Below are positions 1 through 64,000 of a stretch of 64,000 bases of DNA, piece after piece. A model generated the notes under the pieces. That model did no database searches. It worked only from the letters and a program-made list of their open reading frames with translations, and was not told the DNA's origin. The DNA comes from Sporopachydermia quercuum. Taxonomy: Eukaryota; Ascomycota; Sporopachydermiomycetes; Sporopachydermiales; Sporopachydermiaceae. Both the position numbers and the translations under genes were made by a program. The stretch lies in NCBI GenBank assembly GCA_001599295.1, contig BCGN01000005.1, forward strand, positions 1,178,001-1,242,000, written 5' to 3'. Position 1 is the first letter of the stretch. Every line of letters begins with the position of its first letter.

Positions 1-1501
1 ACTATCAGCAACAGTTGTTACTAGGCAATTCCTGTAACTATTTTTTGTAATGTTGTGAGGTTTAATGTTGTGGAGGTCTTATTGCTAGTTCCACACATAC
101 TCTACATTCAAGATGAAAATTGTATCTAATAATTTAACTAAGCAGTGACTACATTTTCTTTTTTTCTATCTGGCTGTCTGAACAGAAGAACAATAGCACG
201 CCACTAGCGTGCTACGAACGGAGAACTGCGAACGTAACAAGTAGTGAAGCTACAGAAGAAATTNGTAAAAAATTGCAGTTGAGTTTCTTTTTGTTTTCAA
301 TTATTCTTATTTTCTTCTTATACGGGTTCAAGTTTCTTTCTGCCCTTCAATATAACGTCATACGGAATGTGGAAATTACCTTCATACTGTACAAAGTATG
401 CTGATTATTTACACTATGAGCAGCCAAANAGGAATGATCCACCGAAAGATGAGCATCGAGATGTTGATCTAGAAGCTTTTCTTGAGTGTAAACATTGTCT
501 AGACACTACATACGAGCAACTGAGTCTTTTGAGCAACATACNATCTTAGGTCTTGTGTTTATAAGACTTGTACATCCCACTTTTTACATTACATTGTTCA
601 AAGAGTTAGCTGTACCTCCCAAAACTTCAAAATAAAATAAAGTTTACTGAAGTTTTTCCGTTATTTGTTTTAACTTCCTAATCAGTATCAAGGTTCATTC
701 CCTTTTTTTTATTTTTTTCTGTGACATCATTGCATCGAAATACTAGGAGTTTCATACTGAGGAAACATAAGCAATAAGTCGACTTTACATTTAAATCAAA
801 AAAGAGTTTGCCAAATGTCTTACCTAGTNCCTATAAGTGTTTAAAGTATTACCAATATTTTTATTCGCTATTGACAACAATATGCACCTCTCCCCTACAA
901 TAATTGATTGATATTCCCCTGAACACAGCTGCCAAAATAACCTGAAAATGTGAAACTCTTCCAGTTAACTTTGATTCATAAAGCATTGGCTTTGATTACC
1001 TCGAAATGCATTGAATTTCATACCTTCTATATTTTGATTGTTCACTGATATCTTTGGTCGAACATAGTTCCTGCTATTTCATTCATCACCGGGTATCGGA
1101 ATATCTGTAAGGTACGATAAATAAAAAAATTAATCCAATTAAGGTTCAAAAGCTTACTTAGAATTTCCTTAAAACTGTATAAATATTCGGCTAAACCTTA
1201 ACCTTCTCCATAGGTGCAATCCTCTGTTGAGTACTAAATGATTTCATTGAAAAAAAAATAATGCAAGTGTTTCCAACGAAAGTAATTCCTATGAGAGGAT
1301 TGATTCAGCCTAAAAATGTGTATAAAAGTGATCTTTTCCCCACAGTTTCTTCACAATTCGCTGGTTGATTCAAATGCAACAACTTTCAATTTTCCTCAGT
1401 ATAAAAGTTGTGGCCTACGCTGTGAAAAAAGACCAGTTCGATTATTTGACAAAAGCAAATACTACAACAACATCTTACTAATTCAAAGCTTATACGCAAC
1501 A
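1..1501. other. Left-edge region upstream of the transporter; no firm gene
   Basis: No conserved gene was recognised here. An ATG-started reading frame of 60 codons on the plus strand (367-549, two ambiguous codons) has a charged middle part (PPKDEHRDVDLEAFLE) that looks protein-like, but it matches nothing I know and could be a lone exon or chance. An 8-bp perfect inverted repeat lies at 194-214. From about 1150 the sequence is the likely promoter and 5' leader of the transporter gene. Confidence 0.4.
194..214. repeat. 8-bp perfect inverted repeat (hairpin or dyad site)
   Basis: The arm TAGCACGC (194-201) is followed by a 5-base spacer and by GCGTGCTA (207-214), its exact reverse complement. 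It could be a dyad-symmetric protein-binding site or a hairpin. No T-run follows directly and no adjacent RNA gene was recognised. Confidence 0.5.
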
Positions 1502-3505
1502 ATGAACGAAAAGCTCAAAAAAATCGGTTCGATAGAGAGAATTATCTCCGGCAGTGGTACTTCTAGTAGTTCTCCATCAATTGAAAACTCTGCTGAAGAG
1601 TTAGCAGTTATTGAATCTCTTTCCAGCAATCCTGCCGAAACAAATAATCCTTTTGAATACCTAAGCCTAGAAGAAACAATTGAATATGCAAAGAATTTTT
1701 GTATCAATTACATATCCAATAATGAAGAAGAGATTGATATTTTCGCTAGAGCCGCTCGTCTAGTTAAAACAAATTCCAATTCATCTGTTGACGGTGTTGA
1801 TAACACCAGCACTTTTGACAATACAAACCCTAATATTAGCAATGATCCTGCTTCTACAGTTGAAAGTTCTATCCCTTCTGTTTCTACCTGTCCATTCAAA
1901 TATAACCCTTGGAAACAACCAAAGACCTTATACCTTGTAACATTTGTCTGCGCTATTGCTGCTGCTGTTCAAGGTATGGATGAAACTGTTATTAACGGAG
2001 CACAGTTATTTTTTCCTGCTGAGTTTGGCATTGAAGGAAACGATTGGCTACTTGGTTTATGCAACTGTTCTCCATATCTTTGCTGTGCAGTTTTAGGCTC
2101 CTGGTTAGCTCCACCAATTTCAAATTCTTTTGGTAGAAAGAAAGCCATATGGTTTGGTGCTTTAGTATGTATGTTAACATGTTTCTGGCAGGCATTTACT
2201 AATACTTGGTATCATTTATTTATATCCAGATTTTTTCTGGGGATTGGTATTGGCATAAATTCTTCAACTGTGCCTGTTTACTGTGCGGAAAGCGCCCCTA
2301 CAAGAATTAGAGGTTCATTAGTTATGACATGGCAAATGTTCACCGCTTTTGGTATAATGCTTGGATATGTTTCAAGTTTAGCATTCCAAAACGTTCAAAG
2401 TTCAGTGGTAACTGGTTTACAATGGAGATTAATGCTTGGTTCAGCAATGGTTCCTGCAATTTTTGTTTGTTTCTTGATTCCATTGTGCCCTGAATCTCCT
2501 AGATGGTTATTGGATTCAGGGAGGCACTTTGACAGTTATACTGTATTAAAGAAGCTGAGATTGTCTAAAATAGCCGCAGCTGTAGATGTAATTTCAATGA
2601 ATATTGGTATAGAAGAAGAACAAAAGCAGCCAGGATATAATAGTAATCTACTTTATAAATTCTATTTGATGGTGACAGTTAGAAGAAATCGCAATGCAAC
2701 TGTGTCTAGTTGGTTGGTAATGTTTAGTCAACAATTCTGTGGTATCAATGTTATTGCTTATTACTCAAGTTCAATCTTTCTCGAATCTGGTTTTAGCATG
2801 AGGAATGCTTTGTTAGCATCATGGGGATTTGGTATGATTAATTTTCTATTTGCCATTCCAGCATTCTATTCCATCGATACTTTTGGAAGACGCAGTTTAT
2901 TGTTAATTACTTTCCCACCTATGGCAATTTGTTTATTGATTGCTGGGTTTGCATTCTTAATACCAAGTGATACGACAAGTGGAATGAATGCTCATGTTGG
3001 TGTTGTTGCTCTTGGAATTTATCTATTTTCTGCTATTTATTCTTCTGGAACAGGTCCTGTTCCTTTTACGTACTCTGCTGAAATATTTCCATTTAATATC
3101 CGAGCCGTTGGAATGAGTTTTGCAACTGCTACTTGCTGGTTCTTCAATTTTGTTTTATCTTTGACATGGCCATCATTGAAAAGCACTTTTACGCCAACTG
3201 GAGCATTTGGTTATTATGCAGCCTGGAATATTGTTTTATGGGTGGCAACGTTCTTTTTAATACCAGAGACTAAAAATATTTCTTTAGAAAGTCTCGAGGA
3301 CGTTTTCGACGTGCCATTAAAGAGAATGGTGAAGTATAGGATTGAGAGTGTTTGGTATTTTTTCGATAGGTATATTGTGAGAAACAAAATTGAAAGAATT
3401 AATAAACTGAAAGATCCAGTTGTTGAGTGGAGAAATTTGAAGAAGGAGCAAGAAGAAGTAGTTGAAAATTTTGAAGTAAGAGATTCAGATGGAGAGAAAG
3501 TATAA
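1502..3505 (+). CDS. MFS sugar/polyol-type transporter (SP family)
   Basis: A 12-span major facilitator of the sugar porter family, expected to carry a hexose, inositol or polyol/quinate-like substrate across the plasma membrane. Visible family marks are GRKKAIWFGA in the loop between spans 2 and 3, PESPRWLL after span 6, GRRSLLL in the second half, and the C-terminal PETKNISLE signature. The soluble N-terminal arm of about 135 residues is serine-rich and holds a conserved-looking SLEETIEYAKNF segment; the C-terminal tail is charged (KDPVVEW). The frame is open upstream to an ATG at 1316, but the ATG at 1502 (context CAACAATG) starts a more typical 667-residue protein and the upstream 62 residues look like leader. 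Substrate is unknown; the FEYLSLEE-type N-terminus suggests inositol/quinate-like relatives rather than a hexose transporter proper. Confidence 0.85.
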   Translation: MNEKLKKIGSIERIISGSGTSSSSPSIENSAEELAVIESLSSNPAETNNPFEYLSLEETIEYAKNFCINYISNNEEEIDIFARAARLVKTNSNSSVDGVDNTSTFDNTNPNISNDPASTVESSIPSVSTCPFKYNPWKQPKTLYLVTFVCAIAAAVQGMDETVINGAQLFFPAEFGIEGNDWLLGLCNCSPYLCCAVLGSWLAPPISNSFGRKKAIWFGALVCMLTCFWQAFTNTWYHLFISRFFLGIGIGINSSTVPVYCAESAPTRIRGSLVMTWQMFTAFGIMLGYVSSLAFQNVQSSVVTGLQWRLMLGSAMVPAIFVCFLIPLCPESPRWLLDSGRHFDSYTVLKKLRLSKIAAAVDVISMNIGIEEEQKQPGYNSNLLYKFYLMVTVRRNRNATVSSWLVMFSQQFCGINVIAYYSSSIFLESGFSMRNALLASWGFGMINFLFAIPAFYSIDTFGRRSLLLITFPPMAICLLIAGFAFLIPSDTTSGMNAHVGVVALGIYLFSAIYSSGTGPVPFTYSAEIFPFNIRAVGMSFATATCWFFNFVLSLTWPSLKSTFTPTGAFGYYAAWNIVLWVATFFLIPETKNISLESLEDVFDVPLKRMVKYRIESVWYFFDRYIVRNKIERINKLKDPVVEWRNLKKEQEEVVENFEVRDSDGEKV

Positions 3506-4495
3506 ATTGGAAACAGGCGCCAAGAAAAGGGTTGAGGAAAAGGTTATTTTTTGAAATGATAAGAGCATTGGAATTATGATTGTAGCATATAATAACAGGT
3601 TATTACAATTAGATATATAGTATGAATAGATAATGAATTAATGAACGCTCATGAGTTGTAAGGAGATATGTAAGATATATTGAATACTTCTATGGTGAAT
3701 TAAATATTAAAGTTTGACGTCCTTTCAGTTGCAAAACATTCAGTTTCCGTTTTGGGATTTANTGGAATATCTTTGTTTAATAGTTTCATTCTCAATCTCC
3801 CAATCGTTTGCTGTTATGATCGCAGTCTTTTATCTCCAGAATGTATTTTAAGGTGTTTCCTGCAACTTTTTGGCAAATATTCAATATTCATACTGAAAAT
3901 CAATATTTTATCTGTTTTCTCTTCTCAAAAGGTTGGAGATATACAATCAGTTGCTGAGGTTCCACTTTCGATTAAGCGAGAATGTATTAAAAGTTCTTTT
4001 TCATCACTCAAAGCAACAAACAAACATTTTTCAATAAATATCAACCTTCAAAGCTGGCTGATATGTCCAAAAGTAAAAATATCTAATAACCCAAGTATCA
4101 ATGCCAACTACTGTTTTATGTTCTCATTAGTTTCGATTTTTCCGAACCGATATAGCTTTAGCTATAAACCTAATCTTCAAAGTGAAACCTTATTTTCTTT
4201 CATTACAGATTTCGGAAACGATACTATTATTTCTACAAAGCGGAAATATTTTTTGCAATTCCGGAAGCCATTGCAATTTAAAACTTTTCTTCCCCTTTGC
4301 ATACCATCAAAAGTACAAACCAATGGCCTCTCGTTTTACCAACAAATCAGCTAAAGGCACTCAATAGAATAACTCCCTAAGCACTTAATTCATCCTTTAC
4401 ATCCCTAGTATATATTGGGTGTCCAATTCCTTCTCCAAGGTCAATAGACCGCTCCTTATACCACTTCAGTATCTCATCATTGCCATACCGGACAA
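3506..4495. other. Intergenic region between transporter and JJJ1, with a 200-codon ORF of unknown status
   Basis: The transporter 3' region and the JJJ1 promoter lie here. A plus-strand frame at 3752-4354 (ATG start, 200 codons, one ambiguous codon) fills most of it. Its product is rich in Phe, Ser and Ile, has no recognisable domain, and resembles translation of non-coding A+T-rich DNA more than its neighbours do. Confidence 0.4.
3752..4354 (+). CDS. Doubtful orphan ORF, 200 codons
   Basis: Unrecognised. The frame has an ATG start, one ambiguous codon near its beginning, and ends 141 bp before the JJJ1 start on the same strand. The product is hydrophobic and serine/phenylalanine-rich with no clear motif. 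A stop-free run of 600 bp is longer than expected by chance in such A+T-rich DNA, the only argument for it being a gene. It may be a lineage-specific gene, a decayed gene or chance. Confidence 0.2.
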   Translation: MGFXGISLFNSFILNLPIVCCYDRSLLSPECILRCFLQLFGKYSIFILKINILSVFSSQKVGDIQSVAEVPLSIKRECIKSSFSSLKATNKHFSININLQSWLICPKVKISNNPSINANYCFMFSLVSIFPNRYSFSYKPNLQSETLFSFITDFGNDTIISTKRKYFLQFRKPLQFKTFLPLCIPSKVQTNGLSFYQQIS

Positions 4496-6487
4496 ATGCT
4501 ACCAGCTGACTATTATGAGCTACTACAAGTAGAGGAATCTGCTTCAAGCGGTGATCTGCGGAAAGCATACAGGAAGCTTGCACTGAAATTCCATCCCGAT
4601 AAAAATTTATCGAATCCTGAAGAAGCTTCAGAGAAGTTCAAACTAGTGAAAGCTGCTTACGAAACTCTCAATGACGCTAATGCTAGAGCTGAGTATGATT
4701 ATAGGAAAAAGAACGGATTCACGAACAATGATTACGGAAACGATAGCTATCCAGAAGAGATTGGAATAACTGCAGATGATATAATAAAATTAATTGATCC
4801 TAGTTTATATACACGATATGATGATACACCTGCTGGATTCTATGGTATTGTAAGAAAACTGTTCATTCAATTAGCAAGAGAAGAAGTAGAAGCTATGCAA
4901 TACAACAATATTGAGGGGCATGAAACATATAAAGATTGCGATTTGAAATATGATGGCGTTTCTGCTGATTTAACTGGGAATTTCTATTTACCACGGTTTG
5001 GTAAATCCACTAGTGAATATGCTACTGTTAAACAATTCTATGCTTCCTGGTCCAAATTTCGAAGTGTTAAAAGCTTTCGTTGGGTTCAGCAGTATAACAT
5101 TCTCAGAAGTCATGATCGTAGAACAAGAAGAGTGCTTGAGAAGGAGAATAAGAAACTTCGAGAAGCTGCAAGAAAGGAATATAATGATAGTATCAAATCG
5201 TTTGTTTCATTTATTAAGAGGAGAGATCCCCGGTTGAAGAACGTGAATGGCATTAATGGCGATGGTGATGATTCACAAATGACCGAACCTGAAAGAAGGA
5301 AGAAAATGCAAGAGGACATTAGGAAACAAGCTAAGAAAGATAGAGAAAGGCATAAGAAGATGTTTGAAGGTTATGTTGAGCAGGAATGGTCGAAGGTTGA
5401 TGACACTTATTATGACAACTATAATGAGTTCAAAGAAAATGATAAGGGTGATGAGGATGACGACGAAGAAGAAGAAGAAGGGGAGGATGACGAAGAAGTT
5501 GATGAGGAAAGGCATGATGATGTGCATAATGATAGAAATGATACGGACAGTAATGAACCTGATNATAATGCCAATAGCAAAACTGAGACATCTACTAGCA
5601 CCGTGATCGAATATGAGTGTGTTATATGTAATAAGACGTTCAAGAGTGAAGCGCAGTTTCTCAGTCACGAGAAGAGTAAGAAACATAAGAAACAGGTTGT
5701 TATTTTGAAACGGGAGATGAGAAAGGAAGGAATTAAATTGGGGATAGATAAAGCTGAGGATTTTCAAGACGCGAATGAGTATTTTGAAGACGAGAGCGAA
5801 GTTGAGGAAAAGGGAAGGGAAGAGGCAGAGCCACATAGAGAGGAATTCGTGTCAGATAGTGAAGAAACTGATAATAAGGGATTTCCAGAAAGCGAGGAAG
5901 AAGTTGAAGATCCAGTAATTAATGATAGTTCATCAGAAAATGAGAGAAGAATAATTGATGATATAAACAATTATTCATCCGATGATATTTATGCTTACTC
6001 TAACATTAATTCACAAAATGATGCCAGCATTGATAGTAGCACTAATAGTATTACTTCTAGTAAAAAGAAGCAACAGAAAAAGAATAGAAAGAAACAAAAC
6101 ACATTTCCATCATTTCCTGTGTCGGAATCGGCTTCTGCTACNGTTGCTGGGTGTAGCCCATTTGACGAACCTAGTGCTCATGAAGATAAGTCATTAGCAG
6201 AGTTATTAGCTTCCCTTGACATTAGCAATAAAACACCAGTTAAAATTCAAAGTAGTGCGAAAGAAAAGAAATCAAAGAGGGGAAAGAATAATTCTATTGC
6301 TGAGGAATTGAGTAAAGATTCTGACAATTCCAGTGCAAGTGCTGTACCTGGAATCAAGAATCCCTCGTTGGTATGTGCAGTTTGCTCCATGAGCTTTTCA
6401 AGCAGGAATAAACTGTTCAGCCATGTTAATTCTACTGGTCATGCTGCTCCTGTCCCAAAAGGTACTAAAAAGGTTAAACGGAAATGA
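4496..6487 (+). CDS. JJJ1: J-domain ribosome-biogenesis co-chaperone Jjj1
   Basis: Class III Hsp40. In S. cerevisiae Jjj1 works with Rei1 and the Hsp70 Ssa in the cytosol to strip Arx1 and recycle late 60S pre-ribosome factors. The J-domain is at residues 4-75, with YYELLQVE at the start, the HPD tripeptide in ALKFHPDKN, and the expected helices. A charged middle with an acidic run follows, then a U1-type C2H2 zinc finger near residue 375 (CVICNKTF...SHEKSKKH) and a second C2H2 finger close to the C-terminus (CAVCSMSF...SHVNSTGH). This order and the 663-residue length (590 in S. cerevisiae) fit Jjj1 rather than other J-proteins. The start ATG leaves only three residues before the J-domain, as usual. 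CTG encodes the conserved second leucine of KLALKFHPDK, which argues for the standard genetic code. Two ambiguous codons lie in variable parts. Confidence 0.95.
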   Translation: MLPADYYELLQVEESASSGDLRKAYRKLALKFHPDKNLSNPEEASEKFKLVKAAYETLNDANARAEYDYRKKNGFTNNDYGNDSYPEEIGITADDIIKLIDPSLYTRYDDTPAGFYGIVRKLFIQLAREEVEAMQYNNIEGHETYKDCDLKYDGVSADLTGNFYLPRFGKSTSEYATVKQFYASWSKFRSVKSFRWVQQYNILRSHDRRTRRVLEKENKKLREAARKEYNDSIKSFVSFIKRRDPRLKNVNGINGDGDDSQMTEPERRKKMQEDIRKQAKKDRERHKKMFEGYVEQEWSKVDDTYYDNYNEFKENDKGDEDDDEEEEEGEDDEEVDEERHDDVHNDRNDTDSNEPDXNANSKTETSTSTVIEYECVICNKTFKSEAQFLSHEKSKKHKKQVVILKREMRKEGIKLGIDKAEDFQDANEYFEDESEVEEKGREEAEPHREEFVSDSEETDNKGFPESEEEVEDPVINDSSSENERRIIDDINNYSSDDIYAYSNINSQNDASIDSSTNSITSSKKKQQKKNRKKQNTFPSFPVSESASAXVAGCSPFDEPSAHEDKSLAELLASLDISNKTPVKIQSSAKEKKSKRGKNNSIAEELSKDSDNSSASAVPGIKNPSLVCAVCSMSFSSRNKLFSHVNSTGHAAPVPKGTKKVKRK

Positions 6488-7528
6488 ATAGAGGTTGTTT
6501 CATATGCTTGATGAATAAGAATTCATAAAGATATAAATAGATCGCCCTGAGTTGTTAGGCATTATCTAGTGTGGACCGTAGAAGTATAAATAATGATAAT
6601 AGAGATAGGAATAGGAATATGAATGGTAAAATGAGAGAATCTAATTTAATAATTATAATAATTATCTGAAAGTTCATTGTAGAAATACGTATGAAGGAAA
6701 GGAAAATAATACTATCAAGCTTTGACTGAATTCTATGCTTGAATAAGATAAAATGTAATAATGAACAACTTGATCAATAACAACTAATTAATTGATATGA
6801 TTACTATAAGATGACTCCGTGAGTTATCTATAGAATATGTGTATGAATTATACCACTGTAACTAATCATAGTAGGATCATGAGTTATAGCAATTGAACAA
6901 AGTATCATACCTATTGCATTAGTTATCAACACAAATGTAAATATTGTATAGGTGAAGGGTGAATAATATAAGCCCCTCTTCAACAACTGTCATGTAACAT
7001 GAAAACACTTTTTAGCGATTTATGTTTGATTCATCTGCTTCTAGAGAAGTTGAGCAGTTTCAAGCATTTGCGTCATCAGGTGCAACCAGTTAGTTCACAT
7101 GAGGTTAAGCCACCGGTTGTTATACTTAACAAAATATTAAATATATTGGTGGTTTGCGATTGAATTATTAGCGGAAAATATTGGTACAATTAAAATTAAG
7201 AAGATATTTGTTGACAAACTAACATTTGAGTAATGATTTTATAGACATCACATAGTAACAAATATTTATCCCTAACAAATTTAGAAACTCAAGTTCATTT
7301 CTCTATATTCCAGTAGCTTGCCTATTATCATAATGACAATGTTATATAACTATGCTCTATAATATCCTCACTTGGTAGTATCAAATGAATTGATCTAAAT
7401 ATTCAGCCAGCTTTTAATACCATTGAATATTTTAGATATCCGGCTTCAAATAAAACTTCACAGGGTTGTATAAATTTGCCGCTTCCTTGTTCTATTGGTA
7501 CTCGTCTCATAACTAATACCATTTACTT
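6488..7528. other. Intergenic region between the convergent genes JJJ1 and SQS1
   Basis: About 1 kb of A+T-rich sequence between two 3' ends. I see no ORF of interest, no RNA gene and no repeat of note. It should hold both transcription terminators. Confidence 0.6.
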
Positions 7529-10459
7529 CTATCTCAGCCCATGACGTGTATTCTTCATCTTAGCAGCAATAGGGTCAGCAATACCTTCGTTTGACTTGCC
7601 CAATCCTTGTCCAGCACTCCATCCCATTTTCTCCAGTAGCTTATGCCCGATATTCTCTCTTCCAATGGCTGGAGCATCTGCTGCAACTAAATCTCCATCT
7701 CTAAGCTTATTGGAAGAATACTTCACTATCTTCGTCTTAGTTCCATTAGCATTTCGTCTGGTCTCTGTTATAGTACCAGTATCATTAGAATGATATCTAA
7801 CATGAATATTCTCTCTTCTTTGATGAGAATCCAGTTGTTTCAAGTTTTCAGGTTTTGCACTTCTTGAATTACCAGGTCTTGCAAAGTATTTCCTACCATT
7901 CAGTTGTCTATTAATACTCTTTCTATCCACTGGTCTTCTATTAGAAAAAGATATTTTTATAGCCACAACGTGTCTGTTTTTCCCTTTTCCAAAACTTCTG
8001 CTTTTCATATTGAAAGCTTCAATCATTTTGTGGATTGATTGTCTTCCATTACTGTCCATAGGGGGAAAGGCGAGAGCTTGGTGTGAAGAGCGGAGATGAT
8101 GTTCTAATTCAGATTTTATATCTAGAATATGCATGATTTTCGGATATTTATCCAATAACGAATAATTTGTGTTGATATCTCGGTTAATGTCGGAAAAGAT
8201 ATCAGAATTAGATCCGTTATCATTTCCAGAGCTGAATTGCATGTTGAAATCATTCTTGTCATGTGATTTGGATTTTCTTCGTTCTTTGCGAGATAATCTC
8301 CGGTTTGCCTCATGCTGTTTCCTGTTTGCTGCTTTCATGATTAACTCATTCAATAAGTTCTTATCTAACTCCATTAGATTTGACGCTTTGAATTGCCTTT
8401 TCAATGCACGTAAATTCAAATCGTTATAATCTCCGTTGTTCAAAAATTTCCTCATCGTTTTACTACTAAGTTCTGCAGCTATACCCTCGGTGCTAGAGTC
8501 ATCGCTATCAACTCCATCTGAGGATATCAAATTCGATATTATATCATTGAGTTCTTCTTCGTCATCATCTTCTCCAAATTCACTATCATCACTATGATTA
8601 GCATCAAATTCTGTCATATATTCTTCCTGAAGTTCATATTCCTTTTTGATTTCATCTGCTTCCTTTGCTTGAAACTGCTGGACTATATCGGAGATAATCT
8701 CATCAAGAACGTCAGAAGCATCATTCGCATTACTAACACTTGGGTCATCATCTCCGTTATTCTTCTCCACCATATTTACACTAAAACTTCTATCAGCTTT
8801 TTTTTGATTCTCTTGAAGTAATTCTTTCAAGGAACCTTGTGAGACCCAAATCTCACTCCCAACTCCATGACAAGAGACACAAAACTGCTGATCATCCAAT
8901 CCTGGTCTGAAACCACTGACGGTTACATCACCAATGGTAGTACTAAAAGTCGATCGTTGTAGTTCTTTTGGTATTAGCATTGAATCGTCATCTTCACTTT
9001 CATCCGAAGATTTATTTAATAACTGCTCTTTATAATCCAAATACGCTAATTCAGAATCATCGATTTCAATCTTATTTTCACTTTCACTTTCATCATTAGA
9101 GCTCCCCATTAAAGCTGAGAAACTGTTATTAGTTTCCCCAATGAATTTTCTTTCTGAATCGTCAAATTCCAGCTCGAATTCTTCTGACAAGTCAGAATTA
9201 AACTCTCCTTCGTGGTCATAGCTTAGTTCATTGATCAGCTTCACGCCCCCTATCGAAAAGGTTTTATCCAGTTCTAATGAACTAGTATTTCTCTTCTTCT
9301 GCTTCTTGTCTATAGCATTAGCTGTAAATTTTGACTTGTATTTCGACCTTTGCTTCTTATCTTGAAGTAGCTCTTTAGTAGAAATGCTAGCAGAAACAGC
9401 ATTGCTATTCTTATTAGATGTTATACTGTTATCACCAGTAGTATCTGTGAAAAACAGTTCATCTGATTGTACAGCTGATAAATCTAGTGAGTAATTATTC
9501 TGTTCATTACAGTTTGATTGCTCTTCTGTAGCAATCTCGGAAATTGATAACGATCGGAAATTTGGTAGCTCAGCGTTTGGTATATCAAAATTCCCCTCAA
9601 CTGCTACTTCTATATTCTCACTAGTAGTGGATGTGCTGATAGTACTAGCAGTGTCTGCATAATTGGTATCTCCATCTGGTGGGGGTGGTATAGTTCTAGT
9701 ACTTTCTTGTATATTCTCTTGTAATGAAGCTCCCGTGATTATTCTTACGTTCGGCTTTTCATTTCTAGTTTGCTTGCTTTCAGTTTCATTTTCATTTTCA
9801 TTTTCGCCTCTGTTCTTATTTTCATTCTCGGTATGGTTCTTACTGTTGGTTCTATCCGTCAACTTGTTAACCATCTCCAATGGATCTAGTACACTTTCAG
9901 ACTTCACAAACATCATTGGTATCTTTGGCTTCTTATAAGATTTCCGGTTCCCATCCTCAAACATCTCTGTTGTATATCTTGCTTCCCGAAGTATTGAATA
10001 ACTTGTCATAGAATCACTATCACCATTGACAACTATACTACTATTGTTGATAGCATTTTCCCGATTATTGACAGCATACCTGTTGAATCTATTATTCTTT
10101 GTCATCCCGTTACTTTTACTGGCTTTGCTTTCATATAATTCTTGTTCATGCTGAAATTGTGCCAAATTGAATCCACCGTTATGACCATTGTTATAGTTCT
10201 GGTTGAAATTATAAGTAGGTCTCTTTGGGTTCTTGTTTTTCTTGCTGGATAGAGCTCCAGGTTGAAGGCTCAAGCCATCAGGATCATCTCCAAAATTTAT
10301 ATCGTCTGCAAAATCACCAAAAGCTGCTAAATCACCAAACTCATTACTTTTAAATGGAATGAAATCAGATGAGTGATTCGAATGATCAACGCTGGGCTTC
10401 CGGCTGTTAGTGGTACGGCCCTTCCTACCAGGTTTGTACTTGCTATGTCGATGACCCAT
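7529..10459 (-). CDS. SQS1: G-patch/R3H splicing-associated protein Sqs1 (Pfa1)
   Basis: A 976-residue protein whose C-terminus is a G-patch (residues about 925-976: IGHKLLEKMGWSAGQGLG followed by GIADPI and the terminal RHGLR). In yeast, Sqs1/Pfa1 uses its G-patch to stimulate the DEAH helicase Prp43 in ribosome synthesis and splicing. An R3H-like segment (LEHHLRSSHQALAFPPMDSN, then RQSIHKMIEAF and KSRSFGKG) precedes it around residues 775-830. The N-terminus MGHRHSKYKPGRKGR is basic, and the long middle is acidic and low-complexity (ESEDDDS, EFGEDDDEEELND), as in relatives. It is convergent with JJJ1. The start has only a short leader before the next gene's territory. Identification rests on G-patch plus R3H order and on length (767 in S. 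cerevisiae). Confidence 0.9.
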   Translation of the reverse strand: MGHRHSKYKPGRKGRTTNSRKPSVDHSNHSSDFIPFKSNEFGDLAAFGDFADDINFGDDPDGLSLQPGALSSKKNKNPKRPTYNFNQNYNNGHNGGFNLAQFQHEQELYESKASKSNGMTKNNRFNRYAVNNRENAINNSSIVVNGDSDSMTSYSILREARYTTEMFEDGNRKSYKKPKIPMMFVKSESVLDPLEMVNKLTDRTNSKNHTENENKNRGENENENETESKQTRNEKPNVRIITGASLQENIQESTRTIPPPPDGDTNYADTASTISTSTTSENIEVAVEGNFDIPNAELPNFRSLSISEIATEEQSNCNEQNNYSLDLSAVQSDELFFTDTTGDNSITSNKNSNAVSASISTKELLQDKKQRSKYKSKFTANAIDKKQKKRNTSSLELDKTFSIGGVKLINELSYDHEGEFNSDLSEEFELEFDDSERKFIGETNNSFSALMGSSNDESESENKIEIDDSELAYLDYKEQLLNKSSDESEDDDSMLIPKELQRSTFSTTIGDVTVSGFRPGLDDQQFCVSCHGVGSEIWVSQGSLKELLQENQKKADRSFSVNMVEKNNGDDDPSVSNANDASDVLDEIISDIVQQFQAKEADEIKKEYELQEEYMTEFDANHSDDSEFGEDDDEEELNDIISNLISSDGVDSDDSSTEGIAAELSSKTMRKFLNNGDYNDLNLRALKRQFKASNLMELDKNLLNELIMKAANRKQHEANRRLSRKERRKSKSHDKNDFNMQFSSGNDNGSNSDIFSDINRDINTNYSLLDKYPKIMHILDIKSELEHHLRSSHQALAFPPMDSNGRQSIHKMIEAFNMKSRSFGKGKNRHVVAIKISFSNRRPVDRKSINRQLNGRKYFARPGNSRSAKPENLKQLDSHQRRENIHVRYHSNDTGTITETRRNANGTKTKIVKYSSNKLRDGDLVAADAPAIGRENIGHKLLEKMGWSAGQGLGKSNEGIADPIAAKMKNTRHGLR

Positions 10460-11279
10460 TATTTACAGAAAGGCTCATTATACAGAGAATCCTCTAAGGG
10501 TTTATATTTGAAAGTTTCTTCAGAGTGTTTAAGCCGTATGAACGAGCTTTTTCTTGAGAATATGCGTTCGTTGTGGAGGGAGATAAAGCTGGAAGTTGAT
10601 GAGATAGCAGGAAAGGCGAGAGATACTGGAGAAGATGATGTAAAGAAACATATGGGACGGAAACTATATTGCAATGATGAAGCAGTTGCAATGATTAGAT
10701 AATCAGAAGATACGCTAGGATCGTTGACTTTAAAAAGCAATTACATACGTTTGTAGTTGAGAATTAAACATATAGTGCCATCCTATCCTTTTAGTTTTAT
10801 TTTCTAGTTCAAATCTCCTTTTAAATATGAAAAATCTGTGTAAATCTGCTTGACAAAGGTTTCGAAGTAGATGAGTATGATAAAATCGGAGATAATGCAA
10901 GAGGGGGGAGTTCTAGTGATCAACGTGCTTGATCGTTCTGGAATAGCTGAAATACACAAGCAGTTTAATATACGAATAAAAACAAACAATCAAAATATAC
11001 CACATACTACAACTTCTATCCAAGTTCTAACATAAAACACGAGTATTTTTTGTTTTATTGCAGAAGAATAAATGTATGTATCTCGCGTATTACAACAAAA
11101 CAAGGACTGACGAGAAATGTCATCTATATCAAATATTTCCGTTATTCAATGTTATCGTCTCCGTCCTATTTCCTATCTGCTGAGAGTTTCCGGCTCTTAT
11201 CTATAATGAATCTTAAGCTATAAAATTAGCAAGAATCATTATTCCATTGATAGTAAAGGTGTTTCAATACCAAGCATAC
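10460..11279. other. Intergenic region between SQS1 and SOP4
   Basis: It holds the SQS1 promoter and the SOP4 3' region. A plus-strand frame (ending at 10702) crosses the SQS1 start and encodes a helical, charged stretch (MNELFLENMRSLWREIKLEVDE). A second plus-strand ATG frame of 54 codons lies at 10871-11035 (product begins MSMIKSEIMQEGG). I could not join them with a convincing GTATGT...CTAAC...AG intron, so neither is called as a gene. Confidence 0.4.
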
Positions 11280-11999
11280 CTACTTCTTCTTCTTGGTAAC
11301 TTTCTTAGCGATAGTGGATGCGACATCCATATTATTGATCTTCTCCGCCAAATCGTTTTTACTTGGCTCAGCATTCAGAACGCCGCTCAGACCTCCTTCT
11401 TGCATTTGCTTCATTACATTGGGATCCATATTTTTTTGTAAATACGGCATAAGAACCATCATTACCAAAGCGCCAATACTCAATAACATTGTTGGGTTAG
11501 AAAATAATTGCCTTATGTTAAATGGATGCACAGGTCGAACCAAAGAACCCACGCTTTTAGCATCAAGAGGGATAGGCTTCACTGGTACTTCAGGTCCGAG
11601 ATCATTCCAGGGATGATTAGGCCAAACCTGATACCCTTTCACAATACGTCCTTCAGAATCAGTATCCAAACGTATCAATTGATTTTCTGAAAACTGAACA
11701 TTGAGTGATAATATGTTCAGCAAATATGACGATGAATTGCTGAGTTTCCTTGAAATCCTTATAGTAGCATCTTCGTAGATATGTAATTGTTGAGAATGCT
11801 TATTTATGTTAGGAATCTGGTTATTTTCCGGCCCAATTTCTGTCAATGTGATATCAATTGTGGAAATTAATGAAGGTGTAATTGGTAAATTGTTCCAATT
11901 TATTAATGCCAGTATAGTTGATTCTTGTCCTTGCGCCAAACAAGTGGCTGAATTGAAAACTCCCACCAGGGATATAATTAGCATAATCCAGTTATTCAT
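11280..11999 (-). CDS. SOP4: ER membrane protein complex subunit Sop4/Emc7
   Basis: Subunit of the ER membrane protein complex (EMC), a membrane-protein insertase. Sop4 is the yeast EMC7-family subunit and was found through quality control of mutant Pma1. The 239-residue protein (234 in S. cerevisiae) has a cleavable-type signal sequence (residues 1-22), a lumenal beta-sandwich domain of about 130 residues, and a transmembrane segment near residues 170-190 (NPTMLLSIGALVMMVLMPYL). A short cytosolic tail ends in KKVTKKKK. The NPTMLLSIG...LMPYLQK pattern is characteristic of EMC7. The ATG is followed directly by the hydrophobic signal. Confidence 0.88.
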   Translation of the reverse strand: MNNWIMLIISLVGVFNSATCLAQGQESTILALINWNNLPITPSLISTIDITLTEIGPENNQIPNINKHSQQLHIYEDATIRISRKLSNSSSYLLNILSLNVQFSENQLIRLDTDSEGRIVKGYQVWPNHPWNDLGPEVPVKPIPLDAKSVGSLVRPVHPFNIRQLFSNPTMLLSIGALVMMVLMPYLQKNMDPNVMKQMQEGGLSGVLNAEPSKNDLAEKINNMDVASTIAKKVTKKKK

Positions 12000-12951
12000 T
12001 GTGGGCCTATAAAATCAACATCAACTTAATTACAGAACAATCTCTAAGTGCTCTGTATTCCTGTCTCCACCTATTATGTATTGTCACTCTTTTCTCCCTT
12101 CTATTAGCAATGAATCAATGACCTAGCTCCCTTTGATAACACACACCAGAATGCTTGTACACCAACTAGCAACTTGCTATCATCTTACTGAAGAATNTCG
12201 TCTGAATTCCTTCTAGTGCTGATATTTACTTGAACCTCCATATATTATGCCACCATGACGTAAATCACATCATTGAGTTTGGGCCACTAGAAATTCCATC
12301 ACCATGAAAAATTTGTGTCTCAAAACACAATAGAGATTGCTACCACAAACAATTTTTCATATAAAAGCATTGATGTCCCCGTAAATTATTTTTGAGATTC
12401 CTTATTCTTCTCGAATGCCTAAATTATTCATCGAAGATTTATTTCAAAAAATTGTACTTATTTCAGATATTGAATTATTGTAGAAGGTAGTCTTCTCTAT
12501 AGATCTCCTCTCCCTACATCAATATCGAGAGTAGAGCCTTTTAAAGGTTAAAGATTCCAGCTGGAAAGTGTGCTTCTCATTTATTAATGAGCCAGTGGCA
12601 TTCTCTCCTTACCAGGATTCATACATATAGTCTGTTTGATAGTATATAGTATATACATTGTTTCAATAGAGATAAATTAAAATTAAAAAGTAGATTGAGA
12701 AACCCTTGTATGTGAATATGAAATATGGAACAGTTCACGGTAAAGAATAGTACACCATTGTTGGAACGGGTTATCAACATTTATTCTTCAACTTTTATGT
12801 ATTAACTCGTAGTATACATATCTCAATCACGCTTTTAAACTTCCCTACTCAAAAAGAACACGTTCAATGGTTTATAAAATAATCGTTATTAATACAAAGA
12901 AATAGAGATAAATAGTATATAAAAAGAAGTGGTATATAAATTGATTCCAAT
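12000..12951. other. Intergenic region between SOP4 and the DUF3445 gene
   Basis: About 950 bp, A+T-rich, holding the SOP4 promoter and the 3' region of the next gene. I see no gene, RNA or repeat that I can support. Confidence 0.6.
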
Positions 12952-14532
12952 TTATTCTTGTGCTGGTTTTTCCTGCTCTCCAGACTCGTTTTCTTTTACT
13001 TTCGCTGGATTATTCCAACCTGACGCAGCTACATGATAATCTTTAGTCCAATGAGCAAATGGGTATGTTGGTAATGTCTTAACTGGATCATCTTTTGAAA
13101 TAATGCCCAAGTCATATTGTCGTTGAATTAAAGAATCCAAATAAGGATTAAGGTAATCTCTGAATGATTCAAAGTTCTTATACTTGATGATAGCTTCCGG
13201 TGCTTCATAAACAATCTTCTTCAGTAAAGAAGGAATCATTGGCTCATCTTTCATTTCATCGATGGAATAAAAAATTGGATGATTAGTGAAAATAATTGCT
13301 TGACTCTTTGGTAATCTTCTCAATGTCTGCCTTTCTACTCTAACGTTGAACTTCTTGAAATCAATGGCATCCTTCTCGGAGATTGTTTCGTTTGGTTTCA
13401 AAGAATAGACATTGTTGCACATTAATTCATGGTCCCAAGTGATATACCAAGAAGCTCTTTCAACAGGATCTGAAGCTTTCATTCTTGCGAACCATCTTTC
13501 CATACTAACCTTTAGTTTCTCCTTGTAAAAAGGTACATGCTCATGTATAACATCTAAGTGCCTTCCAAGTTTTGAATCAATACCAAAAGATCCACCAGGG
13601 AATGGTACAGCAGCAGCAACTAGATAATGTCTGCCATCATCTCGTTTCATTACAACATAAAAATCTTCTTTGGCTAATTTACTGACGACAATCAATGGAT
13701 GTTGTTTCAAAGGTCTAGAAATATCAATATCTTCTTTGGTTAAAGCATTGTGTAGAATATCACCATTTCTTTGAAACAATAAAGGGTATCTTTTCACCAT
13801 ATGATCAACAACAATATCCATTAGTTCCTCACTAGGCTCATAACCTTCTGGTAACCATGCAATATTCTTATCACCATATTCATGGTAAATTCTTTCCTTT
13901 TCTTTAATATATCTGAAATACCATTTATCCATATCAAGCCAGTGATTAATATCTAATTTGAAAATAGACATTGTTTGATGATAGGGCCATCTGAATGGTC
14001 TCCATGGTCTGTCGTCGTACTTTTCAACTTCTTCAGGTTTGATCATTAAAGGTGTTGGATCTGGTAGCTTCTCATCATCTCCTGATGAACCATATAAAGG
14101 CTTTGCTTTCTCGTTGGATTTTTGACTTGTGGTTGAAGAATTAGAAGAGACAGATGCAACAGATGCTCTTCTAGAGGGAAAAATATAATCAACCAGTGAT
14201 CCTCTTCTGTTAAAAGCAGGGCCAGGTTGTTCCCCATTGGAAAATCTTCTAGCAAAATTTGGTAAAGAGCCTAGGAAAGAAGAACGACGAGAAGAAGTAN
14301 TTTCTGAGTCTGAGCCTGAAGATGAGGAGGAGGATGAATCAAGTTTTTCTTTACTGATTGATGATTTTCGAGATGGGTCCTGCTTCTCAATTGAAGATAG
14401 TGAAGGGGATGAGCTTCTTCTAGAGCTATTGAACTGTTTTCTTAGCCGTCCTGCATCTTTTACTATTTGTTCACGGCCAATTATCAGCACAGCCAAAAGG
14501 ACCAGACCAATAACAATTGGAATTGGATCCAT
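12952..14532 (-). CDS. DUF3445 (haem-dependent oxidative N-demethylase-like) protein with N-terminal membrane anchor
   Basis: The C-terminal two thirds (residues about 170-500) match the fungal/bacterial DUF3445 family, named after a haem-dependent oxidative N-demethylase subunit. Visible family features are PWRPFRWPYHQTMSIFKLD, NHWLDMDKWY, a segment with FGIDSKLGRHLDVIHEHVP, and the RASWYITWDHEL region followed by RVERQTLRRLPKS. Residues 4-20 form one hydrophobic span, followed by a serine-rich linker (residues 35-130) that probably spaces the domain from the membrane. Fungal relatives are often database-labelled as mannosyltransferases without support. No close S. cerevisiae counterpart comes to mind. 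Substrate and role are unknown; a haem- or flavin-linked oxidase role is inference from the family name. One ambiguous codon lies in the serine-rich linker. Confidence 0.75.
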   Translation of the reverse strand: MDPIPIVIGLVLLAVLIIGREQIVKDAGRLRKQFNSSRRSSSPSLSSIEKQDPSRKSSISKEKLDSSSSSSSGSDSEXTSSRRSSFLGSLPNFARRFSNGEQPGPAFNRRGSLVDYIFPSRRASVASVSSNSSTTSQKSNEKAKPLYGSSGDDEKLPDPTPLMIKPEEVEKYDDRPWRPFRWPYHQTMSIFKLDINHWLDMDKWYFRYIKEKERIYHEYGDKNIAWLPEGYEPSEELMDIVVDHMVKRYPLLFQRNGDILHNALTKEDIDISRPLKQHPLIVVSKLAKEDFYVVMKRDDGRHYLVAAAVPFPGGSFGIDSKLGRHLDVIHEHVPFYKEKLKVSMERWFARMKASDPVERASWYITWDHELMCNNVYSLKPNETISEKDAIDFKKFNVRVERQTLRRLPKSQAIIFTNHPIFYSIDEMKDEPMIPSLLKKIVYEAPEAIIKYKNFESFRDYLNPYLDSLIQRQYDLGIISKDDPVKTLPTYPFAHWTKDYHVAASGWNNPAKVKENESGEQEKPAQE

Positions 14533-17055
14533 GATTACTGATTATTAGATGTTCTACTGTTTATTGATTAGCTAACCGTATTGAACAAGATTGTTAGTTC
14601 GCATTCACCGGGATAGGATTGTAATTGTGAACCACGTAATATGACTTGATAGAATTATAACAACATACAAAACCAAAATTATTAATTATTGATTATTAAC
14701 AGCAGTAGTTGATAAAGCCGGGAAACTGAGTAATTATATATTAATGGTTCAGATTCTACAAGTCGCTTTATTAAACTATTCACAGTATAAGTTTCAGGAG
14801 TAACTAATACTGACAAAGCAAGTAATGGTTACCAAAGTGAACAGCATGGTAATTTTCTTTCTAAGATATTATCAGCCGATTTCTAGCGTCGTCATACTTA
14901 AATTTTGTTTTATTACTTCAAAAGGCACTATATTAATTCTGATAATCAATCAGCTTCATATTAAACTGNAAGATGAGAGAGCGTCAGGATCTATTCTGCA
15001 GGACGGGCGATAAGTAAACACTATATTGATAAAGTTTAGAGTTTATTTTTAGCTTTGCATATCTATGAGGAATAGGAAATTGAATGTAATATGATGGTAA
15101 AGTATGTTTCGAAAAAGGGAAAAGAATGAGCTATGAAATGTTAGATCTTCAAGATGAATAAATGATAGTTATTGAATGGGTTCCTATTAATGAGTTCTCA
15201 TTTGAATGTAAGTAATGATACTCGATGCTAATAGTATTTCATTAATATTATTTGATAATATTTGATAGCTTGACTGAATGGCTCTATCATGTATATGGTT
15301 CTAAGGACACCCATTAGTAGGAAATGAGAGCATAGTATAATAGATCAGCTTCAATCGATTACTATTGAATTAGATTGAGGGAGAAATGAACTTATACAGT
15401 TGATAACAATCTATTAAAGTTTTGATGCTAAACTTTATTAGTATATTCACGCTGGTTGGCGAGCACTCTTTTCTCCCCACAAGTTAATTAAAATTAAAAT
15501 CAGAACCAGTTCCCCAAGAAAATTGAATAATACATTTCCTTTTTGTAGATGCCTCGATTTACTAACACACTCCTGAAGTATATAATATTGTCGTATTAAA
15601 AGATTAAGAATCAGAGCACTATTCTCCATCGACGCAAAGTTCAAAATTTGTGAACTTCACCTTTTATAATAGCAGATTAGATTGAAAAAGAGTAGGTGTA
15701 TAAGCTTGTCAAAATAGGTAAAAAACGTAAAACTCAGGATGCTCTGGAAAAAGGAAACTAAACAAAACAGATGAAGAGTGTGTGTGGGATATAGACTCTC
15801 TATAATACTTATAACCTATATTATACAAACTAAAACCAAAGAACTGTTGATTCTCCTTCTTTGATTCATCTTCCAATGTAATGCAAGTCACTGTTGGCAT
15901 TTTGGGATACTTAATAAAGTGCACCAAATGATTATTCAATTATATAGCTGTAGCGGAGATAAGTTTGTATCTCTTAAAACACTTCTATAGAAACATATAT
16001 CAACTTTCACCGTTTTCAAAGGGTCTTTTTTACCTAAGTAGGTATCTATAGAACCTCGTCCGAGAAGCCAAGAGATTTCTTGTTTGATGAACTGAACGTA
16101 GATGAAGTATTACAAATAACTTCAGGTATCCTTACAAGTAAAGGTGAAATAGAATATTACTGTACTCTACACCAATTCCCCTCAAATACGTCCGTTCCTC
16201 TTACTCGAAAAGTAAAATGTCGCTCAAATGCTTCACTGGTTCTCTTCACTTATCAGCAAAATCTTATACGCTGCAATAATCAACTTTTTACCATATTCGG
16301 TAATTGAATCCAGTATACATCAATCTTAATAAGGTTGTGCATATGCATCTTTCTCAACTTTAACTTTGTTGGAATATTTATTCTAACTGTAACATAGCTG
16401 ATTATGAAACCGATTATGGGACAAATATTTACATTAGTTGAGAAAGAATATTTTAAAATCAGCAACAGGAAGTTGATGCGATAAAATAGAATTGTTCTAG
16501 ATGGGGAGAAAATCATCTTAAGCTTTACCCTTAACTCCAACCTCCAACTTCTTTGACGTGAAGAACTACCAACTTCAGCAACCTCATTGTTCCCCTAAAT
16601 AACATTATTAGAAGGCTATATTTGGTGCGACTACTAACGAAATAGAGAGAAAACAGGAGGAATTGAAGAATGTAGAATGAAATGTTTCGGGAGAGAGACT
16701 TGAAGTTAGAAGCTATAGAACTACGACTAACTGGCACTTCTTGTATGGGACAGACAAAGTAGATTGTGGATCACAATATGTGTACAGTAATGTGGAAGAC
16801 AATTAGCACTAATAACTGTGTCTTCAACACTATTAACACCACAGGAACGACTACGAGTTTTCTAAATGTTGAACAGCATTGGTAAACATAAATTCAACTC
16901 AGCTTTCAACTCTAAACCATACTAACAATTTCTTTTGATAGTATCAATCAACAGCCTGTCAGCTATCAAATCTATTAAATACTTAAAACAATATCCCAAT
17001 TATCTCTACCAATTAATTGACTCTTCCTTTATTTATACTTATCAGTGAACACTAC
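14533..17055. other. Long gap without a convincing gene
   Basis: About 2.5 kb, the longest gene-free stretch here. Several frames of 60-90 codons occur on both strands. The most protein-like is a minus-strand stretch near 15755-15900 (MPTVTCITLEDESKKENQ). I could not assemble these into a spliced gene with the splice signals used elsewhere in the window. The left end is the promoter of the DUF3445 gene and the right end the YIP3 terminator. A small intron-rich gene could be hidden here. Confidence 0.4.
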
Positions 17056-17789
17056 CTAAACTGCTTCGTCAGCAAAAGCAGTTTCAATTGGCTTATCCAT
17101 GAGAGTAGCATGAGTCAATATGATACCAGCAGATGCACCAATAAGCCAGAAAACGGTAGATATTGGTGAAGCAATAAGTCCTAAAGGAATAGCAACTACC
17201 AATAAACCAGTGTATAATTGTGAAGAAGTCAATCTGGTGAACCCTAGTTCTAGATCGTTACCTTGTAACATACTAATACCGTACATACCGCCAACAACAA
17301 ATATAAGAACAAACAACAATAACAAATTGGTCAATAAGGAGTATATTGATAGCATAACAACAATCAAAGCATAGTTGGTCGAAAAGTAGCTCAAGTTATA
17401 GCTGATTCTTCCTTGAGCTTCACCAAAATTTTGAGGCTTTGAGATGCGCTTGAAATCAAAAAACTCTTGGGGAGGTCTGATGTTGGCAAATCTGGTTTGT
17501 AGATTAGCTGCTTCAGTCTGCATTATAGTTAGTCACAATCCAATCCCAGTCAATGTTGGAAACGAAATCCATTTCGTTTGATTTACCTTGCAGTCAGACA
17601 AAAATCGCGTTATCTTTCATTAATACATACCCTGATTCGTTCAACATTGAACCGCTCACCAAGGTTGGAAAGCTGAAAATCCTCATGTTAGTGTATACTG
17701 TAATAATAAAGCAAATCGCAAATTTCAGTAGCCATTTTCTACTTGCCACTTACCTGTGAAGATGAAAAATTAGAAAGAAGTTGATTCAT
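17056..17789 (-). CDS. YIP3: PRA1-family Rab-binding membrane protein Yip3, two exons
   Basis: Yip3 (PRA1/prenylated Rab acceptor family) is a small Golgi/ER-vesicle membrane protein that binds prenylated Rab GTPases. Exon 1 is 17789-17754 (MNQLLSNFSSSQ) and exon 2 is 17517-17056. The intron (17753-17518, 236 nt) runs from GTAAGT to ATGCAG, with TGACTAAC just before the 3' site. The joined product is 166 residues. PQEFFDFKRISKPQNFGEA, two double hydrophobic hairpins and ASPISTVFWLIGAS match yeast Yip3 closely, and the MNQL start matches too. An ATG at 17523 would give a 155-residue product without exon 1, but its first codons lie in the intron's acceptor site. The gene is divergent from URA5. 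Confidence 0.9.
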
Positions 17790-22423
<4,634 letters not shown>

Positions 22424-22448
22424 ATGTTACGTCTACTACGAAAATCTA

Positions 22449-25400
22449 TCATGCTTCATATTCCATTAAATGTCGCATAGTGGGTCTTCCATGAGGACAG
22501 TTCTAATTGATGTTAGCAAATTTTGGTTCAATCTTCATCAAAACGTAAGTTTCAAATACCCTTGAATACAAATTACTTCCAACTGTCACATTACAATTGC
22601 TTCCTCAATTCTTACTTACCCATGGCTTATCTAATTGAGATAAATGTTTAACTATTTCTTGCATCCTTTTCATTGTCAAGCTTTTCCCTATCATGACACT
22701 ACTTCTACAAGCTCTCATAGCAAACATTGCCTTTACTTTTGAGCATTTGATAGTTTTCTTACCATGAGCTCCTTCAGGAGCTTCCATTAACAAGTATATC
22801 AATTCTTGTAGATCATTTTCATCAAACACGACATCTTTTGACATTGGCAATGAAATAAGTTTACACCGTTTTCCAGTTAGTTCATCTTCATCAACGGTTA
22901 TTTTGAATCCGTTGCTCGAGAATACATCCAAGTTATTCATCACCAAGAGCTCTTCAACTGCTGTTAGCTCTAAAACATGAGGACTAGTTCCGTTAGTAAC
23001 TCCTATCAGCAGTTTATGAATATGTTCCTGAGAAATGCTTCTATACTTACATAATCAACGGTTGAATCTGTATACTTGTTGATTGCTGCAATCGTTCATA
23101 ATTGTATATTTCATCAGAAGCATGTTGATCAATTATGAACAAATCAACTTTCTTTTTACTATCATTAAGGCTCGGCCTTTCTTTAGTTACTATGATAAAT
23201 CCAAGATTAAATTGGCCGATCACTTTCATTTGAGTGAAGTCTTCCTTATCTATGTGTAAGGTGAGTTTCTCTTCAGGTGATATCGATTCTTCCTCCACAT
23301 CTTGGATATTACTGATAGTTATATCATTGAGATTAGATTCCGGTGATAGTCCTTTAGTTGCACTACTAGTAATACTGTCATTCTTCTTGTTGGATGGCCT
23401 AACAGAATTTTCTGTTAGCTTTCTAAAAGATTTGATGATGCTATCTTCGTTCACTGTTAACTTTTGTCTCTTATTGACTGTTTGTTTCAATGGTCCTATA
23501 TGTTTTCGTCTAATTGACTCGAGTATTGAGGTACCTGGACTTTTTCTTGATGATCTTTGAGATTGGTTAGTGTTACCATCAGCACCACTATTTTCAGCTA
23601 ATTCATTACTGATAGCTTCTTGGGAAAGTGAAGCCTCAGCAGCATCAATTACTGACTTATATGCCGAAACATCAGGATTGTTAATAACTTCTATCCCATC
23701 TATTGTCACTGTAAGTTGATTATCTTTGGAACCACGAACATTACTATCGCTGTTGATTATGTCTGATTTGTTTATCATGGTACTGGAACTTGAAAGAACT
23801 GCTTCTTCTTCTTCGTCGTCTTCGGGGTTGAGAAACAACTTGGGTGAACTTCCCAAATTAGGAGAAGGGCTCCTTTGGACTAGTTGGCTTATTGGTTGAG
23901 AAGAGTTTCCTTCTGCAGGAGAAATAGCAGGTGACGATGAAGAGGAACGCTGGCTGTAATTATCATCTGTAATGTTATCCAGGTCTTCACAATTTTCAGC
24001 TAATGAAACATTTTCCTCTCTATGATTGAATCTTATGTTCTCAGGGTCTGCCTGTGATTGTTCCTCCTCCTCTTCTTGTTCGGAGTACTTTGAGTACTTT
24101 TCCTGAATATCGTGTTCGTTTTCTTCACCAAATCTTTTGATTATTGTCACCTTCATGTATGGATTCGTCACCTCTGTACTGTTGTGTTCTTCTTCTTCTT
24201 CTCCTTCTTTTCCATCTTTTTCTTTTTCATCATCAGATTCTTGTATTTCACGGTCGCTTTTGTCCTCTTCTGCAATGGAAAATTTCTTTCTACTAGAAAA
24301 CTCTGAAATAGGTCTAACAAGCTCAGGAGATCTACCTATTTTTGATAAAAAGCTTTCAGATATCTGTGATTGAGACTTCGGAATAACATGTGAAGAGCTC
24401 TCGAATAGTGTAATCAATTCATCCTGTACTGTTAATATATGCCTTCTTGTTTATGAAAAGAAGTCAACTCTTGAGATTGTTACCGAGAACAAATCATATA
24501 CTTATGAATCGCTCATGTGGAATAGCTAATGTAGGGTAGTGCAACATACCTTTAATCTTTCTAAAATTAATGACTCATGCTGTAATAAAATAGTCCTTTT
24601 ATCAGGAGTAACATTCACATCAATGAGCTCTGTGTAAAGATAGTTAGTATTAGTATTATTACAATTATGTACTAGGAACCAAATGATTACCTCAATATCA
24701 TACATACCTGGATCTACTGTCAAATCCAAAACAAAAAAAGGAAACTGAAGAGCATTCAGCGACCTATATGCTTCATTGATGACTTTCGTGCATGCCGGAA
24801 ATGACACTGGTCTAGAATTGATATATATATATTGTCTATCAGAAGAATTACGTCCTTGACCAAAACTGGGTTTCGATATCCAACCAGAAACACGAATATC
24901 AATTTTCTTTCTATCGGATGATCTTTGGGCTGCTTCAACTGATACATTCAAATCTAACTGCTGTAGAGAATAAAGAGTCACTGTGCCAAATATTGATATA
25001 ATGTTATTCTTAATTGAACTGTTCGGTCCACCTTTCGTTGTTAGCAAAATCGACTTCTTGTCATTCTTACCAGAATTTGATACAACAAATTTAACAAAAG
25101 GGTTTATAATAATATATGACTGTAGTATACTCAGACATTTAGTGAATTCCCGTTTGACATTCTTCTCGAAGTCTTTCCTTCGCACTGGTAAATTGTAGAA
25201 TAGATTGTTGATACTGACTAGTGTCCCTTGCTTACCTGGAGAAACAATTGAGTTTAGCAGTTTTCCTTCATGACTGAATTCAAGCTTATAAGCAATATTA
25301 CCATCATTTCTTGTGCTAGTTACAATACTCAGATCAGAAATAGCACATAATGAGCTCAAAGCTTCACCTCTAAACCCCAGAGTAGTGACAGATTCTAGAT

Positions 25401-25653
25401 CAGTGAACTGAGATAACTTGGAAGTGGCATGTTTTAATGCTATTAGTTCATGGTTCTCTTTTGAAACACCATCGCCATTATCCTGAACTTCAATACCATT
25501 TAGACCATGATTCTTGAATCTGATTTCAATCACTGAACTGTTAGCATCCAAACTGTTTTCTACTAGCTCTTTCACTGATGTTGTTAGGTCAATGATGACT
25601 TGACCTGAAGTGAGTCTATGAATGGATGAGCTGTCAATAGGTTTGATTGACAT
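22449..25653 (-). CDS. PMS1: MutL homologue Pms1 (mismatch-repair endonuclease), five exons
   Basis: Pms1 pairs with Mlh1 as MutL-alpha and nicks DNA during mismatch repair. Exons: 25653-24708, 24629-24550, 24423-23051, 22983-22620, 22502-22449; they join in frame to 938 residues (873 in S. cerevisiae). Introns are 78, 126, 67 and 117 nt, all starting GTATGT or GTAAGT, with a CTAAC or TTAAC box close to the 3' AG. The N-terminal GHKL ATPase shows VKELVENSLDAN, DNGDG and TLGFRGEALSSL; LIDVNVTPDKR is restored by removing intron 1. An acidic, serine-rich linker follows. The endonuclease domain keeps the metal motif DQHASDEIYNYE, ACRSSVMIG, and CPHGRPTMRHL in the last exon. The start is the ATG at 25653 (MSIKPIDSSSIHRL). 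Intron 1 is free of stops in frame, so an unspliced message would add 26 residues. Confidence 0.93.
24630..24707 (-). other. PMS1 intron 1: 78-nt, stop-free, frame-preserving intron
   Basis: It begins GTATGT and ends TACACAG, with TACTAAC at 24649-24643. Removing it joins VDP to ELIDVNVTP, the invariant MutL sequence. Its length is a multiple of three and it contains no in-frame stop, so it can be mistaken for coding sequence. Confidence 0.88.
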
Positions 25654-26310
25654 TTTTACACGCAAGAATATCTATGCAGCTCTGGCGCCAAAACAGAAAC
25701 TGACTGGTCCTAAAGTATAGAAGCTGGTACTCTGTTGCTTATAAGAATAAATGAATGCATGATCACGGCTCTCATAACGCGATATGAACCACGAAAAGAG
25801 CACGGGTAATATCGGAAACTATGCTAACCCATCAGATCAATATTTCGGAAGTAAATAATGTAGCATATACTTGGCTNGTATTATATGAACCCGTTTACTG
25901 AAACACTTTCCAGAACTTACTAATAAAAGATTTCCAGATTATTGTGGTAACAAATTATTTGTTCCTAATGTTAAATTTTAAGAATTCTTTCATGAATGGG
26001 CGATTATTATGACTGTCACTAATCTGTATCTGGTTGTAATGAGATTTCCCGTCTCAATCACATGCAATTCAAATATCGGAAACTATGGATTGTAATCTTC
26101 TAATCATCTCCTATATTTCTCGCCTATGAATTATCATCTCTCATTCATTGTAGTTTAATAATTAGTTTTGTGCTTCTGTAAGTACAATTATTCAGATGGT
26201 AACCTATTTGTTGACTTACAAATCATTTGGGATCGAAATGAAAGAGGTCTGTTTGATGTCTGTTGATTTCTCATCAAATTACGCTCCCATACATTATATG
26301 CTCGTTCTTC
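25654..26310. promoter_or_regulatory. Divergent PMS1/REV7 promoter region with two copies of a 16-mer
   Basis: This stretch separates the divergent PMS1 and REV7-like genes. The 16-mer AATATCGGAAACTATG occurs at 25808-25823 and again, identically and in the same direction, at 26072-26087. A 15-of-16 copy occurs at 53211-53226. It is a candidate binding site of unknown factor. One n lies at 25877. Confidence 0.5.
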
Positions 26311-26949
26311 ATGTTTGAGCTTCTAGCAAATTATCTAACAGTAGCAATATCGCAAATACTGTATCATTTAGAATTATATCCTGACTACTCATTTTCAGCA
26401 AAGAGATACTTGAATATTACTGTACAGCAATCACGAATTCCCGAAGTAACACAATGGATCAGAGGTCTAGTGCTATCTTTACAACAACTCGGACTGAATG
26501 GAAATCTAAAAGGTCTTTCAATCGTCTTAATTGATAATGTAACAGAACAGGTCCTTGAACGTTGGGGTTTCAGTATAATTGGATATAGAAGAGAATGGGA
26601 AGATGTTGATATGCAAGAAAATGAATTTAGAGAAGCATTGGTTACATTAAAAGGGTGGCTTGAGGATTACGGGTCGGAGTACGGCAAATTGTATAATAAC
26701 AAGAATGTTACATTTAGTGTTATCATAGAAACTGATGACAATAATCATCTGATGGAGGAGAAAGTTCTACTTGACGAGGACAAATGGGTGGAAGTTAAGA
26801 ATAAAGGTGAGAGTGATCAGTTCAAAGTACGCAAAGTGAAGTCCTTCGAAATTGGTTATGACGAATTGCTTGACGAATGTCTATTTGAACTGGGTATCAC
26901 TGTTCTTGAGAGTAGTTTTAAACCAGAGTTTCTAGAGAGTGGTGCATAG
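26311..26949 (+). CDS. REV7: HORMA-domain protein, probably Rev7 (DNA polymerase zeta subunit)
   Basis: Rev7 is the HORMA subunit of translesion polymerase zeta. The 212-residue protein starts MFELLANYLTVAISQILYHL then ELYP, which lines up well with human REV7 (FLEVAVHLILYVREVYP). The middle KGLSIVLIDNVTEQVLERWGF is HORMA-typical and, taken alone, also resembles Mad2. The C-terminal part (VTFSVIIETDDNNHLMEEKV, later VRKVKSFEIGYDELL) looks more like the Rev7 safety belt than Mad2, which makes Rev7 the better call. The first in-frame ATG is at 26311; the frame is open for 48 nt upstream without an ATG. Rev7 relatives usually have some residues before this point, so a short upstream exon is possible. 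It is divergent from PMS1. Confidence 0.65.
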   Translation: MFELLANYLTVAISQILYHLELYPDYSFSAKRYLNITVQQSRIPEVTQWIRGLVLSLQQLGLNGNLKGLSIVLIDNVTEQVLERWGFSIIGYRREWEDVDMQENEFREALVTLKGWLEDYGSEYGKLYNNKNVTFSVIIETDDNNHLMEEKVLLDEDKWVEVKNKGESDQFKVRKVKSFEIGYDELLDECLFELGITVLESSFKPEFLESGA

Positions 26950-27150
26950 TAATAACTTACCGAAATGATAGTTTATGTATATAAGAATAAGGGTTTATTT
27001 GCATATTATAATGGAGCTTGGTTACGTATTAAAATGTGAAATGAACGTACTTATTGCGCTAGATACCTACAGAGTTGTTTTACAAAAAGTACTAATTAAA
27101 ACTTGACGATGTATTAAATAAAACTAAAAAAGTTCATAGGAAGTTGAGCA

Positions 27151-28932
27151 TTAGTTCAAAGGAGCTTCATCACTTGGCTTTTCAGGTTGACAGAACAAGA
27201 ACTCGAGTTCAGTTTCTCTGCTATCTTTCTTCAAATTCTCATGTAAATCCTCCGCATTTAAGCTCAATTGATCATCAGTCCAAATGGGTGTAATTTCGGG
27301 TTTGTTCTCACCAACACCACACAAACCACCGACCTTCTTCCAGTCTTCAACTCTGTTAAGTTTCAGCTCGGTGAAAACTTCATCTAAAGCCTGGACAAGG
27401 TAATCAGAATGTTGTTGAGTGTGTCCAGGAGTAGGAGTGACACGGAGACGTTCATGTCCAATAGGAACGGTAGGATAGTTGATAGCTTGAACATAGATAC
27501 CGTAATTATCAAGTAACATGTCAGAAGCAATCTTGGCTTTCTCAGCATCCCCAACGAGGACAGGAACAATATGTGATGGGTTAGGAACAACTGGAATATC
27601 TAAATCGGCTAGCTTAGATTTAACATATCTAGTGTTGAGTTGTTGAGCAACACGGTCCTCCATAGTATTACGTTGATATTCAATGGCAGTCTTAGCACCA
27701 GCCATAACGGAAGGTGGTAAAGAAGTAGTGAAAATGAATCCCGGAGCAAAAGATCTGAACCAGTCAATAAGGCTCTTTGATCCAGCAATATAGCCCCCAA
27801 CACAACCATAAGCCTTACCTAATGTACCAGTGATCATATCAACTCTGTCCATAATTGATTGGTGAGCAGTAGGGGATCTTCCGGTTTTCAAATGAGATTC
27901 AAAATCTAAATGTTCAGCAACCCCAGCGCCATGTGGACCGTACATACCAACAGCGTGGACTTCATCCAAGAAAGTCAATGCACCATACTTATCTGCAAGG
28001 TCGCAAATCTTTTCAATGGGAGCAATTGAGCCGCACATGGAGTAGACGGATTCAAAAGCAATGACCTTTGGTGTAGATTTAGGATATTGAGCNAACTTAG
28101 CTTCTAAGTCTTGCATATCATTGTGCTTGAAGATGACCTTCTTAGCTCTTGAATGACGAATCCCTTGAATCATAGAAGCATGGTTCAACTCATCGGAGAA
28201 GTAAACACATCCAGGCAATTTTGATCCTAACAAGGTCAAGGTAGCATCGTTAGCAACATAACAAGAGGAAAATACCAAAGCAGCATCTTTCTTGTGTAAT
28301 TCAGCCAAAGTCTTTTCCAAAAGAATGGCATGTTTATTATGACCAGCAATGTTTCTGGTTCCTCCTGCACCTGCGCCGTATTTCTCTAAAGACTCGTGCA
28401 TGCTCTTCAAAACTTGAGGGTTCTTGCCCATTCCAAGATAATCATTTGAACACCAAACGGTTACTTTGTCTTCTTCTTTGGCACGATGAGCTCTAGGGAA
28501 TTCCTTAGCTAATCTGTTGATGTTGTTGAAATATCTGTATGACTTGTCTTGCTTCTTCTTCAATAAGTCAGACTTATACAATTCTTCGTAGGCAAATTCG
28601 CCAGAAACATTCTTTGAGATTTGTTGCTCCTTAACTAACTCATTCTTCAAAGGAACACCGGCCCCGGAAGCTTTAGCATATGGGCAAGTTCCCTTTGAAG
28701 TATCGATGACACCAGCTTGGGCGTGAATTTGTTCTAAAGACGGAACTTGGGCCATAGCAGGTTTTGAAGGTTGTGAGTAATGAGCTCTTTGTTCAATTGC
28801 TCTACCCATAATCGGGCAATTCAAAGCCTCATTGGTCAGTCTTGAGTTAACAGATAATGATCTCAAAGTTGAGGGTGAAGTAGACTTCAAAAAGGGACAT
28901 AAAGCCCTAGATTGTCTAATGATTGATTCCAT
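27151..28932 (-). CDS. HEM1: 5-aminolevulinate synthase
   Basis: Mitochondrial matrix enzyme that condenses glycine and succinyl-CoA, the first and controlling step of haem synthesis. 593 residues. The basic presequence region contains three Cys-Pro haem-regulatory-type motifs (RALCPFL near residue 12, LNCPIMG near 39, GTCPYAK near 82), as expected for haem-sensitive import. The PLP-dependent core shows [36 protein letters not shown] and the PLP lysine in TGTLGKAYG near residue 373. Near the C-terminus is the [14 protein letters not shown] signature. The ATG at 28932 gives the expected presequence. One ambiguous codon lies around residue 280. It is convergent with the REV7-like gene, with about 200 bp between stops. 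Confidence 0.97.
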
Positions 28933-30826
28933 TTTGTTTCGTTTTTGATATTTGGATTGATAATAATGATGAAATAATGAAAATTACAAATGAACAACTG
29001 TTAAAAATCAACGACTTCAACGGAAATACTTAGCCAGACAACTGTTACTCAAAACAAAAGCGAGTTGCAACTGGAAATAAAAATAAGAAAAAGGCGAACA
29101 ATAAGTATAAACGTAAGTAAAGTAAGGAAGGAAGAGAAAATATATGAAGCTATCTGGAAGAAGTTTGAAAAAGCTATCAATCATCGGTCGATAATATTTA
29201 AATTCCCAAGCCACACAAAACCGTTTACTTTGTTCAAGGTGGAAAATTGTAACCTACTAACTCAAAGTTGATTTCGAGATTAGTGAAATCATATTATAGC
29301 CTTCTCATTGGATTATAAGCATTAGGGCTCACAATAATATTCGAAACCTTAATGTTAAATGAACTGATGTTAAAAATTTTGAGCGGGTAGAGTGCCGGTT
29401 AATGCAGCAGGTGCATCTTATTGCATAATAATGCTCCAACTGAAGGTGGGGGAGCGGTCATAGCGGTCATAGTATTGCCTTTTCAGGGAATAAGATCCTG
29501 AAAGACATTGGTTGCTAGAGTGAGGATTGAAGATTGAGTTAGCCAATGTAGTTAGATACTTCTTTGAGATTATGTATCCAGATATAGGACAGATTACATA
29601 TAGGATGAAAATTGTTGGATGCTAGGGGACATTACAGTAAAAAGTGTTTATGTCATCAAAATATATTGGTCTACAATTGGTTGTTGTTTATGATTGGTGA
29701 GAGGGGATTGTGAAACATACATGTATTAATTCTTGATATCAAGGGTTTGTATGGAGATAGGATGTACGGATTGAGTATATATTTCTTACTGTGAAACATA
29801 GTTTGCTCTCATTGATTCAGTAAGAACAATTTCAATTTGTTTATGGGGTCGAAGAGCTGAATTAGAATCCTGGACATTCTGCCAAACGAGAGAGGGTAGA
29901 ACATTTGCTCCTGCCGTTGGGAAGGAATAGCCACTAATCCTTGTTCTTCGTTGAAGTTGGTTTCACATCTAACGGACTGGCTGGTACTGGTAGTTGGTCT
30001 CAAGATACATCGTTATCTGTCCAATAGTGATCGATAGAAGAAGAGAAGCATTTCATTGAGGAAATTATCCGATCGGACAAGAGTATGTTCAACCATATTT
30101 GGAAATAATGCGGAGTGGAGTATCGATAGCAAAAGTAGTAAATACATCTGCCAACTAGCTAACTAGTCAAGATTTGTTCGCATGTTAGTTAGGCAACAAA
30201 AATGTAGTTCAGGGATATTACTGAAATTTGACACTTATCCGACGACATCTGTGCGATACTGAGATAAATAGCTTATATAATGTATGTAGCATCATGTGCT
30301 ATAACAGAGTCATACATAACTATGCGTCATTCAGTTTGCTTCAAGGCCATCGATCACAGCATTGTAGAAGGCATGGCGTGTTAATTAATTTCTTGATTTT
30401 TATAGAAAACTTGTAAAGTAGGGAATATTTAATTTTTTGGTTTTGATTGAAATCGAAACCAAACGTTTAGAATAAAATGGTTGAACAGAACTTATAGTTA
30501 TAATTTTGCTTCAATATGAATACATATGTTGCTGAATATTCCATGGCAATCAAAAATTGCAATCTGTATATGTAATGAAATCAAATACTTACGCTTAACT
30601 GCAGAACAGTGCATATCAATGGACTTTATTGATTATTGTAAGGGAAGTTTGTTAGGGATATTTGTAGAATGTATGTCACAAATCAATCATTGAAATAAAT
30701 ATCAGCCAAGCAATAATCAATCTACGTCCCAGAGGCAACTCATGTTAAGTTCCAAATGTATTTTATACCATCATATTGATTTATATACAGAGTATTATGT
30801 GGTAAACCTAGACACCCATATTACTA
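28933..30826. promoter_or_regulatory. Long HEM1 upstream region with a G-rich block and a tandem 9-mer
   Basis: About 1.9 kb between HEM1 (divergent side) and the MRPL49 stop. No gene was recognised; a few frames of about 60 codons look random. A block at 29380-29540 is richer in G than its surroundings and includes two abutting copies of AGCGGTCAT (29453-29461, 29462-29470). I tried to match it to spliceosomal, SRP and RNase P/MRP RNAs and found no conserved core. It may be a regulatory block for HEM1 or an unannotated RNA. Confidence 0.4.
29453..29470. repeat. Tandem 9-mer AGCGGTCAT x2 upstream of HEM1
   Basis: Two exact abutting copies of AGCGGTCAT, about 520 bp upstream of the HEM1 start. 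Each carries a CGG triplet, the half-site recognised by Zn2Cys6 activators such as Hap1, but the arrangement is not the classic Hap1 spacing. The functional role is a guess. Confidence 0.4.
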
Positions 30827-31387
30827 TCAATTAACTTTTAGTTCAGAAATTCTCAGAACAGTACTGGGAAGCTTAGCGCGAACTCTTCTTGCTCTTCGAC
30901 ATCTTCTCTTCTTGATGACCTTGGTTTCCATTGGCCTCATAGTCTTCTCAATAATACATGCTTTGACAGTAACCAAAGATGGATCAATCCCGCTCTTGTT
31001 ATTATAGGTGAAATCTCTTGACCCAATCGTTGTGACATTATCGAAAACCATATAATCCCCAACTTCCGCGTCTTTCACCTTAAAAGGTAGTCTAACAATA
31101 TCACCCTTCGTTACTAGATATGCTCTTTCGTGAATTCTGATGACTGCGTAAAGTCCGGAAGCGGAATTCAACTTGATTGGTGTCAAATCTTGTACTTCTG
31201 CTTTATTTTCTGTATTTTCAACTGCTTCTGTACTCATCTGTATAGGACTTGTGCTGAAACATTTCCACTTAGGATTTGAAATTAATGCTGGAGAGAGAAA
31301 CACTGACCTCTCCGCAGCAGTCCTAAATATTGGTAATGCCCCGCTTGTAATCCGAGGCATCATTCTTAATGCCTGTCTAAAACTCAT
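30827..31387 (-). CDS. MRPL49: Mitochondrial large-subunit ribosomal protein bL21m
   Basis: Homologue of bacterial L21, a 54S mitoribosome subunit (Mrpl49 in yeast). The ATG at 31387 (MSFRQALRMMPRI) starts a 186-residue product with an Arg-rich mitochondrial presequence of about 50 residues. The L21 domain follows: LYAVIRIHERAYLVTKGDIV, LPFKVKDAEVGDYMVFDNV, and the basic C-terminal KKRRCRRARRVRAK. The frame is open upstream to 31492, but those 35 residues lack presequence character and lie in the leader. It is divergent from PHS1. Yeast Mrpl49 is 161 residues. Confidence 0.88.
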   Translation of the reverse strand: MSFRQALRMMPRITSGALPIFRTAAERSVFLSPALISNPKWKCFSTSPIQMSTEAVENTENKAEVQDLTPIKLNSASGLYAVIRIHERAYLVTKGDIVRLPFKVKDAEVGDYMVFDNVTTIGSRDFTYNNKSGIDPSLVTVKACIIEKTMRPMETKVIKKRRCRRARRVRAKLPSTVLRISELKVN

Positions 31388-32103
31388 GGTTGAATCTCCA
31401 GTGAATGATTTCTGACAAAAACGCTTTATAATACGTTGATTGTAATATGGTCTATCAACAGATATTTCACCTACTTCACAATGGAGATTCAATGATTATT
31501 CCAATTTCAAACGAGGAAGTCCAGAATCAAATCCCAAAATTGCGACTCCACCACCTCTGATCTCTGTATTCTTCTTCGCGAATGCTCAACTTCCATAAAT
31601 CCTTTATCTTGTGAGGCATAAATAAATTTAATCTGAACCATTCATATCTTTTACTGTTCAACAACTTATTAATCCAGATTCCGTTTCCTTTACAAAATTA
31701 TCATTCACTTCCCACTCTAAAACTTACCCGGATTATATACAACATCATGTCTCAAGAAGCCTCTGCAGAGGAACAACACTCAATAGGTGCAATGCATGCT
31801 GAAATATACAACAGACGTATATTAGAACATTGAAATATATGTATTCTTCTTAGTAGGCAGGGTGATTGGTTATTCTTGCCAGAATGCTGGAAGGTCATGA
31901 CTATCTCTATTCAAGGCAAATGGAAGCAATTCAAGAATGACTGGAGATAGACAGATAGAAAATTATCAAGGTGTAAATTATCAACAGCTTAGATTATTAT
32001 TCCGTAGAAGAACAAGCTTTTTCCTGTTGAAGAGATTGAATCTTGTTTCTATTCAGCTGATCATACCTGATCTCTAGCTGAGGCGTCTATTCAATTGAAT
32101 ACA
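31388..32103. promoter_or_regulatory. Divergent MRPL49/PHS1 promoter region
   Basis: About 700 bp. A plus-strand mini-ORF at 31747-31833 (28 codons, begins MSQEASAEEQHSI) has coding-like composition and lies upstream of PHS1. It could be an upstream ORF in the PHS1 leader, the first exon of an unresolved small gene, or chance. Confidence 0.4.
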
Positions 32104-32826
32104 ATGGCTACCACTGGTATTGATAAGAAGGTCGAGAAGGTCGCAAGCGATGATCTAAGTACTAAACAATCCAACAAGCCCGCCGATGAGTTGTCGGACA
32201 TCGAGTCATACTTGTTTTATTATAATAGTATATCAGGAGGAGGATGGTTTTACGTTCTTGTTATGACTATTTACTGTGTCATTGATAACGGCCCTAAAGA
32301 TGTATTTGAAACTGCTGGTGAGTTCTGCAAATGGGTTCAGACTTTGGCAAGCTTAGAAATCTGGCACTCTCTTTTTGGATTGGTTAGATCTCCTGTTTCT
32401 ACTACTACAATTCAAATCAGCTCTAGAATACTGGTTGTCTGGGGAATCTTTTATTATCTACCAGAAGCTGAAGTCTTACGTTCTTGGTGGATCGTTTCTT
32501 TATTTGTCTCCTGGAGTGTGACAGAGACGATTCGTTACTTCTATTATGCCACCAACATTAGAACTCGCATCGGCATTATCATTCCTGGATGGCTGACTTG
32601 GTTAAGATATAACACATTTTTCATCTTGTATCCAACAGGAATTTCAAGTGAAGTTGCCATCATTTATGGTTCATTGGGAATTGCTGAAAAGGAAATGGGA
32701 GTCTACTACGCTTTATTCCTCAAAGCTGTCTTGGTAATTTACATTCCAGGCAGCTACATTATGTATACTCATATGATGAAGCAAAGAAAAAGAATTCTTA
32801 AGAAAGAAGGTAAAAAGAAGATATAA
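32104..32826 (+). CDS. PHS1: 3-hydroxyacyl-CoA dehydratase Phs1
   Basis: ER enzyme that removes water from 3-hydroxyacyl-CoA in very-long-chain fatty acid elongation. The 240-residue product (217 in S. cerevisiae) has a hydrophilic N-terminal extension of about 38 residues, then six hydrophobic spans. Conserved features are GLVRSPVSTTTIQISSRILV, SWSVTETIRYFYY, and RYNTFFILYPTGISSE, which contains the catalytic tyrosine and glutamate. The lysine-rich tail (KKEGKKKI) would act as a dilysine-type ER-retention signal. The first in-frame ATG is at 32104 (context ACAATGGCT). It converges with the next gene, with 89 bp between stops. Confidence 0.95.
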   Translation: MATTGIDKKVEKVASDDLSTKQSNKPADELSDIESYLFYYNSISGGGWFYVLVMTIYCVIDNGPKDVFETAGEFCKWVQTLASLEIWHSLFGLVRSPVSTTTIQISSRILVVWGIFYYLPEAEVLRSWWIVSLFVSWSVTETIRYFYYATNIRTRIGIIIPGWLTWLRYNTFFILYPTGISSEVAIIYGSLGIAEKEMGVYYALFLKAVLVIYIPGSYIMYTHMMKQRKRILKKEGKKKI

Positions 32827-32915
32827 ATAATGTGATGAATGATATATTATTGTTTAATGGTATTTTAATTATTCTGTAAAGACCTAAAAAAGCTAAAATT
32901 TGTCACAATATTGGT

Positions 32916-33404
32916 TTAAGCTGATGGCTGGGGTAATAAACCTGTCACCGTCATAAAACTCATCATCACCTGAGGACAAAGTCTGCATATGCTTCTTAAT
33001 GTGACAATAATTTCTCTCTCCAAGGCTTCTTCCAGCACCACTTCCGAATTGATCTCATCACATTTTACCAACTCTTTCCTGATACTTTCAGTCTCTAAAA
33101 GCATGTCCCACAAATTGACCAGACTTCCCGGTAATCCTACAAGTTCCTTGTATCGAACAGTTATTTTGCTTTCTAGTGCTTTATCAACAATATCTTTCAA
33201 TTCCATTTCTTCCATTTGCCCTCTTGATAGAGCTTCCGACATATCCGTTTCCAACATTCGCTTCAACAATGACTCAATCTCCTCTTGAGAGAGCAACGGT
33301 CGAGGTGGTCTTTTATCTACTGCTAACTTTGTTTCATCTGCTTTATATTCGTCATACGAATCATCTGACTTTAGAAACTCATCTAGTGCTAGGAACACAC
33401 TCAT
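32916..33404 (-). CDS. Unrecognised 162-residue protein
   Basis: Not recognised. From the ATG at 33404 the product starts MSVFLALDEFLKSDDSYDEY, contains a basic-proline spot (DKRPPRPLLSQEEIE), and is otherwise mostly predicted helix with regularly spaced leucines. The C-terminus has paired cysteines (ICRLCPQ). There is no signal or membrane segment. The size, helical content and lack of catalytic motifs would fit a small subunit of a larger assembly, such as a kinetochore or vesicle-tethering complex, but nothing shows this directly. The frame is open another 40 codons upstream to 33524; those residues look like leader. It is convergent with PHS1. Regular codon use and length make it a likely real gene. 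Confidence 0.65.
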   Translation of the reverse strand: MSVFLALDEFLKSDDSYDEYKADETKLAVDKRPPRPLLSQEEIESLLKRMLETDMSEALSRGQMEEMELKDIVDKALESKITVRYKELVGLPGSLVNLWDMLLETESIRKELVKCDEINSEVVLEEALEREIIVTLRSICRLCPQVMMSFMTVTGLLPQPSA

Positions 33405-34134
33405 CTTTGACGATTTCGTTATATATATGGTATAATAAGACCTCAGAAAAATATCCTGAAAAAATGTTAACTCTCTATTCACTGTCAGCTTTCTAATAAA
33501 ATACATATACTGAACAGGCGGCAATAATGAATTTCCAGTCGATTGCTCTATCGTTTTATCATCAACCAGATAAGCCGGACAACCAGAAATGTCTCTACCA
33601 CAGAAAAGCGTATTATAAACTTATAAACATAAATCCCAAACAAATACAGTCTCCTGACGGCCCCCAGGAATATACAGTAGATGACATAATCATAAATAGC
33701 CTACATTGAGTCAATCGATATTGGTTATTATATACTTGAGAATACTTAAATTACGTTCAACTACGACCGAAACCAATAGATTTAATATATGCAAAAATGA
33801 ATTCGTAAATCAGAAGAAAGTTGTGCTGGAAAATATCTAAACTAACACCAATAAAACATCATAAATAAGTGGTCATTCTCAATAGTCGACACAGTGATGG
33901 AAAAAATTAGTAAATACAAAAAGATGCTACTATGAAAACAAGGAATGAAAGATGAATAATTCCAAAATAAGAATGAAAATGAGAATGACTTGTCTTATAT
34001 TGTAAGTGAGACATGAATAACAAAAATTGAAAGAGCAAGAACAGTAGATTGTACATTTAGTTGAGGTTAAATAGTTAGTTCATGGTAAACCAGTGAAATA
34101 TTTAACAGAGTGAGTTGAAACAGTAGTTTCACAA
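33405..34134. other. Intergenic region between the 162-residue gene and SAP
   Basis: It holds the promoter of the upstream unknown gene and the SAP 3' region. A 60-codon ATG frame on the plus strand (33527-33709, begins MNFQSIALSFYHQPDKPDNQ) is divergent from the unknown gene. It is hydrophilic but matches nothing known, so it is only a possible small ORF. Confidence 0.35.
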
Positions 34135-37100
34135 TCAATGTTTTTCCCTTTCTTTTTCCTTCAGAATTTTTGCTGTCTCAATCAGATTTCTTTGTTCATC
34201 ATCGTCCCAGCTCATATCACCTTTACTTGTGGTCCTTCTTAAACCATAAGCAGCATCATCATCATCTATATCATCATCGGAATCAGAATCCTCTATTGAC
34301 CTCGCACTCAATGATTCAGCACTGCCAAGACTTGCATATTCTCCAGGAACATAATAAGATCTATTCCTTTCATAAGATTGCCCATCATCATTAGGATCTG
34401 CATAATCATCGTCATCTTCATCATCGTCAAGAATATGTCGGCTTCTCCCACCCGATGCAGCAGGCACATTACCTCTATTTGCTTGGAGTCTGTTATGCTC
34501 ATTTTTCCACATCAGCAACTCTTCATCTTCTTCATCCTCATCAGAAGAAGAAGAGAATTTGTCAGGATAATCATTTGACATTTGTTGGGATAGATAACTC
34601 GAGAAACTACCACCTTGTCCTTGTTCTTGTCTTTGCGATTGGGTCTTACCTCCATCAGTTGGGGCAACTTTGGATTTATCTACTTGCAAATGGGTTCTTC
34701 CTTCACCATCACCGTGATAATTGTCGTCTTCTTCGTCACCATAAGATCTACTATCATGATAACTATCTAAGTTATCAGTTCCACTTTGCAACGGGTGATG
34801 AGTCTGAATTTCAATTACATCGCCATCACCTTCTTCATCATCGTCATCAACATCATCACTTCTTGATGAATAGTTCGTGCCAGTCGTGCTACTATTACCA
34901 GTGCCACCAGTTCTAATACTGTCATCTTCAGATGAAGCAACTTCATCATACATTTCATTGTTTTCATCCTCTTCAATATCTTCATCTTCACCTTCTTCAC
35001 GAACAGCTCCTAGAATAGCATTATATTTCTCTCTTGTTTCCACTAATGTATCGTTGACGTAGTTGGTCCATTCAGCGCTACTAGCCATTTCATAAACAAT
35101 ATCAGAAACACTTTCAGGAGGGAATAATGATGTGAATTTCACAACTTCCTCCGCTATTAAAGTCAAATGGCCCATATAACCTAATCTGAGATTGGTTAGT
35201 TCTTCATACGACTCACAACGCTCTTGACCCTCCACAATCAGCTCAGTGATACGACCACGGTTGAATAAATCAATGGCCAGGTATTTATTATACCCTGCTT
35301 CCATGGGTCCGTTAAGAATCTGTTGAACAATGTCAAATACAACGTTATGCAGGAAGTTATTCCAAGGGAACCTGAAAAACATTCGCAGAATAGTTATAAT
35401 CACATCATTATCTGCCAGAGCAATCTTTAGTTTATCACCAACCACAGGATCATTGCGGAAAGTTAATTCTGTTTCATCATGGTATAGTTGGCCTATTGGT
35501 TCTTCATCATAATCAGCTGCAGCACCAGCATTGGTCTTTTCATCATTTTCATTGGAATCGTCTTCCGTATTAGAGGAAGATTCCAATGTGGATGCTGTGG
35601 CATCTTTCCTTTCAGATAAAGAAAGACCTTTACTTCCAGTCGTTGAATCAACGTCCATGTTAACGTCTTCATCGACTTCTGATTCGTTTCCTAATCGACT
35701 AGCATCCTCAAGACTCAATTTTGTAAGATCTTTTGATAGATGTTCAGAGTCCTTTTTCACTATTTCACCAGTTCCAGATTCACCACTTACTTTGTTTTTA
35801 GAGTTTTTATTGGTCGTATTAGTTGTATTATTACTGCTCACGTCGTCTAGAGTGTCATCATCGTCATCAATATCACCATCATTACCATCATCATTACGTG
35901 CATCAGTTCTTGTCTGTTGTTCATTTATGCTTCCGCTTGTTTGGGATTCTAAATCATTATCTTCGTCATCCTCATAACCCTCTAAGTCCCGTTTAGCTAA
36001 TTTCATTAATCGTATTCTTTCAACGTCTCGTTCATGCACTATGCTTTCCCCATTCTCATCATTGAGAAGTCCCATATTACTACAGTGCAACAGTTCGGCT
36101 ATCAATTCACATATTTTGAATCTTTCAAAGCCTAGTGGCTCGATAGATCCAAAAGGTGTTTCTAACACTTTGTCTCGCTTCCTTGTAAGCATTTTCTGGA
36201 AATTAGGAATATTTGCGGCAAATATTTTCACCAATGTACCTAAATAAATAGGGTCTCTTGGAGAAGGAGGATGTGATTCAATTGTAATGAACAACACTGG
36301 AATATAGTCATAGTCTGAATTATTCTTTCGGATGATTTCAATGACAATTCCCACTCCATGGGCTAATCCTTGACCTCCGTACAACATCAATCTCACTAAT
36401 TCTCTAACTATAGGTTCAGAAACAAGTTCACGGGTCAACTCATTGGGACCAATAGTGTTGTTATCGTTATTAGAATTTGCAGAAATCGTAATGAACGCTT
36501 TCAGAAAATCTCCTGCTGCTGATTGTAAAGATGAAGGAACATCAGGACCGAGGAATGATATTAATGAAGGAATTAAATCTTGCTCTTGCAACAGTTCAAC
36601 CACTCCAGTTGAATTGTCAGGTTTGTCTGTAGAAATGAGTTTCAACAAAAAATCCATCAAAGGAGGATTATCAATATGTTTCATGAACCTAGATACAAAG
36701 TTCTTTTGCTTTCTGAAAAACGTTACCAACTCTTCAAGTTTGATTTCAAGTAAATGTTCATTTATTTTCATAAAGTATTTTGCAGAAGTGATTGGTAAAG
36801 GTGCTGGTTGATCTAAAATTGTCCATAACTCTTCCAGAAACTCTTCATGTTCCATAAAAACATCTGTTAATGACCAAATTTCTGCTGAGAGAATCTCAGC
36901 AGCCACTTCCGCTCGTCGTTGTTGCTTTTCAGCGTGACCTTCTTCATCATCATAATCAACTTCTTCTACATCTCCAAAACTGTCACTATGCAAATCATTT
37001 CGGTTGAGACTCAAACTATGAGTATCGTTGTGGTTATGTATATCGCCAGGTTCTTCATCGTTCCAGCCATGTTCGTAATGTTGTCTATTTTCTTCAAGTA

Positions 37101-37425
37101 AGTTTTCATCACTATCTTCCTTCCTTGTATCATCATTGCTTTTCCCAGACTCAACTGCTTCCGTATCATTATCATCACGCCGGTGAGTTGAAGTATTATC
37201 ATTGCTAGTATCTGGTCTATTGCAATTCACTACTAGATCGACCAACTGCTGAAGAATTTCCGGCTGACGTAGATACTCCACCAATGCCGAATTCGATGAC
37301 ATAAGCTCTTGCAACATATCAGGTTCATCCAGTATTTCTTCTAGGTTGTGATCAGGTCTTTCTAGTATCTTGTTTACCGCACTGACAGCGGAAAATCCGT
37401 TGCCAAATCTCCAAAAGGCTGACAT
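34135..37425 (-). CDS. SIT4 phosphatase-associated protein (SAP family)
   Basis: SAPs (Sap4, Sap155, Sap185, Sap190 in S. cerevisiae) bind the PP2A-like phosphatase Sit4 and direct it in G1 progression, TOR signalling and tRNA modification. The 1096-residue protein starts MSAFWRFGNGFSAVSAVNKI followed by LERPDHNLEEILDEPDMLQEL, the hallmark SAP N-terminus. The helical-repeat core continues to about residue 450. Another conserved helical block (NDVIITILRMFFRFPWNNFL, then HNVVFDIVQQILNGPM) is found around residues 680-720. The rest is strongly acidic and serine-rich low complexity (about 490-660 and 860-1060). The frame opens three codons earlier (37434), but MSAFWRFG is the family start. A single family member is expected outside the whole-genome-duplication clade, so I give no specific number. 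Confidence 0.92.
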   Translation of the reverse strand: MSAFWRFGNGFSAVSAVNKILERPDHNLEEILDEPDMLQELMSSNSALVEYLRQPEILQQLVDLVVNCNRPDTSNDNTSTHRRDDNDTEAVESGKSNDDTRKEDSDENLLEENRQHYEHGWNDEEPGDIHNHNDTHSLSLNRNDLHSDSFGDVEEVDYDDEEGHAEKQQRRAEVAAEILSAEIWSLTDVFMEHEEFLEELWTILDQPAPLPITSAKYFMKINEHLLEIKLEELVTFFRKQKNFVSRFMKHIDNPPLMDFLLKLISTDKPDNSTGVVELLQEQDLIPSLISFLGPDVPSSLQSAAGDFLKAFITISANSNNDNNTIGPNELTRELVSEPIVRELVRLMLYGGQGLAHGVGIVIEIIRKNNSDYDYIPVLFITIESHPPSPRDPIYLGTLVKIFAANIPNFQKMLTRKRDKVLETPFGSIEPLGFERFKICELIAELLHCSNMGLLNDENGESIVHERDVERIRLMKLAKRDLEGYEDDEDNDLESQTSGSINEQQTRTDARNDDGNDGDIDDDDDTLDDVSSNNTTNTTNKNSKNKVSGESGTGEIVKKDSEHLSKDLTKLSLEDASRLGNESEVDEDVNMDVDSTTGSKGLSLSERKDATASTLESSSNTEDDSNENDEKTNAGAAADYDEEPIGQLYHDETELTFRNDPVVGDKLKIALADNDVIITILRMFFRFPWNNFLHNVVFDIVQQILNGPMEAGYNKYLAIDLFNRGRITELIVEGQERCESYEELTNLRLGYMGHLTLIAEEVVKFTSLFPPESVSDIVYEMASSAEWTNYVNDTLVETREKYNAILGAVREEGEDEDIEEDENNEMYDEVASSEDDSIRTGGTGNSSTTGTNYSSRSDDVDDDDEEGDGDVIEIQTHHPLQSGTDNLDSYHDSRSYGDEEDDNYHGDGEGRTHLQVDKSKVAPTDGGKTQSQRQEQGQGGSFSSYLSQQMSNDYPDKFSSSSDEDEEDEELLMWKNEHNRLQANRGNVPAASGGRSRHILDDDEDDDDYADPNDDGQSYERNRSYYVPGEYASLGSAESLSARSIEDSDSDDDIDDDDAAYGLRRTTSKGDMSWDDDEQRNLIETAKILKEKEREKH

Positions 37426-38874
37426 GATGATCAAACACTTCTAACAAATTGATTGTGAATACGAATCAACCTTAAACAAACCAAATTAATTGACCGTCAC
37501 TTGATTCTCTTCCTAGCTTCCACCTTGCAAAAAGGTCTTAAGAGTAAATGATTCTTTATCTCTTTTATTGAGAAATTCAATTAATCCATGAATGGGCAAG
37601 CCAACTCAACTAATCTTAAGTCTACTTACAATTGCTCACTTCCTACAAAGAAAAAGCTTCCCAAACACACTTCTAATTATCTCGGCTTTACCAGTTAATA
37701 CAAATAAAAAATAATCCATATATACTTTACTGTTGAGATACCACTAAAGATTATTTCTAACAAGTTATAATCTCTATTTCCATTGCCCAATCCATAGAAT
37801 TATGGCAATCATTGGCTTGGTCATTTTGTTGTTACTGTTTCGTTCTTGTTCAATAAACAGTCCAATGCCTTTCCTTGCTCTGTACAATGTACAACCAGGG
37901 TAACACAACACAGTAATTCTAATTTGTGGCAGGCTGTTTGGTATGAGTGTTTGTGTGTAAAAATGTTTGTGGTTGGAAAAAAGAGGAAATCTAAAAATCG
38001 TCTCAAACGTTACATGTGCAACTTAAAGTAGTACATGTCACATGTAGGATGAAATATTTATGGATCAATGGGATTGAGAATGGGGGTTCCTAGTAATTTT
38101 ACGAGTAAATAGGAGAGTAAATTCATGGAAGATGAGGTACTTGAGGAGGAGAGAAAATACTAATAAAATACTAGAAGCATAACTTGTTTCGGACTTGAAA
38201 ATAGATAGAATGATGCGTAGAAACTGACAATCGAATGGCCATTATATAAGGGAGTGGAACTCAATGGTGATGTGATGCTCTAGTAATGTGCGGTAAGGGG
38301 ATTGAAAAGAGCTCCTGTTGATCACATTCGTTAATTATTTTAAAATATCTCAATGGGATAAGCATATATGTGTGACACTATATATTCGATTTTAGGATAA
38401 ATTTCAATACTAGGACATGCTCTTTGAAGATGTTCTTGTTGTCATTCGATTGACGAATGAGTGGTCTGCCAGATCAATTATCATGCAATCTTCAATAACG
38501 TTGATGCATGATAGTCATCGAGTGCAGATATGTGCGTCAAATGAAAAACGTAAATTAGGAACTAATGTTGATCAGAGTATCATGTGATATATCCATTGCA
38601 ACAAGTGACAATCACACTGCCTACCAGCAATCGCATAGCAATGATCTTGACAATCTATTCTAGAGACCAGCCCAAAACGGTATTTATCACTACTTGATGA
38701 GTAGCTCATCGCTCCCCTGTGTCTATCAATTTTAACTACTTCCGCGAAAGAAAAATCCAACACCAATTAGCAGATAAAACCTCTCCATCTACAAGTGTTC
38801 CTTTTGCCATTAAATGTATAAAATTTCAATTGCAATTTATGTACAGAACGTTTTCAAAAGAAATCTATATACTA
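37426..38874. other. SAP upstream region and RSM23 3' region
   Basis: About 1.45 kb with no gene recognised. A 64-codon minus-strand frame at 38572-38766 has a few cysteines but lacks homologues I know and is probably chance. The part next to 37425 is pyrimidine/purine-rich and is presumably the SAP promoter. Confidence 0.5.
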
Positions 38875-40320
38875 TCATTCAGTCTTTCTTTGGAGATAGC
38901 TACCATACTCTGGTGTAGCACCAGGAACGTATTCATAATGCAAGAGGCAAGAGTCATATAATTGTTTGGGATTTCCATTTCCACTAACGAAATAACGATT
39001 TTCAACCATAGCTGGAAGTCTCTCTTCGATCTCACTTTCAGTGAGACCGTCACTTGATCTATAGCCTTGAAGGGCATCAATTGAGATGAAATATTGTAAA
39101 ATAGCAGCAACCTCCTCTTTATTTAGTCTTGAAATGACATACCGTTCAAACCCTCCATTTGCTAATAACCTAGTAGCTAGTTTGGTGTCAAATTCTTTTG
39201 CCGTAGTATATGGTTGTGCATTGGAAGTTTCACCAAAACCAACTTTAAGTGTTTCAGATTTCTTTGATAATGAAGTAGTACCTAATATCACAGCACCTCT
39301 TTTGAAACTAAGTTCACCACTAACAAATCTCAGAAACCTATTGATTATGTGCATCCGATCATGATAAACTGATTTATTTTCAAAACTTCGATAAGCAGTA
39401 TGTTGGTAAGGAACCAATTCAGAGAATTTGTCACATGTCCATAACACAGGGGTATCTACTTCAGCCAACATTTTCAGAAAGGTGTCAAATCCTTCTGACT
39501 TATCCTTTGACTTGATTGCTTGCCTCAAAACATCGTATAAATTTTGGGGATCGGATTTCCTAGATTCTTTACCTGCAATTACTGGGACAGGAGTGTTTTG
39601 CAGCACATCTTTATTTGCAACCAAAACCTTTGACATGAACTTTTTCAGTTCAGTCTGTTGAACATAAAGTCCGTCATATTCATCTTTGAAGAATTCTGCC
39701 TTATCGAACAATGGCTTAGACTTGAAAACGAAGTTGGAGGTACCATCAAGAAACTTAGTAAGATTCGAGAAATTCATCACTATGAAGTTTTTCTGCAAAG
39801 CAAGGGCATGTGCCTGAGCTATTGCTTCTGATTTACCAATTCCAGCTTCTCCATCAATGACTAATCTCATCTTACTTGAATCTGTTTGAGATGCCTTTTC
39901 TAGGAACTCCGCCAATTTTCCTGTAACACTTTCCCTAAACAAAGTAGTACCTCCATTACACAATTCCTTACGTTGATAATACTTTAAACTACCTAAACGT
40001 AGTAGACTGATATCTATCTTCGGATCGAATCTCACAACTTTTCCTGCCAATCTTTCGCTGTTTTCTCCAAAAGTAGGTAATTGAACAGAAATGTTGTTAT
40101 CTGAACCCAATTTGTTTTCCGACACTGTATCTATCCAGTTTTGCTTGAAAAAATGTGAAGGTCCACCTCTTCCACTTTTCTTCTTGGCCTTTTTATCTTG
40201 CCTGGGAGCTGCTTGGCTGATGCGTGATGCTGAAACTGCAACCGTCGCTGTGCTATGCACACTGCGACTGATAACAGTAACTCCTCTTCCAAAAGCTTTG
40301 ATTTCAATATGACTCAACAT
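38875..40320 (-). CDS. RSM23: Mitochondrial small-subunit ribosomal protein mS29 (DAP3 family)
   Basis: GTP-binding subunit of the 37S mitoribosome, homologue of human DAP3. From the ATG at 40320 (MLSHIEIKAFGRG) the 481-residue product (450 in yeast Rsm23) begins with a Ser/Arg-rich presequence. The P-loop is in RLVIDGEAGIGKSEAIAQAH near residue 165, followed by NFIVMNFSNLTKFLDGTSNF. A Walker-B-like VLWTCDKFSELVPY lies further along, and the C-terminal domain ends YVPGATPEYGSY. The open frame extends six codons further upstream but without an ATG. Confidence 0.93.
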   Translation of the reverse strand: MLSHIEIKAFGRGVTVISRSVHSTATVAVSASRISQAAPRQDKKAKKKSGRGGPSHFFKQNWIDTVSENKLGSDNNISVQLPTFGENSERLAGKVVRFDPKIDISLLRLGSLKYYQRKELCNGGTTLFRESVTGKLAEFLEKASQTDSSKMRLVIDGEAGIGKSEAIAQAHALALQKNFIVMNFSNLTKFLDGTSNFVFKSKPLFDKAEFFKDEYDGLYVQQTELKKFMSKVLVANKDVLQNTPVPVIAGKESRKSDPQNLYDVLRQAIKSKDKSEGFDTFLKMLAEVDTPVLWTCDKFSELVPYQHTAYRSFENKSVYHDRMHIINRFLRFVSGELSFKRGAVILGTTSLSKKSETLKVGFGETSNAQPYTTAKEFDTKLATRLLANGGFERYVISRLNKEEVAAILQYFISIDALQGYRSSDGLTESEIEERLPAMVENRYFVSGNGNPKQLYDSCLLHYEYVPGATPEYGSYLQRKTE

Positions 40321-40811
40321 TTTTCTATCGAAATACACCTTCTACAGAAACCCTAATGAATACTGCCAATATGGGGTTTCTATATAAATATGCAATCTTC
40401 GTTACGGCATACACTGCACTCAATAAGTTCCAAATCAATGTTTGAATCTCCAATTAAATCATACATCCTGTGCGATAATTTCTGACTAGACGGAAATTTC
40501 ACTTTGTGGTCCATTTACAAGAGGTTCAAGAATAGAGAGAGAAGTGTCCAAATCCATAGTAAGTGTCATACTCTCGTAAATATGAGACTGGAAACTTGAA
40601 ATATAAAGTTCAGAAGATATGCAACAATATGTATTTTATGCGTGTTTGTACAGGTTTGAGAAGTTTCTATGATTAATAGCTGAATTGAGTCTCATACATC
40701 TTCTATAGCAAGAAAAAAAAAAAGATAACTTTGAAGCAGAAAAGAGACTTATTAGTCATTATGTATACATTGATTAAGACCTAGGATTAGTCACAGTCCT
40801 CCTTACATAGT
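40321..40811. promoter_or_regulatory. RSM23 promoter and PDC-family 3' region
   Basis: About 490 bp between two minus-strand genes. It contains a run of 13 A at about 40712-40724. I see no gene or recognisable site. Confidence 0.5.
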
Positions 40812-42611
40812 TCACTCACTGTTGGTGTTTTTGGAAGCATATTCAATAAACATGGTTTTATTGCGGTGACCCATGCTTTTTATTTGTTCGGTTAGTCTCC
40901 AAGGATAATCATACTTATCTAAAATGACTTCCACAAATCTTACACCGGGTCCAGAGAAAAACTCTTTATCGTTCAGTAGTTTATCAAGTTCTTGCTTCGT
41001 ACTAACAGTAGAATTCTTGATGTTTACACCTTCAGTACCACCAAAAACAGAGCACAGTTGTGTCCACTTCCAATTTGGACAGATGTTATTGTAGTCCTGT
41101 TGCGGACCCCAAATTGCTCTTTCAATGCTGTAGCCTTCATTGTTCAATAGGAATACAACCACTGGTAAATTGTGTCTCACCATAGTTCCAAGCTCTTGGA
41201 TAGTCATTTGAGCAGAACCATCTCCTTCAACCAGGACAACTCTACCAGGACATGAGTCAGGAAAATCAATTTTGGACATACTGGCCCCAAGGGCAGCAGG
41301 TAAAGCAAAGCCAATTGAGGAGTAAAAAACCTGAGTGATTACTTTCATAGATGATTTAAATTTGACGTCTGGAATAGCAAATTGAAAAGTTCCTGTCTCA
41401 CCGATCACAACGTCACCGGAACCTAAGAAACTTGATAAAGCCTCTAAGAAATATTGCTCAGGCAATTGAAGTTCAGGGTTGACATTTGGTGGAGGTTTAA
41501 TGCTGTCCTTAACATTCTGTAGATCAACTTTCGGGAGGCTTTCTTGAACTTGGGAGATAGTCGCTAGAAGTTTCTCCATAACAGGTAGCATGTGGTAGTT
41601 TTTGTATAATTTTCCCTTTACTGAAATGTAATCAGAATGGAGGACAATCAATTTATCATCTTTAATATCTCTTGTGAATCCACCAGTATTTGAATCTGAT
41701 AACAATGGTCCAATGTTAATAACTAGATCCGAATCATTTTCAAGTGACTCAGCAACTCCTTCTAATGATAATTTTCCGTTATAAACTCCAATAAAATTAC
41801 TTGCCGTTTCATCAATGTTTCCTTTGCCTAATAAAGTGGTATATGCTTTGAATTGAGTAATAGCGGCCAATTTTCTAGATAAATCTCTAGCTCTATGTCT
41901 TTCAGCTAAAGTGTCAACTAAAATAGCAGGTGATTTCGAGGATAAAACAGCTTCTACAATTTCATCTACAATTCTGTTCTCGATGTCTTTATCTTCGTTT
42001 TCGATCTCAAGATTCAACGGCTTTTGAAGTCTACTAGCATCAACTTCAAGTAACACCATATCAACAGGAATATGAATGTAGCCAGGTCGTGATTTCTTGA
42101 CAACTGTCTCGATAACATTATCAATTTGTTGACATACTTTCTCTTGGTTAGAGGAAGTAAGAAACTCTTGAGCTACACGGATAGGTTCAGACATACCCTG
42201 GTAGGTAGTATGATCAGGAAGATCCAATGCATTCTCCGAAGGTCTAACATGATGGATAAGTAAATGATTTTCTTGAATTGGCCTTCCAGTAGTACCCACA
42301 ATATGTAGAATTGGAGATTGTTCAGCAAAGGCACCGGAAACACCATTCATCGCCGACAGTTCACCTACTCCATAAGTAGTGATCAAAACTCCAGGTCGTG
42401 TAGATACACGCCCATACCCATCGGCAGCATATGCAGCATTCAATTCATTGCAACATCCAATCCATTTCAAACTTGGAACTTCATAAATGTAATCTAAGAG
42501 ATTTAAATTAAAATCTCCTGGACATCCGAATATTGAAGACACGCCTAGTTGCGCAATTCTTTCGAATAAGTATTGTCCCAGCTTGATTTTTTTATTTACT
42601 GATTCCGTCAT
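40812..42611 (-). CDS. Thiamine-diphosphate 2-oxo-acid decarboxylase (pyruvate decarboxylase family)
   Basis: Non-oxidative decarboxylase that turns a 2-oxo acid into an aldehyde and CO2; pyruvate is the likeliest substrate. 599 residues from the ATG at 42611 (563 in Pdc1). All Pdc catalytic residues appear present: Asp in GCPGDFNLNLLD, Glu in NELNAAYAADGYGR, the paired histidines in LLIHHVRPSENAL, and Glu in NNEGYSIERAIWGP. The ThDP motif begins VEGDGSAQMTIQELG and reaches LLNNEGYS. The segment after the second histidine and ERAIWGPQQDYNNICPNWKW look more like filamentous-fungal PDCs and the divergent yeast Pdc/Aro10 paralogues than like Pdc1. It may therefore be a secondary PDC or a phenylpyruvate/indolepyruvate decarboxylase. 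The upstream region is unusually long (1.2 kb), common for highly regulated glycolytic genes. Confidence 0.88.
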   Translation of the reverse strand: MTESVNKKIKLGQYLFERIAQLGVSSIFGCPGDFNLNLLDYIYEVPSLKWIGCCNELNAAYAADGYGRVSTRPGVLITTYGVGELSAMNGVSGAFAEQSPILHIVGTTGRPIQENHLLIHHVRPSENALDLPDHTTYQGMSEPIRVAQEFLTSSNQEKVCQQIDNVIETVVKKSRPGYIHIPVDMVLLEVDASRLQKPLNLEIENEDKDIENRIVDEIVEAVLSSKSPAILVDTLAERHRARDLSRKLAAITQFKAYTTLLGKGNIDETASNFIGVYNGKLSLEGVAESLENDSDLVINIGPLLSDSNTGGFTRDIKDDKLIVLHSDYISVKGKLYKNYHMLPVMEKLLATISQVQESLPKVDLQNVKDSIKPPPNVNPELQLPEQYFLEALSSFLGSGDVVIGETGTFQFAIPDVKFKSSMKVITQVFYSSIGFALPAALGASMSKIDFPDSCPGRVVLVEGDGSAQMTIQELGTMVRHNLPVVVFLLNNEGYSIERAIWGPQQDYNNICPNWKWTQLCSVFGGTEGVNIKNSTVSTKQELDKLLNDKEFFSGPGVRFVEVILDKYDYPWRLTEQIKSMGHRNKTMFIEYASKNTNSE

Positions 42612-43832
42612 CTTTGTAGATTTCCTTATAGAGAATGAAATATCTAACCACACTAAAAGGCTAACCAATTAATTGTACAACTAATAAGAAAACCATTGAG
42701 TGCTGTTGAGCCAACGAGATAGGTACTCAAAATCAGTATGTTAGATACCTATTAAATGCTTATAGGAATGAAAAGATAGATCAAATGAACGAGTGTTTAA
42801 TTAGATAGACATCGAATTGAGGAACATGGATGTCATAAAGGGATAATTGGATGGGCTTTTATAGTTTACAGACTGGAAAGAATTACTGGGGTAAACCTTG
42901 AGTAAAGTTTGGATGAAATTACCCTAAAAAGAAGTATGGGAATAATGAAAAGTTAAAAGAAAAATGAGGTAATGTCTGTTGGAATTATGATATGCAAACC
43001 TGATTAAAATAATAAGCAAAAGCAGCGATTACTAAGCGACTGTAGACGTACATATATTGTAATGATTTATTTATTTTTTTCTACCTCCTATATTAATAGA
43101 TAGGAGCTGTCGTTTAAGAAGAAGTAGCATGATAAGCTTGTAACCTACCTGATAATACTCCATTGGGTTATTTTGTTCCGAAACTTTTGATTTAAAGTGT
43201 GAAACTATAACCTTAATCCATTCTTCAAGCGTCCACTACTCGTTCTCACTGAATATTATCATTTCAAAATCAATATTAGGGAAAAAGAAACCAGGCAAAT
43301 AATCTAATATTATTTATAGATATATGACTCCTAAATAAACATCTCAAACACGTACTTTTTTAACCAATAAAAAACGCGTACTTTTCACTGTTCTGTTAGT
43401 TCGGATGTCAAAATGCGGCTAATACTATTTTAGGGTTATGGGCGGATGAACTTTAAAATGCATCTCATGCAATCAACGGCTAGAATTCTTTCAGAATTGA
43501 TTGATTTTTCAACGATTATGAAGATTCAACAATGTATCTTATCATAGTTTATTAATAGACCTGATATTTCAAATCCCTGGAAAGTAAACTGATGAGATAT
43601 TTGGCCATGTAGTGTTTCTTTGATCTGTCAAGAGGCCAGTTTTTACAGTGAGCAGTGATGGAATTTCATATTAATCATGATTAGAAAATCAAGAAAGAAA
43701 AGTATATGATAATAAGTTGTAAGGGGAATGTATATTATATAAATGTACGTACAAAGAAAGAAAGAACAATTTGACTAACATTTCCCATAGACAACTAATT
43801 GTATATACTGATCTTTGATCTTCGGTCCATCT
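42612..43832. promoter_or_regulatory. Upstream region of the PDC-family gene; DLD1 3' region
   Basis: About 1.2 kb, A+T-rich, with no gene recognised. ACGCGT, the MCB/MluI-type hexamer, occurs once at about 43374-43379; a single copy is weak evidence of cell-cycle control. The length is notable for this compact window. Confidence 0.45.
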
Positions 43833-45611
43833 TTAGCAGCATGCAATCTTAGCAGGGTGATTAGCATGTAAATGTTTCTTAGCATCTTCTGGATCCATAT
43901 AAAATATTTTGTCTAAGTTCAAGATAAGTTTAGGATCTAATGTCTGTTTTAGTCGTCTCATAGTATCGACGGTAGTTGGGCCAACTTCTTCAATCAAATA
44001 GTCTCTCTTGCTGGTTCCAATTCCATGTTCACCAGTACAAGTTCCGCCGAGATTCAAGGCCTTGTGAACAATATCCTTAGCTAATCGTTTACATATGTTT
44101 TTCTCTTCTTCATTGTTATAAATCATACAGCTGTGAAAGTTACCATCACCAACGTGACCCATAATTGCAATATTCAACCCTGTTTTATCAAATTCTTCTC
44201 TACATTGATTGATCAACGTAGATAATGAAGAAATAGGCACTGCAACATCAGTTGACCATACGTTTGAGTTTGCATTCTTCCTTTTTCCATACTCAATTGT
44301 AGACCACATTGACAGCTTTCTTACTTGCCAAAACTCCTCAGATTCTTTTTCATCTTCGGCAAACTGGAAAGAATGGCAATTATGCTTCTTAGCGATCTTC
44401 TCAACCTCTTTAATAGAGTTATTTAAACTATTGGAATTACCTTGAAATTTCAAAAACAAACTATGCTTTTCAGGCCACACTTGCTTATACTGACCAACTG
44501 CATTAATAAATTTCATTAATTCATCATCCATTAATTCGATAGCACCTAATTGAATACCACTCTGGAGAATCTGAAAAACTGATTGAGTAGCATCAGCAAT
44601 TTTATCAAAAGTCACAACAGCAATCCGTTCCAGTTCAGGTCTGGGATGCAGCTTTAAAGTTGCTTTAGTAATAACACCCAATGTTCCTTCAGATCCAATA
44701 AAAAAATTAGTCAAATTGTAACCAGCAGCTGACTTCTTGGGTCTTCTACGAGTAGTTATGATGCTTCCATCAGACAAAACAACTTCTAAAGATAATACAT
44801 TGTCTTTCATAGTACCCCACCTAGCAGCATTTGTTCCTGAACATGAAGTGGCACACATTCCACCAATTTGAGCTCCAGGGCCGGGATCAGGACCAAATAG
44901 CAATCCATGAGGCTTTAGGAACTCTTCAAGAGCTTGCCATCCAACGCCAGGTTCAACGACAATGTCATGATCAGTTTTATGAAATTCTAATATTTTATCC
45001 ATACCACTTACATCTAGACANATACCTTTTCTAGTAGGAATGAATTGCCCTTCAATTGATGTTCCTCCTGAGAATGGAATAACTGGAACACAATACTTGT
45101 AGCAAACTTTCATTACAGCTGACACTTCCTCTGTAGAGTGTGCATGAACCACAAGATATGGTCTTTGATGAGGTAAAGCATGCTCGATACTCCAGAATGT
45201 ATCAGAATGAGTTTCGAGATCATTAGGATCATCTGATACATTTTCAGGACCAACTATTGTTTTAATTTCGTCAAAAGCTTTCTGTAGTTCCACCCCTTCT
45301 GCATACTTCGGCTGAACAACTTCATCAACGGAAAGCGTTGGCTTCCTTGCTAAATTATTATTCTCTTTGTTGGCAATGAAGTTATAATAAACTCCGGATA
45401 GCCCAGCTCCGAGAGATACCAGCAAAAAAGTGTCAAGAAATGATCTACCAGACGATTTAGGTGCCGATGAAGCAGTCGACTGTAATCTCACAGGGTTGAT
45501 GAATAGCGGGTAATTTCTATAGTGGTTGTACTTAGGAAGTTTCGTAAATCGAGCTACCTGTTTAGTACCGACCCTTGATGCTTCTCTTTTCAATCTTATA
45601 GCCGCGAACAT
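43833..45611 (-). CDS. DLD1: Mitochondrial D-lactate dehydrogenase (cytochrome)
   Basis: Inner-membrane flavoenzyme that oxidises D-lactate to pyruvate and passes electrons to cytochrome c. From the ATG at 45611 (MFAAIRLKREASRVGTKQVA) it is 592 residues, as in yeast Dld1 (587). A basic presequence comes first, then a membrane segment near residues 57-75 (FLDTFLLVSLGAGLSGVYYN). The FAD-binding PCMH domain shows VIPFSGGTSIEGQF, VVEPGVGWQALEEFL, GAQIGGMCATSCSGTNA and NFFIGSEGTLGVITK. The C-terminal cap includes IMGHVGDGNFHSC and CTGEHGIGTSKRDYL. The frame runs 63 codons further upstream to an ATG at 45800, but that extension lacks presequence character. One ambiguous codon lies in the FAD domain. 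Confidence 0.94.
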   Translation of the reverse strand: MFAAIRLKREASRVGTKQVARFTKLPKYNHYRNYPLFINPVRLQSTASSAPKSSGRSFLDTFLLVSLGAGLSGVYYNFIANKENNNLARKPTLSVDEVVQPKYAEGVELQKAFDEIKTIVGPENVSDDPNDLETHSDTFWSIEHALPHQRPYLVVHAHSTEEVSAVMKVCYKYCVPVIPFSGGTSIEGQFIPTRKGXCLDVSGMDKILEFHKTDHDIVVEPGVGWQALEEFLKPHGLLFGPDPGPGAQIGGMCATSCSGTNAARWGTMKDNVLSLEVVLSDGSIITTRRRPKKSAAGYNLTNFFIGSEGTLGVITKATLKLHPRPELERIAVVTFDKIADATQSVFQILQSGIQLGAIELMDDELMKFINAVGQYKQVWPEKHSLFLKFQGNSNSLNNSIKEVEKIAKKHNCHSFQFAEDEKESEEFWQVRKLSMWSTIEYGKRKNANSNVWSTDVAVPISSLSTLINQCREEFDKTGLNIAIMGHVGDGNFHSCMIYNNEEEKNICKRLAKDIVHKALNLGGTCTGEHGIGTSKRDYLIEEVGPTTVDTMRRLKQTLDPKLILNLDKIFYMDPEDAKKHLHANHPAKIACC

Positions 45612-46360
45612 TCTAAATATGAATAAAAGCTCATCATTTACTTCAAGATGAGCTGCCGATGAAAGTATATAGAAATATGCATCTGACACTGCCTTCGTTA
45701 ATGTCAAGGTAGAACGATTTGAGATATCACTCTTAATGTTACAGCGTAAATTTCTAACAATTGTTTCTTCTGATTGACGACTCTCATGCACAATTGACAC
45801 TCGACCAAGATTATGTTACCTTCGAAAGTCCTTCATTCAACATTAAGTGAATCCTTTTCCGTCATTCATTTTCTTCTGGAGATGCCGTATCAATCATTGA
45901 ATGATTGGTATTTGATACATTCACCTTTCCACATCTTCTCAACTATTTACATATTATTTGTGGGAGATCATTATATGTGGGGTTCGAGATTCTTTTTTTC
46001 AGTTTAGCAATTTTTGTCAATATTGAATAATATTTTAGGTTTATAATAACTGTAACTCCGATGCCGATAGGAAACATGCATAATGATACATATAGATACA
46101 TAAAAGTATAAATTAAGTTGAATGCATAAGCGTGTGGAGTATCTGCATTTAAACATGAGTATGCAGCTGATTTATAATCCTAACTCACCTAACATAACCT
46201 TGACCAGACAGTGGTGATATGATTTGATTTTACCACAATTTCCTGCTCAAAGGAGGCAGAAGCACAAATAAAAAAACATAATTCACTTTTTTAATCACTA
46301 CATGATGCGGCGGACTAACAAATTCTAACCGTAAATTCATTAATCATAAGTAACACTACT
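45612..46360. promoter_or_regulatory. DLD1 promoter region and MMM1 3' region
   Basis: About 750 bp of A+T-rich DNA between two minus-strand genes. Nothing else was recognised. Confidence 0.5.
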
Positions 46361-47611
46361 TTATAAATCATCAACTAGAGCANAATCACCTGCCAAGTCA
46401 GCACTACCATTGGATATTATAGTTCTATCAGTTTCTGGCTTATCTGCTGGGTCGGCAGAAGGCCAGAAACTTGGCAAATCGAGATGTTGAAAGTTAGGCT
46501 CAACGCACCTTTCAACAAAATAGCTTCTTAATTTGCTTTCGATTAATTGTCCAATCTTTGGAACGTTCTCTAATTTGGACCTTGATCCGATGAGCGACTT
46601 GATTTCAAATTCAAGCCTGTAGTCAGGTGCAAAGGAAAATTGCAACGAAGTACCGTGTGACTTGTTTTCTTTAATTTCATCATTATCATTTCTCTTCGTT
46701 TGCTTCTTCTTTTCATCTTCTGTAGCCTGACTGATAGGCGGTGCAAGTCTGATAGTTAAGCATCCTGAAAATCGTATTATTGACACTGAGAGTAATACTG
46801 GTAGAACAGCTATTAATGCTTTTGGATAATTAAGCAGTAATCTCGTTTCAATTCCTAACGTTAATGTGTCAGATAAGTCAACATCAATCTTTGCTTCCAA
46901 TGAGTCTTTATATTCAGAGCCATATTCTATTCGGCAGTTACTAAGGATAGGAAAATCATCACCAAAATCAACCTCCGTGACTCTAATCTTGTCCAAATAA
47001 TCGGGCAGCTGCATCTTCCCAAATGAATCATTTAGAAAACTAACAATGTTATCTGATGCTCTTACTTCATCTCTTAGTCTACTGATAACTTGTGCTAATA
47101 GTACATTAAACCAATCTAAGGATTCTGGCGCATGAGATCCCACATTATAATACGTTTTCTCTAATATGGTTGCCGTAGGCGTTGGATCAGGTTTATTTTG
47201 CCCATTGATGGTTCCTCTACCCATATGATATATTAAAGGATTATGATCTTTGCTTCGTATACTTGATGCAGTTGTAGTAGATGATGGAGATGCTTCAGCA
47301 AAAATAAAAAATTTAGTGAATACAAGGATTACTATGATGACACTAAACTGCCCAAGTAATAACCCATCAGTAAACGTCCAGCTCTTACCTAATCTCAGTG
47401 GCTGCTGAATGAATATTTCACCTCCTGCCCCTAAACTACCAGGGCTTTGAATCACTACTGCTGTGACAATGGTTTCCAATGCAGGATTATTTGCTACTTG
47501 TGTAGTTGTTGTTGTTGACGATGGTAATGGAGATGATAGAGACAATGTTGAATAAGAAGATAAGCCTAAACCTTCAGCGGCCTCATTTGAGGCATTATCT
47601 AGCGAATCCAT
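46361..47611 (-). CDS. MMM1: ERMES complex subunit Mmm1
   Basis: ER-anchored subunit of the ER-mitochondria encounter structure (with Mdm10, Mdm12 and Mdm34), which transfers phospholipids. 416 residues with one lumen-to-cytosol span at about 94-113 (LLLGQFSVIIVILVFTKFFI). A Ser/Thr-rich linker follows, and then the SMP lipid-binding domain from about residue 150 (ESLDWFNVLLAQVISRLRDE), with FPILSNCRIEY and the IRFSGCLTIRL beta-strand motif. It ends SYFVERCVEPNFQHLDLPSF, typical of Mmm1. The N-terminal lumenal part before the span is longer and more Ser/Thr-rich than usual. The ATG at 47611 is the first in frame. One ambiguous codon lies close to the C-terminus. Confidence 0.95.
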   Translation of the reverse strand: MDSLDNASNEAAEGLGLSSYSTLSLSSPLPSSTTTTTQVANNPALETIVTAVVIQSPGSLGAGGEIFIQQPLRLGKSWTFTDGLLLGQFSVIIVILVFTKFFIFAEASPSSTTTASSIRSKDHNPLIYHMGRGTINGQNKPDPTPTATILEKTYYNVGSHAPESLDWFNVLLAQVISRLRDEVRASDNIVSFLNDSFGKMQLPDYLDKIRVTEVDFGDDFPILSNCRIEYGSEYKDSLEAKIDVDLSDTLTLGIETRLLLNYPKALIAVLPVLLSVSIIRFSGCLTIRLAPPISQATEDEKKKQTKRNDNDEIKENKSHGTSLQFSFAPDYRLEFEIKSLIGSRSKLENVPKIGQLIESKLRSYFVERCVEPNFQHLDLPSFWPSADPADKPETDRTIISNGSADLAGDXALVDDL

Positions 47612-48510
47612 AATTATACTGTACGTAAGTGTGTTATGTAGTTGTACGAGTTTGATTGCCGATTCTTATATGTTCATATGCTATCTCTCTGGGTTCGAAC
47701 AAACTATCTATCATGAAGTTGCAGACTAAGCACCAAGAACCGCAAACTTTCTTAGCATGAAACTTCAAATTCCAACTTGAATCAATCAAATCAAGTCCAA
47801 ATAATGCAAAAGGATAACTAGTAGAGCTCAGTTGTATATAACATAGACCAATAACTAATTCGAATCAATATTCATGTCGATTAAGACAGGCATTTAACTA
47901 TTCTGAAGCCCGTTACGCTACGTCTACTCCTGCAAACCTTAGCACTCATATGTTTAAGTTTTCCAAAACGGTTCAACTGCATCCAGTATTTATAGCATAA
48001 TTAAGAAGTAGATAGCAGCGACGGATTCCAGCTTCTAAAGCTGTTGTTATCAAAACAACCTACAATCCATTCAATCCGATGAAGTGGAAAGTGTATTGAT
48101 ATATGGAGGTTTACATGTGATAGTGTGAGGTAGTGTCCCATTTTTGGTAACAATGGATACAAATATTAGGTTTATCATCATTTACTCGAAGGAGACGTGA
48201 TGTGAGGCATCCTCAATAACCGAATCAATTGAGCATTGGAGCTAAATAAAAGTAGATAATAAGCGATTAAATATTCATCACGATGATAGTTAAACATAGC
48301 ACTTTATAGAATAGTACAATGGATGGCCTTCTTTAAGTGGCCATAGGTCCAAAGAGACACTGGTTGAGATAAGATGACGTGTTAATCGATGATCTGTATC
48401 TTGTCATTTCCGCTGGAGAACGTTTTAGAGCTAATGAGTCATTGTTCCCTTCTGAAACAGTCAGATTTCGCTCTGTATTTTATCATTACACCAAACTTCC
48501 ATCACCATAC
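47612..48510. other. MMM1 promoter region and 3' region of the YRA1-like gene
   Basis: About 900 bp. The phrase GGGTTCGAAC at about 47690 resembles a tRNA T-loop, but no acceptor stem or anticodon arm surrounds it. No gene was recognised. Confidence 0.5.
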
Positions 48511-49615
48511 TCATCGATTATTTGGAAAATTCAATCTCTTGTGCAAAGGTAGAGTGATTCTGGAGTTAAGTGGTTCTACCATTTTGCCAGCAATTGACTT
48601 TGCTTCGGCATTAACCTTTTGAGTCTTATTATTCTGCCTTGGCTTTTTCGGAGATGCTTTTCCTGGCTCCTCCTTTGTCTTTATTAATTTTGAAATGCTG
48701 CTTTTTTTCGCTATCGCCGATTTGCTAGAATATAATCAGTTAGTGAAATAAAGGAAAATTAAGTAAACAAGATCTTCAAACCATAAAAACACATACCTAC
48801 TATCAATTCTGGAAGCAAGGGGCCTTTTTGTTAAGTCTACAACCAATTCGAGCTGTTAATTCAAGACAGTTAGTTAAGTTTTCAGCTAAACAGATAAGTT
48901 TATTGTCTGGTTTATATTGCATATAAATATGCTGCACTTATAACTCTAAACCGCAATTGACATCCATGAGTACATACCTTTAATGAATATTTTCCACCAT
49001 CCAGGGTTGTTCCGTCATATTTAGAGACTGCCATACTAGCATCTACTGATCGTCTGAACACTACCGAGCATTGTCCGATAGACTTCCCTCTTTCATCATA
49101 GCTCACAACACATGATTCAATAGGTCCAACAGAAGCTTCAAAGAAATCCTTAACAAGTAGATTTGTTAGAAGGCTATATCTATAATATAATTGTTCTGTA
49201 CTGAAAAGATCAATGTACATAGAAACATACTTGAATGGATTGAGATGGTATATCATTGGGCTAGATAAAAATATGTTAGTGAAATAGTCGGATTTAAAAC
49301 AAACAATTCACCCAAAAGAATCCTCATAATGTATTAGATCAAACATAACAGTNGGTCTCCTACTCAATTGTAACATACCAGATTCGAAATTAGAACCTTC
49401 GTAGACTGTTTTGAACTCAATGCTATTGGATCTTTTTGCTGAATTGTTTCAACTAGTTTCTTAACTGCTTTGTCTGATACCACATTTTTCCGGGTACTGG
49501 CCTTCAGATTAGATGATGCTTTTGACACTGTCTTCAACTTTGATTTACTGATTTTATCTCTCTTTCTGTCCAGATCTACATTGATCCGCGAAGCCAAGCT
49601 TGGAAGTTTACCCAT
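48511..49615 (-). CDS. YRA1/ALY-REF-family RNA-binding protein, five exons with a 30-nt microexon
   Basis: REF/ALY proteins bind spliced mRNA through one RRM and recruit the Mex67 export receptor. Exons: 49615-49379, 49260-49231 (30 nt), 49148-48978, 48852-48797, 48724-48511; the joined frame is 235 residues with no stop. Introns are 118, 82, 125 and 72 nt, each starting GTATGT with CTAAC near the 3' AG. The RRM spans about 72-150: VLISNL (exon 1), PNDIPSQSIQ (microexon), DFFEASVGPIESCVVSYDER, and DGGKYSLK|LELVVDLTKRPLASRI, matching the Yra1 fold closely. N- and C-terminal arms are Lys/Ser-rich. The short acidic helices at each end of Yra1 (like LDEIIG and LDKEMADYF) are not seen, so it may be a diverged relative rather than Yra1 itself. 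MAGO lies just upstream on the same strand. Confidence 0.82.
49231..49260 (-). other. 30-nt microexon of the YRA1-like gene
   Basis: It is bounded by CTAG upstream and GTATGT downstream and encodes exactly PNDIPSQSIQ. That fills the RRM between ISNL and DFFEASVG with the same spacing as Yra1 (LPRDI then REFF). Both flanking junctions fall between codons. Confidence 0.85.
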
Positions 49616-50146
49616 TGGAAAATAAACCAATAATCAACTGCAGAAATAATCTTTGATTCCGATGCCAAGTAATCACTAGAGTTTCAACAGATGTTTTCTT
49701 TTAATTGTTGGTTTTCGTTCGTGGTTTTCGTTCGTATAGTGCTGCATAGCAGAATTGTTTCTAGTGCAATATGAATACTCCTCCTCAGAACCACTTGATC
49801 CAAAACAGGTTCGAAATATCTCTTTGTTCTGAGTGTCAAACGAATTGAGGCCAGAAAGATTATATAGCATAATCAGTTTATATTTATGATTACGTAACCA
49901 AAGTACTTCTTGGTTCACTTGAATGATAAGAAAGCAAACAGATGAGAAAAATACATAAGCAGATAAGCAGATAAAAAAAGATTCAACTTATATATATTAT
50001 TGAAATAGTGAAAGTATAATGTTAAAAGGATTGCTAGTATACATACAAAGGTCTGTGATATATCTGGTTAATGCAATATAATGACCATCACTCGAAACCT
50101 TTGCTTAAATAGTGGATAGTTACATTGTAAGCTTGTAGTGAATCCA
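49616..50146. promoter_or_regulatory. Region between MAGO 3' end and the YRA1-like start
   Basis: About 530 bp. An 80-codon frame (minus, 49676-49918) starts with GTG rather than ATG and shows no motif; I treat it as chance or leader sequence. This is presumably the promoter of the YRA1-like gene. Confidence 0.45.
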
Positions 50147-50917
50147 TCATATAGGTTTGATCTAAATGGTTAATGTTAGTACTGTCTACTAATGGCAAAG
50201 AAAGAAAATATCAAAAGATCCTGATCAATATCTGAGTGACTTGAGGAGCAATCATAAACATACCTTGAAGTTTAGAGAGATAAGCGAGAATATTAGACTT
50301 TTCAAATCTTGCACCAAATAATAGAAGACACGAAGACCTTCTGGATCATCAGAGTTCTGAACATCATTCAACGATCCAATCTTTGCAGTCTAAAATCGTT
50401 AGTATATACCAAATTATAAGGGTGCTCAAATATTACAATGCAACCTGAAGGAGTCTAATGAACAGAAACAAATGTGTGACAGCAGGATATCCCAATTGAA
50501 ACATTCCTATCGCATTCTCAACAACGACAAATTGCAACTTACCTCAAACGATATATGGTATCGTCCTAGCCTAACTTCCAGTTCCTGTTTTCCTTCTCTA
50601 TTTCGTTCAGGCCATTTGCTGTCATCTTCTTTCAAAATTTCTGAGTCGATGATGATTTTCTTCAACTCTTTCACCATCAATGAGCTCACTGCCATTTCTT
50701 TCTTGATTAGCGAATCATTTCTATAGTTGGAATTATTTGCATACCTTATCACTGCTATTTTACCATCACTCAAGACTGTCACATCAAACTCCAGAAATTC
50801 ATGTCCAAACTTTCCTCTATGTCCTGTGTAATATCTCACGTAAAATGGCTCTTCCTTGTTATTCACATCAACAGTTACATCGTCCGTTTGGTCAACTTCT
50901 TGGTCTATTATATCCAT
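50147..50917 (-). CDS. MAGO: Mago nashi homologue (exon-junction-complex core), three exons
   Basis: Mago binds Y14 and clamps eIF4A3 on spliced mRNA upstream of exon junctions. Exons: 50917-50543, 50389-50264, 50161-50147; joined length 171 residues. Introns are 153 and 102 nt (GTAAGT...TACTAAC...TTTTAG and GTATGT...TACTAAC...TTTAG), both between codons. After about 22 acidic N-terminal residues the sequence follows animal Mago almost without gaps: [71 protein letters not shown], then exon 2 [20 protein letters not shown] and [10 protein letters not shown]. The last exon encodes only IKPI, the invariant Mago C-terminus. An insertion of a few residues (near [11 protein letters not shown]) is the main difference. 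The start is the ATG at 50917; an in-frame ATG at 50980 is possible. It is divergent from TYS1. Confidence 0.95.
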
Positions 50918-51497
50918 CTCTGTATCTTTTCCTTTATATCTGTTTGTACCAACTGATGAAAATAGATTTGTGATCAGCAATTACCACAATGTCCTCTTTA
51001 CCTTAAAATGCAAACGTTTGGTTATCCAATCTGATTTTCTCTCTTCTTCCTTACCATTACTAGGTGGCAACAACAACAACTGCTATAATTTATCTTCAAA
51101 GCAGATAAATAAAGTACCTTTCTGGATCATTAGACATTCCCAAACTATTATTCAATTGAAATCCACTATATTTTCTCGTTCTTAGGATTATTTACTCCTA
51201 TACTAATTGACATATAGTGTACTAGAGCCAGGAAAGGAGACTTGATGTTAATACTCAATGGTCTCATAATTACACTAATAGTATATTTTATACTTGGCCT
51301 TGGCACACAAGACTCCCCCCGCTTAAAAAACTCTCAACATGAAAAATAAGGAGCAAATAATGAACCATGCATGAGTCATATAAGGAACAATGTAAATGCG
51401 CAACAATTGCATAACTATCAAATGATAGATCGTGTAACAATATAGAAAGTCTCGACAAGACTGTAGTGAATTGTCAATTGTAACCCAAATCAACAAT
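50918..51497. promoter_or_regulatory. Divergent MAGO/TYS1 promoter region
   Basis: About 580 bp between the two starts. CTCCCCCCGC at about 51311-51320 is a C-run of the stress-response-element type, roughly 180 bp upstream of TYS1. No other site or gene is clear. Confidence 0.4.
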
Positions 51498-52709
51498 ATG
51501 GCTGCCACCGAAGGACGAATTGCCCCTGAACAGGCATTCAACCTGATCACTAAGAATCTCCAAGAAGTTATTCATCCTCAAATCATCAAAAATGTATTAG
51601 AAGTAGAGAAAAGACCACTGAGAGTTTACTGGGGAACGGCTCCTACCGGTAAGCCACATTGTGGTTACTTTGTACCAATGACAAAAATTGCTCATTTCTT
51701 AGCTGCTGGGTGCGACGTGGTTATCTTATTAGCCGATTTGCATGCTTTCTTAGATAACATGAAAGCCCCTTTGGAAGTTGTTAATTATAGAGCTAAATAC
51801 TACGAAAAGGCCGTGAAAACAATTTTAACATCATTGAATGTTCCAATTGAGCAGCTATCATTTGTTGTTGGATCATCTTATCAATACTCCCAGCCCTACG
51901 TGTTAGATTTATTCCGATTGTCCAACATTGTCACTCAAAATGATGCCAAGAGAGCTGGTGCCGATGTTGTCAAACAAGTAGACAATCCCTTATTATCTGG
52001 TTTGATTTACCCTCTTATGCAAGCACTAGATGAAGAGCACCTGAAGGTTGATGCACAATTCGGTGGTGTTGATCAACGTAAAATTTTTGTTCTAGCTGAA
52101 GAGAACCTGCCATCTTTAGGATACAAGAAGCGTGCCCATTTAATGAATCCTATGGTCCCAGGCTTAACTCAAGGTGGTAAAATGTCAGCATCCGATCCAA
52201 ACTCAAAGATTGATTTACTAGAAGATCCTAAACAAGTAAAGAAGAAGATTAACACTGCTTTTGCTGCTCCTGGTGTGGTTGAAGGTAACGGATTGATTTC
52301 TTTTGTCGAATATGTTCTATTACCCATTTCCGAGTTAAAGAACGGCAAAGGTGAGTTTTTCATTGACCGTCCTGAACAGTATGGTGGCCCAATTACCTAC
52401 GATTCTATTGAGAAGTTAAAGGAGGAGTATGCATCTGAAGTGCTTTCACCCCAAGATTTGAAGATTGGTGTTGCTGATGCCATCAATTCCTTGTTAGAAC
52501 CGTTGAGAAAAGCCTATGTAGAAGATGCCGAATTTCAAAAGGCTGCCGACTTGGGTTATCCTGCCCCAGTGAAAAATGAAAAGAAGAAGGAAAAGAAAGT
52601 GAAGAATAAGGGAACCAGATACCCTGGTGCTAAAAAACCAGAATCTGAAGAAAAGTCCCAAGAAAAAGTTGAGGAAGCAACAAAGAAGTTAGAAGAAACC
52701 TTATTATGA
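51498..52709 (+). CDS. TYS1: Cytosolic tyrosyl-tRNA synthetase
   Basis: Class I enzyme that charges tRNA-Tyr. From the ATG at 51498 (context CAATATGGCTGCC) it is 403 residues (394 in yeast Tys1). The Rossmann domain carries the HIGH-equivalent WGTAPTGKPHCGYFVP, the tyrosine pocket region, AQFGGVDQRKIFVLAEE, and the KMSKS-equivalent GGKMSASDPNSKIDLL. The helical anticodon-binding domain follows from about residue 235. The C-terminus is Lys/Glu-rich (KKEKKVKNKGTRYPGAKKP), as in fungal enzymes. The frame extends nine codons upstream but without an ATG. Confidence 0.97.
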   Translation: MAATEGRIAPEQAFNLITKNLQEVIHPQIIKNVLEVEKRPLRVYWGTAPTGKPHCGYFVPMTKIAHFLAAGCDVVILLADLHAFLDNMKAPLEVVNYRAKYYEKAVKTILTSLNVPIEQLSFVVGSSYQYSQPYVLDLFRLSNIVTQNDAKRAGADVVKQVDNPLLSGLIYPLMQALDEEHLKVDAQFGGVDQRKIFVLAEENLPSLGYKKRAHLMNPMVPGLTQGGKMSASDPNSKIDLLEDPKQVKKKINTAFAAPGVVEGNGLISFVEYVLLPISELKNGKGEFFIDRPEQYGGPITYDSIEKLKEEYASEVLSPQDLKIGVADAINSLLEPLRKAYVEDAEFQKAADLGYPAPVKNEKKKEKKVKNKGTRYPGAKKPESEEKSQEKVEEATKKLEETLL

Positions 52710-53487
52710 AATCAACTAAAATAAATAGAACAAACACCAACTACATTTTTGGAGGTCAATTCAATAGTCACCAATTATCATGAAGTGTTGTGGGAACAAG
52801 TCAGGATTGCATTATAAATGCTACGTGAGTCTCAGATTCTATCTTGAGTTGATACTATTGATATATGACTTCCATGATATAATAAAGTTTGTAATCTTCA
52901 ATGCTACGTATAATGGCTAGTAGTAAGGTTTTCTATATGAATTGAATGTGAATAATGAACCCCTTGAATCATGGCGAGTGCAGTCAATTCTCAAGAAGAA
53001 ATGCTTTAAGATCCACGATCAAAAGAGGAGCAAGATCATCAATCTGTGATATATTTTTCTATTTAATGTATAATAAAAAAAAGAAAAAATGGAATTTCTA
53101 GCAATAAGCCAGAAAAGATAAATTGATTTCTTGATTAATTCTGAACATATCAGCATCACGTGATAAAAGCACGATACATCGAATATAATAAGGGAGGCCA
53201 ACAGCTCATCAATATCGGAAACTATACCACATATCCTTTAAGTAAAGTATTATAGAAGTATTTTCATTTATCGACCTATTTTACTATTGTATTCTACATT
53301 TCTCTTCAATTGCTGGATTAACCTCAGCTACTTTAAAACGTTCTAACATTCTCACACTAATAATGCAATGCAAAATGTATTGCATGTTTCATGGCGGACC
53401 ATCTCTTAAAGCCCACAACATCCAAGCTTTTGCACTATGAATACCAAGTGAACAAAACTTTCTCGTATATACGAATTAACCAAAATA
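52710..53487. other. Intergenic region between the convergent genes TYS1 and UBR1
   Basis: About 780 bp. It holds the palindrome TCACGTGA (53156-53163) and, at 53211-53226, a 15-of-16 copy of the 16-mer found twice upstream of PMS1/REV7. Promoter-type motifs between two gene 3' ends are unexpected and may point to a non-coding transcript or to chance. No gene was recognised. Confidence 0.4.
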
Positions 53488-56400
53488 TTACATGGTTTCC
53501 CATCCTCCTAGATTATTGAGATTCTCAAGCTTTCTAGTGATATAATTTGGATATCCATGTTGTAGCCATACAGTACGTATAAAATGTTCATATCGTTTAA
53601 CATTCAAGTACAATGGATCTCCTTTGCGGGCAGTTTCTTGTCCCTGACCATGAGAATCCAAAAATGGGGATGGATAAAACGACCCTTTACCATTTCTCAA
53701 TAATAAAATCGCATTTTGCCTAGGCAGGAGGAAGATGCCGCCTGCTCTAGAACAGGCTTCAAAGCAATGCAAGCTACATTGTCCCATAGTCGTAGAAGCT
53801 GAGGTTTTCTGCACCTTCATTGTCTTAGAACAGAACAAACATATTGCAGGATCACTGGTCAAAAGCTCATTATCATTGAGTCCTTGTTTGTATTTCCCAT
53901 AACAATAAGTATAGAAACATCGGGTAAAGTAGTAATCTAGCCTTGATGGAAGATTGATTAGCTGAACGACCCCTGGGTATTCTAACCTACCTATCAATGA
54001 AGCATTGGTTGATATGTTCTTAGCCTCAACATAAGCAAGGAAGTATTTGATGATTGGCGTTACTTGGAGATTACTATGATTGACATTAGTTACTCTGGTA
54101 GTAAACAGTTCTACTGGTGCATCACCATTGTCACCACCATCAACACTAACTTCAATTCCCTGTAAAAGCTCTCGAGCCACCGTTTGAATTGAAGGCAAAT
54201 TCAATAGTAAGCACAATTTGTCAGCCTCAAGACTATCATATAGATCTTCGAACCTCGTTTTATCATATCCATTAGCAGCCATAATAAAACTCCAGATAGC
54301 AGCTCTTCTCAAGTAAGGTGTGACTGCCTTTAAAACCATAGTATAATAGGCCATAGGAAACCTATGATCAGCAAGTAGAGAGGTGATCCTGGTACTTAAT
54401 GTTTTACTAGAAACACCAGCAAATAAGCGGAAGAGCTTAATAAAAGCTGCTTTACTATCACTGTCAAGCTCAAGCGCTGCAACTGGCATTTCAGCAATAG
54501 AAAGACCCTTGGGCCAATCGTCATTAACTATTGTCTCTGCAGCAATAGTATACCCAGCTTTAATAATACAACCAATATAACAATGGCCTAGCAAGGCTTT
54601 AAAAGGGATCCCCAGCGCCATCAGTGGTGACGATGTCACCAGTAATTTAAACAAATCGTCATATAAAACTGAATCACAGTACTGATTTACGTCCTGGAAG
54701 CATACAGCAGCTCCAAGATCGCTCAACATACTATGCAATTCAGTTTCTGGTTCGTTATGCAATACTTTCAATGTATTTCTACCAACAAGGGCCAGGTGTG
54801 TCATCTTATAATCGTTGAGTATTCTCAGGGCCCTAAGGCTTTGATAAGGTATTTGGTCAAGCACTGTGCCCATATCAAAGTTGTCATACTCCACGCCTCT
54901 TAAGGAGATTTCAATTTGCTCAATAGTATTAGATAGCAAGCTTGATACAGTTGAATAGGTGCCTAATAGCAATTGGAATGTCTGTTGCGTCATATCCAAC
55001 GTTTTGATCATTCTACCGTTATTAATAATAGAATACTCCTCACCATCTTCAGGGAAAAGGTCTCTTCTCCTATAGCTGTTTTTCCCACTCTTCGTTATGG
55101 CCAGCCAACTCTGAACCATTTGCTCTTTCAAATCTCCTCGCAGATTTCCCGTTTGATCAAGCATTTGATCGAAATGCTGGAAAATGCTCGTGGTAAAATT
55201 AATTCCCTGCAAAGGAGTTTGTGATTTCTCATTTCCATGTATCAACAACGAAATATCGCTAGTATTTGCTTCAGAAAGCAAAGGAACAAACAGATTGTTC
55301 ACAGCTTTACATAATGGACATATAAACTCATTGCGCGTTTGATCCTCAGGTATTGTATATGATAGCTGCAGCATTCGACTTCTAGTATCAAGGTAATACT
55401 TCTGGAAGCATTCAAAATGCATCCCGTGTCCACAGGATGTGAATATTGAATACATATGACCATATCCACAGTAGGGATCATTGCTTGTTTCAAAAGGGAA
55501 TCCAGGACCGCAGGTAGTTAATTGGGATAGTCGATGTTCAAAGTAGTCCTTCCACTTGGCAGAACCTCTTGACAGAATCTCGTCAGGGGTTGAAGATGTA
55601 TCCAAGTTTTCATTGTCAGCCATACTACGGTAGAACCAGTAATGGTCATGGAAAGGAATGTCTCTGAACACAGTTGACTTGGAGACATAGCTAAGGATGC
55701 CAAACACGTCATTATCAGTTGGAGGCATTTGACATAAGATGCAATTCGATGAGCCGTACTGATAGAATTGGTCAAATGACGAGCTGGCATTAGAATAAGC
55801 ATTAGAAGTATGTGTATTGTGATTAGTAGTATTAGCATTAGCAGCAGCACTGTTATTAGCCTTAGAAGTACCATTGTTAGTAGGATTACTATTCTCAGTA
55901 CCATCACTGCTATTCGCGTCCTCCATTGGAAAATCATCGTCCAGTTTGAACTTCTGAGCAAAACTCTTTTGGTTGGCTTCCATTTCTTCCATAATCTTCC
56001 GTTTCCTTTCATTTGCCAGCCTTTTCTTCCGCTGTTTCTCCTCTTCAGCATCAACANACCTCGGCTGGAAATCCAGCGCTGCTAATTCGTCTTCTTTCAA
56101 TCCCACCGACTTCCGTAAACCATCATTAAACATCTCAGGGTCCATTTTCCTCAGCATTAGCAGTACTTGTTTGATTTCACCATAAACAGCTTTGAACTTG
56201 CCATCGCGGTACATAGTATAAAGCAAACNAGCTACTGATACGTCTGGTTGAATAGATATTTCCATACAGTTAGCAGCACATTGATTTCTAGTATTCCCAT
56301 CGTCCAGTTGAGTGAGAGATAATAGTAGAAGTATTAAAATAGCTCTCAAGCTTGAGTCTTCAATACCTGAAAAAGTTCCAGTAGCCATTCCTCTAAGAAT

Positions 56401-59400
56401 ACTGGCAATGCTTATAATGAATAGCTTACTGCCAGTGATATCAAGAAGTTCTGAATAGCTTGTACTGCTCAAGCTTAAGACCTTTGGCATTAGAACCAAA
56501 TCTTCCGGGTTCTTGACTTTAGGAGCAAAATCAACAGCACTCTTCTTATATTTGTTCATATATTTATCCCTATCTTCAATGCCAATGTCAATTCCTTTAC
56601 TGAAAGCTTTTCTTAATAGACCATCAACATCATCACGTTGATTAGCGGTATAGGTGACATAATAAGGATTGATCTCCTTATAATACTCATGCTTTAACTC
56701 ATACAGTCCAGTATCATTGATACCATTAGGAGCAACATAATTAGCCACCTGGTTTAAAACTCCATCAAAAGATTTCTCATTACATAACTGATCAGACAGA
56801 ATTGTGCAGATGTTTGAATAGCTGGTTGACTTCTGGATGAGTAAATGGATTATTTCCTGCTTTATATGGTCATTTGTTACGTCTTTTTCATGTTTATTCA
56901 GTAGATGTGTTCTCTCTGTAAACAGGGTCAGAAGGAAATGAATAAACTCTTCAACAATAGGGCCAAAGGTTTCCTCGGTATAAGGCAAAGGGATAACAGC
57001 AACAGGTGCTTTTCTGTTTCCGCTATGACTGTCACCATCAACATCATCGTCAGTTATCTGGTGAGCCACGAGAACGTCATACAGTTTCCACCTGTCGAGA
57101 AGAGTCAAATAACACTTTTCGCTATCCAAACAAAGCATGAGCTGCACCATATAGATGTCTCGCATATAAAATGACTTCCGAAGCCCTGTTTTATATAAAT
57201 ACAGCTGGGTCTTGATACTGAAGCCATTTCTGACCCAAAGATTGCATTTAATCTGCGCTGCCATTGCTATGACTCTGATAGGATAATCAAACATCATATC
57301 CAGCAATTCCTCGCCATTGCAAGGGAATAGCCTATGTAGGTCGTCAAAAGACAGAAATCTTATCAATTCAAGCATATGGCTGACCAATGAATGCACAGGA
57401 TGCAAGAAGCTGGTAGATTCTTGAGATACATCATAGTCTACTATGGTGAATGATTTTTCATCGGCAGATCGGACGATTTTCATTCTATTTCTGCCATAAG
57501 GCTCACTGGTTGATTGAGAAGGGAAAGCATTGGTGATAATATTTGCTAAGCCGTTGAGAAAGAACTTTAGAGCTTTCAATGCTAATGTTGGCTGTTCATC
57601 AACAAGTTTATCATACGCTTTTATATAGTTATCTATGAAATGACATAGAATCAAAGCAGCATTGAAATATAAGTTATAATCCTGAGATTCGTACTCCACA
57701 TGCTGATTAACAGCTCTTTTGATAGGAAGCTTACCATTTAGAAGCATCATTAGATCCATAACTGCAGATAGAACATCAGGTCTCGCTAGCAGAGCATAAT
57801 TCTCGTTTCTGCTGATAATATAGCCAATTTCAAAGAACAATTGCCCGTATTTCCTGTTTTTCAGGCTGTTGTTGTTGAGATCAACTGGCCATCTGGGCAG
57901 ATAGCAAGTATCTACACCGTTAATGCTAATTGGAGGTTTGAAGCCTTTTTTAAAGGAGAAACCTGGAGGATAAACTGCACCATGAAGGAAGAAATTCTTT
58001 ATACATTCAACCATTTGCTTAAAGCATTTAGAAGATATAATACATCTGGCATTCTCTTTAGGAGTGAATAGTTGTGTTGATAGAGATCCCATTACATTGC
58101 ACTCAGCCTCACGATCAACAGATAGGAACAAATGGCTGATTACCGGATATATTGTTGAGTATTGAAGGGCAATCAAAGGTTTGAATTGCAAATTGGAAAT
58201 GAAGCAAGAAACGTATAAATCATGAAGAATCATTCTTATACATCGCCAGAATCTTATATCGTACACCAGCAGGTACTGGAATCTCGATGGGTATAAAAAT
58301 GAGTGATTCTGCTGCTGCTGCTGATTGCATTGATTGAGGATCGCCTGGGATATATTCCAGTCTATAGCATTCACACTATATGGAAGGCAATTGTTCCCAT
58401 TATAATCATCGGCAAAGCTATAATCCACATCGGTATAAATAGTCTCAACCTCTTTACAGTATTCCATATAGAAGTCCTGTTCCTCTGTTATTCTGGTGAA
58501 GTTATTCAGCAAAGAGCCAATTGGCAGTTCTTCTTTCACTCCTAAAACACCACTGGAAATATTTGGCTCGTTTCTTATCTCCTGGATATTTAGCTGCGAC
58601 AACGACAGAATATCTTGGTTGTTTCTATTTGTTCCATCCTGAGAATTTGCACTGGAGCTCTTGTTGGAATTCTCGTTCTCGTGATCATTGAAACCAGAGA
58701 ATCCTAAGCCTGTAGAGTTAGTATATAACGTGCTACCATTGGGTCTAGATCCATTTCCTAATGATCTATATCCATTAGAAACACCTGCGCATAAAACCTT
58801 CGATAATTCAGCTTTGGCAAAGGAATAATTGCCATAAAATTCACCACAGGAGATATTATAAACCCATTCAACCATTTCTCCACACATTTCCTCTCGGAAA
58901 TAATCCCGGACGGAGAGAACGCTGAAAGTGAGACCTGTGGTTGACATTATTTTCACTTTAGCAATCAGCTCCTCGAGGTTTCTGCTGACCATTACCAGGG
59001 CTCTTCCGTGTGAATTGACTCTATTCACCACCATTTCAGCAAACTGGGTGCTTTTCCCTAGAGCATTGGATATTCTATGCACAGCATCCATATAGTGTTT
59101 AGTAGGATCATTATATAGAACAGCGCAGTATTTGCCGATGGTTGCGATATTTGTATCGGAGATTCTGTACTTGCCAGATGGCAAATTTCTTTTGCCGCCT
59201 TGCTGTAAAACCGTTTGCACGTTGAGCTCGTTGCTAATGATGGATTGTAGTGTTTCTGTAGACTTGGACATTATATCTAGAACGAAATCCCACACGGCTG
59301 CGAGAGTAGAATTCAGGCTCAAAGTTAAATCCGCAGGAATATCGGCAAGCGAAACTGATTCCGGAAACAATTGGTTAGCACATTGGAGATCGGTTTTCCA

Positions 59401-59994
59401 TGCGTCGGGATCCCCGCAATCGCAGACTCCTCCGTTATCCCGCATACATATATTTACCTGTACTTCGTGACCCGTGTGATCGGAAGCGTTGAAACAGGAT
59501 TCGCATAAAACACAGGAACCGTCAACCCCACATGTGAGACATCTGTAGGTGGGTTCGCTTTTTTTGAACTTCACTGTGCAGGGGCGGTTCGGATGAGCGT
59601 GGGAAGGAGAAATGGGCAGTTTCCATGCGCTATTTATCTGATCGTCGGAAGCGGAAGCAGAGGACTTTTGCTTCGATTCAGATGAATCGAGATAGTTAAA
59701 CCCAAAAAACAAGTCTTCTGGAGCTTGGTCCGCTATTATTTCTGGTTTGGTCTTATCCTTATCACTATTGGTCATCAGGGTGTCATCTACCTCGGAACCC
59801 AATATATCGTACCATGTTTTTTTGTTGAATGAAGCCTCCGGCCGGTCCGGAAATAATTGTGGCAAGTATTTCCCATTATTGGATGCCGAATAGAACAAAG
59901 CTCTTCGTAAATGGGCTTTTGCTTTCGGTGTGAATTGGTAGTTGAACAGAGAAGGTAATACAAGAAAGTACTGTTTCAAATCATGGGGATCCAT
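53488..59994 (-). CDS. UBR1: E3 ubiquitin ligase Ubr1 (N-recognin)
   Basis: Recognises N-degrons and ubiquitinates them with Rad6/Ubc2. 2168 residues (1950 in S. cerevisiae), one uninterrupted frame. The UBR box lies at about 138-208, with the zinc ligands in RCLTCGVDGSCVLCESCF, the DHTGHEV segment and GGVCDCGDPDAW, which forms the type-1 pocket. A ClpS-like N-domain follows around 290-380. A basic helical region (QRKKRLANERKRKIMEEM) near 1320 precedes a Ser/Asn/Thr-rich linker. The RING-type domain is at about 1400-1560 (CILCQMPPTDNDVFG, CGHGMHFECFQKYY, FICPLCKAVNNLF). The C-terminal cap has CLFCSKTM and YLNVKRYEHFIRT. The ATG at 59994 (MDPHDLKQYFLVLPSL) is the first in frame. Two ambiguous codons lie in the linker region. 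A paralogous ligase lies directly upstream on the same strand. Confidence 0.96.
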   Translation of the reverse strand: MDPHDLKQYFLVLPSLFNYQFTPKAKAHLRRALFYSASNNGKYLPQLFPDRPEASFNKKTWYDILGSEVDDTLMTNSDKDKTKPEIIADQAPEDLFFGFNYLDSSESKQKSSASASDDQINSAWKLPISPSHAHPNRPCTVKFKKSEPTYRCLTCGVDGSCVLCESCFNASDHTGHEVQVNICMRDNGGVCDCGDPDAWKTDLQCANQLFPESVSLADIPADLTLSLNSTLAAVWDFVLDIMSKSTETLQSIISNELNVQTVLQQGGKRNLPSGKYRISDTNIATIGKYCAVLYNDPTKHYMDAVHRISNALGKSTQFAEMVVNRVNSHGRALVMVSRNLEELIAKVKIMSTTGLTFSVLSVRDYFREEMCGEMVEWVYNISCGEFYGNYSFAKAELSKVLCAGVSNGYRSLGNGSRPNGSTLYTNSTGLGFSGFNDHENENSNKSSSANSQDGTNRNNQDILSLSQLNIQEIRNEPNISSGVLGVKEELPIGSLLNNFTRITEEQDFYMEYCKEVETIYTDVDYSFADDYNGNNCLPYSVNAIDWNISQAILNQCNQQQQQNHSFLYPSRFQYLLVYDIRFWRCIRMILHDLYVSCFISNLQFKPLIALQYSTIYPVISHLFLSVDREAECNVMGSLSTQLFTPKENARCIISSKCFKQMVECIKNFFLHGAVYPPGFSFKKGFKPPISINGVDTCYLPRWPVDLNNNSLKNRKYGQLFFEIGYIISRNENYALLARPDVLSAVMDLMMLLNGKLPIKRAVNQHVEYESQDYNLYFNAALILCHFIDNYIKAYDKLVDEQPTLALKALKFFLNGLANIITNAFPSQSTSEPYGRNRMKIVRSADEKSFTIVDYDVSQESTSFLHPVHSLVSHMLELIRFLSFDDLHRLFPCNGEELLDMMFDYPIRVIAMAAQIKCNLWVRNGFSIKTQLYLYKTGLRKSFYMRDIYMVQLMLCLDSEKCYLTLLDRWKLYDVLVAHQITDDDVDGDSHSGNRKAPVAVIPLPYTEETFGPIVEEFIHFLLTLFTERTHLLNKHEKDVTNDHIKQEIIHLLIQKSTSYSNICTILSDQLCNEKSFDGVLNQVANYVAPNGINDTGLYELKHEYYKEINPYYVTYTANQRDDVDGLLRKAFSKGIDIGIEDRDKYMNKYKKSAVDFAPKVKNPEDLVLMPKVLSLSSTSYSELLDITGSKLFIISIASILRGMATGTFSGIEDSSLRAILILLLLSLTQLDDGNTRNQCAANCMEISIQPDVSVAXLLYTMYRDGKFKAVYGEIKQVLLMLRKMDPEMFNDGLRKSVGLKEDELAALDFQPRXVDAEEEKQRKKRLANERKRKIMEEMEANQKSFAQKFKLDDDFPMEDANSSDGTENSNPTNNGTSKANNSAAANANTTNHNTHTSNAYSNASSSFDQFYQYGSSNCILCQMPPTDNDVFGILSYVSKSTVFRDIPFHDHYWFYRSMADNENLDTSSTPDEILSRGSAKWKDYFEHRLSQLTTCGPGFPFETSNDPYCGYGHMYSIFTSCGHGMHFECFQKYYLDTRSRMLQLSYTIPEDQTRNEFICPLCKAVNNLFVPLLSEANTSDISLLIHGNEKSQTPLQGINFTTSIFQHFDQMLDQTGNLRGDLKEQMVQSWLAITKSGKNSYRRRDLFPEDGEEYSIINNGRMIKTLDMTQQTFQLLLGTYSTVSSLLSNTIEQIEISLRGVEYDNFDMGTVLDQIPYQSLRALRILNDYKMTHLALVGRNTLKVLHNEPETELHSMLSDLGAAVCFQDVNQYCDSVLYDDLFKLLVTSSPLMALGIPFKALLGHCYIGCIIKAGYTIAAETIVNDDWPKGLSIAEMPVAALELDSDSKAAFIKLFRLFAGVSSKTLSTRITSLLADHRFPMAYYTMVLKAVTPYLRRAAIWSFIMAANGYDKTRFEDLYDSLEADKLCLLLNLPSIQTVARELLQGIEVSVDGGDNGDAPVELFTTRVTNVNHSNLQVTPIIKYFLAYVEAKNISTNASLIGRLEYPGVVQLINLPSRLDYYFTRCFYTYCYGKYKQGLNDNELLTSDPAICLFCSKTMKVQKTSASTTMGQCSLHCFEACSRAGGIFLLPRQNAILLLRNGKGSFYPSPFLDSHGQGQETARKGDPLYLNVKRYEHFIRTVWLQHGYPNYITRKLENLNNLGGWETM

Positions 59995-60770
59995 TGTAGG
60001 AACAAGACGGAAGGTACCTGTTCGGCGTCAAAATAGATTTTGGGATAAATTGACAAAAAAACTTTCTCCAAGTGGCAAACAACGGCTGTTCCGTTCCGAT
60101 TGCTGCTTGTTCTAGCGTTCCGCAATCAGGAACTCAGTTTATGTTTATGAATGTGTTGATAGTGGGTGATTACAATGGGATGACAGCAAAAATTTTTGGC
60201 AAAGAGAGAATAGCAAGAGCCGGATTAGTTGAAAAGATTACTTGAAGAAGATATTAATTTGGTATGAATTGAAGCGGGAAGGCGTAAAAGCCANGTTATT
60301 CAATTGCCATCCGNCAGAGAACGGAATAAACGACAGGAAAATGCGGAGAAAATGGCGGCAAAAATTTCGGAGAAGGTAGGCAATTTATTATTTCCGGTTT
60401 TGAAAGCCGGAAAATATGTTTAAAGTATTGTTTCCGATATTTAAAATCGGAGATAATGTCATTCAATTTGGGAAAAGATAATTAAACTGGTTACTTTCAA
60501 CAATTCTTAATTTAGAGATTTACTATGAGGTTTGACATACTAGATAGATTTCTTTCACCAGGTGGATATAAGAGAAATGATATAACTTGTTTTAACAATA
60601 ATTAGATCAGAAAGTAGGTCATTTACACGAAAAGTGAACCAAGTTCTATGTTATGTAGTGAAGTCCTTCAAATGTGTTCAGTAAGTGTAAGTGATACTTT
60701 ATATTAAATCAACATAACATCCCCCCTGAAGGTGAATAATATTAATGATTATATTAGATTATTACACTGT
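59995..60770. promoter_or_regulatory. UBR1 promoter region with two CCG-N11-CGG dyads
   Basis: This separates the tandem UBR genes. Two inverted pairs with the same 11-base spacer occur: TTTCCGG...CCGGAAA (60391-60413) and TCCGAT...ATCGGA (60433-60451), 40 bp apart start to start. CCG/CGG pairs are the usual half-sites of fungal Zn2Cys6 factors. The second contains the core GTTTCCGATATT, the reverse complement of the motif repeated upstream of PMS1/REV7. AGTGGCAAA near 60071 resembles the Rpn4 box (GGTGGCAAA) with one mismatch. Two n bases lie here. Confidence 0.45.
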
Positions 60771-63700
60771 TTACTCTTCAAACTTATAGTATTTGAGATA
60801 ATTACTTTTGATGTAATCCAAGAATGCAGGCTTATCCCTTATACGACGCTGCTCCAATGCCCAAGTCTTAATATTAGATGAAGGATCATAAGGACCGATC
60901 TGTTTCATCATTGAATAATAGTTTCCATCAAAAAATACTTCCTCATTGCCATACATTGGATTAAAATGTTTCTTGTTCTGAAGCACGGACATCTGCTGAT
61001 GTGGAGGAAAATGGTTTCGAACTTGCTCTGTGATTTCTGCTCCAGGTTGAGGTCTTAAGGTGACTTCTGTTTGTTCTTCTTGAGCGTCAATAGGAACAGG
61101 ATTAACAGTAACAGTATCAATTGGTTGCTCTTCAGTAGTTAGTTGAGCTGTAGTTTCATTATCATGATCTTCGTCTGAATTGGCGTCATCATCTATTTCA
61201 TCATCCTCCATGTCTTCATCATCATCATCGTCATCATCGTTAACGACAACGATGTTTTGACCATCGAATCTAATTTCAATGTTTCTATTGTTGTTGAGTT
61301 CATTTATGAAATCATTTCGTGTAACTCTTCTTCCACCAGGGAATCTTACATGGTCTCTACTTATTAAACCACCAATCTCACCTTTCAGATACATATCGGT
61401 CAAATGATCATATCTCTCTTGACTCAATGTGATATCATATACATTGACGACACCTCCTCTTCTTCCGCTGAATGGTTCTCCATGAGAATCTAAATACAAC
61501 GAAGGATACTCAGTAACGCGCTCTTTGTAATATAATAAAACTGTGCCAGTCAATGTGCCTAAGAACAAGCCTGTTGATCCTGTACATTTAGGCACATGTT
61601 CAAGCATCTGTCCATATACAGAGAATTTATCTCTTTCACCACAATGCAAACAAACAAACAAATCGCCCTGGGTTACTCCTTTTTTTAGATCATCTTGGAA
61701 ATAGTAATCCAATTTCTTAGGTAATCTATAGAGATCTAAAGGTGCTGAAATTTCAAGTTTCCTACCCAAAACTCTGTTGAGGAACTCAAAGTTACCAAAG
61801 TTATACAATTTCTTGTTTGGGGAATCGATGAGCGTCTGATCTGGCAGTGCAATCAATGACGTAGTTATATCTTCAACCGTTCTTGGTTCACATTGATATT
61901 CTCTGTTGGAAGCTGCTCGGATAAAGTATTCCAGTCCTGGTATCTGCAGCAGTGTGCATAATGAATGGAATTCAATTTCCCAATCACTTTCATAATCCCA
62001 AGCATCTTCATATTGATAATCAAAACAGGTAAGAGCACCATACAAAATACTAGCCCTTCTAAGGAAAGGAGTTGTTGCTGTAGTAAGCATAGAACCTAAA
62101 CCAAAGAAAAACCTCTTGACATCCTCGGTGTTATTGGCAATATACATAAGTTTATCGCCTGAAGTACCTGTTTGGTTGAATATANCCGTGAAAAAGTCTG
62201 TTATAACTCCTAATTCAACTGCTTCTCCAAATTCACTTTCTGATGCAAAATCCAGAATATCATATTCGTCGGAATCTAGAACTCCATCTAACCAATAAGC
62301 AACAAAATCGACAATAGAAACCGCTTTCGAGACCAGTTCGTACACAAGACACATTCTCACATGGTTTTGGAAGTGAAGTGGATCATGAAGAGTCAAACCA
62401 ACTAGCTTTCCAAAGAAATCATCAGCTTGAAGGAAAACTTGCATTTTAATCTTCATCATTTCTCTCAGCTTCATCTTAGATACTAATACTTTCCATTGAC
62501 AGTCAAGCAATGCCCTGTCGATAGGTCCAACAAGATCTGGTGCTACGTTACATTTCTTATGTCTGTGTCTGATTTCCAGGCCCTTAATTGAGCTGATAAA
62601 AGCACGAATCAAGTCAGAATAGTTGTCGCCGCACATTACCACAGGATCCTCAACAATCTTTGTTTTCCATTCTGGTTGAGCTATCATATCAAAATACTTG
62701 CTGAAAGAGTCAGTATTAACTAGCTCCATACCAACCAGACCATAAGAACTAATGATACGTAATACCCAAGGAGCCAGCGCCAAGCGACTTGCGGCGAAAT
62801 NCTCTTCATACATAATAAAATCGCGGTCTTTTCTCAGTAAAGAAGATCTTGAAACCTGCGACAATCCAGGAATCTTAGGAAGATAGAAATTAGCTGTAGA
62901 ACGACATAAGGGACATGAGACCACTTGCGGCATCCTTCTACCTTGAGGGGAGTTTTGATTTTCATTGCAATACTTTTCGAAACAAGTGTAATGGATTCTA
63001 TGGCCACAGCCATGAATAATTGGTATATCATCTACAGTTGAGTCATGATACACACTGTCATCCCAACCTTCACGATCTCTGTGACTATTATGATAAAACG
63101 ATTTTCCTTCAATACGGTAGCTAGTATGATAGTTCAAGGCAGGTCCTTCTGGACATTCGGAATAAATCTCGTCTCTATAAGATTCCCATTCTGATGATAC
63201 ACAGTACTTGTGATTTAAGGTAGACCCCTCTGCAAAGTTCTTGGCGATAATGAAAGGTAGGTACTTGGGCTGAACCTGATCCCAGTCAATGGATTCTAAA
63301 TATCTTACCAATGGTGTGTTATGTTTAGCGGCTAGTACGCCAGAGATGTCGGACTCTTTGAATGGGATTTTGCAGTAGATGCAGTATTCCGTGTTGTCAT
63401 CTTCCTCTACTCCCGTTTGGTCTTGATCCCTTTCTAGAGCATTTCCTGTAGTTTGCATGAACATCTTTTGATTGGCAGCAAATTCTTCTACGATTTTCTT
63501 CTGTCTCAGTCGGGCTCGTTCTTTCCTTGCTTCATCGTTGAGATTTACTTTTCCAATAGGCCGTTCCAACGACGATAGAAAGTCTTCCTCAGCAGAATTT
63601 GACTCAAAATTAAGAGATTCCAACAGGGTTGATTTATTCCATTGCATTAGCAATTTCAAACATGACTGAACAAGAGTTCTTGTTTCTTTGTCGATTGTTT

Positions 63701-64000
63701 CATCTGAAAACAACGAGAATAACGTATGGGCAATTGAATTTGACAAGTTTGACGCGTTTGCTAGATTGGAGGTTCGACATAGTGAAGAGAAAAATTGGTC
63801 ATAAGGCAATGGTTCGGATTGATCTAAATTAAGATCTAATGTCAGTGATTTAGGTTCGTCTTGTGAGGATTTGGCATCTATAAGACCTGCAAAAATGAGA
63901 TAAATGACTGCAAAAAGAATACCATCGTTTTTCTCACTGACAGCAAATGTGATCACGGCTTTGATAAATCGGATAATAGTTTCGCCCTTGGTGAAGGAAC
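60771..64000 (-). CDS. Second UBR1/UBR2-family E3 ubiquitin ligase, 5' part outside the window
   Basis: The frame is open to the right edge, so the N-terminus with the UBR box lies outside; about 1,076 C-terminal residues are visible. Order matches the second half of Ubr1/Ubr2: a basic helix (RKERARLRQKKIVEEFAANQ), then a RING-type domain (CIYCKIPFKESDISG, HGCGHRIHYTCFEKYC, SCPLCRSTANFYLP). A helical middle follows, then a zinc-binding cap with CLHCGERDKF and YLDSHGEPFSGRRGG. The C-terminal tail is longer than in Ubr1 and acidic (NDDDDDDDEDMEDDE), ending in an aromatic, basic segment. In yeast, Ubr2 targets the proteasome regulator Rpn4, and this is probably its counterpart. Assignment to Ubr2 rather than an Ubr1 duplicate needs the missing UBR box. 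Two ambiguous codons occur. Confidence 0.88.
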   Translation of the reverse strand, partial: SFTKGETIIRFIKAVITFAVSEKNDGILFAVIYLIFAGLIDAKSSQDEPKSLTLDLNLDQSEPLPYDQFFSSLCRTSNLANASNLSNSIAHTLFSLFSDETIDKETRTLVQSCLKLLMQWNKSTLLESLNFESNSAEEDFLSSLERPIGKVNLNDEARKERARLRQKKIVEEFAANQKMFMQTTGNALERDQDQTGVEEDDNTEYCIYCKIPFKESDISGVLAAKHNTPLVRYLESIDWDQVQPKYLPFIIAKNFAEGSTLNHKYCVSSEWESYRDEIYSECPEGPALNYHTSYRIEGKSFYHNSHRDREGWDDSVYHDSTVDDIPIIHGCGHRIHYTCFEKYCNENQNSPQGRRMPQVVSCPLCRSTANFYLPKIPGLSQVSRSSLLRKDRDFIMYEEXFAASRLALAPWVLRIISSYGLVGMELVNTDSFSKYFDMIAQPEWKTKIVEDPVVMCGDNYSDLIRAFISSIKGLEIRHRHKKCNVAPDLVGPIDRALLDCQWKVLVSKMKLREMMKIKMQVFLQADDFFGKLVGLTLHDPLHFQNHVRMCLVYELVSKAVSIVDFVAYWLDGVLDSDEYDILDFASESEFGEAVELGVITDFFTXIFNQTGTSGDKLMYIANNTEDVKRFFFGLGSMLTTATTPFLRRASILYGALTCFDYQYEDAWDYESDWEIEFHSLCTLLQIPGLEYFIRAASNREYQCEPRTVEDITTSLIALPDQTLIDSPNKKLYNFGNFEFLNRVLGRKLEISAPLDLYRLPKKLDYYFQDDLKKGVTQGDLFVCLHCGERDKFSVYGQMLEHVPKCTGSTGLFLGTLTGTVLLYYKERVTEYPSLYLDSHGEPFSGRRGGVVNVYDITLSQERYDHLTDMYLKGEIGGLISRDHVRFPGGRRVTRNDFINELNNNRNIEIRFDGQNIVVVNDDDDDDDEDMEDDEIDDDANSDEDHDNETTAQLTTEEQPIDTVTVNPVPIDAQEEQTEVTLRPQPGAEITEQVRNHFPPHQQMSVLQNKKHFNPMYGNEEVFFDGNYYSMMKQIGPYDPSSNIKTWALEQRRIRDKPAFLDYIKSNYLKYYKFEE

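Follow-up and report, generated by a model that had tools for sequence, protein, structure and literature searches.

A complete and probably functional MAGO gene with two introns in what appears to be a budding yeast

Introduction

Mago is a protein that helps to mark spliced mRNAs, and forms part of the exon junction complex (EJC); Saccharomyces cerevisiae has lost it. The closest described system is that of Yarrowia lipolytica, in which, by the account of PMC6351623, Mago binds Y14, the proteins Upf3, Pym and Aly/REF associate with them, and nonsense-mediated decay (NMD) is independent of both Mago and Y14. According to the same 2019 paper, at least seven Saccharomycotina possess Mago, Y14 and eIF4A3; five belong to the Yarrowia group and two, unexpectedly, to the Phaffomycetaceae. 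Wickerhamomyces ciferrii and Cyberlindnera fabianii are named among the species that keep Mago, and losses are placed in the Saccharomycetaceae, the CTG clade and the Pichiaceae (PMC6351623). Species of low intron density are described as tending to be without Mago and Y14 (PMC5862402). As for splice signals, ACTAAC is given as the branch-motif consensus shared by every fully sequenced hemiascomycete, and Y. lipolytica is said to favour a GTGAGT donor and a distance of 2 nt between branch motif and AG (PMC2483917), a preference stated elsewhere as 1 nt (PMC13309789).

Here, we analysed a 64-kb stretch of DNA (the window), for which an earlier note had proposed a Mago gene and, with it, an EJC-like pathway. 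The note had named Yarrowia alone as a source of Mago among Saccharomycotina; Yarrowia does keep the gene, but so do at least two Phaffomycetaceae, according to PMC6351623. Retention in several budding yeasts is thus already known, and the gene described here is one more case. Among the matches listed in our literature search, there was no survey of Mago across Saccharomycotina later than PMC6351623.

Results

Structure and Splicing of the MAGO Gene

The MAGO gene lies on the minus strand and consists of three coding exons and two introns (Table 1). The earlier note had described it as complete, with introns at codon boundaries and the final IKPI alone in a 15-nt last coding exon, and this was borne out: the exons join in frame, both introns start and finish at the positions given in the note and are of phase 0, and the codons of the last exon spell IKPI and a stop. 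Each exon length is a multiple of three, the spliced open reading frame (ORF) has 171 codons plus TGA, and the gene span contains no N bases. The branch motif stands 6 nt from the AG in intron 1 and 11 nt in intron 2, the latter having a second motif, TTAAC, closer to the AG and leaving 5 nt.

Table 1. Coordinates of the features discussed, in positions of the window.
Feature	Position	Strand	Description
MAGO gene	50917..50147	-	Three coding exons and two introns
MAGO coding exon 1	50543..50917	-	375 nt, codons 1-125
MAGO intron 1	50390..50542	-	153 nt, phase 0, GTAAGT...TACTAAC...TTTTAG
MAGO coding exon 2	50264..50389	-	126 nt, 42 codons
MAGO intron 2	50162..50263	-	102 nt, phase 0, GTATGT...TACTAAC...TTTAG
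MAGO last coding exon	50147..50161	-	15 nt, ATC AAA CCT ATA TGA = IKPI*
REF/ALY-like RRM gene	48511..49615	-	Next downstream of MAGO, same strand; predicted 235 aa
REF-like predicted introns	49378-49261, 49230-49149, 48977-48853, 48796-48725	-	Gene model
Tyrosyl-tRNA synthetase	51471..52709	+	Divergent, upstream of MAGO; ORF from TTG, in-frame ATG at 51498
PMS1-like mismatch repair gene	22449-25653	-	Predicted introns 24707-24630, 24549-24424, 23050-22984, 22619-22503
UBR1-family tandem pair, first ORF	53488-59994	-	
UBR1-family tandem pair, second ORF	60771-63956	-	
HODM_asu-like haem-dependent oxidative N-demethylase domain protein	12952-14532	-	PF11927

Retention of intron 1 would bring in a stop after 11 further codons, with loss of the last 46 residues, and retention of intron 2 would replace IKPI by VCL and a stop, after 3 codons. 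As both retained-intron forms spoil the protein, splicing is needed for a normal Mago, and expression of the gene would consequently be sensitive to splicing.

We compared the intron pattern with a background of 60 first-order Markov simulations. Across the whole 64-kb window, GTANGT-(up to 200 nt)-TACTAAC-YAG was found five times, as compared with a mean of 0.52 and a maximum of 3 in the simulated sequences. Two of these occurrences are the MAGO introns, two fall within the PMS1-like gene, and the remaining one is at 29113-29283 on the plus strand. The last is a complete GTAAGT-TACTAAC-TAG pattern inside a stretch of about 1.9 kb in which no gene was recognised, and may be a chance occurrence or the intron of an unseen transcript.

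Conservation of the Mago Protein

The spliced 171-aa protein matched the Pfam family PF02792 (Mago_nashi) over profile positions 1-142 of 142, with an E value of 5.6e-69 and 231 bits (cut-off 27). In the PDB, the matches at E values up to 0.001 were seven, all named Mago nashi or Mago nashi-like; they include 2hyi_A (5.3e-58) and 1oo0_A (6.9e-58), which we take to be human MAGOH and Drosophila Mago, respectively. Identical residues numbered 98 of 145 aligned with human MAGOH and 96 of 144 aligned with the fly protein, with no deletion in either case. The earlier description of this Mago as nearly gap-free therefore stands as regards deletions relative to human MAGOH, but the protein has insertions of 2 and 3 residues on either side of DGK, within a single turn, and is extended at the N terminus by about 21 residues. 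In the alignment, Asp66 and Glu68 of human MAGOH correspond to Asp91 and Glu93 of this protein, the two human residues being described as UPF3B contacts in PMC6351623. The full-length Pfam match, the similarity to PDB chains, the intact frame and the splice signals lend good support to the argument, made in the earlier note, from conservation to a working protein. The family of the protein is settled by this similarity and, judged by its sequence, it is very probably a complete, conserved and working Mago.

The GC content of MAGO is 0.368 and its third-position GC is 0.378, the latter lying within the range of 14 other genes of the window (0.268-0.390), so that its composition gives no sign of recent foreign origin. 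Horizontal gain is disfavoured by this composition, and it is also argued against, for the Phaffomycetaceae, in PMC6351623. A peptide-pattern search for relatives in viral contigs and in bacterial and archaeal genome contigs matched 6 and 34 stretches, respectively, none of which encodes a Mago relative, as expected for a eukaryotic gene. The codon bias of MAGO (0.047) was the weakest among the 15 genes compared, the next being that of a UBR1-like gene (0.057), partly because the reference set consisted of the other 14 genes with MAGO left out. Such a weak bias would be in keeping with a gene that is expressed at a low level or under relaxed constraint.

Intron Signals, Genetic Code and Flanking Genes

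Ten introns were predicted in the models of three genes, namely MAGO (two), the REF/ALY-like gene (four) and the PMS1-like gene (four). Their branch motifs were TACTAAC (four), CACTAAC (two) and one each of AACTAAC, TTCTAAC, TGCTAAC and TATTAAC, the last in the PMS1-like gene; seven donors were GTATGT and three GTAAGT, with no GTGAGT. The distance from branch motif to AG ranged from 5 to 18 nt, and intron 3 of the REF-like gene has a second motif, TTAAC, nearer the AG, which leaves 0 nt. Four predicted introns seem many for a budding-yeast gene in the case of the PMS1-like model, whose end reads WNCPHGRPTMRHLMEYEA.

To compare readings of CUG, Pfam bits were summed over 20 domain scores from 10 genes, the overlapping models MFS_1, zf-met and zf-C2H2_4 being left out of the sum. 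As compared with leucine, the sum fell by about 49 bits when CUG was read as serine and by about 32 when it was read as alanine. In the opposite direction, serine raised two domain rows, by 0.1 and 3.3 bits, and alanine raised one, by 3.3. Of the models left out, MFS_1 rose by 0.3 (serine) and 2.2 (alanine), zf-met fell, and zf-C2H2_4 dropped out. CUG codons 42 and 113 of MAGO both align with leucines of human MAGOH. The Pfam sums and these two codons argue against a yeast of the CUG-Ser or CUG-Ala type; from these sequence comparisons, CUG is most likely read as leucine.

The tyrosyl-tRNA synthetase encoded upstream of MAGO scored 633 bits to 2dlc_X and 421 bits to the next PDB chain, and an mS29 homologue in the window matched three chain sequences, all of them S23/mS29. 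We assume that 2dlc and the matched mS29 chains are from Saccharomyces cerevisiae. The flanking genes and the intron signals fit a budding yeast. Elsewhere in the window, the second ORF of the UBR1-family pair has only a PRT6_C C-terminal part and a weak RING, its start being close to the window end. The 64 kb contain 21 single N bases, mostly isolated (e.g., at 49353, 45021 and 14300), which may be heterozygous or ambiguous calls. Neither Rfam, at gathering thresholds, nor ARAGORN found an RNA gene in the window.

A REF/ALY-like Neighbour of MAGO

A distance of 531 nt separates the MAGO stop from the ATG of the REF-like gene. The model adopted for this gene was the third longest of six candidates, and was picked because it keeps the RNA recognition motif (RRM) whole. 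The modelled protein contains RRM_1 at 49.9 bits in Pfam. In the PDB, its first match was a poly(A)-binding protein (1.8e-11, through three weak domains), its best single-domain match was ALYREF, THO complex subunit 4 (E value 1.2e-9), and seven of the 18 sequences listed below the first were ALY/REF, with other RRM proteins listed too. A WxHD motif is described as connecting human ALYREF to eIF4A3, and an SLDD/E motif is described for UAP56 (PMC4797287). WxHD is absent from the modelled protein, which has no tryptophan at all, and SLDD/E was not found in it by eye. Because the RRM matches are mixed and both motifs are missing, we regard the neighbour as REF/ALY-like, not as a proven ALY. Among the 24 window genes given to Pfam, no other gene had an RRM.

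The letter in YALI0 gene names presumably denotes the chromosome. In Y. lipolytica, Mago is named under YALI0D, Aly/REF under YALI0F and YRA1 under YALI0A (PMC6351623); going by these names the genes are on different chromosomes, so the adjacency of MAGO and a REF-like gene is not common to Y. lipolytica. Chance is a sufficient explanation for the adjacency seen here. A bolder reading, which we consider unlikely, would place this budding yeast beyond the Yarrowia group, and possibly beyond both reported groups, and would have its MAGO and REF/ALY-like genes, both with multiple introns, joined head-to-tail as a small linked module leading from splicing mark to export.

Discussion

Taken together, we hold with high confidence that the MAGO gene of the window is intact and native to its genome, and that it belongs to a budding yeast in which CUG most likely stands for leucine. 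For the alternative of a gene copy in decay, or of contamination in the assembly, the window gave no supporting evidence; the frame is open across the three exons with intact splice signals, and the gene has a base composition in its neighbours' range and ordinary genes on either side, which makes this explanation hardly credible. It is also very improbable, if slightly less so, that the window comes from some other ascomycete yeast, for example of the Taphrinomycotina, in which Mago would be ordinary. Against this origin stand the ACTAAC-type branch motifs in seven of the ten predicted introns, the gap between the two best scores of the tyrosyl-tRNA synthetase and the restriction of the mS29 matches to S23/mS29 chains.

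The presence of an EJC-like pathway is a separate matter. In view of the literature on Y. lipolytica and on intron density, the conserved Mago sequence speaks for a working protein and does not, alone, show an EJC pathway; such a pathway in this yeast is plausible. By family resemblance, Mago would pair with Y14 as a heterodimer, and the pair would join eIF4A3 and the peripheral factors PYM, REF/ALY and Upf3. The complex would tune the handling of spliced and unspliced mRNAs, as in Y. lipolytica, and would be dispensable for NMD. An alternative, to which we give somewhat less than an even chance, is that Mago has been kept without an EJC of the metazoan type, serving together with Y14 in a chaperone, splicing or nuclear-retention role that is not linked to exon junctions. 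It agrees with the description of Y. lipolytica in PMC6351623, where the two deletion mutants differ in behaviour, the breakdown of unspliced transcripts is unchanged and deposition onto spliced RNA was not demonstrated. However, the UPF3B-contact residues are retained in this Mago, and the ten introns predicted in three genes of the window mean that there are junctions to mark. This alternative bears on the pathway only, and is compatible with a native, intact MAGO of a budding yeast.

With this gene, the genome joins the short list of budding yeasts with EJC parts, and its introns look different from those of Y. lipolytica. With yeasts of this kind, one could test why some lineages, S. cerevisiae included, gave up EJC parts together with introns and others kept these parts.

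As compared with human MAGOH and fly Mago, the protein shows a whole-length family likeness and the common FKIKPI ending, and it keeps the counterparts of Asp66 and Glu68; it differs from them in the five residues inserted in one turn and in the N-terminal extension. Y. lipolytica Mago (YALI0D26664), as described in PMC6351623, is likewise of full length and retained by a budding yeast; its identity to the human protein is similar, being given as 62.7% over 150 aa, and the corresponding value here is 67.6% of 145 residues, or 65% when the five inserted residues are counted. The N-terminal extension of the present protein is shorter than the 45 aa described for Y. lipolytica Mago. The splice signals, finally, are of another style: in contrast to the GTGAGT donors and 1-2 nt branch-to-AG distances of Y. 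lipolytica, the introns of this yeast combine GTATGT or GTAAGT donors with distances of 5-18 nt.
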